A stretch of 64,000 bases of DNA from Thermosynechococcus sp. HN-54 (lineage in GTDB: Bacteria; Cyanobacteriota; Cyanobacteriia; Thermosynechococcales; Thermosynechococcaceae). Below, piece after piece: positions 1 through 64,000 of the stretch. The notes under the pieces are model-generated. The model was not told the DNA's origin. It saw only the letters and a program-made list of their open reading frames with translations, and did not search any database. Position 1 is the stretch's first letter, and each line of letters starts with the position of its first letter. The translations under genes were made by a program, and so were the position numbers. The stretch spans positions 248,001-312,000 of the forward strand of contig NZ_CP098039.1 in assembly GCF_023650955.1 (NCBI RefSeq), read 5' to 3'.

Positions 1-1405
1 GGCGATAGGCATCCTCATAGAGACCTTTGGTGGCGCGGTAGAGATTGACATAGCGATTGATCACCGCCTCTACCCCCCTCTCATCCACCTGCTCAAAGAG
101 GCGTCGGCGAATTACTTCGTAGATCTCTTCCCCTTGGACAGGGACGCGCACCGCCTGCACACGGCCAAAGATATTTTCAAGGCGAGCAAAGGCCTCCGCA
201 GCCCCCTCTTGGTCGTAATACTCTAGGTGGGATTCAGGGAAGGTGAGTACCAACGTCGTATCGGAGGTACTGCCCACCACCTCACTCAGTTCTTGCAAAA
301 AGGCAAAGGTTTGGGCTTGGAGGGTGGTTTCGCCAACCCGCACACCGGCGGCCTTCACCTGATAGACCAAGATTTCATCCATGAGGATCAAGGCAGGGCC
401 CCACTGGCGGAAGAGTTCTCGCAGGGGTTCTTTGCTGGGGGAAATACGCTCGCGATCGGCGGCGGCCACAAGGGCATACCCGTCTTCACCCCCCAATTGC
501 CGAGCCAATTCTCCCCAGAGGGTGTGCTTCTGCGGTGAGAGATCGGTGCCCACCAAGACGGCTACCTTGGCGGTGGGAATCTCATTCTTTTCTAGTAAAT
601 CTTGGATCACGGGTAGATCATTGACTGCCGCTCGATGGGCAAGGAGATGATAGAGGGCAATCAGGGCATGGGTTTTACCACCCCCAAAGGGTGTCCGCAG
701 CTGTACCACCGCCTCTCCGCCCTTGCCTTGGAGTCGCCGCAGCACATCCTGGAGCAGGGCACGCAGTTCACGGGTGAGGTAGGTTTTGCGGAAAAATTCT
801 TGGGGGTTGTTGTACTCAAAGCCAGCCGTCCCGGCCACCACATCATCCAGCTTGGCAGCAAAGGTACTTTCATCAAATTGCCCTGCTCGAATGTCGGCAT
901 GGGGTGTGGCAATGTGCCACCACGAGGGCAGATGGTTAAACGTGGGAGTGGAAGGCGCTGCAGGACGGGTTTGGCCATCTCGCAGGGCTTTGACGGTGAT
1001 TGCTGCCTCTGTCGCGCCAATGATCTCTAGAATGCGGGCAATGGAGTCGAGGGTGCGGTAGCTATCCTCTGGCCGAATGTCATCTTGATGTGCCCACAAA
1101 TTACGGACTTCAACAATTTCATCGACCCAAGCCACGACTCTTGCATGGCGCTTAAAGGTATCGCGGAAAACCTCCCGCTGGCCAAGGAAGACATCCTTGA
1201 GATGGGTAATATCCACCACCTCTTCGGGAAGTGTGCCCTTCTCGAGTTCTTGGAGAACATTTTCGCGGCGGCGCTCACTGAGGCTTTGCAAATAGGCTTC
1301 AAACCAAGCGCGGCCTTCGCCATAGTGGGCTTTGAGCTTGTCCACCACAAAGGGACAGACATGATTGGCATAAAGTTTGAAAGCATCGGCAAGTTGACTA
1401 TTCAT
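1..1405 (-). CDS. HEPN/DUF499-domain ATPase, defence-associated (3' end outside window)
   Basis: The frame is open from an ATG at 1405 to the left edge, giving 468 residues of a longer protein. I translated it from the sequence. Residues 1-130 resemble a Swt1-type HEPN domain, with an R-N-L-W-A-H motif at 101-106 that fits the RX4H signature of HEPN ribonucleases. A P-loop of the DUF499 kind (PFGGGKTH, 239-246) and a Walker B-like LILMDE (339-344) follow. The start overlaps the methyltransferase stop by four bases (ATGA), so the two are translationally coupled. DUF499 and DUF1156 proteins are known to occur together, usually with a helicase, in candidate anti-phage loci. The family match is good. 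The defence role is inferred from the pairing, and the rest of the system lies left of the window. Confidence 0.85.
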   Translation of the reverse strand, partial: MNSQLADAFKLYANHVCPFVVDKLKAHYGEGRAWFEAYLQSLSERRRENVLQELEKGTLPEEVVDITHLKDVFLGQREVFRDTFKRHARVVAWVDEIVEVRNLWAHQDDIRPEDSYRTLDSIARILEIIGATEAAITVKALRDGQTRPAAPSTPTFNHLPSWWHIATPHADIRAGQFDESTFAAKLDDVVAGTAGFEYNNPQEFFRKTYLTRELRALLQDVLRRLQGKGGEAVVQLRTPFGGGKTHALIALYHLLAHRAAVNDLPVIQDLLEKNEIPTAKVAVLVGTDLSPQKHTLWGELARQLGGEDGYALVAAADRERISPSKEPLRELFRQWGPALILMDEILVYQVKAAGVRVGETTLQAQTFAFLQELSEVVGSTSDTTLVLTFPESHLEYYDQEGAAEAFARLENIFGRVQAVRVPVQGEEIYEVIRRRLFEQVDERGVEAVINRYVNLYRATKGLYEDAYR

Positions 1406-4119
1406 AGGCTGAGTTGTCCTTGATCAGGTTGAATCAGTTGCGGCAGACTTTCGCGATAGGCGAGGAATTCATGGAGCAAACGGTCATCGAGAATATCGGC
1501 AAGGGCTTGGGTCACCACCCAAAAACTCGGCTGCTGAAGATACCCCACCTCGTCGAGGTACTTGGCAACCCCCTCGCGGCCTTCCTCTGGCAGCAGCAAC
1601 AGTGACCGATGCAGGGCATCAATGATGGGTACCGCCTCACCAAACCCAAAGTTCTTGTCCTTTTGGCTGCGTTCCTTGGCACTGGGCAAGAGGGTCTTTT
1701 CTCCCTTGATCTGCACTAGACTGCCCAGCTCACTCAACTCCACCCCGGTACTTTGGGCCAGCTTGCGGGCTTCATCGGAGGGCAACTCATTGCCATAGGC
1801 CCACAGTGCCAAGAGGGCAAATTGCGTCGGGCTATCCACATCAGCGACACTTGTTGTCCCCAGCACCTGCTCAAGGGCAAACTCCAGCACAATTTTGCGT
1901 ACCTCCATCAAGAGTTCGCCCACGGTGACTGCCCGACCATCGGCACGTTGCACCACATCGTAGGCACTGTAGGCCTCTAGCCCTGGGCCGATCGCCGACA
2001 TGAAAAAGTCCGCGCCACGAATCCCCGCTTGCCAAAACTGCTCTAGGCGAGGCCGAATCGACGCTTGCATCTGATTGCGCACACTGGTGAACAAGCCCCG
2101 CTGACCACCCTCCCGCTTGGTGCAACTGAGGAATGTTGAAGAGGCCAGTGCCGCTGAGTTGCGTGCCCGTAGGCGTGTTTGCATTTCTGTATGCAGTGGC
2201 CATGAGGCTTGCACCTGAAAGCCAGCGGCAATGAGGGCGCTAATCAGGGTTTCCCAAGCATCGGTGCTTTTGTGGGCAAAGACAATGGTGGCTTTTCCCC
2301 GTGGTTTGAGGACGCGGTGCATTTCCTGAAAGGCCTGCTGCATCATGGTTTCAAAGAAAGCTTTGGCCTTGTCGTTGTCACCACTGTGGCGGACGGGATT
2401 TTGGACAATTTCTTGGCCTTTGGGGGTGAGGGGGGTGCGAAAGTGCTCTGGATAGAGATGCCCGACGGTGCGCCGCAGCCAGACATAGAAAAAGTCCGAG
2501 AGGTCAGCATAGGGCACAGCATCGTAGTAGGGGGGATCGGTGACAATGGCATCAAAGAAGTTGTCGGCAAAGGGAAGAGATGTGGCAGTTGCGCGTTTTA
2601 CAGTAACAGGCAAGATACTTGCAAAAGAAAGCGATTGAATAGAGAACCAAACCCACTGAGCTGCGTTAGGCCAACCATTATTAATTAAGGGATTAATTTC
2701 CGCATAATCCCAAACCATGGGTAGAGCTTGACGCGAGAAAACGTGAGTTGGGTTATCCCGTGTGTTGTCCCAAACAACAATGGAAGCATTTTTGTCAATC
2801 ACACGATCAAGAATTAGGCTCAAGTAGGTTGTGACTGCCTTTGCGAACTCCTCCTCCATGCCCTGTTGCAGCATTTCCGTGTGGGCAGCGCGAACCCACT
2901 GGGCAAACGTGACCAAGGCCAAGGCTTGCCGCGCGTTAAAGAGGTCTCCCCATCTCTTCATTCCGTACAATGGCGCATTGAAAACACCCGACCACTCCAA
3001 AATTGGTTCTTCAGGAATGGCAGATAGGTTGTTCAAAGAAACTTGGGTCTGAGTCTTCTGTAATTGCTGACTAGCTAAAAGAAACCTGTTGTAATCTGCT
3101 TGGGTAGCAACACGATAGGTTTTCCCTTCTCTGCCTTCACTCGACAGCACAACGGCTAACAGTCTTTGCCCCATTTTGCCTTCACAGCCTTGGCGGCGCA
3201 GGTACTTCCCCTCAGCAACAGAACCACAAATTGGGCACTTGGCATTGTCGCGTTGCATCGTGCCCTCCTCTGGCCAAGTGGCTCCCGCAGGGACTTCCAC
3301 CACATCAAAGGTGATGGTTTTCGTTGCTGTATCCACGCAGGGTTTGAGGGCAAGGCGCTTTTTCTCTTTTTTCGCTAGCCACCATTGGCGCACAAGCGGG
3401 ACTTCGGCTCGACAGGTGGGGTTCGTACACGTCACTGTCCGTGCCCAGAGATAGGCTAGCGGCGTCTTGCCATCGCCATCTACTGGATAAAAGTCCGCTA
3501 GTTCTGAGCGTGCTCGCTCCAATACCCACTCGCCCCAATAACGCACTTCCGTGGCCAAGGGATTTTGGGCATAGGCCTGCTGCCATTCCCCCGTCTCACC
3601 ACTGAGCAGCAAAGATTGTTGGGTGCGGTTTTGGGCATCACGGGCGCGAATGTATTCAGGAATCGCACGGCTATTGGGCTGGCCATAGCGTTGGGGGTAT
3701 TCCAGTGTCCCTTTCAGCAGCAAATAGGCTACAGGATTCAAATCCACGGCATAGGTTTCACAGCCCAAGCGCAAGGCCTCAAGGGGAATCGCCCCACCCC
3801 CGGCAAAGAGATCCAATACCCGTGGGGGTGTACCACCAAAAGCTTCTAAAATTTGCTGCCGCGCCTTCTCAATGGCCGGGGTGTTGCCATCTTTAACCGC
3901 CTCCCAAGGGACAATCGCCTCCACCAGCTTGTAGTTTTCGTCAGTATCTGGCACCAGTGTGGCAAAGACTGCTGCTCGACTAGCTGTTAGGGGTTTTCTA
4001 GTCCACCAGATGTGGAGCGTAGAAATGTGGCCGTGGCGAATGGACTTTTCGCGGGCGGAGGCCTCGGAGATGGGTTGTAGGGGCAAGCGGGACTCAATGA
4101 GGCGACGAGGGTGCGACAT
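1402..4119 (-). CDS. DUF1156-type DNA methyltransferase
   Basis: This 905-residue protein begins with the DUF1156 signature region (IRHGHISTLHIWW, about 28-39). The SAM-binding motif I follows (DLFAGGGAIPLEA, 103-115, then AVDLNP). Cysteine pairs at 231-236 and 295-298 look like a zinc ribbon inserted in the methylase fold. The catalytic motif IV is DPPYY at 528-532, which points to amino-methylation of adenine or cytosine. The length fits the family. It is the first intact gene of a minus-strand unit and overlaps the DUF499 gene downstream by four bases. It probably modifies host DNA for a restriction-like defence module. No target-recognition domain could be assigned by eye. Confidence 0.9.
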   Translation of the reverse strand: MSHPRRLIESRLPLQPISEASAREKSIRHGHISTLHIWWTRKPLTASRAAVFATLVPDTDENYKLVEAIVPWEAVKDGNTPAIEKARQQILEAFGGTPPRVLDLFAGGGAIPLEALRLGCETYAVDLNPVAYLLLKGTLEYPQRYGQPNSRAIPEYIRARDAQNRTQQSLLLSGETGEWQQAYAQNPLATEVRYWGEWVLERARSELADFYPVDGDGKTPLAYLWARTVTCTNPTCRAEVPLVRQWWLAKKEKKRLALKPCVDTATKTITFDVVEVPAGATWPEEGTMQRDNAKCPICGSVAEGKYLRRQGCEGKMGQRLLAVVLSSEGREGKTYRVATQADYNRFLLASQQLQKTQTQVSLNNLSAIPEEPILEWSGVFNAPLYGMKRWGDLFNARQALALVTFAQWVRAAHTEMLQQGMEEEFAKAVTTYLSLILDRVIDKNASIVVWDNTRDNPTHVFSRQALPMVWDYAEINPLINNGWPNAAQWVWFSIQSLSFASILPVTVKRATATSLPFADNFFDAIVTDPPYYDAVPYADLSDFFYVWLRRTVGHLYPEHFRTPLTPKGQEIVQNPVRHSGDNDKAKAFFETMMQQAFQEMHRVLKPRGKATIVFAHKSTDAWETLISALIAAGFQVQASWPLHTEMQTRLRARNSAALASSTFLSCTKREGGQRGLFTSVRNQMQASIRPRLEQFWQAGIRGADFFMSAIGPGLEAYSAYDVVQRADGRAVTVGELLMEVRKIVLEFALEQVLGTTSVADVDSPTQFALLALWAYGNELPSDEARKLAQSTGVELSELGSLVQIKGEKTLLPSAKERSQKDKNFGFGEAVPIIDALHRSLLLLPEEGREGVAKYLDEVGYLQQPSFWVVTQALADILDDRLLHEFLAYRESLPQLIQPDQGQLSL

Positions 4120-4204
4120 GAAGCAATCAAAAAAATCAGATTTTCCCTATTTTGTTATCTTGTGGCGAGATGGCTACTATGCACTTGCCCCTGAAAAAAT
4201 TTCT

Positions 4205-4525
4205 TTAGTTTTCTGAGATGGATTGGCCAAGCCGCTGCCCCAAGGCCACGATGTCTTGGTAGCGTGCCAAGGTCTGCCACCAATCCGCAGGCACATCGCC
4301 AAGCTCAAAGACAAGCGCAGCAATGCCGCCTGTCACTGTTGCTGTTGTATCGGTATCACCCCCCAAGTTGACTGCCTTCAGCACCGCCTCCAAATAGGAT
4401 TGACTAGTCAAGAGACACCACAATGAGGCCTCAAGGGTATGCACGACATAGCCAGAATTGACGCTCTCGCCGAATGAATTTGGGGGATTCTTACGCAGTC
4501 CACAATCGAACTCGTAATGGCGCTG
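4205..4525 (-). pseudogene. ADP-ribosylglycohydrolase, C-terminal remnant
   Basis: An open stretch of 106 codons has no credible start and is closed upstream by a stop at 4526-4528. It carries the C-terminal hallmark of DraG-type ADP-ribosylglycohydrolases: an SGYVVHTLEA-like segment followed by NLGGDTDTTA, whose aspartates bind the metal pair. Family members are about 250-350 residues, so roughly the first two thirds are missing. The break lies next to a gene-poor stretch with hairpins, which suggests loss by insertion or deletion. It is 85 bp upstream of the methyltransferase and in the same direction. An ATG-less product is unlikely to be active. Confidence 0.75.
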
Positions 4526-4643
4526 TCAAGACGCCTCTACTGACTCCTCTCAGGTCAAACCTGAAAGTTGCCTCTACTTTTCTATTTCACCGTTCGGTTT
4601 TTTCACCAAATTTAGGTCTCTCTCTCTATTTTGAGATACTCCC

Positions 4644-4657
4644 ACGACTAAAGTCGT
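4644..4657. repeat. perfect 6-bp hairpin, IS200/IS605-end-like
   Basis: ACGACT and AGTCGT pair across two bases. On the minus strand the setting is GCCC-TACA-[hairpin]-GGGAGTATCTCAA. Hairpins of the form CGACTTTAGTCG followed by TGGG are common at the right end of TnpB-type IS200/IS605 (IS1341 group) elements. No tnpB frame is left nearby, so this is a candidate element end only. Confidence 0.4.
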
Positions 4658-4706
4658 TGTAGGGCTTTTCCGCCCCGCATTAAAATGACGGAGCTACCAA
4701 GCTAAA

Positions 4707-4727
4707 TTGTGGTGTTGAATCCCACAA
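4707..4727. repeat. hairpin TTGTGG-N9-CCACAA
   Basis: A perfect six-base stem with a nine-base loop, 50 bp from the other hairpin. It may be part of the same element end or a terminator-like structure downstream of the amidotransferase gene. No T-run follows on either strand. Confidence 0.35.
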
Positions 4728-4902
4728 CAAGACTTAACATTCTAAGCCACACGTAGCTCCAGCTGCCAATCAAAGCTCCAATGCACTATCTTAGCTTGCA
4801 TAGCGCTAGCCATACACTGCCGACTCAGTTTTAGTTGCACATAAAGTTTATGATGGACAGCCACCGAAGAAATGAGCTCAAGGAGCTTGACTTTTAATGT
4901 AG

Positions 4903-5634
4903 CTAGATATAGCCTAGCACCACCTCAACAAAGCGGCGGATCAATTGATTGGCGTAGGGGGTGGGACGGGCTGTTTGCTTGAGTTTTTCCAGTTCGGCAG
5001 TGCCCAATTTATAGCGATCGCAATAGCGACTAATGCGGGCAATCAGGTCGCGATCGTCCACCTCAGGATGAAACTGAAAGGCGTAGAAGGGCTTGCCCTC
5101 CAACCGAAAGGCATGGTAGGGACACAACTCACTGTAGGCCAGTAAGACAGCTCCCTTGGGCAGCGTCAAGGCGCGTTCCTGATGTCCAGAAATCGCCAAA
5201 AAGGGATTGGGAAAGCCAGTAAACAATGGATCCGCAACCCCCGCCGGGGTGAGATACAAAGGATAGGTGCCCATTTCCATGGCCTTGCGATCCACAATCA
5301 CCTGCCCCCCTAGGGCCTGCACCGCCAATTGAAAGCCAAAGCAAGAGGCCAAGACCGGTATCTCCTGCTCAATACAGGTCAAAATTAAGTCCATTGCGGG
5401 CGGCACAAAGCGATAGATTTCTGGCTTGAGCACCGTGGCATCACTGGAGCCACCGATAAAAAGGGCATCAAAGCCTTGCAGACAGTCGGGGGTAAAGTCA
5501 TCACACTCAAAGCCATTGAGCACCGTAAATTGCTCGGCGGCTAGGCCACTAAAGCGGATAAATTCTGCCAATTCCTCTTGCTGTGTGGTGCGATCGCCCC
5601 GTGCCTGAAGCAGTAGAATCCGTAGAGACTTCAC
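4903..5634 (-). CDS. class I glutamine amidotransferase (GMP synthase-like)
   Basis: The 243-residue protein is a stand-alone class I glutamine amidotransferase domain. The nucleophile elbow ASCFGFQLA places the catalytic Cys at 98, and FHPE supplies His189 and Glu191, so the triad is complete. Such single-domain proteins release ammonia from glutamine or act as gamma-glutamyl hydrolases. The acceptor here is unknown. It sits 6 bp downstream of the DUF6930-like gene on the same strand, so the two are probably cotranscribed. Being GMP-synthase-like does not make it guaA, because the ATP-pyrophosphatase domain is absent. Confidence 0.85.
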   Translation of the reverse strand: MKSLRILLLQARGDRTTQQEELAEFIRFSGLAAEQFTVLNGFECDDFTPDCLQGFDALFIGGSSDATVLKPEIYRFVPPAMDLILTCIEQEIPVLASCFGFQLAVQALGGQVIVDRKAMEMGTYPLYLTPAGVADPLFTGFPNPFLAISGHQERALTLPKGAVLLAYSELCPYHAFRLEGKPFYAFQFHPEVDDRDLIARISRYCDRYKLGTAELEKLKQTARPTPYANQLIRRFVEVVLGYI

Positions 5635-5640
5635 AGTTCT

Positions 5641-7269
5641 CTAGCGTTTAGAAATCTCAATAGGCTGAGGAGTCGGTGGACGTTGAGTGTCCACAAAACT
5701 AAATACAAGGGACGTTTCAAAAAGTCCCACAATTTGCTTGAGGGTTGGCTGCATCCGCGTTTTGCCCGTCATGCCATAGGCTACAGCAAGGCCACAGGCG
5801 CCCTCAAGTTCATTGACTTCCTTGATCCAGTCGAGGAGCAGTGAACCACTTTCGGGGTCAAAGGTATCCAAAAGCCACAGATGATTGGCGTTGGTTTGGG
5901 CAAGGAGCATCACTATTTGCTCCGGTCCTGAGAGGGGAAAGACCGTCAGATGGTGAATGCCGCCCTCCTCCGCAATTTTGGCGGCGAGCGCTTCCGCTGC
6001 TGCTTTTTTGGTTTGAATCGTCAACACGGGATAGCCCTCAAACCCCTCGGGAATCTCTCCCCGTTGATGGTAGGAAACGGCTGTTTGTAATTCCTGTAGC
6101 TCTTTAGGAGGAAACAACTTAAAGAGGACATAGGCCTCCCCAGGAATCGCTTCCGTATCAATGGGAATCTGGCGCTGTGATTCACTCGCCTCAGTGCCAT
6201 TGTCAATGTCCGGCATCATCTGTGGCGCTGTTGCCACTTGCACCTGATAACTAAGGGCAGAATGGCGGGGTGAAGGAATCTTGAAGCCGAGGTTTAGTTC
6301 AGGGAACTCCTCCTTCTCAAACTGTTTCTTGGTCTTTTTCCAGAATTTGATTAGAGCCTCGATCGCCACATAGACCATTTCCGCTTCCTCAGGGGCGTAA
6401 AAGGGTCGCATGCCCTCCAAAGGATGGATGGCTCCCGGTTCAATGGTGTAAGTATGCCCCCTAAGGACAAAAGAGAGATCGTTGCCTAAATCCGCTTCGT
6501 CAACCTCGGAAAAATTCAAGAAGAGACAATCGTTGCGCAGAACTGTTTCCTCTAGGCGTTCATCGTCCTCTTCATCAATGTAGGGATACTCCTGATCAAT
6601 CTGCTGCCAAAAGTTGCGGAGTGCCTCTTCCCCTCGGTAGAGCATCAGACCAAAGTCACGGTTGGCTCCTTGGGGGTTAACCAGTACCGCAAAAAGGGTG
6701 GGCGAGTCCCAAGCCTCGCAGTGGAGTTTGAGGGGGGTAACACTGTCTAAGCGACGCCAGATGTCCAGTTGGGCAAATTCTCTAATTTTCTGTTTGTAGA
6801 GGGAAACATATTCAGGGGGGAGCACCTCGACATCTTCATCATCGCTGGTTACTTCCGCCGCAATGAATTCAAAAAATTCATCAAGAAGGGGAATGTGGGC
6901 TTGATACTCCACCTGAATATCGAGAGGAGCAACCACACCGCGTAAGAAAAACTGCAACTCGCGGTCATCAACGATGATGGTGTAGGGACGGCAGGGCTGA
7001 GCTTGGGGATGGCGGGGATGTTCGATGGCCTGCACCAACAGCCGCATCAGTTCCTCTGGGCTGGGTGGAAACTGACCGACCTCCATGCTGCGTACTGCCT
7101 GATCTGTGGGATCGAGCCAAGCCGCACAAAAGACTTCCTCGCTGCTGTTGTCGAGTCTGCGGCCACCACCCACCCAAAGGGAAGCAATTTGCGGTACATT
7201 CAACAGACGACGGATAGTCGCAGCGGGTAGGCTCACGAGGCGATTGCTCCCAATGGATAACTTCTCCAC
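5641..7269 (-). CDS. conserved cyanobacterial protein of unknown function (DUF6930-like)
   Basis: The 542-residue soluble protein has no signal peptide or membrane segment. Its N-terminal region, with repeated 'PPSPEELMRLL' and 'RPYTIIVDDRELQ' patterns, recalls the DUF6930 family of cyanobacterial hypothetical proteins. This is from memory, and I am only moderately sure of the family number. Acidic stretches at about 140-150 and 235-245 (DEEDDERLEE) are notable. There is no catalytic motif I can name. The ATG at 7269 lies only 8 bp from the divergent RuvX-like start at 7278, so each promoter must reach into the other gene. Confidence 0.7.
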   Translation of the reverse strand: MEKLSIGSNRLVSLPAATIRRLLNVPQIASLWVGGGRRLDNSSEEVFCAAWLDPTDQAVRSMEVGQFPPSPEELMRLLVQAIEHPRHPQAQPCRPYTIIVDDRELQFFLRGVVAPLDIQVEYQAHIPLLDEFFEFIAAEVTSDDEDVEVLPPEYVSLYKQKIREFAQLDIWRRLDSVTPLKLHCEAWDSPTLFAVLVNPQGANRDFGLMLYRGEEALRNFWQQIDQEYPYIDEEDDERLEETVLRNDCLFLNFSEVDEADLGNDLSFVLRGHTYTIEPGAIHPLEGMRPFYAPEEAEMVYVAIEALIKFWKKTKKQFEKEEFPELNLGFKIPSPRHSALSYQVQVATAPQMMPDIDNGTEASESQRQIPIDTEAIPGEAYVLFKLFPPKELQELQTAVSYHQRGEIPEGFEGYPVLTIQTKKAAAEALAAKIAEEGGIHHLTVFPLSGPEQIVMLLAQTNANHLWLLDTFDPESGSLLLDWIKEVNELEGACGLAVAYGMTGKTRMQPTLKQIVGLFETSLVFSFVDTQRPPTPQPIEISKR

Positions 7270-7277
7270 TCTAGCAA

Positions 7278-7709
7278 ATGACGGAAATGAGTCGCACTAA
7301 GTATTTGTTGGGGTTTGATCCGGGGCGGGACAAGTGTGGTTTAGCCCTTGCCCTTGGTCAAGAAGTGGTGCGCCATGAAGTGGTGGCCAGCGATCGCGCG
7401 ATCGCCTGTGTCCAAGAATGGTATGCTGCCTACCCATTTGAGGCGGTGATTATGGGCAATCAAACCACCTCACGGCAGTGGCAACACCAACTGCAAGCAG
7501 CTTTGGCTGTTCCAGTGATTTCAGTAAATGAACGCAACAGCACCCTCGAGGCTCGCGATCGCTATTGGCAACTCTTTCCACCCCAAGGTTGGCAGCGGTT
7601 GATTCCAAAAGGGTTGCGAGTGCCCCCCCGTCCCCTTGACGATATTGTCGCCATTGTCCTTTTGGAACGCTACTGTGGTTATCCCCTGCTGCTCAGTAAG
7701 AGGCAATAA
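7278..7709 (+). CDS. RuvX/YqgF-like RNase H-fold nuclease
   Basis: The 143-residue product has the RNase H-like fold of the RuvX/YqgF family: GFDPGRDKCG at 12-21 with the first catalytic aspartate (D14), a VNERNSTLEA segment with a glutamate, and PLDDIVAIVLLERY near the C-terminus with the last acidic pair. YqgF enzymes process the 5' end of pre-16S rRNA, and RuvC relatives resolve Holliday junctions. This cyanobacterial form is divergent, so either activity is possible. ATG codons lie at 7278 and 7287. Neither has a strong ribosome-binding site, and the upstream sequence is the divergent coding region. Confidence 0.75.
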   Translation: MTEMSRTKYLLGFDPGRDKCGLALALGQEVVRHEVVASDRAIACVQEWYAAYPFEAVIMGNQTTSRQWQHQLQAALAVPVISVNERNSTLEARDRYWQLFPPQGWQRLIPKGLRVPPRPLDDIVAIVLLERYCGYPLLLSKRQ

Positions 7710-7713
7710 ACTT

Positions 7714-7719
7714 TATAAT
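7714..7719 (+). promoter_or_regulatory. -10 box of RNase II/R gene
   Basis: A perfect TATAAT lies 34 bp before the GTG start at 7748, inside the 38-bp gap after the RuvX-like gene. No good TTGACA-like -35 is seen at the right distance. It is a candidate from sequence only. Confidence 0.5.
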
Positions 7720-7747
7720 TGTCAGGTTATGGTACAGCACGGCAGCC

Positions 7748-9784
7748 GTGGAGAAAGGCACCCTCATTGAATTTCGGGTCAATAACCAGCGTCGCTTGGC
7801 GGTGATCGATCGCCCCGAAGGTAAAAAGCATTGGATTGCCATAGATCAGCATCTCCAAGCCCACACAGTCCACCCGCGCCAACTGACCTTTACGGTGCCG
7901 GAGGAGCGGTTTCGTCCCCAAGAGATTCCGACATTTTGGCAGCAGGTGCAGCCCCTCTTGGATGCGGAGAGTTTAGAGGTGGCTTGGGAAATTATCCGTG
8001 AGGAAAACCGCACGATTACACCGGCAGATTTAGCGGAACTGCTTTTTTCGGAGCGATCGGCGGTGGCCTGCTATGCTGCCTACTACCTCCTCAGTGAGGA
8101 TCGCTTCTATTTCAAGCTCAAGGGGGAAGCCTACGAACCTCGGCCGGCAGCTCAAGTGGCGGAACTCAAACACCAAAGTGAGCGGGAAGCCCAACGCTTG
8201 GCGGAGGAAGCCAGCTTTCGGGAACATGTGGCGCAAGCCCTCAGGGGCGAAGCAGTGGTGTGGTCGGCGAGCGATCGCAAGCGCCTCGAGCAATTAGAAC
8301 GTTATGCTATAGCCATTGAACCGAGTGCCCAACACCAAGCTGCTATTGATCTGCTCAGTGAATTGAAGCGTCCCACCCAACCCCTTGGGGCGTTCCAACT
8401 GCTGGTGGATCTTGGCCTTTGGTCAGAGCACGAAAATCTGTTCCTGCGCCGTAGTCAAATTGACGTTGAATTCTCTGCCAAGGTACTTGCTGTGGCCCAT
8501 GAACGCCTCACTTCACCCCCCACGGACATTGACGCTCCCCTGCGCCGCGATCTCACCCATCTAAAGGTCTATACGATTGACGACGAAAGTACCCAAGAAA
8601 TTGACGATGGCCTTAGCCTCGAAATCGTGGGCGATCGCCAAAAGCTGTGGATTCACATTGCCGATCCTACCCGCTGGGTGATGGTGGATGATGTCTTGGA
8701 TCAGGAAGCTCGCCGCCGCGCCACAACCGTTTATTTACCCACGGGCATGATTCCCATGTTTCCCACGGAATTGGCCACAGGTCCGATGAGCTTGGTTGCG
8801 GGACAAACCTGTTGTGCCCTGAGTTTTGGCATCCTTTTGGCTGAGAACGGCGAAGTGCTCGAGTACGAAATCTGCCCTAGTTGGATCCGCCCCACCTATC
8901 GCCTCAGCTATGACGATGTGGACATGATTTTGGAACAGGGGGTCACCGGCGAAGCAGATCTACTGGCGATCGCCCAATGGGGACAGCGGCGCAGTGAGTG
9001 GCGACAGCAACGGGGAGCCATTCGCATTAACATTCCTGAACCTAATATTAAAGTAGCTGGAGAAGAGGTGGAAATCTCGCCCCTCCATGACTCACCCGCC
9101 CGCCAACTGGTGGCAGAAATGATGATCCTTGCCGGTGAAGTGGCCGCCCATTTTGGCACCCGTGAGGGAATCCCCTTGCCCTTTCGTAGTCAATCGCCAC
9201 CAGAACTGCCCCCAGAAGAAGAATTATTGCAATTGCCGGCGGGTATTGTCCGTGACTGTGCCATTCGCCGCTGTATGCCCCGCAGTGAGATGAGTACCCA
9301 AGCCAGCCCCCATGCCAGTCTGGGTCTTGATGCCTACTGTCAGGTGACCTCCCCGATTCGCCGCTACACAGATCTATTGGCACATCGTCAGATCAAAGCC
9401 CACCTGCGGGGGGAAACGCCGCCCCTGACCCCGGAACAACTCAATGAAATTTTATTGGGACTGATGTCTTCGGTTCAGGAGTCCTCGCTGGTAGAGCGGC
9501 AAACCAATCGTTATTGGTGCTTGGAGTACTTGCGGCGGCATCGCGAAGAGGTGTGGCGGGGCATTTTGTTGCGTTGGTTGCGTCCTGAGGAGGGACTGGG
9601 GCTAGTACTGTTGGAAGATTTGGGCGTGGAACTGGCCATGCGCTTTCAACGGCAGGCAAAGCTGGGAGAATCGGTGCTGGTGCGGGTGAGTCGGGTTGAT
9701 CCTCGCGGTGATCAAATTTGGCTGGAGGAGGTGCCCAGCGATTCAGTGACATCAACAGAAACCGTTGCTTTGTCTTCAACGTGA
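7748..9784 (+). CDS. ribonuclease II/R family 3'-5' exoribonuclease
   Basis: The 678-residue protein has an N-terminal OB-like region and the RNB catalytic domain. The metal-binding aspartates lie in DDESTQEIDDGLS near residues 278-290. SPIRRYTDLLAHRQ at about 537-550 is the typical RNB motif, and an S1-like tail (LGESVLVRVSRVDP) follows. The enzyme degrades RNA processively from the 3' end. Cyanobacterial forms are intermediate between RNase II and RNase R, and one in Synechocystis is called Zam. The only in-frame start near the promoter is GTG at 7748; the nearby ATG at 7729 is out of frame. The stop overlaps a possible GTG start of the next gene. Confidence 0.9.
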   Translation: MEKGTLIEFRVNNQRRLAVIDRPEGKKHWIAIDQHLQAHTVHPRQLTFTVPEERFRPQEIPTFWQQVQPLLDAESLEVAWEIIREENRTITPADLAELLFSERSAVACYAAYYLLSEDRFYFKLKGEAYEPRPAAQVAELKHQSEREAQRLAEEASFREHVAQALRGEAVVWSASDRKRLEQLERYAIAIEPSAQHQAAIDLLSELKRPTQPLGAFQLLVDLGLWSEHENLFLRRSQIDVEFSAKVLAVAHERLTSPPTDIDAPLRRDLTHLKVYTIDDESTQEIDDGLSLEIVGDRQKLWIHIADPTRWVMVDDVLDQEARRRATTVYLPTGMIPMFPTELATGPMSLVAGQTCCALSFGILLAENGEVLEYEICPSWIRPTYRLSYDDVDMILEQGVTGEADLLAIAQWGQRRSEWRQQRGAIRINIPEPNIKVAGEEVEISPLHDSPARQLVAEMMILAGEVAAHFGTREGIPLPFRSQSPPELPPEEELLQLPAGIVRDCAIRRCMPRSEMSTQASPHASLGLDAYCQVTSPIRRYTDLLAHRQIKAHLRGETPPLTPEQLNEILLGLMSSVQESSLVERQTNRYWCLEYLRRHREEVWRGILLRWLRPEEGLGLVLLEDLGVELAMRFQRQAKLGESVLVRVSRVDPRGDQIWLEEVPSDSVTSTETVALSST

Positions 9785-9789
9785 TCCCA

Positions 9790-10173
9790 ATGCGAAAATG
9801 GCAATGTATGCAGGGGTGTGGTGCCTGCTGTTACCTTGAGTTGAGCGATCGCTCAGAAGTGCCGACCATTCTCAATGAGGAAGAATTTGCCCTCTATCAA
9901 TCCCTCATTGGTGCCGATGGCTGGTGTATTCACTTTGACCCCCTGAGCCGCCGCTGCCGTATCTATAAAAATCGTCCCCGCTTTTGCCGCGTCACTCCAG
10001 AAGTGTTTGAGGATTTGTACGGTGTGACGCCTGAGGAGCTGGATGAGTTTGCCATTCAGTGCTGCTGTGAACACATTAGCGATCGCTACGGAGAGCAGAG
10101 CTGGGAACTACTGCGCTATGAATATCTCGTGGCTCAGGGCGTAGATCCCCAACAGGGGGAGGAGGCTCCCTAG
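9790..10173 (+). CDS. YkgJ-family cysteine cluster protein
   Basis: The 127-residue protein opens with CxxxCGACC at residues 6-14, the N-terminal part of the zinc/iron-chelating YkgJ (UPF0153) cluster. Further cysteines are at CRIY, FCRV and CCCEH. Members bind a metal, probably Fe-S or zinc, but their role is unknown. It follows the exoribonuclease directly. ATG at 9790 is preferred by family alignment, although a GTG at 9781 would overlap the previous stop as GTGA and add three residues. The two genes are clearly one transcript. Confidence 0.8.
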   Translation: MRKWQCMQGCGACCYLELSDRSEVPTILNEEEFALYQSLIGADGWCIHFDPLSRRCRIYKNRPRFCRVTPEVFEDLYGVTPEELDEFAIQCCCEHISDRYGEQSWELLRYEYLVAQGVDPQQGEEAP

Positions 10174-10201
10174 TCCTGTCCTTTGTGAAGGGACACCTAT
10201 A

Positions 10202-10594
10202 ATGACAGCAAATGACAACAGTTGTGTTCAGCCAGAGCCTATGGATGACTATCGCATTCGGATTAACTTGGTCGAAGGCTCGGTGAGTTTTCGCTTCTCC
10301 CCAGACGCAGCAGAGGCCCTACGGCAAGAGATTCAGGCTTTAATGGAACGGATGCGGGCGATTGCCAACGCCAAGAGTAGAGGGACTCTTCCGCCTCCCC
10401 AAGCCGCCATGGAATATCAGCACGTGGGCGAAGTCTTTCTCGAAGTGTTTTGTAATCCCAATCTCTGGCCCAACCCCTACGCCGCCAAGGTTCTATTGAC
10501 CGTACGCGATGACCGCATTCGCCTGACGACGGAGGCAGAGTTAAATCGCTTAGTGGAAGACCTCAACCAGTTTCTCGCCAGTCTTCCCCCCTAG
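10202..10594 (+). CDS. conserved hypothetical protein, 130 aa
   Basis: I do not recognise a named family. The protein is soluble, acidic and without signal or membrane segments. Residues 15-60 (YRIRINLVEG, then a helical stretch rich in Glu and Arg) and 95-125 (VLLTVRDDRIRLTTEAEL) look like a compact alpha/beta fold. The gene sits 28 bp after the YkgJ gene and 27 bp before the ABC exporter, all on the plus strand, so it is probably in the same operon. The ORF shows normal local codon use. A second ATG at codon 14 (10241) is an alternative start. Confidence 0.65.
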   Translation: MTANDNSCVQPEPMDDYRIRINLVEGSVSFRFSPDAAEALRQEIQALMERMRAIANAKSRGTLPPPQAAMEYQHVGEVFLEVFCNPNLWPNPYAAKVLLTVRDDRIRLTTEAELNRLVEDLNQFLASLPP

Positions 10595-10621
10595 GGGGAC
10601 AACATCTGTTAGGTTGAGGAT

Positions 10622-12391
10622 ATGGTTACTCTTCCTAAAACTGGCCGCTCTAGCCGTTTTCGTCGCCTGCTGACCTATTTGCGTCCTCACCAAGGAAAAA
10701 TTTGGGGGGGGATTGTCGCCCTTTTTATCGTCAACCTTTTGGGCACCTATTTGCCCCTGCTCATTGGCACTGCGGTTGATGAATTGCAGGCTAAGTTTGA
10801 CTTTCAGCGGGTGGTATTTTATGCCCTGCTGCTCATTGGCCTAGCCTCCCTGATGTGGCTGATTCGCATGGCCTCGCGCCTCTGGATCTTTGGCGCAGGG
10901 CGATTGGTGGAATTTGACCTCAAGCAACGGCTCTTTGAACATCTCCTGCGTTTAGAACCCAGTTACTTTGCGGAGAATACCCCTGGGGATCTCATTAGCC
11001 GTGCCACGAGTGATGTGGACAATATCCGCCGTCTGGTGGGCTTTGCCCTCTTGAGTGCCGCTAACACGGTTTTTGCCTACGGCATGACGCTGCCGGTGAT
11101 GCTGGCGATTCATCCGGGCTTGAGTTTGGGGGCGATCGCCGTCTATCCCGCAGTTCTCTTTATTGTCCAAACTTTTAGCGATCGCCTGCGGGCCGAACAA
11201 CTAGAGGTGCAACAAAGCCTCTCGGAACTCAGCGATCTCATTCAAGAGGACATGAGTGGCATTGCCCTGATTAAAATCTATGGCCAAGAAGCCAATGAAC
11301 AACGCCAGTTTGATCAGTTAAATCAAGACTTACTTCGGAATAACTTGGTCTTGGCCAAAACCCGCAACATTCTCTTTCCCCTCTTGGGGGGGATGGTCAG
11401 CTTTAGTTTGCTGATTTTGCTGTGGTTTGGCAGCCGCATGATTGCAGCCAATACGATTCAGGTGGGGGATTTTATTGCTCTGCTGCTGTACATTGAGCGG
11501 TTGATTTTCCCGACAGCCCTGCTGGGGTTTACGATTACCACCTATCAACGGGGAGAAGTGAGCATTGACCGTATTGAAGCTATCTTAAGTGTCGAACCCC
11601 GCATTACAGATGCGCCAGATGCCATTGCTTTACCCCGCGATCGCGTTCAGGGACACCTGCGTTGTCAAGACTTGACCTTTACCTACCCCAATCGCAGCAC
11701 CCCTGCCCTCAATCACCTTAGTTTTGAAATTCAAGCGGGAGAAATGGTGGCGATCGTCGGCCCCATTGGCTGTGGCAAATCCACATTGGCCAGTGCTCTC
11801 CCCCATTTATTGGAGATTGCCCCCGGTCAGATTTTTCTCGATAGCATTGACATTACGCGCTTGCGCCTTGCCGACTTACGGGCAGCGATTGCCTACGTCC
11901 CCCAAGAGAGCTTTCTCTTTAGCACCACGATTAAAAACAACATCCGCTATGGCGAACCGGATGCCACAGACCTAAAGGTGATTGCCGCCGCCAGCCAAGC
12001 CCAAATTCACAACGAGATTCTCAACTTTCCCAAGCAGTACGAGACCCTTGTGGGGGAGCGGGGGATTACCCTGTCGGGAGGCCAGCGACAACGAACCGCT
12101 TTAGCCCGTGCCCTACTGGCGGATGCACCGATCCTTGTTTTGGATGATGCCCTAGCCAGTGTGGATAATCAAACTGCCAGCCAAATTTTGCAAGCGCTGC
12201 GGGAACAACGGCGCACACGCACGGTGCTGTTTATTTCCCATCAACTGTCAGCAGCGGCCACCTGCGATCGCATTCTGGTGATGGATAAAGGGCAGATTGT
12301 CCAGCAGGGTACTCACAATGAACTGGTGGCAGCAGAGGGACTATATCAATCCCTTTGGGAGCAGTATCAGTTGGAAAGCTCCCTTGGGTAA
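10622..12391 (+). CDS. ABC exporter, fused permease and ATPase (MsbA/LmrA type)
   Basis: The 589-residue half-transporter has about six transmembrane helices in residues 20-310 followed by a nucleotide-binding domain. Walker A is GPIGCGKST at about 379-387, the signature LSGGQRQR at about 484, and Walker B ILVLDDA near 503 followed by SVDNQT. The D after Walker B is not the usual E: the sequence reads LDDALASVD, which is seen in some heterodimeric exporters with a degenerate site. It probably exports lipids or hydrophobic compounds as a homo- or heterodimer. The substrate cannot be told, and no partner half-transporter lies next to it. Confidence 0.88.
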   Translation: MVTLPKTGRSSRFRRLLTYLRPHQGKIWGGIVALFIVNLLGTYLPLLIGTAVDELQAKFDFQRVVFYALLLIGLASLMWLIRMASRLWIFGAGRLVEFDLKQRLFEHLLRLEPSYFAENTPGDLISRATSDVDNIRRLVGFALLSAANTVFAYGMTLPVMLAIHPGLSLGAIAVYPAVLFIVQTFSDRLRAEQLEVQQSLSELSDLIQEDMSGIALIKIYGQEANEQRQFDQLNQDLLRNNLVLAKTRNILFPLLGGMVSFSLLILLWFGSRMIAANTIQVGDFIALLLYIERLIFPTALLGFTITTYQRGEVSIDRIEAILSVEPRITDAPDAIALPRDRVQGHLRCQDLTFTYPNRSTPALNHLSFEIQAGEMVAIVGPIGCGKSTLASALPHLLEIAPGQIFLDSIDITRLRLADLRAAIAYVPQESFLFSTTIKNNIRYGEPDATDLKVIAAASQAQIHNEILNFPKQYETLVGERGITLSGGQRQRTALARALLADAPILVLDDALASVDNQTASQILQALREQRRTRTVLFISHQLSAAATCDRILVMDKGQIVQQGTHNELVAAEGLYQSLWEQYQLESSLG

Positions 12392-12502
12392 CTCGATCAG
12401 CGGCTGGGCAATTGCAATTAAAGAGGGGCAACCCTGACGGCTACCCCTAGTTTCAACATCATTAAAATAAAAATAGACTCTATCGATAAAAGCTAAAAGG
12501 AA

Positions 12503-12649
12503 CTACTGACCTGGAGTTTGCGGACTGGGGGATTGGGTTGGGGTTGGGTTATTGGTTGTACCACCACCGCCACCACCACAGGCAACTAGCGTTGTCGAAA
12601 AGCCGACTAAAATTAATCCTAAGGCGGCAAGTTTGTAGAGAGATTTCAT
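12503..12649 (-). CDS. small putative lipoprotein, 48 aa
   Basis: This small ORF was read directly from the sequence. ATG at 12649 is preceded by GAGGAG at a good distance. A basic start (MKSLYK) and a hydrophobic segment (LAALGLILVGFSTTLVA) end in the lipobox LVAC, with Cys24 as the lipidation site. The mature part is only 25 residues: a run of six glycines, then TTNNPTPTQSPSPQ. Signal peptidase II processing and membrane anchoring are inferred. The function is unknown; the tail looks unstructured. It is a single-gene unit between the ABC exporter (convergent) and the pseudouridine synthase (divergent). Confidence 0.7.
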   Translation of the reverse strand: MKSLYKLAALGLILVGFSTTLVACGGGGGGTTNNPTPTQSPSPQTPGQ

Positions 12650-12788
12650 AGAACTCCTCACGGCAGATAATTAGGTAAGGATTGAACAGTTCTTTTGTAC
12701 CAATTCTGCTGGGGGATTGGCAACTCTGCGGCAACGATTGGTCATAGAGATTCCCCTCAAAAATGCAACCTGATCCTAGAGAGCAACC

Positions 12789-13532
12789 ATGACCACGGAG
12801 CGGTTACAAAAAGTCCTTGCCCATTGGGGAGTGGCATCGCGACGCCATGCAGAAATGCTCATCCGCAGCGGTCAGGTCTTCGTGAATGGTCAGCGGGCAC
12901 AATTGGGGGACAAAGTCGATCCAACGCGCGATCGCATTGAATACAGAGGCCGGCGCCTCACCCCCCCCCACCCGCCCCGGCGTCTCTATTTGCTGCTCCA
13001 TAAACCAAGGGGTGTTCTCTGTACCTGCAACGATCCCCAAGGGCGCACCACCGTTCTTGATCTCTTGCCGCCTGCGTATCAGCGCGTGGCCGGACTGCAT
13101 CCTGTGGGTCGCTTAGATGCCAACTCTAGCGGTGCCCTCTTGCTCACCAATGATGGGGCTTTCACCTACTATCTCAGCCATCCCCGCCATCACATCCCCA
13201 AAACCTACCGTGTTTGGCTGCAGGGACAGCCGCCAGAAAAGGTGTTACAAAGATGGCGAGAGGGCATTCCCTTGGACGGGGTGATGACGTTACCCGCAGC
13301 CGTTCAGCTCCTGCGCAGTGAGGGCGATCGCTCCCTCTTGGAAATTATCCTGCACGAAGGCCGCAACCGCCAGATTCGCCGTGTTGCTGATCAGCTTGGC
13401 TATCCTGTTGTTGCCTTACAACGGATTGCGATCGGCCCCGTTCACCTTGGCAATCTTCCGCCCAGAGCCGTTCGTCCCCTCAGCAACCGTGAATTGGCAG
13501 CCCTCTCGCCCTCCACTCAGCGGCAGTCCTAA
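12789..13532 (+). CDS. RsuA/RluB-family pseudouridine synthase
   Basis: The 247-residue protein has an N-terminal S4 RNA-binding domain (residues 3-50: RLQKVLAHWGVASRRHAEML) and a pseudouridine synthase core. The catalytic aspartate is D110 in GRLDANSSGALL. The motifs LHKPRG (70-75) and EGRNRQIRR (about 190) support the RsuA/RluB/E/F group. It isomerises uridine in rRNA, most likely 23S as in RluB, but the target cannot be proved from sequence. The stop overlaps the stop of the convergent P-type ATPase by four bases. Confidence 0.88.
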   Translation: MTTERLQKVLAHWGVASRRHAEMLIRSGQVFVNGQRAQLGDKVDPTRDRIEYRGRRLTPPHPPRRLYLLLHKPRGVLCTCNDPQGRTTVLDLLPPAYQRVAGLHPVGRLDANSSGALLLTNDGAFTYYLSHPRHHIPKTYRVWLQGQPPEKVLQRWREGIPLDGVMTLPAAVQLLRSEGDRSLLEIILHEGRNRQIRRVADQLGYPVVALQRIAIGPVHLGNLPPRAVRPLSNRELAALSPSTQRQS

Positions 13533-15844
13533 GCATGAGTGCCAGTAACTTTGGGGGGAATATGCTGCACCGGCTGAGCCGGGTGGGTGGCTTCCCATTC
13601 AGCGAGAAATTCCTGTGTGTCTTTGACGGGCGGTAAGGGCAAGGGGCCACCGGGACCTGCCAAGGGGCGCAACCCATTCAACTCGGCTAGGATGGCGGTG
13701 CCATTGTTAATGACCACGGCCAAAATCGGGTCAAGGGCAAAGAACACCCCCGACAGCAGCGCACCGATATTGGGAATGGCCACAATGGCTGTGTTTTGCC
13801 AGACGATCTCCATCGCTTGCTTGGCAATGCGAATGGCAAGGGTCAGTCCCCGCAAGTCATCCTCCATCAGCACTACATCGGCGGTTTCACGGGCAATATC
13901 GGTTGCGCCGGCAAAGGAAATAGAGACATCGGCATAGGCAAGAGCCGCAGAGTCATTGATACCATCGCCACAGAAAGCAACCACTTTACCGCTGTCATGG
14001 AGGGCACGCACCACCTCCACTTTCTTTTCCGGGAAGGCTTCGGCGTAGATATTGTTGGGAGCAATCCCTAAGTCTTTAGCCACCGCACGGGCAACGCGGC
14101 CAATGTCACCCGTCAGCATATGGGGAGTAATGCCTGCGCCTTTGAGTTCACGGATGACTTCGGGACTTTCATTGCGGATGGGATCGCTGTAGAGAATCAC
14201 CCCAATTAACCGACCATCCCCAGCCACATAGACAATTGACGCCCGCCCAGAATCGAGATCAGGGAAGCGTTCATTGAGATCCATCAGGCAAATGTTTTCC
14301 TGCTCCATCATGCGGCGGCTACCCACCCGCAGATCCACACCCCGCACTTTTGTGGCCACACCGAGGCCAACGCGGTATTCCCAGTCTTCACAATCAAAGA
14401 GGGGCTGATGGGTTTCGCGGGCATGGCGGACAATGGCTTCAGCTACGGGGTGGGTGAGTCCCTGCTCAGCACTGGCGGCCATACTGAGGATGTCATCGGC
14501 GCTGAAGTGAGGATCCATGACTTTAATATCTGTCACGCCGGCATGGCCTTGGGTCAGGGTGCCGGTTTTATCAAAGACAATCGTGTCAATTTGAGCCAGT
14601 TTTTCGATCGCGCGACCACTGCGAATGAGGACGCCATGTTGAGCGGCATAGGTCAGCGCCGAGAGAATCGTGGTGGGGACAGAAACCCGAATCCCCGTAC
14701 CGAGGTCAAGGGTCAGCAGAGCGATCGCCCGATTCAAATCCCCAGAGAGTAACCCTACTCCTGCCCCAATGGCCAAGGTAGGCACCACCATCTGGTTAGC
14801 GACAGCAGCCGCATAGTTTTCAATGCGAGTATCATGCACCGGTGCCGACTGCATTAAGCCGACAATCACACCCGCGCGGGTATTGTTGCCCACCCGCTCC
14901 GCTAAGATGACCAATTGGCCATCCACCAGTAGGGTCGAAGCAAAAACCTCCATTCCCTCAGTGCGCGTTACCGGTACGGACTCGCCCGTGAGTTTGCACT
15001 GATCAATGAGACCTGTACCCCGCAAAATGATGCCATCAACGGGAATTTGATCCCCCGGATAGACAACCACGCGATCGCCCTCGACGAGGTCTTTCACTTC
15101 AACCTCAACCTCAACCCCATCCCGTTCCACAAAGGTGGTTTTGCCGAGGCAATCCAGCAGATCAAGGTTGGCGCGCTCCGATCCCCTTGCCGTGAGGTCA
15201 CGAATCACTTCGCCCCCCTCGATCAGACCCAGCATAAAGGAGGGGGCAAAATAGTGCCCTTGCATCGTGTGCAGGGAAATTGCCAAGCCATCGAGGAAGT
15301 CAATCGTTAACTGTTTCTCCTCTTGAATGGCTGCCCAAGCTCGCTGAAACACGGGCATTGCCCCTGCAATCACCACACTGGCAATGAGGTAACCGGGAAT
15401 GGGCACCCCCATCCAAGCTGCCAAACTCAACCCTAGCCCCAACGCCGGCAAGCCCAAGCGTTCCCAGTAGTTAATCTCATGGGTCTCAGTCGCAGCAGCG
15501 GTTGTTTCACTGCTGAGGGCTTTCACTTCAGGGTTGGCTGCCACTTGAATCGACTCAAAAATTTGCCCCTGTACCGTTGCCAAGGCTTCGCCAAAGAGCT
15601 TCGGGTTATATTCCACCACTAAAGAGCGAGCGGGGGGATTAATGCGCGCCGTTGTGACTGCCGGTAAATTGCCCACCAAATAGAGCAACCGTGCCCCATA
15701 TTCAGCATCAAAGCCCAACCGCGGAATGCGAATCCGAAAGCGACCCCTAATCCAGTGCACAACCTGATAATGAACAGTTTCTGCGGTGATCTGGCGGCTG
15801 GGTAATTCTGATTGTGGGGAACGACTTCGGGTAATGGTGGTCAT
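13529..15844 (-). CDS. P1B-like heavy-metal P-type ATPase lacking the CPx motif
   Basis: The 771-residue protein has an HMA_2-like N-terminus (about 25-85) without a CxxC pair. A transmembrane region, the actuator TGES (about 285) and the phosphorylation site DKTGTLTQG with D425 follow, with an HP locus motif (THPVAEAI) and GDGINDSAA near 625. At the place where Cu/Zn pumps have CPC or CPx in the membrane, this protein reads LDLGTGIRVSVPTT (about 378-392), so the usual thiol ligands are gone. It is a complete P-type pump, but its ion cannot be predicted from known P1B rules. The gene has no adjacent partner or metalloregulator, and its start lies 265 bp from eno, divergently. Confidence 0.85.
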   Translation of the reverse strand: MTTITRSRSPQSELPSRQITAETVHYQVVHWIRGRFRIRIPRLGFDAEYGARLLYLVGNLPAVTTARINPPARSLVVEYNPKLFGEALATVQGQIFESIQVAANPEVKALSSETTAAATETHEINYWERLGLPALGLGLSLAAWMGVPIPGYLIASVVIAGAMPVFQRAWAAIQEEKQLTIDFLDGLAISLHTMQGHYFAPSFMLGLIEGGEVIRDLTARGSERANLDLLDCLGKTTFVERDGVEVEVEVKDLVEGDRVVVYPGDQIPVDGIILRGTGLIDQCKLTGESVPVTRTEGMEVFASTLLVDGQLVILAERVGNNTRAGVIVGLMQSAPVHDTRIENYAAAVANQMVVPTLAIGAGVGLLSGDLNRAIALLTLDLGTGIRVSVPTTILSALTYAAQHGVLIRSGRAIEKLAQIDTIVFDKTGTLTQGHAGVTDIKVMDPHFSADDILSMAASAEQGLTHPVAEAIVRHARETHQPLFDCEDWEYRVGLGVATKVRGVDLRVGSRRMMEQENICLMDLNERFPDLDSGRASIVYVAGDGRLIGVILYSDPIRNESPEVIRELKGAGITPHMLTGDIGRVARAVAKDLGIAPNNIYAEAFPEKKVEVVRALHDSGKVVAFCGDGINDSAALAYADVSISFAGATDIARETADVVLMEDDLRGLTLAIRIAKQAMEIVWQNTAIVAIPNIGALLSGVFFALDPILAVVINNGTAILAELNGLRPLAGPGGPLPLPPVKDTQEFLAEWEATHPAQPVQHIPPKVTGTHA

Positions 15845-15989
15845 GACTGATTCCTAGTGATATCGAATGGCCAAAAGGTTCTAAATATCTTTTGTCAGAA
15901 GTAAATTACTGAATCGTGTCGACTTGTGCTGACCATCATTCCCTAAACAGGCAAATGGACGAAATCAAGCAAAAGTTGAGTTAAATTAA

Positions 15990-17390
<1,401 letters not shown>

Positions 17391-18230
17391 GTGATTCGTG
17401 CCCGCAAACGGTTTGGCCAGCATTGGCTGCGCAGTGAGTCGGTTTTAGCGCAAATAATTGCTGCTGCAGAACTGCAAGCGGGCGATCGCGTGCTGGAAAT
17501 TGGTCCGGGTCGGGGTGCCCTGACTCGACCCCTCTTGGCGAGCGGTGCTGAGGTGGTGGCAGTTGAGCTGGATCGGGATCTGTGCAGCAAGTTGCGGCAG
17601 CAGTTTGGCGGAGATCGATTTCAGTTGATTGAGGGGGATATTCTGAAGGTTGATTTAGCTCCCTTGAACTGCCACAAGGTGGTGGCCAATATCCCCTACA
17701 ACATCACAGGGCCATTGCTGGGACACCTGCTGGGCAGTATTGCGCGGCCGCGTCGGCCTCCCTTTGAGCGATTAATTCTGCTCGTGCAAAAAGAAATTGG
17801 CGATCGCCTGATGGCCGCTCCCAATAGCAAGGCCTATGGTGCTCTTTCGGTACGGGCACAATTTTTAGCCACCTGTGAGACGGTGTGTCACGTGCCCCCC
17901 CGTGCCTTTCAGCCGCCACCTAAGGTAGATTCTGTGGTTGTCTGTCTGCGACCCCACGCCACGCTGCCAAGGGTGCGATCGCCCCAATGGTTGGAAACTC
18001 TGCTGAAACAAGGGTTTGCCACTCGCCGCAAGATGCTCGCCAATGCCCTCAAGTCCCTTGTGGAACCCGATCAAGTGCGCCAGGCCCTGCTTCAGTTGGG
18101 GCGGGATCCTAATAGCCGCGCCGAAGCCCTCCGCCTCGAGGATTGGCTAGCCCTCAGTGAACTGCTACAGCAACCCCACCAAGATCAACAAGATCCCCAA
18201 CCCCCCACAGGCGGCAGCGCCAATGGTTGA
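17391..18230 (+). CDS. rsmA: 16S rRNA (adenine1518/1519-N6)-dimethyltransferase
   Basis: The 279-residue KsgA-type enzyme dimethylates two adjacent adenines in the 3'-terminal hairpin of 16S rRNA. It shows RKRFGQHWL at the N-terminus, the SAM motif LEIGPGRGALT (36-46), the acidic VAVELDRDL, and the catalytic NIPYNITGP segment near 103-111. Translation starts with GTG immediately after the enolase TAG, which suggests coupled translation. The last 66 bp overlap the convergent GIDE-domain gene. The C-terminal tail (QQPHQDQQDPQPP) is low-complexity and probably disordered. Confidence 0.93.
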   Translation: MIRARKRFGQHWLRSESVLAQIIAAAELQAGDRVLEIGPGRGALTRPLLASGAEVVAVELDRDLCSKLRQQFGGDRFQLIEGDILKVDLAPLNCHKVVANIPYNITGPLLGHLLGSIARPRRPPFERLILLVQKEIGDRLMAAPNSKAYGALSVRAQFLATCETVCHVPPRAFQPPPKVDSVVVCLRPHATLPRVRSPQWLETLLKQGFATRRKMLANALKSLVEPDQVRQALLQLGRDPNSRAEALRLEDWLALSELLQQPHQDQQDPQPPTGGSANG

Positions 18231-18953
18231 ATAGAGCACGGCATTGCTAGTGTCTTGACTGAGGCTGTCTTCGGATTTCAGGGAGACAAAGAACTTTTGC
18301 CCTTTAGCAGTGGGACGTTCAATACGCAGCGTTCCCGTCTGATCACTGGCGGTGCCGACAACAAGCACCTGCCGATCCACGGGCAAAATCCACTCTTGGT
18401 AGCGATAACCAATGGTATTACCACTGCCAAAGGCGAGAGTACCGAGATTCACTTGAAAACTGCCAAAGGTCAAGCGGCCAGCGGTATTGGCGGGGCGAAA
18501 TTCATCCAGCACTTGGATGGTTTCAATATCCGCCCCACGGGCATCCACCTCGATTTCACCGTAGCGATCGCGCACACGGAAGGGAATGGTCTGGCTATTG
18601 CTGCTAATCGTGTCGGAGCGCCGTTCGGTGCGCCAGCGGGTGCGGCCTTCACTATCGGTTTCGCGCACCTGCTCTTCATATTCGCGGCTGACACACATGC
18701 GGTAGTGGACACAGGGCACTTGCCTCAACTCCGAGATCAACGGCTGATCCACAACAATCTGGCCAGAGACCTTGACATATTCCCGCAGGTTGCCGCCACC
18801 AATTTCCTCAGCCACTTGCTGTTGCAGATGATGCAAATCTGCCGTTGTCGCGGGTGTGGCCAGCTTCAGGCTGCGGAGCTTTAGGCGATAGTGGCGCTGC
18901 ACAAAAAAGAGGACGATCGCTGCTATCAGCAAAAGGCCACCAACAACGCCCAT
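18165..18953 (-). CDS. GIDE-domain membrane protein (MUL1-like, no RING)
   Basis: The 262-residue protein has an N-terminal transmembrane segment (GVVGGLLLIAAIVLFFVQ), a soluble domain resembling the GIDE domain of the mitochondrial/chloroplast E3 ligases MUL1 and SP1 (for example QVPCVHYRMCVSREYEE at about 76-92), and a C-terminal membrane segment (GAAACGGLGILLILVGLL). No RING finger is present, so it is not a ligase. Bacterial GIDE proteins are of unknown function. It follows bioB by 59 bp in the same direction. Its 3' end overlaps rsmA by 66 bp, tail to tail. Confidence 0.75.
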   Translation of the reverse strand: MGVVGGLLLIAAIVLFFVQRHYRLKLRSLKLATPATTADLHHLQQQVAEEIGGGNLREYVKVSGQIVVDQPLISELRQVPCVHYRMCVSREYEEQVRETDSEGRTRWRTERRSDTISSNSQTIPFRVRDRYGEIEVDARGADIETIQVLDEFRPANTAGRLTFGSFQVNLGTLAFGSGNTIGYRYQEWILPVDRQVLVVGTASDQTGTLRIERPTAKGQKFFVSLKSEDSLSQDTSNAVLYSTIGAAACGGLGILLILVGLL

Positions 18954-19012
18954 GAGAGACTCCGCAACAGTAGTGCCGCCAATCCCTAGTTTAGCGATGC
19001 GCAGCGCAGATG

Positions 19013-20023
19013 TTATGGGGCGATCGCCCGCCCCTCAGGGTCTTCGAGGACAAAGCCGGCATCGGCAATCATTTGCCAGTCTTGGTGGGGAGCTTGCCCA
19101 GGGGTGGTCAGATAATCACCAACAAAAATGGAGTTGGCGGCATAGAGGCCCAGGGGTTGGAGCGATCGCAGGTGCACTTCGCGACCACCGGCAATGCGGA
19201 TCTCCTGACGCGGCAAGAGCAGACGAAATAGCACGAGAATGCGTAAACAGTGGCGAGGATTGAGGCTGTGCTGTGTTCCAAGGGGTGTCCCCGGAATGGG
19301 AATCAAAAAGTTCACCGGCACACTGGTGACCTGACGCTGCCGCAGCGAGAGGGCAAGATCAATCACATCGTCATCGGATTCCCCCATACCCAAGATGCCC
19401 CCAGAACAGGTTGTGATTCCCGCGGCTTGGACATTGGCTAAGGTTTGGTCGCGATCGCCAAAGGTGTGAGTGGTGCAAATTTCGCTGTAATAATTTTCTG
19501 AGGTGTTAAGGTTGTGGTTGACGCGATCCACCCCCGCCGCAGCAAGGCGTGCTGTTTGTTCAGCCGTCAGTAAGCCCAAGCAGGCACAGATTTTCAGGGG
19601 ATAGCGCTCCTTAACCGCCCGGATAGCAGCAAGCACCTGCTCAAAGACCTTTTCATTGGGCGATCGCCCGGAAATGACCATACAAAACGTCCCGGCCTTG
19701 AGTTGAGCAGCGCGATCGGCGGCGGCCAGAATTTTTTCTTGGGAGAGTAGGGGATACTTTTCAATCTCAGCGGTCGAGATTTTCGATTGGGAGCAGTAGT
19801 GGCAATCCTCAGGGCAAAGACCACTCTGGGCATTGAGGAGATAGTGCAACCGTACCCGATTGCCCCAGTAATGGTAGCGCACTCGGTAGGCCGCCGCCAG
19901 TTGATTCAGCAGTTCAGTATCCGGAGCCTGAAGCACTGCACGGGCTTGATCGCGGCTGAGGCATTCATCGGCGAGGGCTAAATCGGCAAGGCTCTGCCAA
20001 TCGGTAGTCAAGGCTGTACTCAT
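19013..20023 (-). CDS. bioB: biotin synthase
   Basis: The 336-residue radical-SAM enzyme inserts sulfur into dethiobiotin. The radical SAM cluster CPEDCHYC provides Cys70, Cys74 and Cys77. Further conserved features are CMVISGR, the NHNLNTSE segment, and the [12 protein letters not shown] region holding the ligand of the second cluster. Length and motifs match BioB. It lies 9 bp downstream of pheT and is probably read from that transcript. No other bio gene is in the window. Confidence 0.95.
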
Positions 20024-20032
20024 GGCTCTTCC

Positions 20033-22498
20033 TTAGCTACGGAGGGTAACGGCATATTTTTCCACAAGGCTGTCGCGGATGCGCTGATGCAATTCGTTGA
20101 CTTCTGCCTCGGTGAGGGTGCGATCGCTGGCGCGGTACGTCAGTCGAAAGGCTAAACTGCGCTGTCCTGCGGGTACCCCTGTGCCACTGTACTCATCAAA
20201 GACTTCCACGCTCTCTAGCAGGGAGGATTGACCACCCGCAGCTTTCCAAATCGTGCGACTCAGTTCAGCCACCGTCAGCTCTGCCGGCGCAAAAAAGGCA
20301 AGGTCGCGATCGCTGGCAGGATAGGTTGAAAAGGGTTGAAAGGTAATTTGGCGATAGCGTTCCTCTAGGCGACTCAGGAGCACCTCCAAATCCAGTTCAA
20401 AGACATAAACGGCAGCAGGAAGGTCAAGAGTAGCCGCATACTGCGGGTGTAACTGGCCAAAGATGCCAAGGCGTTCTCCACTTAAGCAAAGAGCCGCTGT
20501 TCGCCCCGGATGCAGGCGTTCATCTTGGCGATCGCTCTGATATTCCACATTCAACCCAAATCGCTGAAAGACACTCTCAAGAATTCCCTTGGCTTCATAC
20601 CACGTGAGGGGTTGGGCTTGCTGAGAGCGGCGCACCCACTTGCCTTGCCACGGATCGCCCCCAATGATGCCCCCAAGGCGATCGCTTTCCCAGAGACCTT
20701 CCTCATCCTGACCAAAGACACGGCCAATTTCAAAACCATTGAGAGGCGGATTGCCCTGTTCTTGGTTGTAGCGAAACGCTTGGACGAGACCCGTGATGAG
20801 ATCCGTCCGCAGTGAAGAAAACTCGGACACCAGTGGATTCACCACAGTGACTTGGTTGGGTTGACCACCTTTTACCCATGAATAGTGCATCAATTCCGTC
20901 AGACCCGCCCCGCGAAAGGCTGCCCGTAGCTCCCGCAACAGGGTGAGTTCCAGCGGCAATGCCCCCAACTCCGCTTGTGCGGGCAATGTTTCCTCAAAGC
21001 GATCGTAACCGTAGAGCCGCGCAATCTCCTCAATCAGATCCACCTCCCGCTCAATATCCCGAAAGCGGTAGGGGGGCACCCGCACCGACCAAACGACCAA
21101 CTCATCCTCAAAGGTCTCTTGACGGGTCATGTGAAAGCCAAGGCGACTCAGCAACTCTTCAACGGTCTCTGCATCCAAATAGGCCAGTTCGTCGCTGTCT
21201 TCATCCTGAGACACCACTGCCCCCAACAGCCGATGCACTTGTTCCAGTCGCAGCGTCAGGGTGCGCTCAAGGGGAGGACGCTGATCCGCCAACGTGGTGT
21301 AGGTCACTGTGCCTTGGGCAATTTCGGTCAATAGGGAGATCGCTTCCGCGGTAGCCGCCTCTAGTTCCGCAGGGTTTACCCCCCGTTCGTAGCGAGCTGA
21401 CGCTTCCGTGCGCAGTCCTTGGGCGCGAGCCGATCGCCGAATCACCGGACTGGCAAAGAGGGCGGCTTCAAGAAAAACGTTTTGAGTGGCATTGTGTACC
21501 TCTGTCTCTTCACCCCCCATCACCCCGGCAAGGGCAACGGGCACGTCACCAGCAGTAATCAGCAGATTGTCCGGACTTAGGACTCGCTCCTCGCCATCCA
21601 AGGTTTTCAGCGTTTCCCCCGCCTTGGCAAAGCGCACCCCTACGCTGACAGGGGTTTGTGAGGCAACAGCTTGCAGGCGATCCCAGTCAAAGGCATGGAG
21701 GGGCTGACCCCACTTCAGGAGAATGTAGTTGGTAATGTCCACCACATTATTGATGGCACGCAAACCCGCAGCCTCTAAGCGTTGCTGGAGCCAATCGGGC
21801 GAAGGGGCAATCCGGACATTGGTGATCAATGTGCCACAGTAGGCAGGGCAGGCTTGGGAGTCGGCGATCGCTAGCCGTACAGGCGCCTTCCCACGGGACT
21901 TTTTGGGGGCGATCCCAAGTGGCGTAGGTAGGGTCAGAGGGGCACCGGTTAAGGCCGCCACTTCACGGGCAATGCCCACCATACTCAGGGCATCGGCGCG
22001 GTTAGCCGTTGAGGTCAGGTGCAAAATCACATCATCTAAGCCGAGGAGAGGACGTACATCTTCCCCTACGGTTACTGAATCAGCGAATGTGTGAATGCCC
22101 TCGGATTCTCTGGCCAGACCCAATTCAGCAAGAGAGCAAATCATGCCCTCAGACTTCACCCCCCGCAGTTTTGCCGGCCGAATTTTTAGATCAATTTTTG
22201 CCAAATATGCCCCCGGTAGCGCCACGGGTACATACAGCCCTGCTGCGGCATTGGGTGCCCCACAGACAATCGTGCGGGGTTCCCTTTCTCCCACATCCAC
22301 TTGGCAGACCCGTAATTTTTGCGCATTGGGATGGGGTTCACAGGCCAAAATATGACCCACCACAACCCCTTCCGCCCATGTGCGCCGATCTTCAATTTCT
22401 TCGACTTCAAATCCCGCCATCGTCAGGCGATCGGCCAAAGTCGTCACATCGAGATCAACAGCCACTAATTCCCGTAGCCAGCGAAGGGAAACCCGCAT
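20033..22498 (-). CDS. pheT: phenylalanyl-tRNA synthetase beta subunit
   Basis: The 821-residue beta chain has an N-terminal EMAP/tRNA-binding domain (about 40-150), the B3/B4 editing domain, the B5 DNA-binding-like domain ([17 protein letters not shown] at about 475) and a C-terminal ferredoxin-like anticodon-binding domain. It pairs with PheS, which is encoded 30 kb away at 52868, a separation usual for cyanobacteria. The gene lies 40 bp downstream of rnhB and 9 bp upstream of bioB. Confidence 0.95.
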
Positions 22499-22538
22499 GG
22501 AATCCTCAACAAAACGTCATCCTTTCCCATTCTTCAGC

Positions 22539-23183
22539 CTACTCTCCTGTGATGGCATTACACAAGTGTGGGTCAGGATGAAGCAAGGATTTCAAGAACG
22601 ATCGCCGATGCCAAGGGGTAAGGCCACACTGCTCAAGGGCTTGACGGTGTTGGGGGGTGCCATAGCCCGCATTGCGTTCCCAGCCGTACTGGGGATAGCG
22701 GCGAGCCAAACGCGCCATGAAGCGATCGCGCCGTACTTTGGCAATAATCGAGGCACAGGCAATACTGTAGCTGTGGCGATCGCCCCCGATAATTGCCGTT
22801 ACCTTTTCAAAGGGTGCTGTTTTTGTTAGCTTGCCGTCAATTAGGGCATGATCCCAAGGGGCAACCCGCGCTAGGGCACGCGCCATCGCTCGATAGGTGG
22901 CTTGCAGGATATTCACCTGATCAATTTCCGCCACACTGGCACTACCAATGCCAATGGCGATCGCTTGGTTACAAATCTGCCCAAAGAGGCGCGATCGCTG
23001 GCGGGCACTCAACTGCTTGGAGTCGTGCACCTCTGGAAGAGGCATACAGTCCACAGGCAAAATTACGGCTGCGGCCACCACTGGCCCTGCCAAACAACCC
23101 CGACCCACTTCATCCACACCGACCACGCGATAATAGCCCTGTTGCCAGTAGGCCTGCTCATAGATCAGGCTGGGCGGTTCCAT
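22539..23183 (-). CDS. rnhB: ribonuclease HII
   Basis: The 214-residue enzyme cleaves the RNA strand of RNA-DNA hybrids and single ribonucleotides in DNA. VGVDEVGRGCLAGPV at 21-35 carries the catalytic pair D24-E25, and the remaining acidic residues are in HALIDGK and near the IIAKVRRD segment. The GRG motif specific to type 2 enzymes is present. Two base pairs separate it from ugd upstream. Confidence 0.93.
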   Translation of the reverse strand: MEPPSLIYEQAYWQQGYYRVVGVDEVGRGCLAGPVVAAAVILPVDCMPLPEVHDSKQLSARQRSRLFGQICNQAIAIGIGSASVAEIDQVNILQATYRAMARALARVAPWDHALIDGKLTKTAPFEKVTAIIGGDRHSYSIACASIIAKVRRDRFMARLARRYPQYGWERNAGYGTPQHRQALEQCGLTPWHRRSFLKSLLHPDPHLCNAITGE

Positions 23184-23185
23184 GC

Positions 23186-24571
23186 TTAATGGCCAATCCC
23201 CGCATAGCGGAAGCCTAGTGACTCTAGCCCCTTGCGATCCAAGAAGTTGCGGCCGTCAATGATCACAGGTTGGTGCATCACCTTGGCCAATTCCCCATAA
23301 TCCACCTGTTGGAACTGCGGCCAGTCGGTCACCAACACTAGAGCATCACAGCCATCGGCGAGGTGTAGCAAATCCGTTTCCACAATCACATGGGAGAGGC
23401 CCGATCGCAGACCCGACTGGGATACGAGGGGGTCATAGGCTTTGACCTTGGCACCCAAGCGATGCAGTTCCTCGATCAGATTAAGGGCAGGGGCATCCCG
23501 CAGATCATCGGTGTTGGGCTTAAACGTTAACCCCAAAAGGCCAATCGTTTTACCTTTGAGGATTTTTAGCACCTGTTGCAGTTTTTCAATGACAACAAAG
23601 CGTTGGCGTTGGTTGACCTGCACCGCTGCTTTGAGCAACTGGGCATCGTAGCCGTAGTCTTCGGCCGTGTGGATGAGCGCCGAAACATCCTTGGGAAAAC
23701 AGGAACCACCCCAGCCCAAGCCCGCTTGCAGAAACTTCTCGCCAATGCGGGAATCTAAACCAATCCCCTTGGCCACTTGCACCACATCCGCCCCCACGCG
23801 ATCGCAAATATTGGCAATTTCATTAATAAAGCTAATTTTTGTTGCCAAAAAGGCATTAGCAGCGTACTTAATCATTTCTGCCGAACTGAGATCCGTCACC
23901 AAGACAGGCACGGGGGGCAAGGTGGGATCAGCCGCATACTTGCGCTCAATGATCGGCGCATAGAGTTCCTGCATGATTTGAATCGCTTTGCGGCTACTGC
24001 TGCCCAAGACAATGCGATCGGGATTAAACGTGTCATAGACAGCGGAGCCTTCCCGCAGAAATTCAGGGTTGCTGACCACATCAAAATCCAAGGGGGGGTG
24101 GGTTGCCCCTGCTTTGATGGCATCCGCCAAATCCGGTTCTCGCTCCACCACACCATCGAGAATAATCATCCGCACCCAGTCCCCTGAACCAATCGGCACG
24201 GTGGATTTGTTGACAATGACTTTGTACCCCAAATGCAGATGGGCACCAATACCACGAGCAACCGCCTCTACATAACGGGTATCGGTTTCACCATTGGGCA
24301 AGGCGGGTGTACCAACAGCAATAAAGAGGACGTCACCAAACTCCACCCCAGCACCAAGGTCACTGCTAAACGCAATGTGGCCACTGGCAATACAACTGCG
24401 TAGCAACTCCGCAAGGCCGGGTTCATAAATGGGGGATTCCCCCTGTTGGAGGAGCTTCACCTTATCTGTATTGTTGTCAATGCAAAGTACCTCATGGCCA
24501 ATATGTGCCAAGCACACTCCCGTGACCAAGCCCACATAGCCGGTGCCAATTACACACACCCGCATTGCCAA
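23186..24571 (-). CDS. ugd: UDP-glucose 6-dehydrogenase
   Basis: The 461-residue enzyme oxidises UDP-glucose twice to UDP-glucuronate with NAD+. The Rossmann motif GTGYVGLV (9-16), the NKSTVPIGSG segment, and the catalytic cysteine in GWGGSCFPKD (about 290) are all present. It follows the UDP-glucuronate decarboxylase gene by 7 bp, so the pair makes UDP-glucuronate and then UDP-xylose for surface polysaccharide. Confidence 0.94.
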   Translation of the reverse strand: MAMRVCVIGTGYVGLVTGVCLAHIGHEVLCIDNNTDKVKLLQQGESPIYEPGLAELLRSCIASGHIAFSSDLGAGVEFGDVLFIAVGTPALPNGETDTRYVEAVARGIGAHLHLGYKVIVNKSTVPIGSGDWVRMIILDGVVEREPDLADAIKAGATHPPLDFDVVSNPEFLREGSAVYDTFNPDRIVLGSSSRKAIQIMQELYAPIIERKYAADPTLPPVPVLVTDLSSAEMIKYAANAFLATKISFINEIANICDRVGADVVQVAKGIGLDSRIGEKFLQAGLGWGGSCFPKDVSALIHTAEDYGYDAQLLKAAVQVNQRQRFVVIEKLQQVLKILKGKTIGLLGLTFKPNTDDLRDAPALNLIEELHRLGAKVKAYDPLVSQSGLRSGLSHVIVETDLLHLADGCDALVLVTDWPQFQQVDYGELAKVMHQPVIIDGRNFLDRKGLESLGFRYAGIGH

Positions 24572-24578
24572 TTTCTCC

Positions 24579-25535
24579 CTAAACTTCCACCATCATAGGC
24601 GTATAGGGGACGCCCAACCGCTCCGCAAAATCAGGAATCGTCCGCTGCAGCCCCTCTAGCAGGGGAACCGTCGGTTGCCAGCCCAACACGGTTTGTGCAA
24701 GGGTAATGTCGGGACGACGGCGCTGGGGGTCATCACTGGGCAGGGGCTTAAACTGAATTTCCACCCCCGGATTAATCAGGGCTTGGATTTTTTGGGCTAG
24801 CTCCAGCACGGTGTATTCATCAGGGTTGCCAAGGTTCACAGGGCCAATGTGATCGCTATTCATCAGCCGAATCAGCCCTTCCACCAAATCGCTGACATAG
24901 CAAAAACTACGGGTTTGGGAGCCGTCCCCATAAACGGTGAGGGGAATGCTCTGCAAGGCTTGGACAATAAAATTGCTGACTACGCGGCCATCGTTGACCT
25001 GCATTTTCGGGCCATAGGTATTAAAAATCCGTGCCACCCGCACATCTACATTGTTTTGGCGGTGGTAGTCAAAGGTGAGAGTTTCTGCCACCCGCTTCCC
25101 TTCGTCGTAGCAAGAGCGGATACCAATCGGGTTGACATTCCCCCAGTAGGACTCAGATTGAGGATGCACCAACGGGTCACCATAGACTTCTGAGGTGGAA
25201 GCAAGGAGAAACCGTGCCTTCACACGTTTGGCCAACCCCAGCATGTGGAGGGTGCCCATGACATTGGTTTTAATCGTTTTCACGGGGTTGTACTGGTAGT
25301 GAACTGGCGAGGCGGGGCAGGCCAAGTGATAGATTTGATCCACCTCAAGGCGAATCGGATCGGTGACATCATGGCGGATTAGCTCAAAATTCGGATGACC
25401 CATCCAGCGTAGAATGTTGCGCTTTGTACCAGTGAAGAAGTTGTCTAGGCAAATGACCTCATGACCCGCTTCCATCAGCCGATCAACTAGATGGGAACCA
25501 ATAAAACCAGCGCCGCCAGTAACCAGAATACGCAT
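24579..25535 (-). CDS. UDP-glucuronate decarboxylase (UDP-xylose synthase type)
   Basis: The 318-residue extended short-chain dehydrogenase has the nucleotide motif [10 protein letters not shown] (7-16), a catalytic ASTSEVYGD and a Y143xxxK147 pair (CYDEGKR). The segment [12 protein letters not shown] is typical of UXS, which converts UDP-glucuronate to UDP-xylose. The adjacent ugd supplies its substrate. As the first gene of a minus-strand run reaching the GIDE gene, it probably lies just behind the promoter. The 68 bp upstream separate it from a decayed esterase. Confidence 0.9.
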
Positions 25536-25603
25536 TGTGTTGTCTAAATAGAGTTACACTATCCCTTTGCCTCAGATTAGCACGAGTTCATAGGAATCCA
25601 GCA

Positions 25604-26571
25604 ATGTCTCATTCCAGTCCGCGATCGCTCCCCCCTCGGTAGTTGCCTGTCCCCGCTGCCGCTAGTCCACAACTACAGCAGGCCGTTGCCCAACCCCTAG
25701 AGGACATCATTGAAGCAGTAATCCATGCCCCTACGGATGAACAAGGTTGGCGAGACTTCATTGCCGCCATTGATGGCGCACTATCCAGTAGAAATCCTCG
25801 CCACAGGAATGGCGGGAGTTAGAGTCTATCAAATTGTGCCCCCCCAGATACCTGAGCAGTTTCGTCATCACTTGCTCCTCCACGTTCACGGTGGTGGCTA
25901 TACCCTTGTCAGTGGCGAGTTGGGCATTGGGGAAGCTATCTTAGCTGCCTATCGCTGTCAAAAAAGAGTCCTCAGTGTTGATTATCGTCAAGGGCCTGAT
26001 GAGGCCTTTCCCGCAAGTTTGGAAGATGCTTTGGCGGTGTGGCAAGCCTTAATCCAAGTTCAAGCACCGGCAACCATTGGTCTTTTTGGCACCTCAGCAG
26101 GGGGTGGGTTACTCTTAGCTTTGGTGTGCGAGCTACGGCGGTTAAATTTACCGCTGCCGAGGGCGACTCTCCCCTGACTCCTTAGGGCTGATCTCAGCAA
26201 AACCAGTGACACCCTATTTAGCCACGAATATGTTGACAGCACCATCGTCAGCTATGAGGGCATGTTGGCGACGATGGCACGCCGCTATGCAGGCAGCTAT
26301 GATCTACAGCACCCCCTAGTGTCCCCTTTGTACAACGATTTACAAGGCCTGCCCCCCACCCTGTTAATTTCTGGCACCCGTGATTTGCTCCTCAGTGATA
26401 CCGTGCGCTTACAACGGAAACTGCGACAGGCTGGCGTTGTCGTTGAGGTACAGTTGTTTGAGGGGATGTCCCACGCAGATTAAAACTCCCGAATCAGAGG
26501 ACGTTTTTGCAGAGCTGGCGTCTTTTTTTAATTGGCATTTGGCCAATGCCCCTAGCCCAAGCCAAACTTAA
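25604..26571 (+). pseudogene. alpha/beta-hydrolase (acetyl-esterase type), multiply broken
   Basis: The remains of an Abhydrolase_3 esterase are spread over frames. From ATG 25604 an in-frame TAG (25640) is followed by the usual N-terminus (PAAASPQLQQAV). A frameshift near 25775 leads to the oxyanion motif HVHGGGY and the nucleophile GTSAGGG. A TGA at 26175 interrupts the middle in the same frame. After FEGMSHAD a stop at 26481 is bypassed only by another frameshift to TPESEDVFAELASFF. At least four lesions make function impossible. The 3' end overlaps the convergent pyrC by 20 bp. Confidence 0.85.
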
Positions 26572-27865
26572 GGGCACGCCCGCGCACATCGGTATTCACC
26601 CGCCCTTGGCTAAAAACAATCTCACCATTCACAAAGGTGTAAACTGGCCACCCCGTCAATGACCAGCCCTCAAAGGGACTCCATCCGCATTTGGTGAGCA
26701 ATTCCTCACGGCGCACTGGGCGATAGGTCTGCAAATCCACGAGCACCAGATCCGCATCGTAACCGGGGGCAATTTTCCCTTTATTGGGAATTTCGTAGGC
26801 CGCAGCAACGGCAGTGGACATCCAGCGCGCCACTTGGGGCACAGTACAGCGACCGGCCATTGCTTGGGTCAACATCAGGGGCAAAGAGGTTTCCACCCCC
26901 GGCATACCCGAAGGGCTTTGGGGATAGGGCTGCGCCTTTTCCTCTAGGGTGTGGGGGGCATGATCGGTGGCAATAAAGTCAATCACCCCCTCCAATAGTC
27001 CCTGCCAGAGTTTTTCATTATCTACTGCTGTGCGCAGGGGTGGGTTCATTTGCGCTAGGGAGCCAATCTTCCCATAGGCATCTGTTGTCAGCAACAAGTG
27101 TTGGGGGGTGACTTCCACCGTTATCCAAGGAAGTTTGTGCTCGCGCAGAAAGTCCACTTCAATCCCTGTGGAGAGATGGAGAATGTGCAGGCGGCGTTCG
27201 TATTTACGGGAGAGCTTCACTGCTAACTGGGTGGCGTTGAGGGCAGCAATTTCATCTTGAATTTGCGAGTGTACGGCTACATCGCTGATGCCGGCGAATT
27301 GTTCACGACGGGCACGGATACGCCCCTGATCTTCGGCATGGACAGCAATGAGGCGTTTGCCATCACTAAAGATACGGTCTAAAATTGGCTCCTCATCTAC
27401 TAGTAGCGGGCCGTGCATTGACCCCATGAAAATCTTGATGCCACAGACGGGGTGGACGGTATTGAGGACGGCAAGGTTATCCTTAGTAGCGCCAATGAAA
27501 AAGCCATAGTTAACGACACATTTGGCAGCAGCGCGGGCGAGTTTATCGTCTAAGCTGGCCTGATCAATCGTCAGGGGACGGGTATTGGGCATTTCTAAAA
27601 AACTAGTGACTCCCCCCTTGGCACAGGCACAACTGGCGGTAAATAGATCCTCTTTGTGCTCTAAGCCCGGTTCGCGAAAATGCACTTGGGGGTCAATCAC
27701 CCCCGGCAGTAGCGTTAAGCCCGTTGCATCAATAATCGTATCCTCTGGGTGGACAGTGACGGTTTCTGCCACTTCGGTAATGCGATCGCCCTCAAGGCGC
27801 ACCTGTTGTTGTCGTAATTCCCCCTCTGGGGTACAAATCACCGCATTTTGGATCGCGATCGCCAC
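26552..27865 (-). CDS. pyrC: dihydroorotase
   Basis: The 437-residue amidohydrolase closes carbamoyl-aspartate to dihydroorotate in pyrimidine synthesis. It has the metal motif DPQVHFREPG (57-66), a lysine-containing GIKIFMGS at about 140 (candidate carbamylated lysine), HAEDQ and FIATDHAPHT with the catalytic aspartate (about 302). The length fits the long class I/II enzymes. It is a stand-alone gene, 191 bp from the divergent ndhA start. Confidence 0.9.
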   Translation of the reverse strand: MAIAIQNAVICTPEGELRQQQVRLEGDRITEVAETVTVHPEDTIIDATGLTLLPGVIDPQVHFREPGLEHKEDLFTASCACAKGGVTSFLEMPNTRPLTIDQASLDDKLARAAAKCVVNYGFFIGATKDNLAVLNTVHPVCGIKIFMGSMHGPLLVDEEPILDRIFSDGKRLIAVHAEDQGRIRARREQFAGISDVAVHSQIQDEIAALNATQLAVKLSRKYERRLHILHLSTGIEVDFLREHKLPWITVEVTPQHLLLTTDAYGKIGSLAQMNPPLRTAVDNEKLWQGLLEGVIDFIATDHAPHTLEEKAQPYPQSPSGMPGVETSLPLMLTQAMAGRCTVPQVARWMSTAVAAAYEIPNKGKIAPGYDADLVLVDLQTYRPVRREELLTKCGWSPFEGWSLTGWPVYTFVNGEIVFSQGRVNTDVRGRALKFGLG

Positions 27866-28012
27866 CCTCTCTCTCCCTCAAAACTGGCTACCTGCCTTGA
27901 TCCTACTGACATCTGAGACCCAAAGACACTAGGTGTAAACTATAAACATCTGTAATACCTGTGGTGATAAAAATTTGCCCCAGATCTATCTTCGGAACGG
28001 AAATAAAACCCT

Positions 28013-28018
28013 TATACT
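28013..28018 (+). promoter_or_regulatory. -10 box of the ndhAIGE operon
   Basis: TATACT lies 38 bp before the ndhA ATG, in the 191-bp gap to pyrC. No clear -35 is seen 17 bp upstream. It is the best promoter candidate for the four-gene cluster. Confidence 0.45.
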
Positions 28019-28056
28019 GTAGAGCGTGTCTGTAGGTGGGGCGCGATCGAATCGCT

Positions 28057-29175
28057 ATGGAATCTGGTATTGACTTACAGGGGCAGTTTATTAGTGCATT
28101 GGAATCCCTTGGCCTCTCCCATGATCTGGCCAAGCTGCTATGGCTACCCCTGCCAATGTTAATGATGCTCATTGTGGCTACCGTGGGTGTACTGGTGGCT
28201 GTTTGGCTAGAACGGAAAATTTCTGCTGCTGTGCAACAGCGTATTGGCCCGGAATACATTGGCCCATTGGGGATTTTGGCACCCTTGGCCGACGGCCTAA
28301 AACTGATTTTTAAGGAAGATGTTTTGCCCGCGAATACCGATCGCTGGCTGTTTACCCTTGGGCCAGCGGTGGTCGTGATTCCCGTCTTTTTGTCCTATGT
28401 TATTGTCCCCTTTGGCCAAAACCTACTGATCTCCAACTTGGCGATGGGGGTCTTCCTCTGGATTGCCCTCTCCAGTATTGCGCCCATTGGCCTGCTGATG
28501 TCGGGCTATGCCTCCAACAACAAATACTCCCTACTGGGGGGACTGCGGGCAGCGGCACAATCCATTAGCTATGAAATTCCCCTTGCCTTGGCGGTGTTGG
28601 CAGTGGCCATGATGTCCAATGGCTTGGGCACGGTGGAAATTGTTGAGCAGCAGTCTGAGTATGGCATCCTGAGTTGGAATGTCTGGCGGCAGCCCATCGG
28701 CTTTTTGATCTTTTGGATTGCGGCTCTGGCAGAGTGTGAGCGCCTCCCCTTTGACTTGCCGGAAGCCGAGGAAGAACTCGTGGCTGGCTACCAAACAGAG
28801 TACGCTGGCATGAAGTTTGCCCTCTTTTACCTTGGTGCCTACGTTAACCTTGTGCTGTCGGCGCTCTTGGTGAGTGTTCTCTACTTCGGTGGTTGGAGCT
28901 TCCCCATTCCCCTAGAAACCATTGCCAATCTCCTTGGGGTGAGTGAGAGCAATCCCTTTTTGCAGATTGCCTTTGCGGTGCTGGGGATCACAATGACCCT
29001 GATTAAGGCCTACTTCTTTGTTTTTTTGGCGATTCTGCTGCGCTGGACAGTCCCCCGTGTGCGCATTGACCAACTCCTAGACCTTGGTTGGAAATTCCTA
29101 TTGCCCGTGGGTCTAGTGAATTTGCTGCTGACCGCTGGCTTAAAGCTCGCCTTTCCCGTAGCCTTTGGCGGTTAA
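28057..29175 (+). CDS. ndhA: NDH-1 complex subunit 1
   Basis: The 372-residue, eight-helix membrane subunit lies at the junction of the membrane and peripheral arms of the thylakoid NDH-1 complex (NuoH homologue), near the plastoquinone site. Typical segments are [19 protein letters not shown] (about 68-86) and the acidic loop [20 protein letters not shown] (about 230-249). The start at 28057 is favoured over a codon seven earlier because it aligns with the family. It heads ndhA-ndhI-ndhG-ndhE. Confidence 0.95.
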
Positions 29176-29204
29176 CAAACTCTCCATTCCCATGAGGTGA
29201 CACC

Positions 29205-29795
29205 ATGAAATTCCTCAATCAGATTACCAACTATGCCAAAGAGGCAGTGCAGTCCGCTAAGTACATTGGTCAAGGCCTCTCCGTTACCTTTGATCACATG
29301 CGGCGGCGGCCCGTGACGGTGCAGTATCCCTACGAAAAACTCATTCCTTCGGAACGGTTTCGGGGACGGATTCACTTTGAGTTTGACAAGTGCATTTCCT
29401 GTGAAGTGTGCGTGCGCGTCTGCCCCATTAACCTGCCCGTGGTGGATTGGGTCTTCAACAAAGAGATCAAGAAGAAAGAACTGAAGCACTACAGCATTGA
29501 CTTCGGTGTGTGCATCTTCTGTGCCAACTGTGTGGAATACTGCCCCACCAATTGCCTCTCGGTAACAGAGGAATACGAGCTGGCCACCTACGATCGCCAT
29601 GAGCTGAACTACGACAGTGTGGCAATGGGACGCATTCCCTACAAAGTGACCCAAGACCCGATGGTGACACCAATCCGCGAGTTTGCCTACCTGCCGGCGG
29701 GGGTAATGTCTGGCCATGATTTGCCTGCGGGTGCCCAACGGGCCGGAGAGCGTCCAGAGGCGATCGCCAACACTGCTGAATTATCTGAGAACTAG
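29205..29795 (+). CDS. ndhI: NDH-1 subunit I, two [4Fe-4S] clusters
   Basis: The 196-residue electron carrier has two complete ferredoxin motifs, [12 protein letters not shown] (about 64-75) and [12 protein letters not shown] (about 103-114), each binding a [4Fe-4S] cluster. They pass electrons to the quinone in the NDH-1 peripheral arm. The family motif RFRGRIHFE precedes the first cluster. Position and spacing (29 bp after ndhA, 11 bp before ndhG) fit the conserved cyanobacterial operon. Confidence 0.96.
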
Positions 29796-29806
29796 GAGTT
29801 GTTGCT

Positions 29807-30409
29807 GTGGACTTAGCCACCCTGACCCAAACGATTACCTTCTTTGCCCTTGCCGGTGCGGTGATTGTTGCTGCCCTTGGTGTTGTGCTCCTGAACAATG
29901 TTGTCTATTCTGCCTTCTTGCTGGGGGGCGTGTTCCTCAGCATCTCTGGGCTGTATATTCTCATGAATGCTGACTTTGTCTCAGCGGCTCAAATTCTCAT
30001 CTATGTCGGCGCGGTGAACGTTCTCATCCTCTTTGCGATCATGCTCGTCAATAAGCGCGAGGCCTATACGCCAGTGCCGGGGCGTTGGCTGCGTCAGGGG
30101 GGCGCCGCAGTGGTCTCCCTTGGCGTCTTTGCCCTGCTGACAAAAATGATTTTGCAAACCCCTTGGCAACTCAGCTCCCTGCCGCCCACGACTGACAGCA
30201 TCACCACGATTGGCCAGCACTTTTTCAGCGATTTCCTCTTGCCCTTTGAATTGGCCTCGGTCTTACTGCTGATGGCCTTGATTGGGGCAGTGGTTCTCGC
30301 CCGCCGCGAACTGGTCTTGGAACCTGAACCCATCCTAGGGGAAGAGGTGGTACCTCCCTTGGAGTTACCGGAGCGTCCCCGTGAACCTGTAGCCTTGTCT
30401 GAAAAATAG
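29807..30409 (+). CDS. ndhG: NDH-1 subunit 6
   Basis: The 200-residue membrane subunit (NuoJ homologue) has about five helices and the typical segment AQILIYVGAVNVLILFAIM near residues 63-81. Translation starts at GTG 29807, fixed by AGGAG at 29794-29798 eight bases upstream. The C-terminus is rich in proline and glutamate and faces the cytoplasm. It is flanked by ndhI and ndhE. Confidence 0.94.
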   Translation: MDLATLTQTITFFALAGAVIVAALGVVLLNNVVYSAFLLGGVFLSISGLYILMNADFVSAAQILIYVGAVNVLILFAIMLVNKREAYTPVPGRWLRQGGAAVVSLGVFALLTKMILQTPWQLSSLPPTTDSITTIGQHFFSDFLLPFELASVLLLMALIGAVVLARRELVLEPEPILGEEVVPPLELPERPREPVALSEK

Positions 30410-30418
30410 GGAAAGACG

Positions 30419-30724
30419 ATGCAGTTAACCTATGTTTTGATCTTGGCAGCACTGCTGTTTTGTATTGGCATCTATGGCCTCGTCACCAGTCGCAATGCTG
30501 TGCGTGTGCTTATGTCCATTGAGTTGCTTCTGAATGCTGTCAATCTCAACCTGATTGGTTTTGCCAACTATCTGGATGGCCAGCAAATCAAAGGGCAAGT
30601 CTTTGCCGTGTTTGTGATTACGGTAGCAGCCGCCGAAGCAGCCGTGGGTTTAGCCATTATTTTGGCCATCTATCGCAACCGTGACACTGTTGACATGGAG
30701 AAATTCAACTTGCTGAAGTGGTAG
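30419..30724 (+). CDS. ndhE: NDH-1 subunit 4L
   Basis: The 101-residue, three-helix subunit (NuoK homologue) lies next to the proton channels. [20 protein letters not shown] (about 31-50) and [18 protein letters not shown] (about 73-90) contain the two conserved membrane glutamates. It ends the ndhAIGE set; the next gene is an HtrA protease 75 bp on. Confidence 0.94.
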
Positions 30725-30799
30725 GCTAGAAACTGGAACTTGCTTCCCTCAATTGCCGTCTATCTTCAAGAACCAGTGTCAGCAAAAGGGCAATCACCT

Positions 30800-31969
30800 A
30801 TGACAGTGCGTCTTGGTAAATCGGTCACTTATCTGTCGTTAATGGCATTGGGGGCAGCCGCTGCAATGTTTGCTACCCACTTGATGCCAGCGTCAACGCC
30901 CTTGGTGACTCCCAGCTTGGCGCAGTTACCGGCACCGCTACCGGCGGGAAATGACATTAACTTCATTGCCCGTGCTGTTGACCAAGTCGGCCCTGCGGTG
31001 GTGCGGATTGATGCTTCCCGTACGGTGCAGACCCGTGTGCCCGCGATCTTTAATGATCCTTTCTTTCAGGAATTTTTTGGGCCAATGATGCCCCCCCGCA
31101 GCCGTGAAGAACGGGGTATCGGGTCTGGCTTTATCATTAGCAGTGATGGCTTGATCCTCACCAATGCCCACGTGGTGGATGGTGCCAACCGGGTGCGGGT
31201 AACTCTCAAAGATGGTCGCACGTTTGAGGGTCAAGTTCTGGGGCAAGACCAGCTGACTGATGTGGCCGTGGTCAAGGTGAATGCCAACAATTTGCCCGTG
31301 GTACGCCTTGGCAATTCTGATAATTTGCGTCCTGGTGAGTGGGCGATCGCCATCGGTAATCCCTTGGGTCTCGATAATACGGTGACTGCGGGCATCATTA
31401 GTGCAACGGGACGCTCTAGCGGCGATATTGGCGTGCCCGATAAGCGGGTGGGCTTCATTCAAACCGATGCGGCCATTAACCCCGGCAACTCTGGTGGCCC
31501 CCTGTTGAATCAACGGGGAGAGGTGATTGGCATGAACACCGCGATCATTGGTGGTGCCCAGGGCTTGGGGTTTGCCATTCCCATCAATACAGCTCAACGA
31601 ATTGCCAACCAACTGATTGCCAACGGTCGCGTCGATCACCCCTTCTTGGGTATTCGCATGACCGATCTCACCCCTGAGGTGCAGCAACGTCTCAATGCGA
31701 ATCCCAATAGTCCTGTCCGCGTCCAGGAAAGTTCGGGTGTTTTGATTTTTCAAGTCCTGCCCAACTCGCCAGCCGCCCGTGCGGGTCTGCAACCGGGAGA
31801 TGTAATCCGCCGCATCAATGGCCAAAACATCACCAAAGCGGATCAAGTACAGCAAATGGTGGAAAGCACAGGCATTGGTCGCACCATGGAACTGGAAGTG
31901 CGCCGTAGTGGCCAAACTGTAACCGTGGCCGTGCAGCCGGCTCCCCTCCCTGCCCAAGCTAGTCGCTAA
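30800..31969 (+). CDS. HtrA/Deg-family serine protease
   Basis: The 389-residue protein has a hydrophobic N-terminal segment (residues 8-28), a trypsin-like domain with triad H124 (TNAHVVDG), D154 (LTDVAVV) and S231 (GNSGGP), and a single PDZ domain ([16 protein letters not shown], 315-330). It resembles the cyanobacterial HhoA/HhoB/HtrA proteases that degrade damaged periplasmic or thylakoid-lumen proteins. The start at 30800 is preferred over a longer frame, because it gives a normal signal anchor and has an AAGGG site upstream. It ends one base before the DUF3326 start. Confidence 0.9.
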
Positions 31970-31970
31970 C

Positions 31971-32984
31971 GTGCTGACGGCAGTTCTGATCATTCCAACC
32001 GGCATTGGGGCTGCCATTGGCGGCTATGCGGGTGATGCGATTCCAGTTGTTCGTGCCTTGGCGCAGGTGTGCGATCGCCTGATTACCCATCCCAATGTTC
32101 TCAATGGGGCAATGCTTTATTGGCCACTGCCCAATGTTTGGTATGTGGAAGGCTATGCCCTTGATGAATTTGCGGTTGGCCGTTGGGGATTGCTGCCACC
32201 CCGTCCAAATCGTATTGGCCTGTTACTAGATGCGGCGATTGAAGCGGCTCTCCAACTTCGCCATCGTCAAGCAGCGGCGGCCTGTTCTGCCACCTTAGGT
32301 TTAACCATTACTGAACCTGTTATTACGGATGAACCCTTGGAAGTACAGTTGCAAACCGCTGCCTCCGGCGCAACATGGGGCACGGTGGCGAACCCGGGTA
32401 GTTTATTGCGGGCGGCAGAAAAACTGATTCAAGCGGCTCAGGCGGACGCGATCGCGATTGTCACCCGCTTTCCCGACAATCCTAGTACGGCAGCTTTACA
32501 GCACTATCGCAGTGGCCAAGGGGTAGATCCCCTAGCGGGGGCGGAAGCCGTGATTAGTCATTTAGTGGTTCAGCACTTTCAGATTCCTGCGGCCCATGCT
32601 CCTGCACTGCAACCCCTCCCCCTTGACGAAACGGTGCATCCCCGTGCCCTTGCTGAGGAAATTGGCTACACCTTTTTGCCCTCGGTGTTGGTGGGGTTGA
32701 GTTGTGCCCCCCGCTATAGCCCAAGTGCTACTGAGGCGCTGTGGCGACAGGCCGTGGATGCTGTGATTGTACCGGCCACTGCCCTTGGTGGACGGGGAAT
32801 TCTCGCCTTTGCCCATCAGGGCGTCCCCATCCTAACGGTGGCTAACAATACCACAACCCTCAATGTGACAGGTGCCCATTTGGGGATAGAAACAATCCCT
32901 TGCCAGTCCTATGCCGAGGCCATTGGCGTCCTGAGTGCGATGAAGGCGGGGGTGTCTTGGCAGAGCGTCACAGCAGCAACCTAA
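31971..32984 (+). CDS. DUF3326 protein
   Basis: The 337-residue soluble protein matches the DUF3326 family shared by cyanobacteria and plants, from N-terminal TGIGAAIGGYAGDA through VANPGSLLRAAEKLI to the conserved DAVIVPATALGGRG region. Its function is unknown. It begins at GTG 31971, one base after the HtrA stop, so the two are co-translated. I see no catalytic motif I can name. Confidence 0.8.
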   Translation: MLTAVLIIPTGIGAAIGGYAGDAIPVVRALAQVCDRLITHPNVLNGAMLYWPLPNVWYVEGYALDEFAVGRWGLLPPRPNRIGLLLDAAIEAALQLRHRQAAAACSATLGLTITEPVITDEPLEVQLQTAASGATWGTVANPGSLLRAAEKLIQAAQADAIAIVTRFPDNPSTAALQHYRSGQGVDPLAGAEAVISHLVVQHFQIPAAHAPALQPLPLDETVHPRALAEEIGYTFLPSVLVGLSCAPRYSPSATEALWRQAVDAVIVPATALGGRGILAFAHQGVPILTVANNTTTLNVTGAHLGIETIPCQSYAEAIGVLSAMKAGVSWQSVTAAT

Positions 32985-33484
32985 AAAATTTTTGCCTTCT
33001 GTGCATATCGAGCATATCGGCAAAGGATAACTCCATAGACACGAGTGGAGAGGCTGGCCGATGAACCTAATCCTTGACCCCCAAGACCCCATTCAGCACC
33101 TTCTGAGTAAACTAGACAGGATTAACAAGTTTTTGCGAACCCTGCCCGTGGACTTCAACCAAAGGGATTTAATTGCCATTGCTGAAAACGAGGGGTAAGA
33201 AGTGGTTGGTGGCGGTTATCACACCTGAAATGCGAAGCGGCCGGGGTATCCAACGGTAAGTCTGTGTGGTCACGGCAGTGCTCCCTTACACCCCCTGACA
33301 GCCCGAAATATCGTTACCCCCCTGCTACAACCCAAGCAAGACCGCTTGATGAAAACATTGGCGGAACTGGTGGGACTGCGGTTGATGGGGTTTCTTCTGA
33401 GGAAAATGTCATTTCTCTGTGGCAAGAGTTAGCGATCGCTAGGGCGCACGTGGAAAAGCTAAAAGCGGATTGCGAGGTGGCATT
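32985..33484. other. 500-bp gene-poor stretch before the DUF2887 array
   Basis: The stretch contains a small stem (CTCCA 33031-33035 with TGGAG 33046-33050), a short open frame at 33061-33198, and scraps of open frame such as one reading LLQPKQDRLMKTLAELVGL near 33315-33380. None matches a family I know, and a larger frame (33264-33533) runs on into the first array copy in a different phase. It looks like debris of recombination at the array's left border. Confidence 0.5.
33061..33198 (+). CDS. short open frame, 45 aa, doubtful
   Basis: ATG 33061 opens a 45-residue frame (MNLILDPQDPIQHLLSKLDR, then INKFLRTLPV and an acidic end). It looks protein-like, but I see no ribosome site, no family and no partner gene. 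It may be the 5' scrap of a lost gene or a real small protein. Confidence 0.25.
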   Translation: MNLILDPQDPIQHLLSKLDRINKFLRTLPVDFNQRDLIAIAENEG

Positions 33485-34291
33485 TTGGGCATACAGACTC
33501 CTCAAGGGTATCGTTTTGACTCAGTCGAGTTGAAGCAAACCGCTTTTCGCATTGACGGCGTCTTTGTGCCCCCTGACCCCTCAGGAACCGTCTATTTCTG
33601 TGAAGTGCAGTTTCAACGGGACACGACCTTCTACGAACGTTTCTTTGCTGAAATTTTTCTCTATCTGCGCCTGTATCGCCACACCTTCTCTGATTGGCAA
33701 GCCGTGGTCATTTATCCCCATCGCCAAGCGGAACAAACCTCCTTTGAACCCTATGACGTCTTGGTGGAGAGCGATCGCCTGCGGCGGGTGTATCTGAATG
33801 AACTGGGGTCACCTGAGGAATTACCCTTGAGTCTTGCCCTGATGCAGCTCACAGCCTTACCCGAAGCAGAAATGCCGACAGCGGCACGGTTATTGGCAGA
33901 GCGCACTCGCATAGAGGCAGTTCCAAGGCCAGAGGTCATAATGGAGTTGATCACAACCATTGTCCTGTACAAGTTCACCGAGCTAAGTCGGGAGGAGGTG
34001 CTGCGGATGCTGGGGTTTACCACAGAAGAGCTGAAGCGGACACGGTTTTATCAAGAAGTTTATGCTGAGGCACGGGAAGAGGGATTACAACAGGGATTGC
34101 AACAGGGATTACAACAAGGAGAGACCCTCGTTGTCTTGCGCCTCTTAAGGCGGCGGTTTGGCGATTTACCAGCTAGCCTTGAAGAGGGCATTCGCCAGCT
34201 CTCTGCCCATCAGATTGAAGCTTTGGCAGAAGCCCTCCTTGACTTTACTGACCTTAGGCAAGTGTCTGCGTGGCTAGAGCGCTCCCCCTAG
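33470..34291 (+). pseudogene. DUF2887-like gene, 5'-truncated (array copy 1)
   Basis: This is the same family as the next two genes: DUF2887-type Rpn/PD-(D/E)XK nuclease with a DUF4351-like tail. Homology begins only at about 33485 (GIQTPQGY); the N-terminal 22 residues are gone and replaced by unrelated sequence. The only available starts are TTG codons without a ribosome site. The nuclease core (RIDGVF and CEVQFQ) and the C-terminal region are intact, with three repeat units instead of six or eight. It is 3 bp upstream of copy 2. It may be expressed as a shortened protein, but I regard it as a truncated copy. Confidence 0.75.
34079..34114 (+). repeat. 12-bp coding repeat in array copy 1, three units
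   Basis: Three successive 12-base units encode EGLQ, QGLQ and QGLQ. Copies 2 and 3 carry eight and six units at the same place. Confidence 0.8.
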
Positions 34292-34294
34292 CCC

Positions 34295-35224
34295 ATGCAC
34301 CGCGACTCCCTCTTTTACCAACTGTTTGCCCAGCTACCTCAGACCCTCTTTGACCTCTTGGGCATACAGACTCCTCAAGGGTATCGTTTTGACTCAGTCG
34401 AGTTGAAGCAAACCGCTTTTCGCATTGACGGCGTCTTTCTCCCCCCTGACCCCTCAGGAACGGTCTATTTCTGTGAAGTGCAGTTTCAACGGGACACGAC
34501 CTTCTACGAACGTTTCTTTGCTGAAATCTTTCTCTACTTGCGTCTGTACCGCCAGACCTTCTCTGATTGGCAAGCCGTGGTCATTTATCCCGATCGCCAA
34601 GCGGAACAAACCTCCTTTGAACCCTATGACGTCTTGGTGGAGAGCGATCGCCTGCGGCGGGTCTATCTGAATGAGTTAGGGTCACCGGAGGAATTACCCT
34701 TGAGTCTTGCCCTCATGCAGCTGATGGTGGTGCCAGAGTCAGACATGCCCAGAGTCGCCCGATTACTTGCCCAGCGGAGTCAGAGCGAAAAAGCGCCAAA
34801 GCCAGAAGTGATAATAGAGTTAATCACCACAATGGTGCTGTACCAGTTCACGGAGCTAAGTCGGGAGGAGGTGCTGCGGATGCTGGGGTTTACCACAGAA
34901 GAGCTGAAGCGGACACGGTTTTATCAGGAGATCTATGCCGAGGCACAAGAAGAAGGGTTGCAACGGGGTCTACGGCAGGGATTGGAGCAAGGATTACAGC
35001 AGGGATTACAGCAGGGATTGCAACAGGGATTGCAACAAGGGTTACAGCAGGGAGAGACCCTCGTTGTCTTGCGGCAGTTAAGGCGGCGGTTTGGCGATTT
35101 ACCAGCTGACCTTGAAGAGGGCATTCGCCAGCTCTCTCCCCATCAGATTGAAGCTTTGGCAGAAGCCCTCCTTGACTTCACTGACCTTGGGCAAGTGTCT
35201 GCGTGGCTAGAGCGCTCCCCCTAG
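34295..35224 (+). CDS. DUF2887-like (Rpn/PD-(D/E)XK) protein, array copy 2
   Basis: The 309-residue protein has an N-terminal PD-(D/E)XK-type core: D45 in RIDGVF, then E61 and Q63 in CEVQFQ, a D-ExQ variant typical of the Rpn family of recombination-promoting nucleases and related putative transposases. A helical middle follows. Residues 220-251 consist of eight GLQ-type repeats, and the DUF4351-like tail (LRRRFGDLPADLEEGIRQL) follows. The function of DUF2887 proteins is not established; nuclease activity is inferred. It is separated from copies 1 and 3 by three bases each. Confidence 0.8.
   Translation: MHRDSLFYQLFAQLPQTLFDLLGIQTPQGYRFDSVELKQTAFRIDGVFLPPDPSGTVYFCEVQFQRDTTFYERFFAEIFLYLRLYRQTFSDWQAVVIYPDRQAEQTSFEPYDVLVESDRLRRVYLNELGSPEELPLSLALMQLMVVPESDMPRVARLLAQRSQSEKAPKPEVIIELITTMVLYQFTELSREEVLRMLGFTTEELKRTRFYQEIYAEAQEEGLQRGLRQGLEQGLQQGLQQGLQQGLQQGLQQGETLVVLRQLRRRFGDLPADLEEGIRQLSPHQIEALAEALLDFTDLGQVSAWLERSP
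34952..35047 (+). repeat. 12-bp coding repeat in array copy 2, eight units
   Basis: Eight 12-base units encode EGLQ, RGLR, QGLE and five QGLQ. Adjacent units differ by synonymous changes (ttacag versus ttgcaa), so this is a real tandem repeat at protein level with slippage potential. The opposite strand shows a spurious CCNP-rich frame. Confidence 0.85.
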
Positions 35225-35227
35225 CCC

Positions 35228-36133
35228 ATGCACCGCGACTCCCTCTTTTACCAACTGTTTGCCCAGCTACCTCAGACCCTCTTTGACCTCTTGGGCATAC
35301 AGACTCCTCAAGGGTATCGTTTTGACTCAGTCGAGTTGAAGCAAACCGCTTTTCGCATTGACGGCGTCTTTGTGCCCCCTGACCCCTCAGGAACGGTTTA
35401 TTTCTGTGAAGTCCAGTTTCAACGGGACACGACCTTCTACGAACGTTTCTTTGCTGAAATTTTTCTCTATCTGCGCCTGTATTACCACACCTTCTCTGAT
35501 TGGCAAGCCGTGGTCATTTATCCCCATCGCCAAGCGGAACAAACCTCCTTTGAACCCTATGACGTCTTGGTGGAGAGCGATCGCCTGCGGCGGGTGTATC
35601 TGAATGAACTGGGGTCACCTGAGGAATTACCCTTGAGTCTTGCCCTGATGCAGCTCACAGCCTTACCCGAAGCAGAAATGCCGACAGCGGCACGGTTATT
35701 GGCAGAGCGCACTCGCATAGAGGCAGTTCCAAGGCCAGAGGTCATAATGGAGTTGATCACAACCATTGTCCTGTACAAGTTCACCGAGCTAAGTCGGGAG
35801 GAGGTGCTGCGGATGCTGGGGTTTACCACAGAAGAGCTGAAGCGGACACGGTTTTATCAGGAGATCTATGCCGAGGCACAAGAAGAAGGGTTGCAACGGG
35901 GTCTACGGCAGGGATTGGAGCAAGGATTACAGCAGGGATTGCAACAAGGGTTACAACAGGGAGAGACCCTCGTTGTCTTGCGGCAGTTAAGGCGGCGGTT
36001 TGGCGATTTACCAGCTGGCCTTGAAGAGGGCATTCGCCAGCTCTCTGCCCATCAGATTGAAGCTTTGGCAGAAGCCCTCCTTGACTTTACTGACCTTGGG
36101 CAAGTGTCTGCGTGGCTAGAGCGCTCTCCCTAG
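35228..36133 (+). CDS. DUF2887-like (Rpn/PD-(D/E)XK) protein, array copy 3
   Basis: The 301-residue protein is almost identical to copy 2 and carries the same D45/E61/Q63 core. Its middle (TALPEAEMPTAARLLAERT) matches copy 1, while the start of the repeat region (YAEAQEEGLQRGLR) matches copy 2, so it is a mosaic. It has six repeat units against eight in copy 2, which explains the eight-residue difference in length. A degenerate fourth copy begins three bases after its stop. It is probably translated from the same transcript as copy 2. Confidence 0.8.
   Translation: MHRDSLFYQLFAQLPQTLFDLLGIQTPQGYRFDSVELKQTAFRIDGVFVPPDPSGTVYFCEVQFQRDTTFYERFFAEIFLYLRLYYHTFSDWQAVVIYPHRQAEQTSFEPYDVLVESDRLRRVYLNELGSPEELPLSLALMQLTALPEAEMPTAARLLAERTRIEAVPRPEVIMELITTIVLYKFTELSREEVLRMLGFTTEELKRTRFYQEIYAEAQEEGLQRGLRQGLEQGLQQGLQQGLQQGETLVVLRQLRRRFGDLPAGLEEGIRQLSAHQIEALAEALLDFTDLGQVSAWLERSP
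35885..35956 (+). repeat. 12-bp coding repeat in array copy 3, six units
   Basis: Six 12-base units encode EGLQ, RGLR, QGLE and three QGLQ. This is two units fewer than in copy 2. Confidence 0.85.
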
Positions 36134-36136
36134 GCC

Positions 36137-36268
36137 ATGCATTGGCAACCACTGTGTTATTGGCTCCTTGACCAGCTACCGCAGTGCCTATTTAGCCCCT
36201 TGGTGGTAAGTATTACTACTGTTTGCAACAATTGCAAAAATTGCCTAGCACCTGAAATTTTTTACTAA
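36137..36268 (+). pseudogene. DUF2887-like N-terminal remnant (array copy 4)
   Basis: A 43-codon frame starts three bases after the copy 3 stop, the same spacing as between copies 1, 2 and 3. Its first 22 residues (MHWQPLCYWLLDQLPQCLF) align with MHRDSLFYQLFAQLPQTLF of the intact copies but are clearly diverged. After that the sequence is unrelated and A/T-rich. It is the 5' stump of an older copy. Confidence 0.65.
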
Positions 36269-36351
36269 GGAAAAACCATACTAATTACTAGCCAATTTGT
36301 GGTCTCTGCTGATAGCAGGTTGTCGCTCCCGTGCCCTGACTAGGTGTCCTT

Positions 36352-39300
36352 ATGAAAAAGAATGACCGACGCTTTGGCCTCTCGAAACGGCAGTATCGTA
36401 AGCTAATACGCACAATTCGTCACTTGCTTCACCAGTTGCGCCTCTGGTTGCAACGACGGCTGAGTCCTGTGCTGCGACGGCAACGATTGCGATTTGGCCG
36501 CGCTGGTTTTGTGCTGCCCACAGCGGTCATTGTCCTTGTGGTGATCACGCTCACAGTAGGGGCACTCATGTTGCGGACACTTAATCGCACAGCAGAAGTC
36601 GGTGCCCAACGACAAGAACTACAGGTGCTAAATGCCACTGCTCCGGCAGTTGACCGCGCGAAGGCAAAGCTCGAGTATTTCTTCACTCAAGACCCGCTGC
36701 GACCTCAAGGGGTTCCCGGCGAGGCTCAAATTGAACAAATTATGCTCAACACTGCCAACCGCAACCCCGATCCCTACACCTTTGCTGATGAGCGGCGAAT
36801 TGACATTAATGGGGATGGCGTTGTTGATAATGCATGGGCCTTTCAGCCGACGGCTGACTCGATTGTGGCCTACTCGATCCTAATGCGGCGACCCAACGAT
36901 ACCCAAATCAATCAAACGGATGCGCAAAAAGCGGCTGGCTTGCTGACCCGTAGTCGTCCTGTAGGAATTACTGAACAGGGCAATCAGTGTGCCAATGTTG
37001 GCCCGACGAGTGCAGCAGCGCAACAAGCAGAAGTAGGCTGGGATCCTGTCGGCACGGCAACGCTACGTAAGAATTTCCAAATCAACGCCTTTGTTTATGA
37101 AAACCGCAATGGTGGCCAAGCCCTTGCAACCATTGACTTTACCCAAGAGCGGGAACTGGATCGCGGGAATAAATGGGGCGCATGGTTCCGTAATGACCTT
37201 GAAATTTTCCCAGGGCCTGTCTTCCGCTGGAATGGAGCGATGCACACCGAGGGGAGTATCTTCTTTACGAGTAACAGTGGCTACACAGCATTCCTTGTCA
37301 GTTCGCCCAATTCCTGTATCTACACCCGCACGGCCTCAGAAATCACCACAGCCGAGGTAGTGGATGTCAACGATGTAGATAACGATGGAAATACGACCGA
37401 GATTATCTTCCAAGGCCAATTTATGGCAGGGAGCTTGCGGGATAACAACACGAACTCAGGGACGGTTGAAATTCACTCCTATCGTGAACCCCCTGCTGCC
37501 CCCTTTACCACGGGGGATGAAAACCCGCCTGCGCAAAACGTCAGACTAACGGCTGCACGGGACTCAGTGATTGATAACCGTAATCCTGCTGACGTTGCCC
37601 TGAACCCCGTGGCCATTTTGACCCAAGATCGGAGTATAGCTCGTGGCAGTGACCCAACCAACCTCAGTGTGCGCGATACCAACTGGGGGAATCAGTTTTA
37701 TGTGCAACAGGGGCGCTTTGCTAACAAGCCCCAACCCAAGCCCTACGTAGATGACACCTATCGCGCTGATGACCGCTATGGTCCTAAACCCGTCTATGAC
37801 GTTAGTATTCCTTCCTCTGACCCGCGGCGGCAAATTCCAGCGGGTACGAAAGTGGGTGACCCGATTGGCAACCAAGTGGCGGGTGCTCAAGATCTGCTGA
37901 CGCGCAACATCGCACCCAATGATAGCCCCAACAAGCGTACTGACTTGGGCTTGGATGGCTATTGGGAGCGGCGGGCACGCCAAGAGGGATTGCGGATTAT
38001 TGTGGGTGAACGACTGGAATTGGGCAAACCTCTTGATCCGCCTGCGGGTAATACCGCTGACAACAACCGTCGCAATGAGTTTTATCAACACCGTACCTTA
38101 CGGGACAACCTTGCGGCGGTGCAGGCAACGGCTATTTACCACTACAAAGCAAATGGCACAACCATTAACAGCGCGATTCCAGATCCTTTTGTAGAGCCTT
38201 ATCCGGGGCAAAACACGGGGGGCTATCAACCCATTGCTTGTCTAGCCACAACCCACCACCACGGCACGCCTCAAGCGACTCTGCGCAGCATCATGTTTGA
38301 TCAGTACAGTGGCATTCAAGGCTTGCCCAGTGGTTTCCAGCTCTTTGACTTCTTTACAGGGCGGGGCACCAATGGTTGGGAGTTTATTCCCCCGAGTTTC
38401 AACAGTCCGGCCATGCAACAGGCAATGCAAAACCTGGTGGCCTATGCGAGTGATGGTCTGGATGGGGCTTTTCCACCCAAACAGGAAACAGGCGGTACCC
38501 TCATTCACCCCAACCCGGTTACCACCCGTGCCGGCAATTTCTCGAACCTTGCCCGCGCGCTCTCACCGCAAGGGAACAACAGCTTGGCGGATGAAAGTGC
38601 GAAACACACCGCAGGGTGTATGTTGGGGATGCTCGCCCACAGTGTGAATACGCTGCAGCAGTTGAGTATAGGCAGCCTCAACGTCGGCAACCAACTGACG
38701 AACCTCAACAACGCGATCGCCGACTTGGATGAATACTATCGTCCTAACTTCAACGGCTCGGTTCTCACCAATGGTGAAGTCATTCCCTTCCCTGAAAGTG
38801 GTACAACCCACAGCATCCGTACCTATCGCCAAGGGTTTGCCCAAGATCGCCAACTCGCCTATCGCGGAGGCTATTTGGATGCCAATGCCTATATCACCGC
38901 CCTCATTCCCAATGCTCGCTGGAGTCAGCGCCCTCTGCAGGAAACCAGTGCCGATGTCAATGCCCGCCTTGCCCGCCTGATTGCCCTTAAGGAGCAGGTG
39001 GCCTACGACCGTGATCCAGCAGGCTACACCTGTAGTATTCCCGACACTTATGTTCACTTGCGGAATGCCTTTTGCCTAGGGCGACGAGGATTTGTGATTG
39101 GTCAGCAGTTTACTGTGCCGCCGGTCGGTCAAACTGTGACGGTAAATGTTGAAGATGCCCCTAGCTATAACTTTGATGTGCGCGACTCTGATATTAACAA
39201 TAGTGTTTATGTAACGGGTGTGGGGCGGATGATTTTGACAAACCGTACCACTGATGGCCGAGGTAAAGTTCTCACCGTCACTCTACTAAATCCGAACCCT

Positions 39301-41535
39301 GCCCAAGTAGGTAATGCGCCAGCGGGCACAACGATTCCAGCGGGAGCCTCTGCTTCGATTATGGGCAGCAATAATCTGGAGGTGGGTACCATTACTGTTG
39401 CTGTTGGATTTCCAAATAACCCTCTTCCCACTCTGAACCTTTCAAATACAAGTGCTAATTCTAGTGTAACGATCATCTACACAGGGCTAAGCTCTGCACT
39501 TGCAGCGGGAGACGTTGTCGAAATTCGCCGTCCCACTGGTATCTCAGTCCTGCCTGGTCGCCTAGAGGGACGCTTTGTGGTGACTGCCACTCCTACTGGC
39601 AATACAGCAACCTTGCGCTACCTTGGCGGCACAGAGCGGAGTGGTAGTGGTAGTAGTAGTCTTAACATTGCGGAGAACTCGACACTAGTGGTGCTCTCGC
39701 GCCGAGGGAGCAACCCCACTGCACCGATTCTCGGTACCTTTAATACGGTGATCAAATATCCGGCGCTGCGGGCGATCTTCAACCCACAAGGAGGGACGGC
39801 TGTATCACCCGCTGCCATTGCCGCAACCCCCCGTTCTAGCCCAACAGCTTTCCTCACGCCGAATGAGGCCGCCAATGGTGTTTTGGTGAATAACATTCGC
39901 TTTCCTGATCGCCTCAATCAAATCATTGACTTTAACGGCAATGCCCGCAACGTGGCCTTCCTTGACAACACCCTCTTCAATGGCCGTGAAGAGATGGCCG
40001 TGCGGGAAATGGATATTGACCTCAACCTGCTGCGGCGCACGCCTATTGGTGGCGATACGTGGCTGCCGATGGGGGGGATTGTCTATGCCTTCCGTGAAGA
40101 TGCAGTGCGGGAGGATGGCATTGCCCGGCCTGCTGTCAGTGGCCAAAATTGGATGAATACCAACCCCAATGGGCCTCATGATCCGATTTTGACGGCGAAT
40201 GGTATTTCCACGAAGCCGGTGGACTTCTTTGCTGATCCAATGCGGCGTCCCAATGGCTTCCGCCTCTGGAATGGCCAACGCCTTGACCGCCAAGGAATTG
40301 CTGCAGAGAAGAATATCGCGGGTTTGTCCTTTATCACGGATAACCCTGTCTATATTCAGGGGGACTTTAACCTCCACAGCACCGATGGCACAACGAATAA
40401 CCTAATTGAGGAATTTAACCAAACCTTGACAACTGACTGGAGCAACTTCTACGGCCGCAGCACGATCAATAGTAACTTTGCTCGTCCGACAGGGGATACG
40501 TGGCGCCCCACGGAAATTCTTGCGGATGCGATTACAATTATTTCCAATAACTTCTGCAATGGCTCAGCCAACGACTACTTTGCTCAAGCCTACCAAGATA
40601 CGATTCAAGGATGGGGCAACACTTCTCCTGAGAACCTAGCGATCAACTTTGTCCAAGACGTGGGAAGTAGCGCACGGGTTCACAACAGCACCAGTATTGG
40701 CCAAATCTACTTGGGGTGTGCCAACACCGATCAACTGCGTACCTCTTTCTTGAATGCCAATCGTCCTAGTGCCAACTTACCGGCAAATACTGTTTGGTTG
40801 CGGGAAAGTCCTTTTGATCCCACCTCGCCAGTCTATGTGGATCGCAATGGTACCCCTTGGGCTTTGAACTATCAAACCGGTGAACGAATTGGCGTTACCA
40901 TCTCAGGTACTCCTCCAGTAGCTAATGCTGTAACTCTTACTCAATATCCCGATGGCCAAACAGCTCAAGCAGTGCCAAATAATGTTTACAACTCGTTCTA
41001 TGTGTTTGGTGAGAATCGTGCCCGCAACGATACTACAGATACCCGTGTGAATGCGGTGCTCATTAGCGCCACTGTGCCCTCGCGACCGACCCAAGCCTAT
41101 GGTGGCATCCATAACTTCCCACGTTTTATTGAGTCTTGGGGCAACCTTTGGATTCAGGGGGCATTTATTCAACTGAACTTCTCCACCCAAGCCACAGGCC
41201 CCTTTGACCAAGATCAGTGGGAAATTTCGCCAACCATTCCCAGCGATAGTCGCTGCCGCGATGTCAACACCGCCTTCAATTGTGAGGCGCAAGGTGCTGA
41301 GCTGATCCGCTACTACAATGCTCCGACTCGACGCTGGGGCTATGACGTGGGTCTGCAACTGGCACCCGCAGGACCTGTGGCCTCACGGTTTATCTCCCCT
41401 GCCCGCCAGCGGAGTGAGTACTTCACTGAACTGCCGGCGAGCGATCCCTATATTCTGCGCCTACGCTGTGCCCAACGTCCCAGTGGTATGGGCAGTGGCC
41501 GTATTGACCCGGCTGTAACCAGTTGTCCTGCCTAA
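36352..41535 (+). CDS. HpsA-like giant prepilin-type protein
   Basis: The 1727-residue protein has a very basic N-terminus and a prepilin-like segment (GRAGFVLPTAVIVLVVITL, about 49-67; possible cleavage between G52 and F53). The residue at +5 is T, not the usual E. The long exported region has a D-rich motif DINGDGVVDN (about 144-153) and many low-complexity Asn/Thr stretches. It resembles HpsA of the Nostoc hormogonium polysaccharide locus and Synechocystis Slr2018-type proteins, which act with minor pilins in motility or polysaccharide export. It heads an operon with four prepilins. No glycosyltransferase is nearby, so its exact role is open. Confidence 0.8.
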   Translation: MKKNDRRFGLSKRQYRKLIRTIRHLLHQLRLWLQRRLSPVLRRQRLRFGRAGFVLPTAVIVLVVITLTVGALMLRTLNRTAEVGAQRQELQVLNATAPAVDRAKAKLEYFFTQDPLRPQGVPGEAQIEQIMLNTANRNPDPYTFADERRIDINGDGVVDNAWAFQPTADSIVAYSILMRRPNDTQINQTDAQKAAGLLTRSRPVGITEQGNQCANVGPTSAAAQQAEVGWDPVGTATLRKNFQINAFVYENRNGGQALATIDFTQERELDRGNKWGAWFRNDLEIFPGPVFRWNGAMHTEGSIFFTSNSGYTAFLVSSPNSCIYTRTASEITTAEVVDVNDVDNDGNTTEIIFQGQFMAGSLRDNNTNSGTVEIHSYREPPAAPFTTGDENPPAQNVRLTAARDSVIDNRNPADVALNPVAILTQDRSIARGSDPTNLSVRDTNWGNQFYVQQGRFANKPQPKPYVDDTYRADDRYGPKPVYDVSIPSSDPRRQIPAGTKVGDPIGNQVAGAQDLLTRNIAPNDSPNKRTDLGLDGYWERRARQEGLRIIVGERLELGKPLDPPAGNTADNNRRNEFYQHRTLRDNLAAVQATAIYHYKANGTTINSAIPDPFVEPYPGQNTGGYQPIACLATTHHHGTPQATLRSIMFDQYSGIQGLPSGFQLFDFFTGRGTNGWEFIPPSFNSPAMQQAMQNLVAYASDGLDGAFPPKQETGGTLIHPNPVTTRAGNFSNLARALSPQGNNSLADESAKHTAGCMLGMLAHSVNTLQQLSIGSLNVGNQLTNLNNAIADLDEYYRPNFNGSVLTNGEVIPFPESGTTHSIRTYRQGFAQDRQLAYRGGYLDANAYITALIPNARWSQRPLQETSADVNARLARLIALKEQVAYDRDPAGYTCSIPDTYVHLRNAFCLGRRGFVIGQQFTVPPVGQTVTVNVEDAPSYNFDVRDSDINNSVYVTGVGRMILTNRTTDGRGKVLTVTLLNPNPAQVGNAPAGTTIPAGASASIMGSNNLEVGTITVAVGFPNNPLPTLNLSNTSANSSVTIIYTGLSSALAAGDVVEIRRPTGISVLPGRLEGRFVVTATPTGNTATLRYLGGTERSGSGSSSLNIAENSTLVVLSRRGSNPTAPILGTFNTVIKYPALRAIFNPQGGTAVSPAAIAATPRSSPTAFLTPNEAANGVLVNNIRFPDRLNQIIDFNGNARNVAFLDNTLFNGREEMAVREMDIDLNLLRRTPIGGDTWLPMGGIVYAFREDAVREDGIARPAVSGQNWMNTNPNGPHDPILTANGISTKPVDFFADPMRRPNGFRLWNGQRLDRQGIAAEKNIAGLSFITDNPVYIQGDFNLHSTDGTTNNLIEEFNQTLTTDWSNFYGRSTINSNFARPTGDTWRPTEILADAITIISNNFCNGSANDYFAQAYQDTIQGWGNTSPENLAINFVQDVGSSARVHNSTSIGQIYLGCANTDQLRTSFLNANRPSANLPANTVWLRESPFDPTSPVYVDRNGTPWALNYQTGERIGVTISGTPPVANAVTLTQYPDGQTAQAVPNNVYNSFYVFGENRARNDTTDTRVNAVLISATVPSRPTQAYGGIHNFPRFIESWGNLWIQGAFIQLNFSTQATGPFDQDQWEISPTIPSDSRCRDVNTAFNCEAQGAELIRYYNAPTRRWGYDVGLQLAPAGPVASRFISPARQRSEYFTELPASDPYILRLRCAQRPSGMGSGRIDPAVTSCPA

Positions 41536-41555
41536 TTTACGGAGGTAATCTCGAT

Positions 41556-42221
41556 ATGAATCCTCAATTTGGCCGGCAGCAGCAAGTCAATGGTGGCCTT
41601 ACCCTAGTGGAGTGTCTGATTGCCATTCTCGTAGTGAACTTGGGGGTGGCCATGTTGGCAGCACCCCTGCTGATGGTGGCAGCGACACGGTTGCGCAATG
41701 ACCGCATTAACCAAGCTACGGAGCTAGCGCGTGCAGAGGTGGATCGGCTGCGGGTGATGATGGAGCAGGGGGTGGAAATTCGCACCACAACGACCAATGT
41801 TCTGCCCCCCGCGAGTTCTGTTTCAGCAACGATTGGCCAAGCAGCTCTGCTGTCGGCACAGCCACCTCCCAATAGCCTTGTGGATTGCTTTAGTTCATCG
41901 AACCCCTTGGGGCTGCCAACCAGTGCTACCCAAGCCTGCCGCCGTCGCCTCAACAATACAGAATTTGCCGTGCAGGTGTATCGCGGTCAACTGAGCGTCA
42001 ACAGTGCTAACCTTGTGCTGGCGTATCCCGTGCAGGTGCGCGTCTATAGCGCTGAGGCTGTTCCCATCACGACAACAGCAACGACACCGATCACCCAAGA
42101 ACCCGCGGCAATGACCAGCTCATTGGTGGGGGCAGAACGGCGTCCATTGGCAGTGCTGACGACAGAAATTATTCGCAGTGACTCTTCAGAAACCCTGTGT
42201 CGGCTAACTAACTGTTCCTAA
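41556..42221 (+). CDS. prepilin-like protein (PilV/HpsB type)
   Basis: The 221-residue protein has a type IV prepilin N-terminus: a short leader, G14 | LTLVE with Glu at +5, and a hydrophobic segment (CLIAILVVNLGVAMLAAPLLM). GGAGGT at 41541-41546 fixes the ATG at 41556; an upstream in-frame ATG at 41523 lies inside the hpsA end. The body is a pilus-tip or minor-pilin type domain, with a pair of cysteines near 108 and 129. It belongs to the hps-type operon. Confidence 0.8.
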   Translation: MNPQFGRQQQVNGGLTLVECLIAILVVNLGVAMLAAPLLMVAATRLRNDRINQATELARAEVDRLRVMMEQGVEIRTTTTNVLPPASSVSATIGQAALLSAQPPPNSLVDCFSSSNPLGLPTSATQACRRRLNNTEFAVQVYRGQLSVNSANLVLAYPVQVRVYSAEAVPITTTATTPITQEPAAMTSSLVGAERRPLAVLTTEIIRSDSSETLCRLTNCS

Positions 42222-42232
42222 GGAGAGGCTCT

Positions 42233-43249
42233 ATGAAGCGCTGGCGCTGGCCACGGAAACGGCAAAAAGGCTTTACCCTTGTGGAAATTTTGGTGTCCTT
42301 GGTGATGGCCTCAGTGATTGTGGTCTCGCTAGGGGCACTGCTCATTGATATGCTGCAAACGGAGACCCGTGAGGCGTCGTTGAACCAGTTGCGCCAAGAC
42401 TTGAAGGCGGCGATGGATGTGATCAGCACTGATTTGTCGCAAGCGGTATTTGTTTATAACGGCAACTGCTTGGCAGGTAGCGGCGGTGCGTGTGGTGAAG
42501 CAACTCGAAGTCAACCCCTAACCAACTACTTGCCCGCCTTCCCCAGTACGATGCAGCCGGTGCTGGCAATGTGGATCCTTGAGCCAGTGCCCTATGACCA
42601 AAACCAACTGGGGTATGACACCTACACCATTCCCGAAAACTGTAACAATGCATGGCCAGAGAATCTGCGACCTGACTGTATTGCTCTGCAAAATGCCCGC
42701 CGCGCCCACACCTTAGTGGTGTATTACCTCGATACGACTCCTAGCTCCCTCTGGCAAGGGCGTGCCCGCCTGCGGCGCTATACACTGCGCAAATATCGCG
42801 TCTTGACCAACACCTACCTTGAACTCAACCAAGGCTATGTGGAGCCGACGGGCTTCACCAGCTTTGCCCAATGGCCGATTAACGTTAATACGGGTGCTAG
42901 CTTGCAGAGTGTTCGTCCCCAAGCCGATATGGCGCGCGCAGTGGTGGTGACGGACTTTATTGACCTCAATTGGGACAATGAGAATGCCCTGATCCCTTGT
43001 CAAGAAGGCGTCACAACTCCCTTTGCTCCCGCCTATGTGCGAACTCCCTTGGCCACTCTTGGGGTGCCCAATAGTTTCTATGCCTGTGTACAGTCCCGCG
43101 GCGCCAGCTTTAACAATGCCACGTTTGTCTATCTGCGGGGAAACCCTCAGGGAATGCCGGGCATTCGTCCTCAAGATGAAGCGACTCGACCGGTGATTAC
43201 CACTACGGTGCTGAGCCGCTCTGTGCAGCGCAAAGTCCCCAACTTCTAG
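42233..43249 (+). CDS. prepilin-like protein (PilW/HpsC type)
   Basis: The 338-residue protein has a prepilin leader with G13 | FTLVEIL and a membrane helix. Its long globular part suits a minor pilin such as PilW/GspJ. Spacing is 11 bp after the previous gene and 13 bp before the next. Several cysteines (NGNCLAGSGGAC, then NCNN-like segments) may form disulfides. The product is inferred to be processed by prepilin peptidase and assembled with the HpsA-like protein. Confidence 0.78.
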   Translation: MKRWRWPRKRQKGFTLVEILVSLVMASVIVVSLGALLIDMLQTETREASLNQLRQDLKAAMDVISTDLSQAVFVYNGNCLAGSGGACGEATRSQPLTNYLPAFPSTMQPVLAMWILEPVPYDQNQLGYDTYTIPENCNNAWPENLRPDCIALQNARRAHTLVVYYLDTTPSSLWQGRARLRRYTLRKYRVLTNTYLELNQGYVEPTGFTSFAQWPINVNTGASLQSVRPQADMARAVVVTDFIDLNWDNENALIPCQEGVTTPFAPAYVRTPLATLGVPNSFYACVQSRGASFNNATFVYLRGNPQGMPGIRPQDEATRPVITTTVLSRSVQRKVPNF

Positions 43250-43262
43250 AAAGGAGTCTGGT

Positions 43263-43850
43263 ATGCAAGTGTCACGACAGTCAACGCGGGGATATAGCTT
43301 TGTTGAGGTGTTGGTCGTCATTGTCCTGATTGGGGTGGTCATTGGCATTGGCACGATGAGCATTTTCCCCTTGTTACAGCGGCAACGGGTGCGGGCAGCA
43401 ACCAATAATGCCCGTAATGCTTTGCGCCTTGCGCAAGCGGCTGCCAAAAAGGAAAACTTGCCCTGGGTTGTCGCCTTTCGCAATACGGATACGGGTGTGC
43501 AGTGGACCATGAACCGCACCACGACGCCTCGCGAGCAGTGGCGGTGGCAACCTTTGGTAGAGGATGATGAGCAAGTGGTAATGGTGATGTGGGGAACAGA
43601 TTTCAACAGTCCTATCACGAGTTCTAGTGGGTCACGATTAGAGTGCTGGCAGGAGGCGGCGCGGGACACAAATCAGTGCGAGCTGGCCTTTGACCATCAG
43701 GGTCGGGTGATTACACCGGTGACGCCACGGCGGATTTCCTTTAGCATCTATGCCTATGAGTATGACTATTTGCGCTGTGTGCGCCTTTCAACCGTGCTAG
43801 GTGCGATGCGCACTGAGGAGGGGGATGTCTGTACGCAGTACATGGAATAG
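43263..43850 (+). CDS. prepilin-like protein (GspH/FimT type)
   Basis: The 195-residue protein has a prepilin N-terminus, G10 | YSFVEVLVVIVLIGVVIG, with Glu at +5. The body begins with an RxxNNARNALRLAQ helix typical of GspH/FimT-like pseudopilins. It follows the PilW-type gene by 13 bp with AAAGGAG just before the ATG. It probably takes part in the same pilus-like complex. Confidence 0.8.
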   Translation: MQVSRQSTRGYSFVEVLVVIVLIGVVIGIGTMSIFPLLQRQRVRAATNNARNALRLAQAAAKKENLPWVVAFRNTDTGVQWTMNRTTTPREQWRWQPLVEDDEQVVMVMWGTDFNSPITSSSGSRLECWQEAARDTNQCELAFDHQGRVITPVTPRRISFSIYAYEYDYLRCVRLSTVLGAMRTEEGDVCTQYME

Positions 43851-43903
43851 ATGTCGCTCGTTAACTTAGAAGTAGAAAGCAGTATTGCCAAGGATGAGTT
43901 TCT

Positions 43904-44509
43904 ATGTCCCAGCCGATTATTCGTTTGAAATTGCTCTTTACGCTCAATGAACAACTGGAGCGGCGGCGCCAACTGAATCACAATAGCGGGTTGTCATTAC
44001 CGGAGGTGCTGGCTGTTATTGTCATTATTGGCGTGATTGCTCTGATTGCCTTGCCCTCACTGCTGAATCAGCGCACTAAGGCGCAACTGGCCAGTGCCAA
44101 GTCCACGATTGGTGCAGTTAATCGTGCGCAGGAAGCCTACCGTGTGCGTCACAAAATTTTTGCCACCAAGCTATCCTACTTGAAAATTTACGACACCAGT
44201 GGCGGTGGTTATAAGATAGAGGGCTATCATCCCCTTGTTCTGACCTATGACCAAATCAAGGATGCCAAGACCAATGCCATTCTCTATGCGGGTGGCAATC
44301 CGTGGTACGTGTCGGTGCATGCTCAAGCCATTGATCCAGCGGGAAGAGGTGTTTCCGGCTGTGTCTGGGCAAAGCCCGGTGATCTCGGTGTAACCACGGC
44401 TTCTGTGAAGGAGGGGACGACGGCTGCGCCTCCGGGGGATTGCTGGGCAACTGTGCCTCAAGGAACGGGTGAACCGGTGAAGTTTTACGCAATTCAGACG
44501 ACGGAATAA
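43904..44509 (+). CDS. type IV pilin-like protein (PilA/GspG type)
   Basis: The 201-residue protein has an unusually long leader of 29 residues before G29 | LSLPEVLAVIVIIGVIALIALPSL. Glu at +5 is kept. The mature body has the conserved segment NRAQEAYRVRHKIF and a C-terminal DCW disulfide-like motif. It is the best candidate for the major subunit of the assembly. It lies 53 bp after the GspH-like gene, and its stop is 2 bp from the convergent PD-(D/E)XK-like gene. Confidence 0.8.
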   Translation: MSQPIIRLKLLFTLNEQLERRRQLNHNSGLSLPEVLAVIVIIGVIALIALPSLLNQRTKAQLASAKSTIGAVNRAQEAYRVRHKIFATKLSYLKIYDTSGGGYKIEGYHPLVLTYDQIKDAKTNAILYAGGNPWYVSVHAQAIDPAGRGVSGCVWAKPGDLGVTTASVKEGTTAAPPGDCWATVPQGTGEPVKFYAIQTTE

Positions 44510-44511
44510 CT

Positions 44512-45126
44512 TTAAGGGGTCAAAATTTGTACAAGAATTCGCAGGAGGTCTTCCAAGTCGGCGGGCACTCGGTAAAGATTCAAGTCCTGAGTGAAGGTGC
44601 GGGTCTGAGGATCAAATTGCCCAAACTGCCAAATATTGCCTGTTGAAATCGCTCCTTGGAGAAGGGGTTGTTCTGATTCAATCCATTGATCAAGGGCAAT
44701 CAATTCGATCGCTAGTTGCACAAAGCCTCGTTCTAAATCCTCATTTTTGGCTTCAATGACCAGAAAGAACTGTCCGTTTTGCAAAAGATAATCTAGGGAG
44801 CCTTTGAGCTGATGACTGACAACGATCGGATACTCAACGTTGAGGGTTGCTTGGGTATAGTGCAGGACATCCATTAATACAGGGGCAATCAGAAATTCCC
44901 GCCGTGCGATTTCGCTCGTGAGACTGAGACGGGGCAGGCTTTCTTCGATGCGGGTTTTGAGATCAGTCAGGCGATCGAGGGTTCCAATATAGCGAGGCAA
45001 ATTCAGGGAACACCGCCTTAAAGCAACGTTGAAGCATGCCAAGATGTCTTGGGGCGCAAAATTGAGTTTGAAATAATCCGCGAACGTATAGGCGCGATCG
45101 GGCTGAATGATAGCTGCTTTCGGCAC
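44512..45126 (-). CDS. PD-(D/E)XK nuclease-like protein, cyanobacterial family
   Basis: The 204-residue protein has a nuclease-like strand pair: GSLDYLL (about 108-114) and LVIEAKNED (about 121-129), giving the D...ExK pattern of the PD-(D/E)XK fold. It resembles stand-alone cyanobacterial proteins once annotated as restriction-like endonucleases. No target or partner is known. It is convergent with the pilin operon and is a single gene. Confidence 0.55.
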   Translation of the reverse strand: MPKAAIIQPDRAYTFADYFKLNFAPQDILACFNVALRRCSLNLPRYIGTLDRLTDLKTRIEESLPRLSLTSEIARREFLIAPVLMDVLHYTQATLNVEYPIVVSHQLKGSLDYLLQNGQFFLVIEAKNEDLERGFVQLAIELIALDQWIESEQPLLQGAISTGNIWQFGQFDPQTRTFTQDLNLYRVPADLEDLLRILVQILTP

Positions 45127-45192
45127 TATGGTTTGATCTCCTGTGAGGGCAGTAGGTCACTACTGAGTAAATTGCGGTCAGTACCCCATATT

Positions 45193-47439
45193 TTAAGAAA
45201 GAGCCGTCAGTTGCGGTCGAAAGTAGCGCAGTCTCAGGGCATTCATGACGACCGAAAAGGAACTGAAGGCCATGGCCGCACCTGCCAGCATGGGGTTGAG
45301 GAGCCAGCCGCTCAAGGGGTAGAGAATACCGGCGGCAATGGGAATGCCAGCAACGTTATAGATGAAGGCAAGGAAGAGGTTCTGGCGAATGTTTTGCAGG
45401 GTGGCACGGCTGAGTTGTAAGGCGGTGACGATGCCCTGAAGGTGACCGGAAATGAGTGTGATGTCACTGCTGGCGATCGCCACATCGGTGCCTGTGCCAA
45501 GGGCAATGCCAACATCCGCTTGGGCGAGGGCGGGTGCATCATTAATGCCATCCCCCACCATGGCTACACACTTGCCTTGCCGTTGCAGATCAGCAATGAT
45601 GGCTGCCTTTTGATCGGGGCGGACATGGGCAACGTACTGATCAATGCCCACTTGCCGGGCGATCGCCGCAGCGGTTACAGCATGATCACCGGTCAGCAGA
45701 ATCACCTCTCGTCCCATACGCTTCAGGGTGGCTATGACGGTCGGGGCTTCGGGCTTGAGGGTGTCGGCAATGGCCATGAGACCCCTCACTTCTGCGTTCA
45801 CAGCCATCCAGACCACCGTTTTCCCTTGTGCGGCAAAGGTTTGGGCTTGGGGCTGCCAAGGGGTGATGTCAATGCCGTGGGCTTCGAGAAAGGCTGGGGT
45901 ACCCAGCCGCACCCATTGCTCGTCAACCATGCCCTGTACCCCTTGACCAATGGTGGCAACAAAGTCCCGAACCGGTTGTGGTGACACGCCTTGGGCTTGG
46001 GCATACTCGACCACAGCGGCAGCAAGGGGATGTTCCGAGTGCCATTCCACACTGGCCGCAAGATGCAGAAGCGTTATCGGATCACTCTCGGTATAGAAAT
46101 CTGTCACGCTGGGATGGCCTTGGGTCAGGGTTCCTGTTTTGTCGAGAACCACAGTTTGTACCCGATGGGCGAGTTGGAGACTGCGGGCCTCTTTGATCAA
46201 AATGCCATACTCTGCTGCTTTACCCGTGGCCACCATGATGGAGGTGGGGGTCGCCAAGCCAAGGGCACAGGGACAGGCAATGATCAGGACACCAATGGTG
46301 GTCAATAGGGCAAGGGTGGGATTGCCGCCAACAGTGAGCCACAACAACCCCGTCAGGAGGGCGATCGCCAGCACCGTCGGCACAAACCAAGCCGTGATCC
46401 GATCTGCCAGTTTTTGAATGGGGGCTTTTGAGGCCTGCGCCTGCTGCACCAGTCGAATCATGTGTGCCAGAAAGGTTTGCTGCCCCACCCGCGTAGCACG
46501 CATTTGCAGACTCCCCGTTTGATTGAGGGTACCACCAATGACCTCATCCCCCTCGCGCTTTTCTACCGGTAGGCTCTCCCCCGTCACCATGGATTCATCT
46601 ACCGTCGAAGCGCCGGCCACAATCTCACCATCCACGGGAATTTTCTCGCCCGGACGCACCAGCAGTCGATCCCCCCCTTGGACTTCGATCAGCGGCACCT
46701 CCACTGCTTCGCCGTTACGAATCACCCGTGCCGTTTTCGGTTGCAGGGCTAGGAGTTTGCGAATGGCGGCGGCAGTTTCCCGTTTGGCGCGACTTTCGAG
46801 AAAGCGTCCCAAGAGAATCAGGGTAATGACAACGGCTGAGACTTCGTAATAGACCTCTGGCGTGTGTGCATGGAAGGTGCGGGGAAAGAGCGTCACAAAG
46901 AGAGAGTAGAAAAACGCGACACTAGTACCCAAGGCCACAAGGGTATCCATCGTTGCCGTGCGATAGCGGAGTGCCCGCCACGCCCCTTCGTAAAAGGATT
47001 CACCACTCCAAAATTGAATTGGCGCTGTGAGCAACAGTTGCACCCAAGGATGGTGCAGCCACGCAGGGATCCACGGCAGATACCAGCCCGTCATCATTGG
47101 GAGATTCCCCAGCAGTAGTAGTAGGGTTGCACCACCCGCAAAGAGGAGTCGCCGTTTGAGACGACGGAGTTCTGCCCGATAGGCAAATTCTTCGGCGGCG
47201 GTGTCGGTCACCAGTCCTTCTTCGGGGAGTCGCTTTGCGTGATAGCCGGCTTTGGCGATCGCCCCCTGTAGATCTGACCATGTGACCCGTTGGGGGTCAT
47301 AGGCGACCGTGGCCTGAGCAGCGGCAAAGTTAATTTCGCAGTCCATGACACCGGGGAGCGATCGCAGGGCGGTTTCAACCACATTGGCGCAAGCGGCACA
47401 CCGCATCCCCTGCACCTTGAATGTGAGGTGAGTCATCAT
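45193..47439 (-). CDS. copper-transporting P-type ATPase (CtaA/PacS type)
   Basis: The 748-residue pump has an N-terminal HMA domain with C14-A-A-C17, eight predicted helices, the transmembrane metal motif [12 protein letters not shown] (about 388-399), D433 in DKTGTLTQG, and TGDH and GDGINDAPA. It moves Cu+ across the plasma or thylakoid membrane to supply plastocyanin and cytochrome oxidase, as PacS and CtaA do. It starts within a four-base overlap (ATGA) of a small copper chaperone, so the two are made together. Which of the two cyanobacterial pumps it is cannot be told. Confidence 0.92.
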
Positions 47440-47630
47440 TGCGGGGTATAGCCTGCTTGGCGAATCGCAGCGCGGATCTCTGCGGCTGGGAGGACGGTGT
47501 CAATCTCTATCCACTTGGTTGCCAAGTCAGCAGTCACCCTTGCCTGAGGATCAATGGCTTGAATCGCTTGGATGAGGGTATCGCGGCAAGCCCCGCAGGC
47601 CATGTCGGGCACGTGCAGTTTGAGAACCAT
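47436..47630 (-). CDS. Atx1-type copper chaperone
   Basis: The 64-residue protein is a single HMA fold with the copper motif M10-A-C12-G-A-C15. It delivers Cu+ to P-type ATPases in cyanobacteria by direct docking. Its stop overlaps the ATPase start as ATGA. It is the last gene before Ccs1 on the same strand (75 bp gap). The typical His in loop 5 of Atx1 is not obvious here. Confidence 0.85.
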
Positions 47631-47705
47631 GGTGACATTCCCCTGACGCTCCTCCTATTTATCCTGAAGTCTCCAGTGAACTAGAGAGTCAAGGGGGCGT
47701 GCAGG

Positions 47706-49040
47706 CTAATTTTGTTCAACGGCTAGGGGCTGGCCTTGGGATTTTAAGGCATCGGCGATCGCCACCAATTCTTGCTCAAAGGCCAACTGTGCCCGATTGG
47801 TACGTCCACCCACATAGAGAAGATCATTCTCCTGCAGCCCCCAGACTTGAGAGTGGGAGACATAGCTCATGATCACGCCCGCCATCAACAGGGCAAAACC
47901 GGCATAGAAAAGGGGAATCCCCGGATCGGATTTAATTTGCAGCCCCGTACTGCCCACCAGTTCAATCAACGTCAGCGTGACCCCATTAATTTCCGTACTC
48001 ATGCCTGTGCGCAAGCTGGTGAGAAACTCGCCCTTGGGGCTATAGATTAAGACCGTGCCCTGTAAATCCCGCGCAATGAGGGAGATTCCCTCGGAGAGAT
48101 CGGGTTTCGTAGGCAGCCATGTCCCCCAGAGACGACCTTTCCCTTCTGTGTCGAGTTGTGCCATTGGCAGTTGCAGCACGGGACTGTTGTTGAGGCGAAA
48201 GCGGAGCGCCGCAATACTCCAATCCGCTTGATAGAGGGTAACTCCGCCATACTTCAAGGGGTGGTTGACATAAATCGTACCCCGCTTCACTTCCTGACCC
48301 TCGGCATTCAAGACGGAGAGATCCGAGTAGAACTGATCAATATCACCCACATCAGTGTAATCAATCCAAAAGCGATTCACCTTCACCGACCAGTGTTGGG
48401 GGATCCGCGCCAAAGGACCGGCTTGAACAATGTGCTGAAGATGAAATGTTTCGCCACTGGGAACAAGTTCTTGTGCCATAAAGCCCGTCAGTGCCCCCAA
48501 AATCCCCCCCAGCAAAATCAAAATCATACTGGCATGGACAACAATGGGGCCAATGCGACCGACAATGCCTTTGCGGGCATAGAGTTGATTGTCGGTTTGC
48601 CAGACACGGTAGCCCTTCGCGTTCAGGGCAGCAGCCAGTTCCTTGAGGGAGCCTTGGGGAATCGTGGTGCTCAGGGCCAGCTTTGTGAACTGACGCGGTT
48701 CTTGGTAGTACTGCCAGCGTTGGGCTGTGGTGAGGGCAGGCACCTGACGACTAAAGGTACACGCAGTTAAACTTGCCCCAAAGAGCACCAAAAGAGTGAG
48801 GTACCAAGGGGTGCGATAGACATGATCTAGCCCCAGTGCCAGCAGTACCCGCCAACTGAGAAAGCCAAACAGGGCGGGGTCTTCGGGATAGTTGGCTTGA
48901 TAGAAGCTGAGGGACTGCCCCTGCTCAATCACTGTGCCAGCAATACTGGCGATCGCGATCACCAGCAGCAGGAGAATTGCTAAGCGAAGATCTCCAAGGA
49001 GAGCCAGAACACGGCGAAACACAGGGGCACTAATCCTCAT
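47706..49040 (-). CDS. ccs1: cytochrome c biogenesis protein Ccs1 (ResB)
   Basis: The 444-residue membrane protein has four helices, three near the N-terminus (about 15-35, 60-85 and 160-190) and one near the C-terminus (about 385-405), flanking a large lumenal domain. Ccs1/ResB with CcsA delivers heme to apo-cytochromes c in system II. The start directly follows the hemF stop (TAA then ATG). CcsA is not in this window. Confidence 0.92.
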
Positions 49041-50060
49041 TTAGCTTGGCCAATTGACCCAGTCTTGGGGCTTGAGAAAGGTGGTGTACAGTTCCGCTTC
49101 GCGGCTGTTGGGTTCCGGTGTATAGCCATATTCCCAGCGCACAAGGGGGGGCAGTGACATCAAAATCGACTCGGTGCGACCATTGGTTTGCAGGCCAAAG
49201 ATGGTGCCGCGGTCATAGACAAGGTTGAATTCCACATAGCGGCCGCGACGATAGAGCTGAAATTGCCGCTCGCGATCGCCATACTCAAGGTGACGCCGCC
49301 GTTCCACAATCGGTAGGTAGGCCTCTAGAAACGCTTGACCACAGCTTTGAATAAAGGCAAAGAGGTCTTCCCACGAACGATTGCCAATGGAACCCACCTT
49401 TTGGCTGTAGCGAGCGGCCTCGCCATCGGGATGGGGACCACGGTAAAGCTCGCGATCGCTGCCATCTTGGTAGTCAAAGAAAATCCCGCCCACGCCACGG
49501 GTTTCGCCGCGATGCTTCAGGTAAAAGTATTCATCGCACCAGCGCTTAAAAACAGGATAGTATTCGCTGTGGTGGCGATCGCAGGCAGCCTTATGGACTT
49601 GGTGAAAATGCTTAGCATCCTCGGCAAAGGGGTAGTAAGGGGTCAAATCTGCGCCACCGCCAAACCACCACACAGGGCCTGCTTCAAAATAGCGGTAGTT
49701 CAAATGCACCGTTGGCACATAGGGATTGCGGGGATGGAGCACCATTGAGGTACCCGTGGCATAGAAGCCATGACCCGCCGCCTCCGGCCGCTGTGCCAAG
49801 ATTGAGGGCGGCAACTGCTCCCCCCACACTTCTGAGAAATTGACCCCTCCCTGCTCCAGAAGCTGGCCATTTTTCATCACCCGCGAGCGACCGCCCCCCC
49901 CTTCGGGACGTTGCCAACTGTCTTCATGAAAGCGGGCACCGCCATCGGTTGCCTCTAAGGCCTGACAAATCTGATCCTGTAGGTCTTTGAGAAACGTGGC
50001 CACCCGTTGACGCGAGTCGCTCGGCACAGTAGGAGGGGTAGCAGAAGTTGCAATAGTCAT
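49041..50060 (-). CDS. hemF: oxygen-dependent coproporphyrinogen III oxidase
   Basis: The 339-residue enzyme converts coproporphyrinogen III to protoporphyrinogen IX in heme and chlorophyll synthesis. Typical segments are the [10 protein letters not shown] and [16 protein letters not shown] stretches, [17 protein letters not shown] and [15 protein letters not shown] 50060 is chosen over a start 14 codons upstream, because the longer form adds a non-conserved tail. It is immediately followed by Ccs1. Confidence 0.93.
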
Positions 50061-50126
50061 AAGTAAATATCGAAATCCTAAATAAACGGTCTTCAGTGTC
50101 AAAAAAAAAGTCGCTTCAAAGCGTGT

Positions 50127-50768
50127 CTAGGCTTTATTGTACTGTTCTGCTAGCACTTGGGCGAACTTGGCGGCAAGGGCAGCCACCCACTGCTCATCCT
50201 GCTTGGTATAGCTGCGAGGGGCATTGGTGCCCAGAATCATCACCGTTTGCGCATCCACTGGTTGGCAGATCACCCCTTGGGTATTGGGGGGCAAATAGTC
50301 AAATTCAATGCGGCCGGGGTAAAGTGCCAGATCCACTAAATAGATGGGACGTTGGGTTTGCAGTGCTCGCTGAACAATCGCACCGGTGGCCGTCATAGAT
50401 TTTGGCCCAAGAATACCTCGCCGCAAGAGGGGGCGATCGCCCCGCCAAATGACGATGGACTTTGTAGGCGTATTCGTCAACAACGTGTAGGACAGCCACG
50501 CCAGTTCAGTTTTCAACTCAGGGGAGAGATCTGCCGCTAGCTCAAACCCTTCTTCACCTTCGAGGATCACCGCTTGCGGCGGACGGGGTTGCACCTGCTG
50601 CCAAATCAGCGTCGTCAAAATCAATACCGCTGCCAAGATCACCCCCACAACATCAGCGCGGGCTTGCGAGGGCGTTAGCATTGGCGTCAAGAGGCGATTG
50701 ACGAGGAGCAGTGTGCCTCCCAAAACCCCCGTTGCTAGGGGTAAATAGCGCAGAAATTGATCCGTCAT
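50127..50768 (-). CDS. cofactor assembly factor of complex C, CCB2/CCB4 type
   Basis: The 213-residue protein has two N-terminal membrane helices (about 10-30 and 40-60) and a soluble domain ending in a conserved region around YLPPNTQGVICQPVDAQ. It matches the family (DUF2930) whose plant and algal members CCB2 and CCB4 attach heme ci to cytochrome b6 at the stromal side. In cyanobacteria a single gene probably serves this role. It precedes hemF by 66 bp on the same strand. Confidence 0.78.
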   Translation of the reverse strand: MTDQFLRYLPLATGVLGGTLLLVNRLLTPMLTPSQARADVVGVILAAVLILTTLIWQQVQPRPPQAVILEGEEGFELAADLSPELKTELAWLSYTLLTNTPTKSIVIWRGDRPLLRRGILGPKSMTATGAIVQRALQTQRPIYLVDLALYPGRIEFDYLPPNTQGVICQPVDAQTVMILGTNAPRSYTKQDEQWVAALAAKFAQVLAEQYNKA

Positions 50769-50853
50769 CTAAAATTTTGAAAAATTCTCTGACAGTCCCT
50801 GTATTTATTATTCAGTAAGCCTGATGTGGCGGTGTTGTGGAGTGAATTTGGCA

Positions 50854-51381
50854 ATGCAAGGACAAGGGTTCCTCCAGGCAGGCCAGCGAGCGATCGCGGC
50901 TTTTGGACTAGTGACTTTCAGCCTTTGCGGTCAGCTTTCCTCTACCCTTGCCACCGCCCCCCCACCTACCACAACCGAACCAAGGGTTGCCCCCCTGCGC
51001 CTAGAAATTAGCCTATCGCGGCGCCAATTGACCCTCTATCAAGGGCAAACTCCCCTGCGGCGGTATCCAGTGGCCGTGGGTCGGCCGGGGTGGGAGACCC
51101 CCACGGGTCAATTTCAAATTCGCGAGATGATTCGCAATCCCGCTTGGAAAAACCCCTTTACAGGTGCCGTCATTGCCGGTGGACATCCGCGGAATCCCTT
51201 GGGGCGGCGTTGGATTGGCTTTTGGAGTGACGGCAAAAATTGGGTTGGACTCCACGGTACCCCAAATCCGGATTCCATTGGCCATGCCGTCTCCCATGGT
51301 TGTGTGCGCATGTATAACCACCACATTGAGGAGCTTTTTGAAAAAGTAAAGCTGGGTGTGCCCGTAATTGTCGTGCGCTAG
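50854..51381 (+). CDS. L,D-transpeptidase (YkuD family)
   Basis: The 175-residue protein has a signal-like hydrophobic segment (IAAFGLVTFSL, 14-24) ending near TLATA. It then has a YkuD domain with SHGCVRM, in which Cys150 is the catalytic residue and His148 assists, plus H134 in LHGTPN. It cross-links peptidoglycan by 3-3 bonds. A start at 50824 would add ten residues before the signal. The stop shares CTAG with the convergent CPBP gene. Confidence 0.9.
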   Translation: MQGQGFLQAGQRAIAAFGLVTFSLCGQLSSTLATAPPPTTTEPRVAPLRLEISLSRRQLTLYQGQTPLRRYPVAVGRPGWETPTGQFQIREMIRNPAWKNPFTGAVIAGGHPRNPLGRRWIGFWSDGKNWVGLHGTPNPDSIGHAVSHGCVRMYNHHIEELFEKVKLGVPVIVVR

Positions 51382-52742
51382 AAAGGAGCGACAAGGGCTG
51401 CGCCAAAAAAGACAACGGCGATCGCATCCACTAGGCCATGGAGCATGACCCCTGCCCAGAGGCGCTGTGTACAGGCAAACGTCAGGCAGTAAAAGAGGGA
51501 GGCCAATGTTGCCATGAGAATATAAACTCCTCGGTAGGCCATGAGGGGCAGTTGAATATCGGCATTCGGCTCATTACCCACATGAAGAACGCCAAAGAGG
51601 AGCGAACAAATGAGAATGGCGCCCCAAGCAATGACCACCGGACGCTGGCGATCGCCCCCATACTGCTGCAACAGATCCCGCACGAAAATCATCAAGCCAC
51701 TGCGAAAGAGTGCCTCCTCAAAAATGCCCACCCGCATTGCAAAGAGGGTGACATAAACAAACACCTCTAGGGGCGAGGGCGTGAAGTTGAATTCCGCCAA
51801 GGGCAAAAAGCCCAATAGACTTCCCAAGGGCACCATGGTCACTAGAGCCGCCAAGAACATTCCCGCCAATAAACGGGCATCGCGCCAGCGGGGTTCAAAG
51901 CTATAGCCAAAGTGCGATCGCCCCAGCCCACTGCCAAAAATGATCACAAGAATAAACAGTTGCAGCGCCACAAAAGGACCAAAGCGAAAGTAGGGTCTCG
52001 AGAACCAGTAGAGGCTAAAAAGCGAGACCGCAATTAAGGGAATGTCGTGCAGTCCCAATCCCTTTGGGGTCGCCCGTGGGGGGTGTCGCCGCTGCCAATC
52101 GCCCCAAGCACAGAGGAAGAGATAAATGGGCGTAATGATGAACCCTTCAGTGTACTCCTTGGGAAAGGCTGGCGAGATCAGCCCACTATGGCTGAGCAAC
52201 AAGTAGAGCGCTGCTCCGCTGATCCAAGCCCACAACAGCGGCGTCGGCGTAGTTTTCTGCCGCAGCAGGCAAGGAACCTGTACCATTGCCCACACTCCCC
52301 CGAGAAAGATCAGCAAGTTCAGCCACGGCTGATCAGCAAAGATTAAATTGGTGAGAACCCGCTGCCAAGGAAAGCGGCCTGCTTGGGGGAGCATCAAGCC
52401 AATGGCAATGTACAGTGCCAAACTTAGGAGCAACCGTTGCGGCCACCGTTGAGCCATCCGTCTAAAATCCCGCTCGCCGCTTGCCCACCACAGCACGGGG
52501 AAACCGCCAATGATCACGATGGCGGCAGCTTCCACGAGACTTTCTGGCCACGGCCAAGGGGTTAATGACAAGTAGTGGAGGTAGAGCAGTTGTGCCAAAA
52601 ACCACAGACCACAGGCTGCGATCGCTGTCTGTTGCTCTCGGCGCGTTGAAAATCGGGGTAACCTGAGAAAAGCTTGGGGGGCTTTGGTCAACCAGTTCCT
52701 GAGCGGTGGTATCAACTGGCTAATCTCTTGAAGAAGCGGCAT
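51378..52742 (-). CDS. CPBP-family intramembrane protease
   Basis: The 454-residue protein has about ten membrane helices. The CPBP/CAAX protease signature is near residue 330 ([16 protein letters not shown]), with two glutamates and the arginine of EExxxR. A later helix has FGVLHVGN, and LHGLVDA carries the last histidine. Roles range from prenyl-protein processing to bacteriocin immunity; here it is unknown. Its start is divergent to pheS. Confidence 0.8.
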
Positions 52743-52779
52743 TGGAGAACCATCGCGATCGCAACTGCGGGCATAGCGT

Positions 52780-52785
52780 TATAAT
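52780..52785 (+). promoter_or_regulatory. -10 box of pheS
   Basis: A perfect TATAAT lies about 7-10 bases before the expected start of transcription near 52792-52795, 83 bp before the pheS ATG. The opposite strand reads TATAAC over 52778-52783, which could serve the divergent CPBP gene, so this may be a shared divergent promoter. No good -35 is apparent. Confidence 0.5.
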
Positions 52786-52794
52786 CAAGGCTTA

Positions 52795-52811
52795 TTCCCA
52801 ATACGTGGGAA
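52795..52811 (+). promoter_or_regulatory. hairpin at the 5' end of the pheS leader
   Basis: TTCCCA (52795-52800) pairs with TGGGAA (52806-52811) around a five-base loop, and TGTTTT follows. Its position at the predicted transcript start fits an operator, a 5'-stabilising hairpin or a weak attenuator. No leader peptide rich in Phe was found between it and the ATG. Confidence 0.4.
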
Positions 52812-52867
52812 TGTTTTATCTTGACCGAAATTGTTGCCATTTGTGCACCCCGCAATCGCATTTTGCC

Positions 52868-53878
52868 ATGACGACCCCCACCCTTGATCGTGACCTGCTC
52901 AGCCAACAACTTAAAGATTTAGAAGCCAAAGCCCTGCAGGCGATCGCCACAGCCAGCAGCCTCGATACCCTAGAACAACTGCGTGTGGCCTACCTTGGCA
53001 AAAAAGGGGAACTCTCGCAAATTCTCGCCCTCATGGGGAAATTGCCCCCTAGCGATCGCCCCACCATCGGTACCCTTGCCAATACCCTCAAGGAAAAACT
53101 GCTCCAAGAACTAGAAGCACGCCGAGAAACCCTCCAAGCCGAAAAAATTGCTGCTCAATTGGCAGCTGAGAGCTTGGATGTGACGATGCCGGGTGTGTTT
53201 CGCCCCCAAGGCCACATTCACCCCCTCAATAGCACCATTGACCGCATCCTCGATATTTTTGTGGGTCTCGGCTATACCGTTGCCAATGGCCCAGAAATGG
53301 AAACTGACTACTACAACTTTGAAGCCCTCAACACCCCTGCGGATCACCCTGCTCGCGATATGCAGGATACGTTCTACCTGCCGGATGGTAATCTCCTGCG
53401 CACCCACACCTCATCAGTGCAGATTCGCTACATGGAACTCAACGATCCGCCCATCCGCATTGTTGCCCCTGGGCGCTGCTACCGCCGCGACACTGAAGAT
53501 GCCACCCATGCCGCCGTCTTCCATCAGATTGAAATTTTGGCAGTGGATGAGGGGCTGACGTTTACGGATCTCAAGGGCACTGTCACCACCTTCCTCGCGG
53601 AACTGTTTGGCGAAGTTCCAATTCGTTTCCGCGCGAGCTATTTTCCCTTTACGGAACCCTCCGCCGAAGTAGATGTGCAGTGGCAGGGGCGCTGGCTAGA
53701 GGTGATGGGCTGTGGCATGGTGGATCCCGCTGTCTTGAAAAATGTGGGCTACGATCCAGAGGTCTATACGGGCTTTGCTGCCGGATTTGGCGTGGAGCGG
53801 TTTGCCATGGTGCTGCATCAAATTGATGACATTCGCCGCTTTTACACCAGTGATTTGCGCTTTCTGCGGCAGTTTTAG
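52868..53878 (+). CDS. pheS: phenylalanyl-tRNA synthetase alpha subunit
   Basis: The 336-residue catalytic subunit has a coiled N-terminus (residues 5-85), then class II motifs: [10 protein letters not shown] and DTFYL...LLRTHTSS (about 155-185), the motif 2 arginine at [12 protein letters not shown], and motif 3 with [14 protein letters not shown] longer frame from 52742 extends through the promoter and is rejected. PheS works with PheT, which is encoded at 20033-22498. Confidence 0.95.
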
Positions 53879-53890
53879 GAGGGCAGAGCC

Positions 53891-54526
53891 TTGGCTGAAC
53901 CCCGTCTGCTCGCTGTGCTTAACGGTAAGGGAGGCGTTGGCAAAACCACAACGGCAATCAACCTAGCAGCCACCTATGCCGAGCAGTACAAAGTGTTGTT
54001 GGTGGATACGGATCCCCAAGCCTCAGCCACCTGGTGGTTTCAGCGCAGTGGACAATCCATGGGCTTTGATTTGGCGCAGGAGGTCAACCCCACGCTCCTC
54101 AGCAAGGTGCGCCAGCTCTCTGGCTATGACTTAATTGTCGTGGATACCCCCCCTGCCTTGGCATCCAGTGCCCTTGCAGCAATTGTACCCATTGCCGACT
54201 ATCTGGTGCTGCCCACCCCCCCCGCCCCCATTGATCTAGCCGCCCTCATTGAAACAGTGAAGCAAGTGGTGCAACCGTCTAAAGTTCCTCACCGCGTTTT
54301 GCTCACCCGCGTTGATCCCCGCTGTGTCAATGAAGCCCTCGAAGCCCAAAATACGCTTTTGCAGTTGGGCGTAGCCGCCTGCCACTCCTTTATCCGCGCC
54401 TACAAAGCCCACGAACGGGCGGCTCTCGACGGCGTACCCATTACCCAATGGAAAGGCAAACAGGCCAAAGAAGCCCAAGCAGATTACCGCCGTGTTGCCG
54501 AAGAACTACAGCGGGACTGGCGATAA
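53891..54526 (+). CDS. ParA-family ATPase
   Basis: The 211-residue protein has a deviant Walker A ([12 protein letters not shown], 11-22), the A' motif VDTDPQ and Walker [12 protein letters not shown] 53891 is fixed by AGGAGGG at 53877-53883, eight bases before it and overlapping the pheS stop. No parB-like partner is adjacent, so it is not a classic chromosome-partition pair. It may position a cellular cargo, but which one cannot be read from sequence. Confidence 0.88.
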
Positions 54527-54653
54527 CAGGGGGCGATCGCCCCAAGGGTAGCGAAGGTCACCAAACTCCCAAAGGGGAATCTGTACTCTAAAATCTAGAT
54601 CCGCACTTAAATGATTTTGTTCTCCCTTGTCTCCGAATTGAGGTCAACAGAGC

Positions 54654-57260
54654 GTGGACACAACCGTACTCAGCCAATACCGTCAGCAAACCCAAGAACG
54701 TGCTGCTTTGGGGATTCCCCCCTTGCCCTTGACGGCGGCAGAAACCTCAGCGGTCTGTGATCTACTGCAACACCCCCCAGCGGGAGAGGAAGACTACCTA
54801 CTGTACCTGATTCGCGATCGCGTGCCCCCCGGTGTGGATGAAGCGGCCTACATTAAAGCTGGGTTTTTGACAGCGATCGCCAAGGGAGAACTGACTAGTC
54901 CTCTCATCACCCCCGTTGCCGCCGTTGAACTCCTAGGGACAATGTTGGGGGGTTACAATGTCCAATCCCTGATTGACCTGCTGCGCCATGAGACCCCAGC
55001 ACTTGCCAGTGCAGCAGCCAAAGCCCTGAGCCACATCCTCTTGGTCTATGACGCCTTTCACGACGTCCAAGATCTGATGCACCAAGGCAATCCCTACGCC
55101 CGCCAAGTGATGGAATCTTGGGCCAATGGGGATTGGTTTACCTGTCGTGATCCGCTACCAGAGGCCATTACCGTCACGGTTTTTAAGGTGGACGGCGAAA
55201 CCAATACCGATGACCTCTCCCCTGCCCCCCATGCCACTACCCGTCCCGATATTCCCCTGCACGCTACAGTGATGCTCGAAACCCGCTTGCCGGGAGCACT
55301 ACAAATCATTGCCGAACTCAAGCAAAAGGGGTATCCCCTTGCCTATGTGGGGGATGTGGTTGGCACCGGTTCCTCCCGCAAGTCCGCCACCAACTCCGTG
55401 ATTTGGCACATTGGCCGTGACATTCCCTGCGTCCCCAATAAACGGACAGGGGGTGTTTGTCTCGGTGGCAAAATTGCCCCCATTTTCTTCAACACCATGG
55501 AGGACTCCGGCGCGCTGCCCATTGAGTGCGATGTCACCCGAATGAATATGGGGGACGTGATCACGATTTATCCCTATCGAGGCGAAATCACCAATGAAGC
55601 GGGAGAGGTGATTAGTCGCTTTACTCTCAAGCCCGATACCCTCTTGGACGAAGTGCGGGCGGGGGGCCGCATTCCCCTTCTCATTGGTCGTACCCTCACT
55701 GACAAAGCACGGGCTGCCCTTGGCCTAGAACCCAGTCCCCTCTTTACCCGTCCCAAGCCCCCCGTCGAGAGCAGTAAGGGCTATACCTTGGCGCAAAAAA
55801 TCGTTGGCAAAGCCTGTGGTCTCCCTGGTGTCCGCCCGGGCACCTACTGCGAACCGGTCATGACCACGGTTGGCTCGCAGGATACGACAGGCCCGATGAC
55901 CCGTGATGAACTCAAGGAGCTGGCCTGCCTTGGCTTTGGTGCCGATTTGGTGTTGCAAAGTTTCTGCCATACAGCAGCCTATCCCAAGCCCATTGACATC
56001 AAAACCCACAAAGAGCTGCCCGACTTTATCACCTCGCGGGGTGGCGTCTCGCTGCGACCGGGGGATGGCATTATTCACTCTTGGCTCAACCGCATGCTGC
56101 TACCCGATACCGTAGGCACCGGGGGCGATTCCCATACCCGTTTTCCCTTGGGCATTTCCTTCCCAGCAGGTTCTGGCTTGGTGGCTTTTGCGGCGGCCTT
56201 GGGGGTGATGCCCTTGGATATGCCGGAGTCGGTGCTGGTGCGCTTCAAAGGTTCGTTGCAGCCGGGGGTGACGCTGCGGGACATTGTCAATGCCATTCCC
56301 TATGTGGCCATTCAGCAGGGCAAGCTCACCATCGCCAAGGAAAATAAAAAGAATGTGTTTTCCGGACGGATCATGGAAATGGAGGGGCTGCCAGACTTGC
56401 AACTGGAGCAGGCCTTTGAACTGACCGATGCTACAGCGGAGCGATCGGCAGCAGGCTGCACCATTAAACTCAGTGAAGAAACAGTGGCGACCTACCTGCG
56501 CTCGAATGTGGTACTGCTCAAGAACATGGTGGCTCGCGGCTATGGCGATGCCCGTACAATTCTGCGGCGGATGAAAAAAATGGAGGCGTGGTTGGCCAAT
56601 CCCAGTCTTCTCTCTGCGGATCCGGACGCTGAGTATGCCGATATCATTGAGGTCGATCTCGATCAAATCAAAGAACCCTTGGTAGCGGCGCCCAATGATC
56701 CCGACAATATCAAAACCCTCTCAGAATGTGCGGGAGATGCGGTGCAGGAGGTCTTTATTGGTTCTTGCATGACGAATATCGGTCACTACCGTGCCGCAGC
56801 CAAGGTTCTTGAAGGAGAAGGCCCCGTCAAAGTTCGCCTCTGGATTGCGCCGCCGACGCGCATGGATGAGCAACAGTTGCGTGAAGAGGGCTACTACAGC
56901 ATTTTTGCTGCGGCTGGCGCACGAATGGAGCTGCCGGGCTGCTCCCTGTGTATGGGAAATCAAGCTCGCGTTGCTGACAACACCACCGTTTTTTCCACCT
57001 CCACACGGAACTTCAATAACCGCATGGGCAAAGGGGCACGGGTCTATCTCGGATCCGCAGAGCTAGCAGCAGTCTGTGCCCTGCTGGGGCGTATTCCCAC
57101 CCGCGAGGAGTACCTGGCGATCGTGACGCGGAAAATTGATCCCTTTGCAGCGGATCTCTATCGCTACCTCTACTTTGACCAAATTCCCGACTACGAAAAC
57201 CAAGGCCGCCTCATTTCCAAAGAGGAGGAAGCGAAGCTAGTAGCCAGTATTGGCGGCTAG
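54654..57260 (+). CDS. acnB: bifunctional aconitate hydratase 2 / 2-methylisocitrate dehydratase
   Basis: The 868-residue AcnB interconverts citrate and isocitrate, and it also acts on 2-methylisocitrate in some bacteria. Its N-terminal HEAT-like domain (10-160) is followed by the swivel domain and the [4Fe-4S]-binding core: Cys705 in GSCMTN and Cys763/Cys766 in [12 protein letters not shown] 54654 follows GAGG at 54640-54643. The stop shares CTAG with the convergent fluC gene. Confidence 0.95.
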
Positions 57261-57646
57261 CCGTTGATCTTAACCCAATGGGAGAAAGCGATACCGGCTT
57301 CCACACAAAGAAACCCAAGGATCGGCGTACTGAGCCAATAAAACCACGCAATGCGGGAGTAGCCTTCGCGGCGCAGGTTAGATACCTCGAGGGTAAATGT
57401 GGAAAAGGTGGTCAAAGACCCCAAAAATCCCACCGTGATGCCATAGCTGAGCCACAGCGGTGCCCCCCAACGGGCTAAAACATGGCTCAAAAAACCCATG
57501 AGAAAGGCACCCATGAGATTCACTGTCAAGGTACCAAACACAAGGGTGCCAAAGCGGCGATCGCTCCACAGACCCACATAATATCTGGTCAAGGCGCCGG
57601 GCACTGCCCCAATGGCAATGGCCAATAAACTCTCAGGGGCAATCAT
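57257..57646 (-). CDS. fluC: fluoride channel FluC/CrcB, copy A
   Basis: The 129-residue protein has four predicted helices with the family motif GALTRYY (about 16-22) and GSLTTFSTF (about 96-104), the site of the fluoride-coordinating residues. It exports fluoride passively. Its start overlaps the stop region of copy B by 14 bp. Two adjacent homologues suggest a heterodimeric channel, as in many Gram-positive and cyanobacterial genomes. Confidence 0.9.
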
Positions 57647-58064
57647 CCCACTTCTCCCAGTGGGCTAGACTCCGCAGCGTTAAGCGGCTGCCCAACTCCA
57701 GTGCGAGCAACCCTAGTCCCATACTGCCAAGCCAGTAAAAGCCTTGGACGGCGGCATCCCTGATCCCCAATAGCTTATCGTTATCCAACTCGTAGGATGA
57801 AAAGGTAGTGTAGGAACCAATGAATCCCGTTGTCAAGAGTAGGCGCAAATCGGGGTGCAGGACAAACGTGCGGGCAAAGGCAAGGGGGGCAATCACCCCC
57901 AGCAAAAAGCAGCCCGTGACATTGACAACAAGCGTAGCAAAGGGCACATTGCCGGCAAGATAGGGTTCCAAATAGACCTCTAGTAAGAAGCGACTCAAGG
58001 CACCGGGGATGGCTCCAAGACTAACGGCCAACGCAGGGCGCAAGCGGGGATGCATCGAGATCAC
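57633..58064 (-). CDS. fluC: fluoride channel FluC/CrcB, copy B
   Basis: The 143-residue protein has the same fold with GALSRFLLE and GSYTTFSSYE motifs. It differs from copy A in both halves, so the two are paralogues, not a recent duplication. It starts within a four-base ATGA overlap of the antiporter upstream. The three genes therefore form one translation-coupled unit. Confidence 0.9.
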   Translation of the reverse strand: MISMHPRLRPALAVSLGAIPGALSRFLLEVYLEPYLAGNVPFATLVVNVTGCFLLGVIAPLAFARTFVLHPDLRLLLTTGFIGSYTTFSSYELDNDKLLGIRDAAVQGFYWLGSMGLGLLALELGSRLTLRSLAHWEKWDDCP

Positions 58065-59674
58065 GAGCGTGGCTCCTCCACAATCAACACAGGTCGAGTT
58101 GAGGTCTCAAGAATACTCTGACACACAGACCCCATGAGGACACGCTTGAGACCCTTTTGACCATGTTTGCCAAGAATGATTTCAGTCACATTGTACAGGG
58201 CAGCGGTATCCAAAATGGCTTCGGTAATCGGGCCAGCGGTCACAATGAAACGATAGCGAATATCTGCGAGGTACTGCTTAATTTGAGTTTCGAGTGTGGC
58301 CACTGCCTTGGGTTCAGGTACGTCCTGCACATGGAGAACAATCACTTCTGCATCGGCACGCCGCGCTAATTCCGCTGCCTTTTGCAGGACGTAGGGGGTG
58401 ACACTAGAAACATCCACCGGTGTTAAGAGAACCACCCGTGGTTGCAGCAGGACTTTGGTGGGATCCACCTCGCCCTTTTGCAGGAGTTTTGGCGCAAACG
58501 TGGGAATCGCCCATGCCCCCAAGGGAGCCGTAATCAGGATCGACAGGACAGCGATCGCCAGCATCGTTTCACCCCCCGCCACCCCAGCGGATAAGGGCAA
58601 AGCACCGATCGCCGCTTGCACCGTTGCCTTTGCGGAATTCCCCGGCAGTAAAAAGAGGCGTTCTGAGAGTGTCCAATTACTGCCAAGGGTGGAAAGATAC
58701 CAACCGATGCCGCGCCCAATCAAGGTACCCACTGCTAAAATCACCAAGCCCACGCCGAGGGAACTTTGCAACACCCCCAACTGGACACTGGCACCCAACA
58801 GCACAAAGAGAAAAATCTCTGCCACCTGCCACAGCACATCAAACCCCCCCCGCAATTGCCGCGCTAGGGGCGCATCCATCTCAATCAAGAAGAATCCTGC
58901 ACTCATAACTGCAAGGTAGCCGGAAAACAACGGCAGGCGATCGGCCAAGCCCACCGCCCCTAAGGCCACTGCTGCTGCCACCAGCGTCGTTTGCACCCGA
59001 TTTTGACTCCAGTTTTGCTTGACCAACAAAAAGACCAGTGCCCATGCCAAGCCATAGCCCACGATCAAGCCACCACCAATTTCAAGGAGTGCCTGCACAC
59101 TCACCCCCAAGGCTGGTGGCAAAGCCCCTAGGAATCCTGCCTCATGCTCAGACCCCATCAGCAGACTAAAAAGCAGCAGCACCACCACATCAGAAATGGC
59201 ACTGCCCGAGAGAATCGCATCACTAATGCCTTTGTCCACGCCCCAGCCTAAACTTTTTAGCCGTAGCATGCCTGGCACAATGACAGCCGGGGACTCTGGT
59301 GCCACGATCGCTCCCAATAATAGTCCTTGGCGCAAATCAAATCCCAGTAGGAGCATGGCCACCCCGGCCACAACTGCCATTTCACACAGTGCGGGTAATA
59401 CACCGAGGCGTAGCGCCACCGTGCCCTGTTGTGCCAACTTCTGGCGATCCAAGCCTAGCCCCGCCTTCATCAAAATCACCATCACCGCAACAGCCCGAAA
59501 GGTGGGGGCTGCCGTTAGGACATCGGTTTGCAACAAATTCAAGGCCGCAGGCCCGAGGACAATCCCGACGAGAATCATGCCGATCAAGGCCGGTGCCCCC
59601 AGTCGCCGTGCCAACTGACCCGCAAAGAATCCCAGCAGGAGAATCAGGGCAAGGGTTTCTAGAATGGCTGACAT
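58061..59674 (-). CDS. cation/proton antiporter with C-terminal UspA domain
   Basis: The 537-residue protein has an Na+/H+-exchanger-like membrane part of about 12 helices (residues 1-390), then a universal-stress domain with GKHGQKGLKRVLMGSV, the G-x2-G-x9-G(S) nucleotide motif. The ATG at 59674 is chosen because GAGG lies just upstream; a GTG five codons earlier overlaps that site. Antiporters of this class recur with fluoride channels in fluoride-resistance operons, so the substrate could be Na+, K+ or protons under fluoride stress. Confidence 0.85.
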   Translation of the reverse strand: MSAILETLALILLLGFFAGQLARRLGAPALIGMILVGIVLGPAALNLLQTDVLTAAPTFRAVAVMVILMKAGLGLDRQKLAQQGTVALRLGVLPALCEMAVVAGVAMLLLGFDLRQGLLLGAIVAPESPAVIVPGMLRLKSLGWGVDKGISDAILSGSAISDVVVLLLFSLLMGSEHEAGFLGALPPALGVSVQALLEIGGGLIVGYGLAWALVFLLVKQNWSQNRVQTTLVAAAVALGAVGLADRLPLFSGYLAVMSAGFFLIEMDAPLARQLRGGFDVLWQVAEIFLFVLLGASVQLGVLQSSLGVGLVILAVGTLIGRGIGWYLSTLGSNWTLSERLFLLPGNSAKATVQAAIGALPLSAGVAGGETMLAIAVLSILITAPLGAWAIPTFAPKLLQKGEVDPTKVLLQPRVVLLTPVDVSSVTPYVLQKAAELARRADAEVIVLHVQDVPEPKAVATLETQIKQYLADIRYRFIVTAGPITEAILDTAALYNVTEIILGKHGQKGLKRVLMGSVCQSILETSTRPVLIVEEPRS

Positions 59675-59778
59675 TGCTGCAAACCTCACTGTGACACCGA
59701 ACCCTACCCTATCGGATCATCAGGTCGATTTCCAATCCTCGGCGTCCCTAGCGATCGCCGCAAATCCCTTATATGCTC

Positions 59779-59784
59779 TATAGT
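59779..59784 (+). promoter_or_regulatory. -10 box of the Anbu gene
   Basis: TATAGT lies 29 bp before the ATG at 59813. It is in the divergent gap to the antiporter operon. No clear -35 was seen. Confidence 0.4.
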
Positions 59785-59812
59785 GCTTGGTTATTGGCGG
59801 AGCATAGGCAAG

Positions 59813-60604
59813 ATGACATATTGCTTGGGAATTCTCACTACATCAGGTTTGGTGATGGCGGCAGACTCTCGCACTAATGCGGGGGTGGATTATATCTCCA
59901 CCTATCAGAAGCTCTTTGATTTTTCGGTGCCGGGGGAGCGGGTAATTGTCATTTGTACCGCTGGTAACCTTTCAATTACTCAGGAAGTCCTCACACTCAT
60001 TCGCCGTGATCTCAAGGGGCAATTGGAGCACAGTCTCAACTCGCTACCCAACATGTATGAGGTGGCGCGTTATATCGGTGGGAAGCTGCGGGAAGTCACA
60101 GAAAGTCATCGGCCTTGGCTGGCCAAAGATAACATTGACTACCAATGCACATTTCTCGTGGGTGGACAAATTCGCGGTGAGGAACCTTATCTCTACCTCA
60201 TTTACAGCCAAGGTAATTTCCTGCAAGCGACCCCTGAAACTCCCTTTCTCCAGATTGGTGAAACAAAGTATGGCAAACCGATTCTCGACCGCACATTGCG
60301 CTTTGATACCCCCGTAGATGCGGCAGCCAAGTATGCGCTGCTCTCCTTGGATTCAACGATGAAATCCAATATCTCCGTTGGGCCGCCCCTTGACCTGATC
60401 ATGTACCGCACCGATAGCTTTGAAATCTGTCACCGCGCCGAATTTGTCCTTGGCGATCCCTTTTTGGTAAAGGTGCGGCAATTTTGGGAAGCCTCTCTAC
60501 GGCGCGCCTTTGAGGAAATGCCCGATATTGAATGGAATCGGCGACAGCCTTCCCCCACCTCCTCGATAGTCTTGCCGACATCGGAAACCCTGATTGGAGA
60601 GTAG
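59813..60604 (+). CDS. Anbu (ancestral beta subunit) proteasome-like protein
   Basis: The 263-residue protein has the Ntn-hydrolase beginning M-T-Y: Thr2 becomes the N-terminal nucleophile, with D18 (AADSR) and K33 (YQKLF) at the proteasome-like positions. Conserved blocks are TAGNLSITQEV and QIGETKYGKPILDR. Anbu assembles into helical or ring-like oligomers; its substrates are unknown. Its usual companions (alpha-E domain, ATP-grasp, transglutaminase-like) are not next to it here. A start at 59783 would hide the Thr and is rejected. Confidence 0.85.
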   Translation: MTYCLGILTTSGLVMAADSRTNAGVDYISTYQKLFDFSVPGERVIVICTAGNLSITQEVLTLIRRDLKGQLEHSLNSLPNMYEVARYIGGKLREVTESHRPWLAKDNIDYQCTFLVGGQIRGEEPYLYLIYSQGNFLQATPETPFLQIGETKYGKPILDRTLRFDTPVDAAAKYALLSLDSTMKSNISVGPPLDLIMYRTDSFEICHRAEFVLGDPFLVKVRQFWEASLRRAFEEMPDIEWNRRQPSPTSSIVLPTSETLIGE

Positions 60605-60616
60605 GTACAGCAGGTT

Positions 60617-61024
60617 ATGACCTCCCTTTCTTTAGACCAGCAAGTGGCCGCCCTTGGCATTGGTCAGATTCGGCAGCACCTGTTCCTGTGTGCGGATCAA
60701 ACGAAGCCGCTGTGCTGTGACAAGGCAGTGGGCTTAGAGGCATGGGAGTATTTGAAAAAACGCCTTAAGGAATTGGGTTTGGATCAACCGCGCCCAGAGG
60801 GCTGTATTTTTCGCACAAAGGCCAATTGCTTGCGCGTATGTCAACAAGGCCCCATTTTAGTCGTCTATCCCGAAGGTGTCTGGTATCACTCGGCAACACC
60901 GGCCGTTATTGAGCGGGTGATTCAGGAGCATGTGCTGGGGGGGCAGATTGTCCAAGAGTATCTATTGGCGTCACCACTGCCCGAAAGAGCAGGCGATCGC
61001 CCCACCAATAGCCCGCATGGGTAA
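60617..61024 (+). CDS. thioredoxin-like [2Fe-2S] ferredoxin
   Basis: The 135-residue protein fits thioredoxin-fold [2Fe-2S] ferredoxins: [12 protein letters not shown] (about 23-34) and [11 protein letters not shown] (about 70-80) supply the four cysteine ligands. Its core ends near residue 115. The last 39 residues overlap the convergent HTH-GrpE gene. It is 12 bp after Anbu and probably co-transcribed. The redox partner is unknown. Confidence 0.82.
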
Positions 61025-61487
61025 TGCGCACAGGGGTTCCTTCCTCTAACGGTGCGCGATCGCTCTGGTGCTGGTGCGGATCAAAGGGGACACAGGCGCC
61101 GACCTCACCAATGCACTTGACCCCCCACTGCTCCACAAGTTGAAACACTGGCTTCACAAGGGGCAAAATTCCCTGGGCGGGTGCCGTAGGGTTTTGGCTA
61201 GCGGCGTAGGCAGCAGTGGGCCAGAACCGCAGGAAAGGTTCAAGAATTTGGAGGGCTTGGTGTTGCAGGGCGGCTTCAGGGGACGCTTCACCATAAAACC
61301 ACTGCCAAAACTCCAAGGGCGTCACCCCCAGAACTTGGGCAAGGTGTTCAAGGGTCTCTAGGCGCAAGCGGCGCAGTTCCCCTGACCAAATGGCATTGGC
61401 TTGGTGGCGGGTGAAGCCGTGGCGACGCAGTTGACTTTTGCGGGTAATGCCGACCATGGCGAGGCGGGCTTGCAGGCGCTGGCTCAT
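60906..61487 (-). CDS. HTH protein with GrpE-like C-terminus
   Basis: The 193-residue protein fuses a helix-turn-helix (residues 12-60: [19 protein letters not shown], then [12 protein letters not shown]) to a region resembling the beta domain of the DnaK exchange factor GrpE (about 122-172): [17 protein letters not shown] and [15 protein letters not shown]. The GrpE helical stalk is missing. It may regulate a target and touch DnaK, but neither is shown. It starts in an ATGA overlap with the MalK-like ATPase, and its 3' end overlaps the ferredoxin gene by 119 bp. Confidence 0.7.
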
Positions 61488-62656
61488 GGTTCTAGTCGCT
61501 GTCCAGTGGAGTAGTCAAAGAAGTGGAGGTGCTCTGGATCAGGACGCAAATACAGGCGATCGCCCCGCTGAATCGGCTGTTGCCCCGGTAGGCGTACCCG
61601 CAACGTTTCTCCTGTCGCAGTGAGGTGAACGCTCAAGCCCGTTTCATGGCCCAGGACTTCCACGAGATCCACTTGAATCGGCAGGGCATCGGTCTCTTCA
61701 GCCGTGGCCAACGCAAAATGTTCTGGACGAATGCCCAACCACGCCTTTGCTGTGGAGGGTAAGGGCAGGTTCAAGGACAGCTGCCAATCGTGGTACTGAA
61801 TCTTGCCTTGGTTGAGGGTCACGGCTAAAACGTTCATCGGCGGTGAGCCAATAAACTCAGCGACAAAGCGATTGGCAGGGCGTTGATAGAGGTCGAGGGG
61901 TGTAGCAATTTGTTGAATCTGACCTTGATGCAGCACCACAATGCGATCGCCCATCGTCATTGCTTCCGTTTGATCGTGGGTCACGTAAATTGTTGTAATG
62001 CCCAATTGCTGCTGAAGTTGGACAATTTGAGCGCGGGTTTCAGTGCGCAGCTTGGCATCAAGGTTTGACAGCGGTTCATCCATCAAAAAGACTTGGGGAT
62101 TGCGCGCCATGGCTCGTCCTAGCGCCACCCGCTGTTTCTGACCACCGGACAGTTGTTTGGGATAGCGGTAGAGCAAGTGCTCAATTTGCAGCATCTCCGC
62201 AATCTGCATCACCCGTTGGTGAATTGCCCGCTCACGGGGAAAGGAGAGTTGCAGGGGTTTGGGGAGCGATCGCGTCCAACGGGTTAGGGTGGCTTCAATA
62301 GGGGCAGGGAGCACACCATGCATCTGGGGGTTGCGGCGCAAGCCAAAGGCCAAGTTGTCATAGACCGTCAGGTGGGGATAAAGGGCATAGCTTTGAAAGA
62401 CCATGGCAATGTCCCGCGCTTTGGGCGGTAAACCATTGACCACGCGATCGCCCACCCAAATTGTGCCTGTGGTTGGCTCATCTAGACCCGCAATCAACCG
62501 CAGCAGGGTACTTTTGCCACACCCTGAAGGCCCCACCAGCACCAAAAACTCCCCAGCCGCCACATTGAGATCAATCCCTTGCAGCACCGTGACAGTACTC
62601 CCCCGCTGCGGGTCGCGATAGACCTTGGTCAGTTGTTCAAGGCGTACACCAGTCAC
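61484..62656 (-). CDS. MalK/UgpC-type sugar ABC transporter ATPase
   Basis: The 390-residue ATPase has Walker A GPSGCGKST (42-50), LSGGQKQR (169-176), Walker B VFLMDEP and an OB-fold regulatory C-terminus typical of MalK. About 33 extra residues (about 110-145, SLPKPLQLSFPRERA) are inserted in the helical domain compared with MalK. GTG 62656 is preferred to a longer ORF. No permease or binding protein is adjacent, so it is an orphan ATPase that probably serves transporters elsewhere. Confidence 0.85.
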   Translation of the reverse strand: MTGVRLEQLTKVYRDPQRGSTVTVLQGIDLNVAAGEFLVLVGPSGCGKSTLLRLIAGLDEPTTGTIWVGDRVVNGLPPKARDIAMVFQSYALYPHLTVYDNLAFGLRRNPQMHGVLPAPIEATLTRWTRSLPKPLQLSFPRERAIHQRVMQIAEMLQIEHLLYRYPKQLSGGQKQRVALGRAMARNPQVFLMDEPLSNLDAKLRTETRAQIVQLQQQLGITTIYVTHDQTEAMTMGDRIVVLHQGQIQQIATPLDLYQRPANRFVAEFIGSPPMNVLAVTLNQGKIQYHDWQLSLNLPLPSTAKAWLGIRPEHFALATAEETDALPIQVDLVEVLGHETGLSVHLTATGETLRVRLPGQQPIQRGDRLYLRPDPEHLHFFDYSTGQRLEP

Positions 62657-62725
62657 GATCGCTGTCCTAGAGATGCTGCGGCTAATTCGGTAGAATCCCA
62701 CACTAGGGGGAATCTGACAAGATGC

Positions 62726-62986
62726 CTAGGCAAGATGCAGCTTCAGGACTGAGCGGGGTGCCCGACGAACCCGCGCCCGAATTGTTGGCAGTCCGAGGCG
62801 TTGGCAAGCTTCGTAGCGATGGCATCCCGAAAAGCCATAGTATTGCCCTTCGACCTCAAGGACATCAATGGGTTCCTGCTGACCAATCTCGGCAATGGAA
62901 GCCATCAACGCTTCGACTTTGGCCGGATCCGTTTGCCGAATCAGGGGACGACGAATAGCATTGAGGGGCAAATCGATAACTCGCAT
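62726..62986 (-). CDS. srx: sulfiredoxin
   Basis: The 86-residue protein has the ParB/sulfiredoxin fold, with FSGCHRYEA holding the catalytic Cys55. It uses ATP to reduce the sulfinic acid of over-oxidised 2-Cys peroxiredoxins. It is divergent to the PhoX-like gene and 69 bp upstream of the ABC ATPase gene. Confidence 0.85.
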   Translation of the reverse strand: MRVIDLPLNAIRRPLIRQTDPAKVEALMASIAEIGQQEPIDVLEVEGQYYGFSGCHRYEACQRLGLPTIRARVRRAPRSVLKLHLA

Positions 62987-63131
62987 TGACTTATCCGAAC
63001 TCGTTATGACTTTATTTTAGCAAGCAATCTACAATCGGCAACAAAACTCCCTTGAATAACTTCCTAGATTTGCAGTAAGACAATAGGGGTCGGCTTTTAG
63101 CCGTCGGTTGTGGAGTTTAAATGTTTTTTTT

Positions 63132-64000
63132 ATGGGTTTGCAACGTCGTCGCTTCCTCACCCTTGCCGCCGCCGGTATGGGGGCAGCACTTTTTCCCCAA
63201 GGATTACAGCTTCTGTATCAGCGGGCAGCCCAAGGTGAACCGCTGACCACACGCGGATTTGGCCCTTTGGTCAAGGATCCCAATGGCCTGTTGGATTTGC
63301 CGGCAGGCTTTCAGTATCGAGTCTTCTCAAAGCTGGGCGATCGCCTGAGTGATGGTACCCCCGTCCCAACGCTCCACGATGGCATGGCCGCCTTCCCCGG
63401 CCCGGACGGTACAACCATTCTGGTGCGCAACCATGAAATGTACCCCGGACTCCCCCGTGCCTTTCAAGGGGTGGTGGCTCCCAAGGACCGGATGTATGAC
63501 CCCCTCGCCCCCGGTGGCACCACCACACTCGTGGTGAGCAAAGATCGGCAACTTCTCAAGCATTACGTTTCTTTGGCGGGTACCTCTCGCAATTGTGGTG
63601 GCGGCAAAACCCTTTGGGGCAGTTGGATTAGCTGCGAAGAAACGATTTCCACGCCCGAACATCCTGCCAACCGAGGCCCAGTGCAAAAACGCCACGGCTA
63701 CAACTTTGAAGTACCGATCAGTGCCCAAGGGCCAGTGACGCCAGTTCCCCTCAAGGCAATGGGGCGCTTTCAACATGAGGCGATCGCCATCGACCCGAAA
63801 ACGAATATCGTCTATCAAACGGAGGATCGCGGCGATAGTCTCTTTTATCGCTTTATTCCCAAGGAACCCACCAACCTTGCCGCCGGCGGCCAACTCCAAG
63901 CCCTGAAAATCAAACGCTACCCGAAGATCAACACCGGCCAAGATTTTCCCCTGCGCAAACCCTTCGAGGTGGAATGGGTGACTATCACCCAGCCTGACCC
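63132..64000 (+). CDS. Tat-exported PhoX/DUF839-type protein (3' end outside window)
   Basis: Read directly from the sequence: ATG 63132 opens 289 codons to the window end. A twin-arginine signal (QRRRFLTLAAAGMGAAL) targets folded export. The body shows LPAGFQYRVFSKLG, TILVRNHEMYPG, NCGGGKTLWGSWISCEETI and the GRFQHEAIAIDPKT segment, all typical of DUF839/PhoX phosphatases that bind calcium and iron. Alkaline-phosphatase activity is inferred. The gap to srx contains a small CGGCTTTTAGCCG stem near 63092-63104. Confidence 0.82.
   Translation, partial: MGLQRRRFLTLAAAGMGAALFPQGLQLLYQRAAQGEPLTTRGFGPLVKDPNGLLDLPAGFQYRVFSKLGDRLSDGTPVPTLHDGMAAFPGPDGTTILVRNHEMYPGLPRAFQGVVAPKDRMYDPLAPGGTTTLVVSKDRQLLKHYVSLAGTSRNCGGGKTLWGSWISCEETISTPEHPANRGPVQKRHGYNFEVPISAQGPVTPVPLKAMGRFQHEAIAIDPKTNIVYQTEDRGDSLFYRFIPKEPTNLAAGGQLQALKIKRYPKINTGQDFPLRKPFEVEWVTITQPD

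Follow-up and report, generated by a model that had tools for sequence, protein, structure and literature searches.

A Candidate Split Form of the Hma Defence System with Two HmaB Methyltransferase Genes in Thermosynechococcus

The hmaB1-hmaC locus

We analyzed a 64,000-nucleotide stretch of the Thermosynechococcus sp. HN-54 chromosome (the window; NZ_CP098039.1, positions 248,001 to 312,000). The gene hmaB1 (window 1402..4119, minus) encodes a 905-aa DUF1156 DNA-adenine methyltransferase that matches the PADLOC HmaB profile (E 2.2e-147), and the stop of hmaB1 overlaps the start codon of hmaC (ATGA). The 5′ part of hmaC (window 1..1405, minus), covering residues 1-468 of an HEPN_Swt1-DUF499 ATPase, matches PADLOC HmaC (E 1.9e-143). 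Window 2-1405(-) encodes these first 468 of 1053 aa, and the remainder lies left of position 1, running to G000:C1:246244. HmaC also matches Pfam DUF499 (E 2.1e-35). A preliminary description of this DNA had read the genes and motifs accurately (the RX4H motif at residues 101-106, here RNLWAH, the PFGGGKTH P-loop, DPPY, and the ATGA overlap). It had rightly seen in them a methyltransferase and an ATPase of defence type, the latter with HEPN at its N-terminus, and its comparison with Hma was also right.

Judged by its sequence, the N-terminus of HmaC is a Swt1-type HEPN domain with a predicted RNase role. Residues 8-130 (window 1016..1384, minus) match Pfam HEPN_Swt1 with E 2.4e-18; the score of 66.9 bits compares with a cut-off of 27.5 bits. 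An RX4H motif is by itself weak evidence, since shuffling the first 150 aa of HmaC yields one 38% of the time. The Arg and His of this motif (R101, window 1103-1105, and H106, window 1088-1090, both minus) are, however, kept in 14/14 HEPN-bearing homologues in our alignment, and AlphaFold2 models residues 2-143 of the part encoded in the window as all-helical, mostly at pLDDT 84-95. The HEPN domain proposed in the preliminary description thus withstands the profile search named there as its test.

The Walker A motif PFGGGKTH (residues 239-246; window 668..691, minus) is the predicted P-loop of the DUF499 AAA+ ATPase, and FGGGKTH is invariant across 19 aligned relatives. A Foldseek search with the HmaC N-terminal model gave marginal AAA+ matches only, including BrxC of a BREX complex (9zll_D, E 0.017). 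A search by sequence found no solved structure of an HmaC or HmaB relative.

HmaB1 contains a DUF1156 domain (residues 12-61; window 3937..4086, minus; Pfam E 1.8e-22) and an FAGGG motif. Sequence and alignment place its SAM-binding motif I region, VLDLFAGGGAIP, at residues 101-112 (window 3784..3819, minus). The catalytic motif IV, DPPYY (residues 528-532; window 2524..2538, minus), and four cysteines of Zn-finger type (C231, C236, C295, and C298) show no variation across an alignment of 7 HmaB proteins. HmaB1 deviates from WWARRPLA at T40, K42, and T45, and positions 40 and 42 are constant among the remaining HmaBs in the comparison. Given these changes, HmaB1 could be impaired.

The preliminary description regarded the module as unnamed-looking and its fused HEPN as unusual, and both points need revision. 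By profile and domain content, the pair is HmaB and HmaC of Hma (PADLOC 2021, PMC8565338), which is the same as the Type-1 BREX-related (Type-1 BR), DUF499-centred system of PMC12839542. Fusions of HEPN to DUF499 have been on record since 2013 (PMC3710099), and a 2026 survey counted them in 1370 taxa as 'Type-1 BR' (PMC12839542). Ava_2192-type HEPN (Swt1/Abi2)-DUF499 fusions (PMC3710099) have the domain order of HmaC and an R-M-like neighbourhood with an SNF2 helicase-DUF3883 protein; the fusion protein itself offers no difference.

Relocation of hmaA and the ancestral operon

The hmaB1-hmaC pair is flanked by metH on one side and by a remnant of an ADP-ribosylglycohydrolase (ARH) gene on the other, with no adjoining helicase gene. 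We recognized no PglZ, BrxB, or other BREX core gene among the flanking genes read. The preliminary description would have counted the lack of a helicase left of position 1 as a refutation. Taken literally, that condition applies, because metH stands there instead, but a cognate helicase gene is present elsewhere on the chromosome, so the system as a whole is not refuted. DUF3780, a mark of Type-2 BR, had been named as a search target on the same side; it is absent from the hmaB1-hmaC locus, and the sole match in the genome (2157 kb) lies beside a different, broken locus.

The helicase gene, hmaA, is located at 2687-2690 kb (PADLOC HmaA E 5.8e-210). Its reading frame runs uninterrupted for 1102 aa and includes Walker A, DEAH, and a D-x-E-x-K nuclease pattern (YDIESSGRCIEVKG), and its product has a C-terminal NOV_C/DUF3883 domain (residues 977-1060, E 3.8e-18). 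A HEPN-bearing HmaC ATPase, a DUF1156 HmaB methyltransferase, and an SNF2-type HmaA with a C-terminal nuclease domain are the components that this genome has in common with Hma/Type-1 BR. Among the loci fetched, a single locus of Calidithermus chliarophilus, with the gene order hmaC-hmaA-macro-hmaB in one run, is the nearest relative of all three proteins (49% identity for HmaC, 60% for HmaA, and 65% for HmaB). Because all three point to the same nearest locus, we take the distant hmaA to be the cognate helicase.

The ARH pieces connect the two places. The window holds the 3′ remnant (residues 252-332; window 4211..4453, minus), and the complementary 5′ part (residues 10-243) adjoins hmaA at 2.69 Mb; the gene is both broken and frameshifted. 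Complementary pieces at both places indicate that the operon was formerly continuous. In the related genomes G002 and G004, an intact ARH gene lies between metH and a sugar-kinase-like gene. The same metH-kinase site carries an HmaA C-terminal remnant of 90% identity in G002 and remnants of the HmaC C-terminus in G003, G007, and G010. This comparison of gene positions establishes the reconstructed ancestral operon as metH> <hmaC <hmaB <ARH <hmaA kinase>.

Beside the window ARH remnant lies an insertion-sequence (IS) remnant, the 3′ end of a DDE transposase gene (window 4712..4843, no strand assigned). Its 132 nt match, at 92% identity and in inverted orientation, a stretch beside hmaA (L066:13873-14004). 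As reconstructed from these junctions, a chromosomal rearrangement at the IS remnants cut the ARH gene and relocated hmaA, leaving the three core genes intact. A simple two-breakpoint inversion was considered, but other species do not have the two outer flanks (from window 4903 and from L066:14134 onward) next to each other; we therefore speak only of a rearrangement at insertion-sequence remnants. A weak test revealed no sigma-70-like promoter upstream of hmaB1 after the split.

The locus consequently reads as a derived, split form of Hma rather than as a standard member. Unlike in standard Hma, hmaA is here far from hmaB-hmaC, an ARH gene formerly stood between hmaA and hmaB, and two HmaB genes carry different blocks in the target-recognition domain (TRD). 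What is new here is the separation of hmaA from hmaB-hmaC and the second HmaB gene with its diverged TRD block. The 2026 survey (PMC12839542), searched by term, makes no mention of scattered or dispersed loci, inversion, orphans, or gene conversion.

Divergence between HmaB1 and HmaB2

The second gene, HmaB2, is located 1.76 Mb from hmaB1, and the two are 99-100% identical outside two blocks. Block 1 (residues 40-63; window 3932..4002, minus) has 5 amino acid changes, with saturated synonymous sites (pS 0.78) and a pN of 0.125. In block 2 (residues 287-389; window 2953..3259, minus), which is inside the FGG-to-DPPY insert, 66/103 residues differ (38% identity) and synonymous sites are again saturated. 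No differences occur over residues 1-39 and 64-286, and dS is 0.014 over residues 390-905, compared with a pS of about 0.8 in both blocks. Saturation within the blocks with almost no synonymous change elsewhere is the pattern expected of gene conversion, which has probably kept HmaB2 close to HmaB1 except in the presumed TRD block and the short N-terminal block.

The TRD of these methyltransferases sits in the insert that holds block 2 (PMC12839542). Block 2 is thus expected to lie in the target-recognition insert, a placement that rests on motif order and literature because the HmaB AlphaFold model is poor (pLDDT 59.6). The TRD block of HmaB2 is closer than that of HmaB1 to the HmaB of the Calidithermus operon (57.5% vs 38.7% identity). 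When donors for the HmaB1 block were sought, 386 genomes from the phylum yielded no match above 41%, and viral contigs yielded none. The Calidithermus genome itself has a single HmaB and a weak 32% match, with no second HmaB.

HmaB2 stands alone, with an ABC-permease gene on one side and, on the other, an anti-sigma-like gene, the ATG of which it overlaps. Its flanks are unique, and G004, G009, and probably G002 carry remnants at the corresponding position. These remnants suggest that HmaB2 has long occupied its site; those in G004 and G009 led us to reject a recent duplication as its origin.

Similar exchanges are known from Helicobacter pylori Type I/III R-M systems (PMC3983042, PMC3077401), in which methylases are alike outside the TRD, and the TRD has moved by recombination at conserved flanks. 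Unlike those enzymes, HmaB is a BREX-related alpha-class N6 methyltransferase of a different family, and two distant loci of one genome each keep a copy.

A proposed trans-acting system and its alternatives

These gene contents most likely represent an Hma system that acts in trans and has two alternative methylation specificities. We assign a probability of about 0.6 to the reading as a whole: a split Hma with three intact core genes that act in trans, in which HmaB1 and HmaB2 serve two methylation motifs. HmaB1 and HmaB2 would methylate two different DNA motifs and so mark self. On unmarked DNA, the AAA+ ATPase HmaC would assemble with HmaB and recruit HmaA, the SNF2-type helicase with its DUF3883/NOV_C nuclease, which would degrade that DNA. 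The HEPN domain of HmaC may act as a backup RNase, released on failure of this first line. More tentatively, and with less than even confidence, we suggest that one HmaA-HmaC pair, encoded at two distant places, works with both HmaBs, which differ in the TRD and the short N-terminal block; gene conversion would match the rest, the specificity block would stay distinct, and one BREX-related system would have two restriction specificities. The parallel would be a Type I R-M system with several hsdS genes.

Locus-based defence finders rely on neighbouring genes and may miss rearranged systems that work in trans; this Thermosynechococcus genome would be a clean natural case of a rearranged defence system. 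HmaB1 and HmaB2, near-identical outside two blocks, offer a ready pair for locating the DNA-specificity determinant in a BREX-related methyltransferase, and for asking whether the ATPase-helicase partners follow methyltransferase specificity.

HmaB2 might instead be an orphan methylase whose motif is unused in restriction, serving gene regulation or protection from another system, with HmaB1 alone in the defence complex. Its isolated position between the ABC-permease and anti-sigma-like genes and its long residence there fit this account, but its TRD block is the one nearest the Calidithermus operon and every other long segment is shared with HmaB1, and we consider the account rather doubtful. 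That the split disabled defence altogether, leaving hmaB1, hmaB2, and hmaC as leftovers or orphan housekeeping methylases, seems unlikely to us. Relatives have lost the system and kept only scraps, the ARH gene is broken, and an in-frame TAG interrupts the HmaC of another Hma locus in this genome. Yet the four long genes hmaA, hmaB1, hmaB2, and hmaC all retain open frames and intact motifs, and the mostly synonymous changes in block 1 point to past constraint on both HmaBs.

We regard an assembly artefact, behind either the split or the second HmaB, as highly improbable. IS copies do occur at the breakpoint, but these repeats span just 132 nt and are 8% different, the assembly is a single 2.7-Mb contig that is 99.99% complete, and the unique flanks of HmaB2, with its remnants at that position in related species, also argue against it. 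Returning to the proposed split Hma system, an intact helicase is encoded at a second Hma locus of this genome and could in principle serve HmaB1 and HmaC instead.

HEPN-DUF499 protein and the Hma family

The DUF1156 methyltransferase and DUF499 ATPase described at window positions 1–4119 and linked by an ATGA overlap are both present (Pfam DUF1156, E = 1.8e-22; DUF499, E = 2.1e-35). With 16 kb of extra sequence added, the DUF499 gene extends beyond the left window edge and encodes a 1053-aa product with RNLWAH at residues 101–106 and PFGGGKTH at 239–246. The N-terminal HEPN motif also held up, with Pfam HEPN_Swt1 matching residues 8–130 (E = 2.4e-18). An RX4H motif by itself would not convince, because one turns up in 38% of shuffled versions of the first 150 residues; its conservation in 14/14 aligned HEPN-bearing homologues, the match to the Pfam profile, and the all-helical AlphaFold2 model obtained for this domain together make the HEPN identity convincing.

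The preliminary description took this module to look unnamed, and here it erred: PADLOC models match HmaC (E = 1.9e-143) and HmaB (E = 2.2e-147), that is, Hma. Hma was named in 2021 (PMC8565338). A 2013 paper had already described HEPN fused to DUF499 with exactly the same neighbors (PMC3710099), and a 2026 survey, which calls the group Type-1 BREX-related (BR), counted the fusion in 1370 taxa (PMC12839542). The headline module is therefore already known. The HEPN-DUF499 find itself is ordinary; moderate interest lies in the rearrangement of this Hma system and in its two methyltransferases, which vary in the target-recognition domain (TRD). The 2026 survey uses no terms for systems that are scattered, dispersed, inverted, or gene-converted, and since our literature search covered open papers, we claim novelty only as a variant.

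Distant helicase and split ARH gene

A helicase had been anticipated left of position 1. None lies downstream of hmaC in the left-extended sequence, where metH occupies that position, but one exists elsewhere. A search of this genome with the HmaA model returned one HmaA at 780–784 kb, inside another Hma locus, and a second of 1102 aa, alone at 2687–2690 kb (E = 5.8e-210), with helicase motifs and a NOV_C/DUF3883 domain bearing a D-x-E-x-K pattern. Sequence comparison identifies this lone HmaA as the cognate helicase of hmaB1/hmaC. Calidithermus chliarophilus encodes HmaC, HmaA, a macrodomain protein, and HmaB in one gene run, to which HmaC, the lone HmaA, and HmaB are 49%, 60%, and 65% identical, each match well above the other relatives fetched.

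Two genomes of the same genus, G002 and G004, carry an intact ADP-ribosylglycohydrolase (ARH) gene between metH and a sugar-kinase-like gene (Pfam E = 2.6e-77 in G002). Beside it in G002 remains a 168-residue C-terminal stretch of HmaA (90% identity), and scraps of the HmaC C-terminus adjoin metH in G003, G007, and G010. Here, the ARH gene is split in two: residues 10–243 directly follow hmaA at 2.69 Mb (5′ piece, L066:12537–13139), and residues 252–332 lie directly upstream of hmaB1 (window 4211–4453). At both split sites lie insertion-sequence remnants of 132 nt, which are 92% identical and inverted relative to each other, and an IS630-type transposase is present on the hmaA side. The complementary ARH pieces, taken with the relatives' ARH, HmaA, and HmaC remains at the metH–kinase site, show that the ancestral order was metH> <hmaC <hmaB <ARH <hmaA kinase>. 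Today ~2.4 Mb separates the two sites, or ~0.27 Mb if the contig closes into a circle. In other species the outer flanks do not adjoin, so a single clean inversion is unproven as the cause.

The G002 remnant includes a 163-aa open frame (L167:3550–4041(−)) confined to the nuclease domain (NOV_C/DUF3883) at the HmaA C-terminus; it is in frame and ~90% identical, and has been kept after the loss of most of the Hma system. In both lineages, hmaA and hmaB have an ADP-ribose-handling gene between them, ARH in the cyanobacterium and the macrodomain protein gene (L068:8865–9923) in Calidithermus; no ADP-ribosyltransferase was noticed near either.

Two mosaic methyltransferases

A full hmaB2 gene, at 2009.6–2012.3 kb, is flanked by an ABC-permease gene on one side and an anti-sigma-like gene on the other. 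The two HmaBs show zero differences over residues 1–39 and 64–286 and nine over residues 390–905 (dS 0.014), interrupted by diverged islands at residues 40–63 (pS 0.78, five amino-acid changes) and 287–389 (66/103 residues differ, pS 0.84). Their longest identical run is 672 nt; placing the differences at random 2000 times never gave one above 170 nt. Because saturated silent sites stand beside identical ones, this mosaic means an old divergence later overwritten by recent gene conversion.

The hmaB2 site itself is also old, because related genomes hold hmaB scraps at the same place: G004 has 126 nt from the 5′ end plus 40 nt from the 3′ end, and G009 has 81 nt. A 21-nt scar in G002 could be another remnant. 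The permease and anti-sigma-like genes adjoin each other in G002, G003, G007, and G010. The hmaB2 3′ end shares an ATGA overlap with the anti-sigma-like gene (L009:12303–12312), as hmaB1 does with hmaC.

The survey describes the TRD of these methyltransferases as an insert that separates the SAM-binding strands from the DPPY motif and carries a four-cysteine zinc finger (PMC12839542). Residues 287–389 fall between FAGGG (105–109) and DPPYY (528–532). This larger island is probably the specificity part because it sits in the described insert and takes in the second pair of cysteines (C295, C298); the quality of the HmaB AlphaFold model is too low for a spatial check. The HmaB2 block is 57.5% identical to the Calidithermus version, and that of HmaB1 ≤41% identical to anything found.

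Proposed action and other BREX-related loci

Family identities, intact frames, former contiguity, and the gene-conversion mosaic are established for this system by sequence comparison. In the family, self-marking is by N6-adenine methylation, the ATPase builds the recognition complex, a helicase-nuclease is the effector, and HEPN is a suicidal backup (PMC12839542, PMC3710099); the survey grades much of this as likely, unproven (PMC12839542). Here, self DNA would be marked through N6-adenine methylation, HmaC would build the recognition complex, HmaA would act as the effector, and HEPN would provide the suicidal backup. We infer that the split system may work in trans and that its two HmaBs may give it two specificities. 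A doubt comes from HmaB1 itself, which reads WWTRKPLT around residues 40–45 (window 3985–4002(−)), whereas every other HmaB compared begins WWARRPL; this may point to impaired function or to co-variation with the HmaB1 TRD.

In the second Hma locus of this genome, HmaA and HmaB are intact and the HEPN-DUF499 HmaC is interrupted (L010:7476–10892(−), ~771.5–774.9 kb): shortly past the P-loop, codon 344 is followed by an in-frame TAG. A further stretch (L047:7360–13311, ~2157–2163 kb) looks like the remains of a Type-2 BR system. It contains fragments of DUF3780 and of a DUF1156-type methyltransferase, 712 aa of a helicase, and a DDE transposase that has inserted there. DUF499 relatives, many with a HEPN domain, are also encoded on 36 contigs of a viral collection (L131–L166; viral by collection membership).
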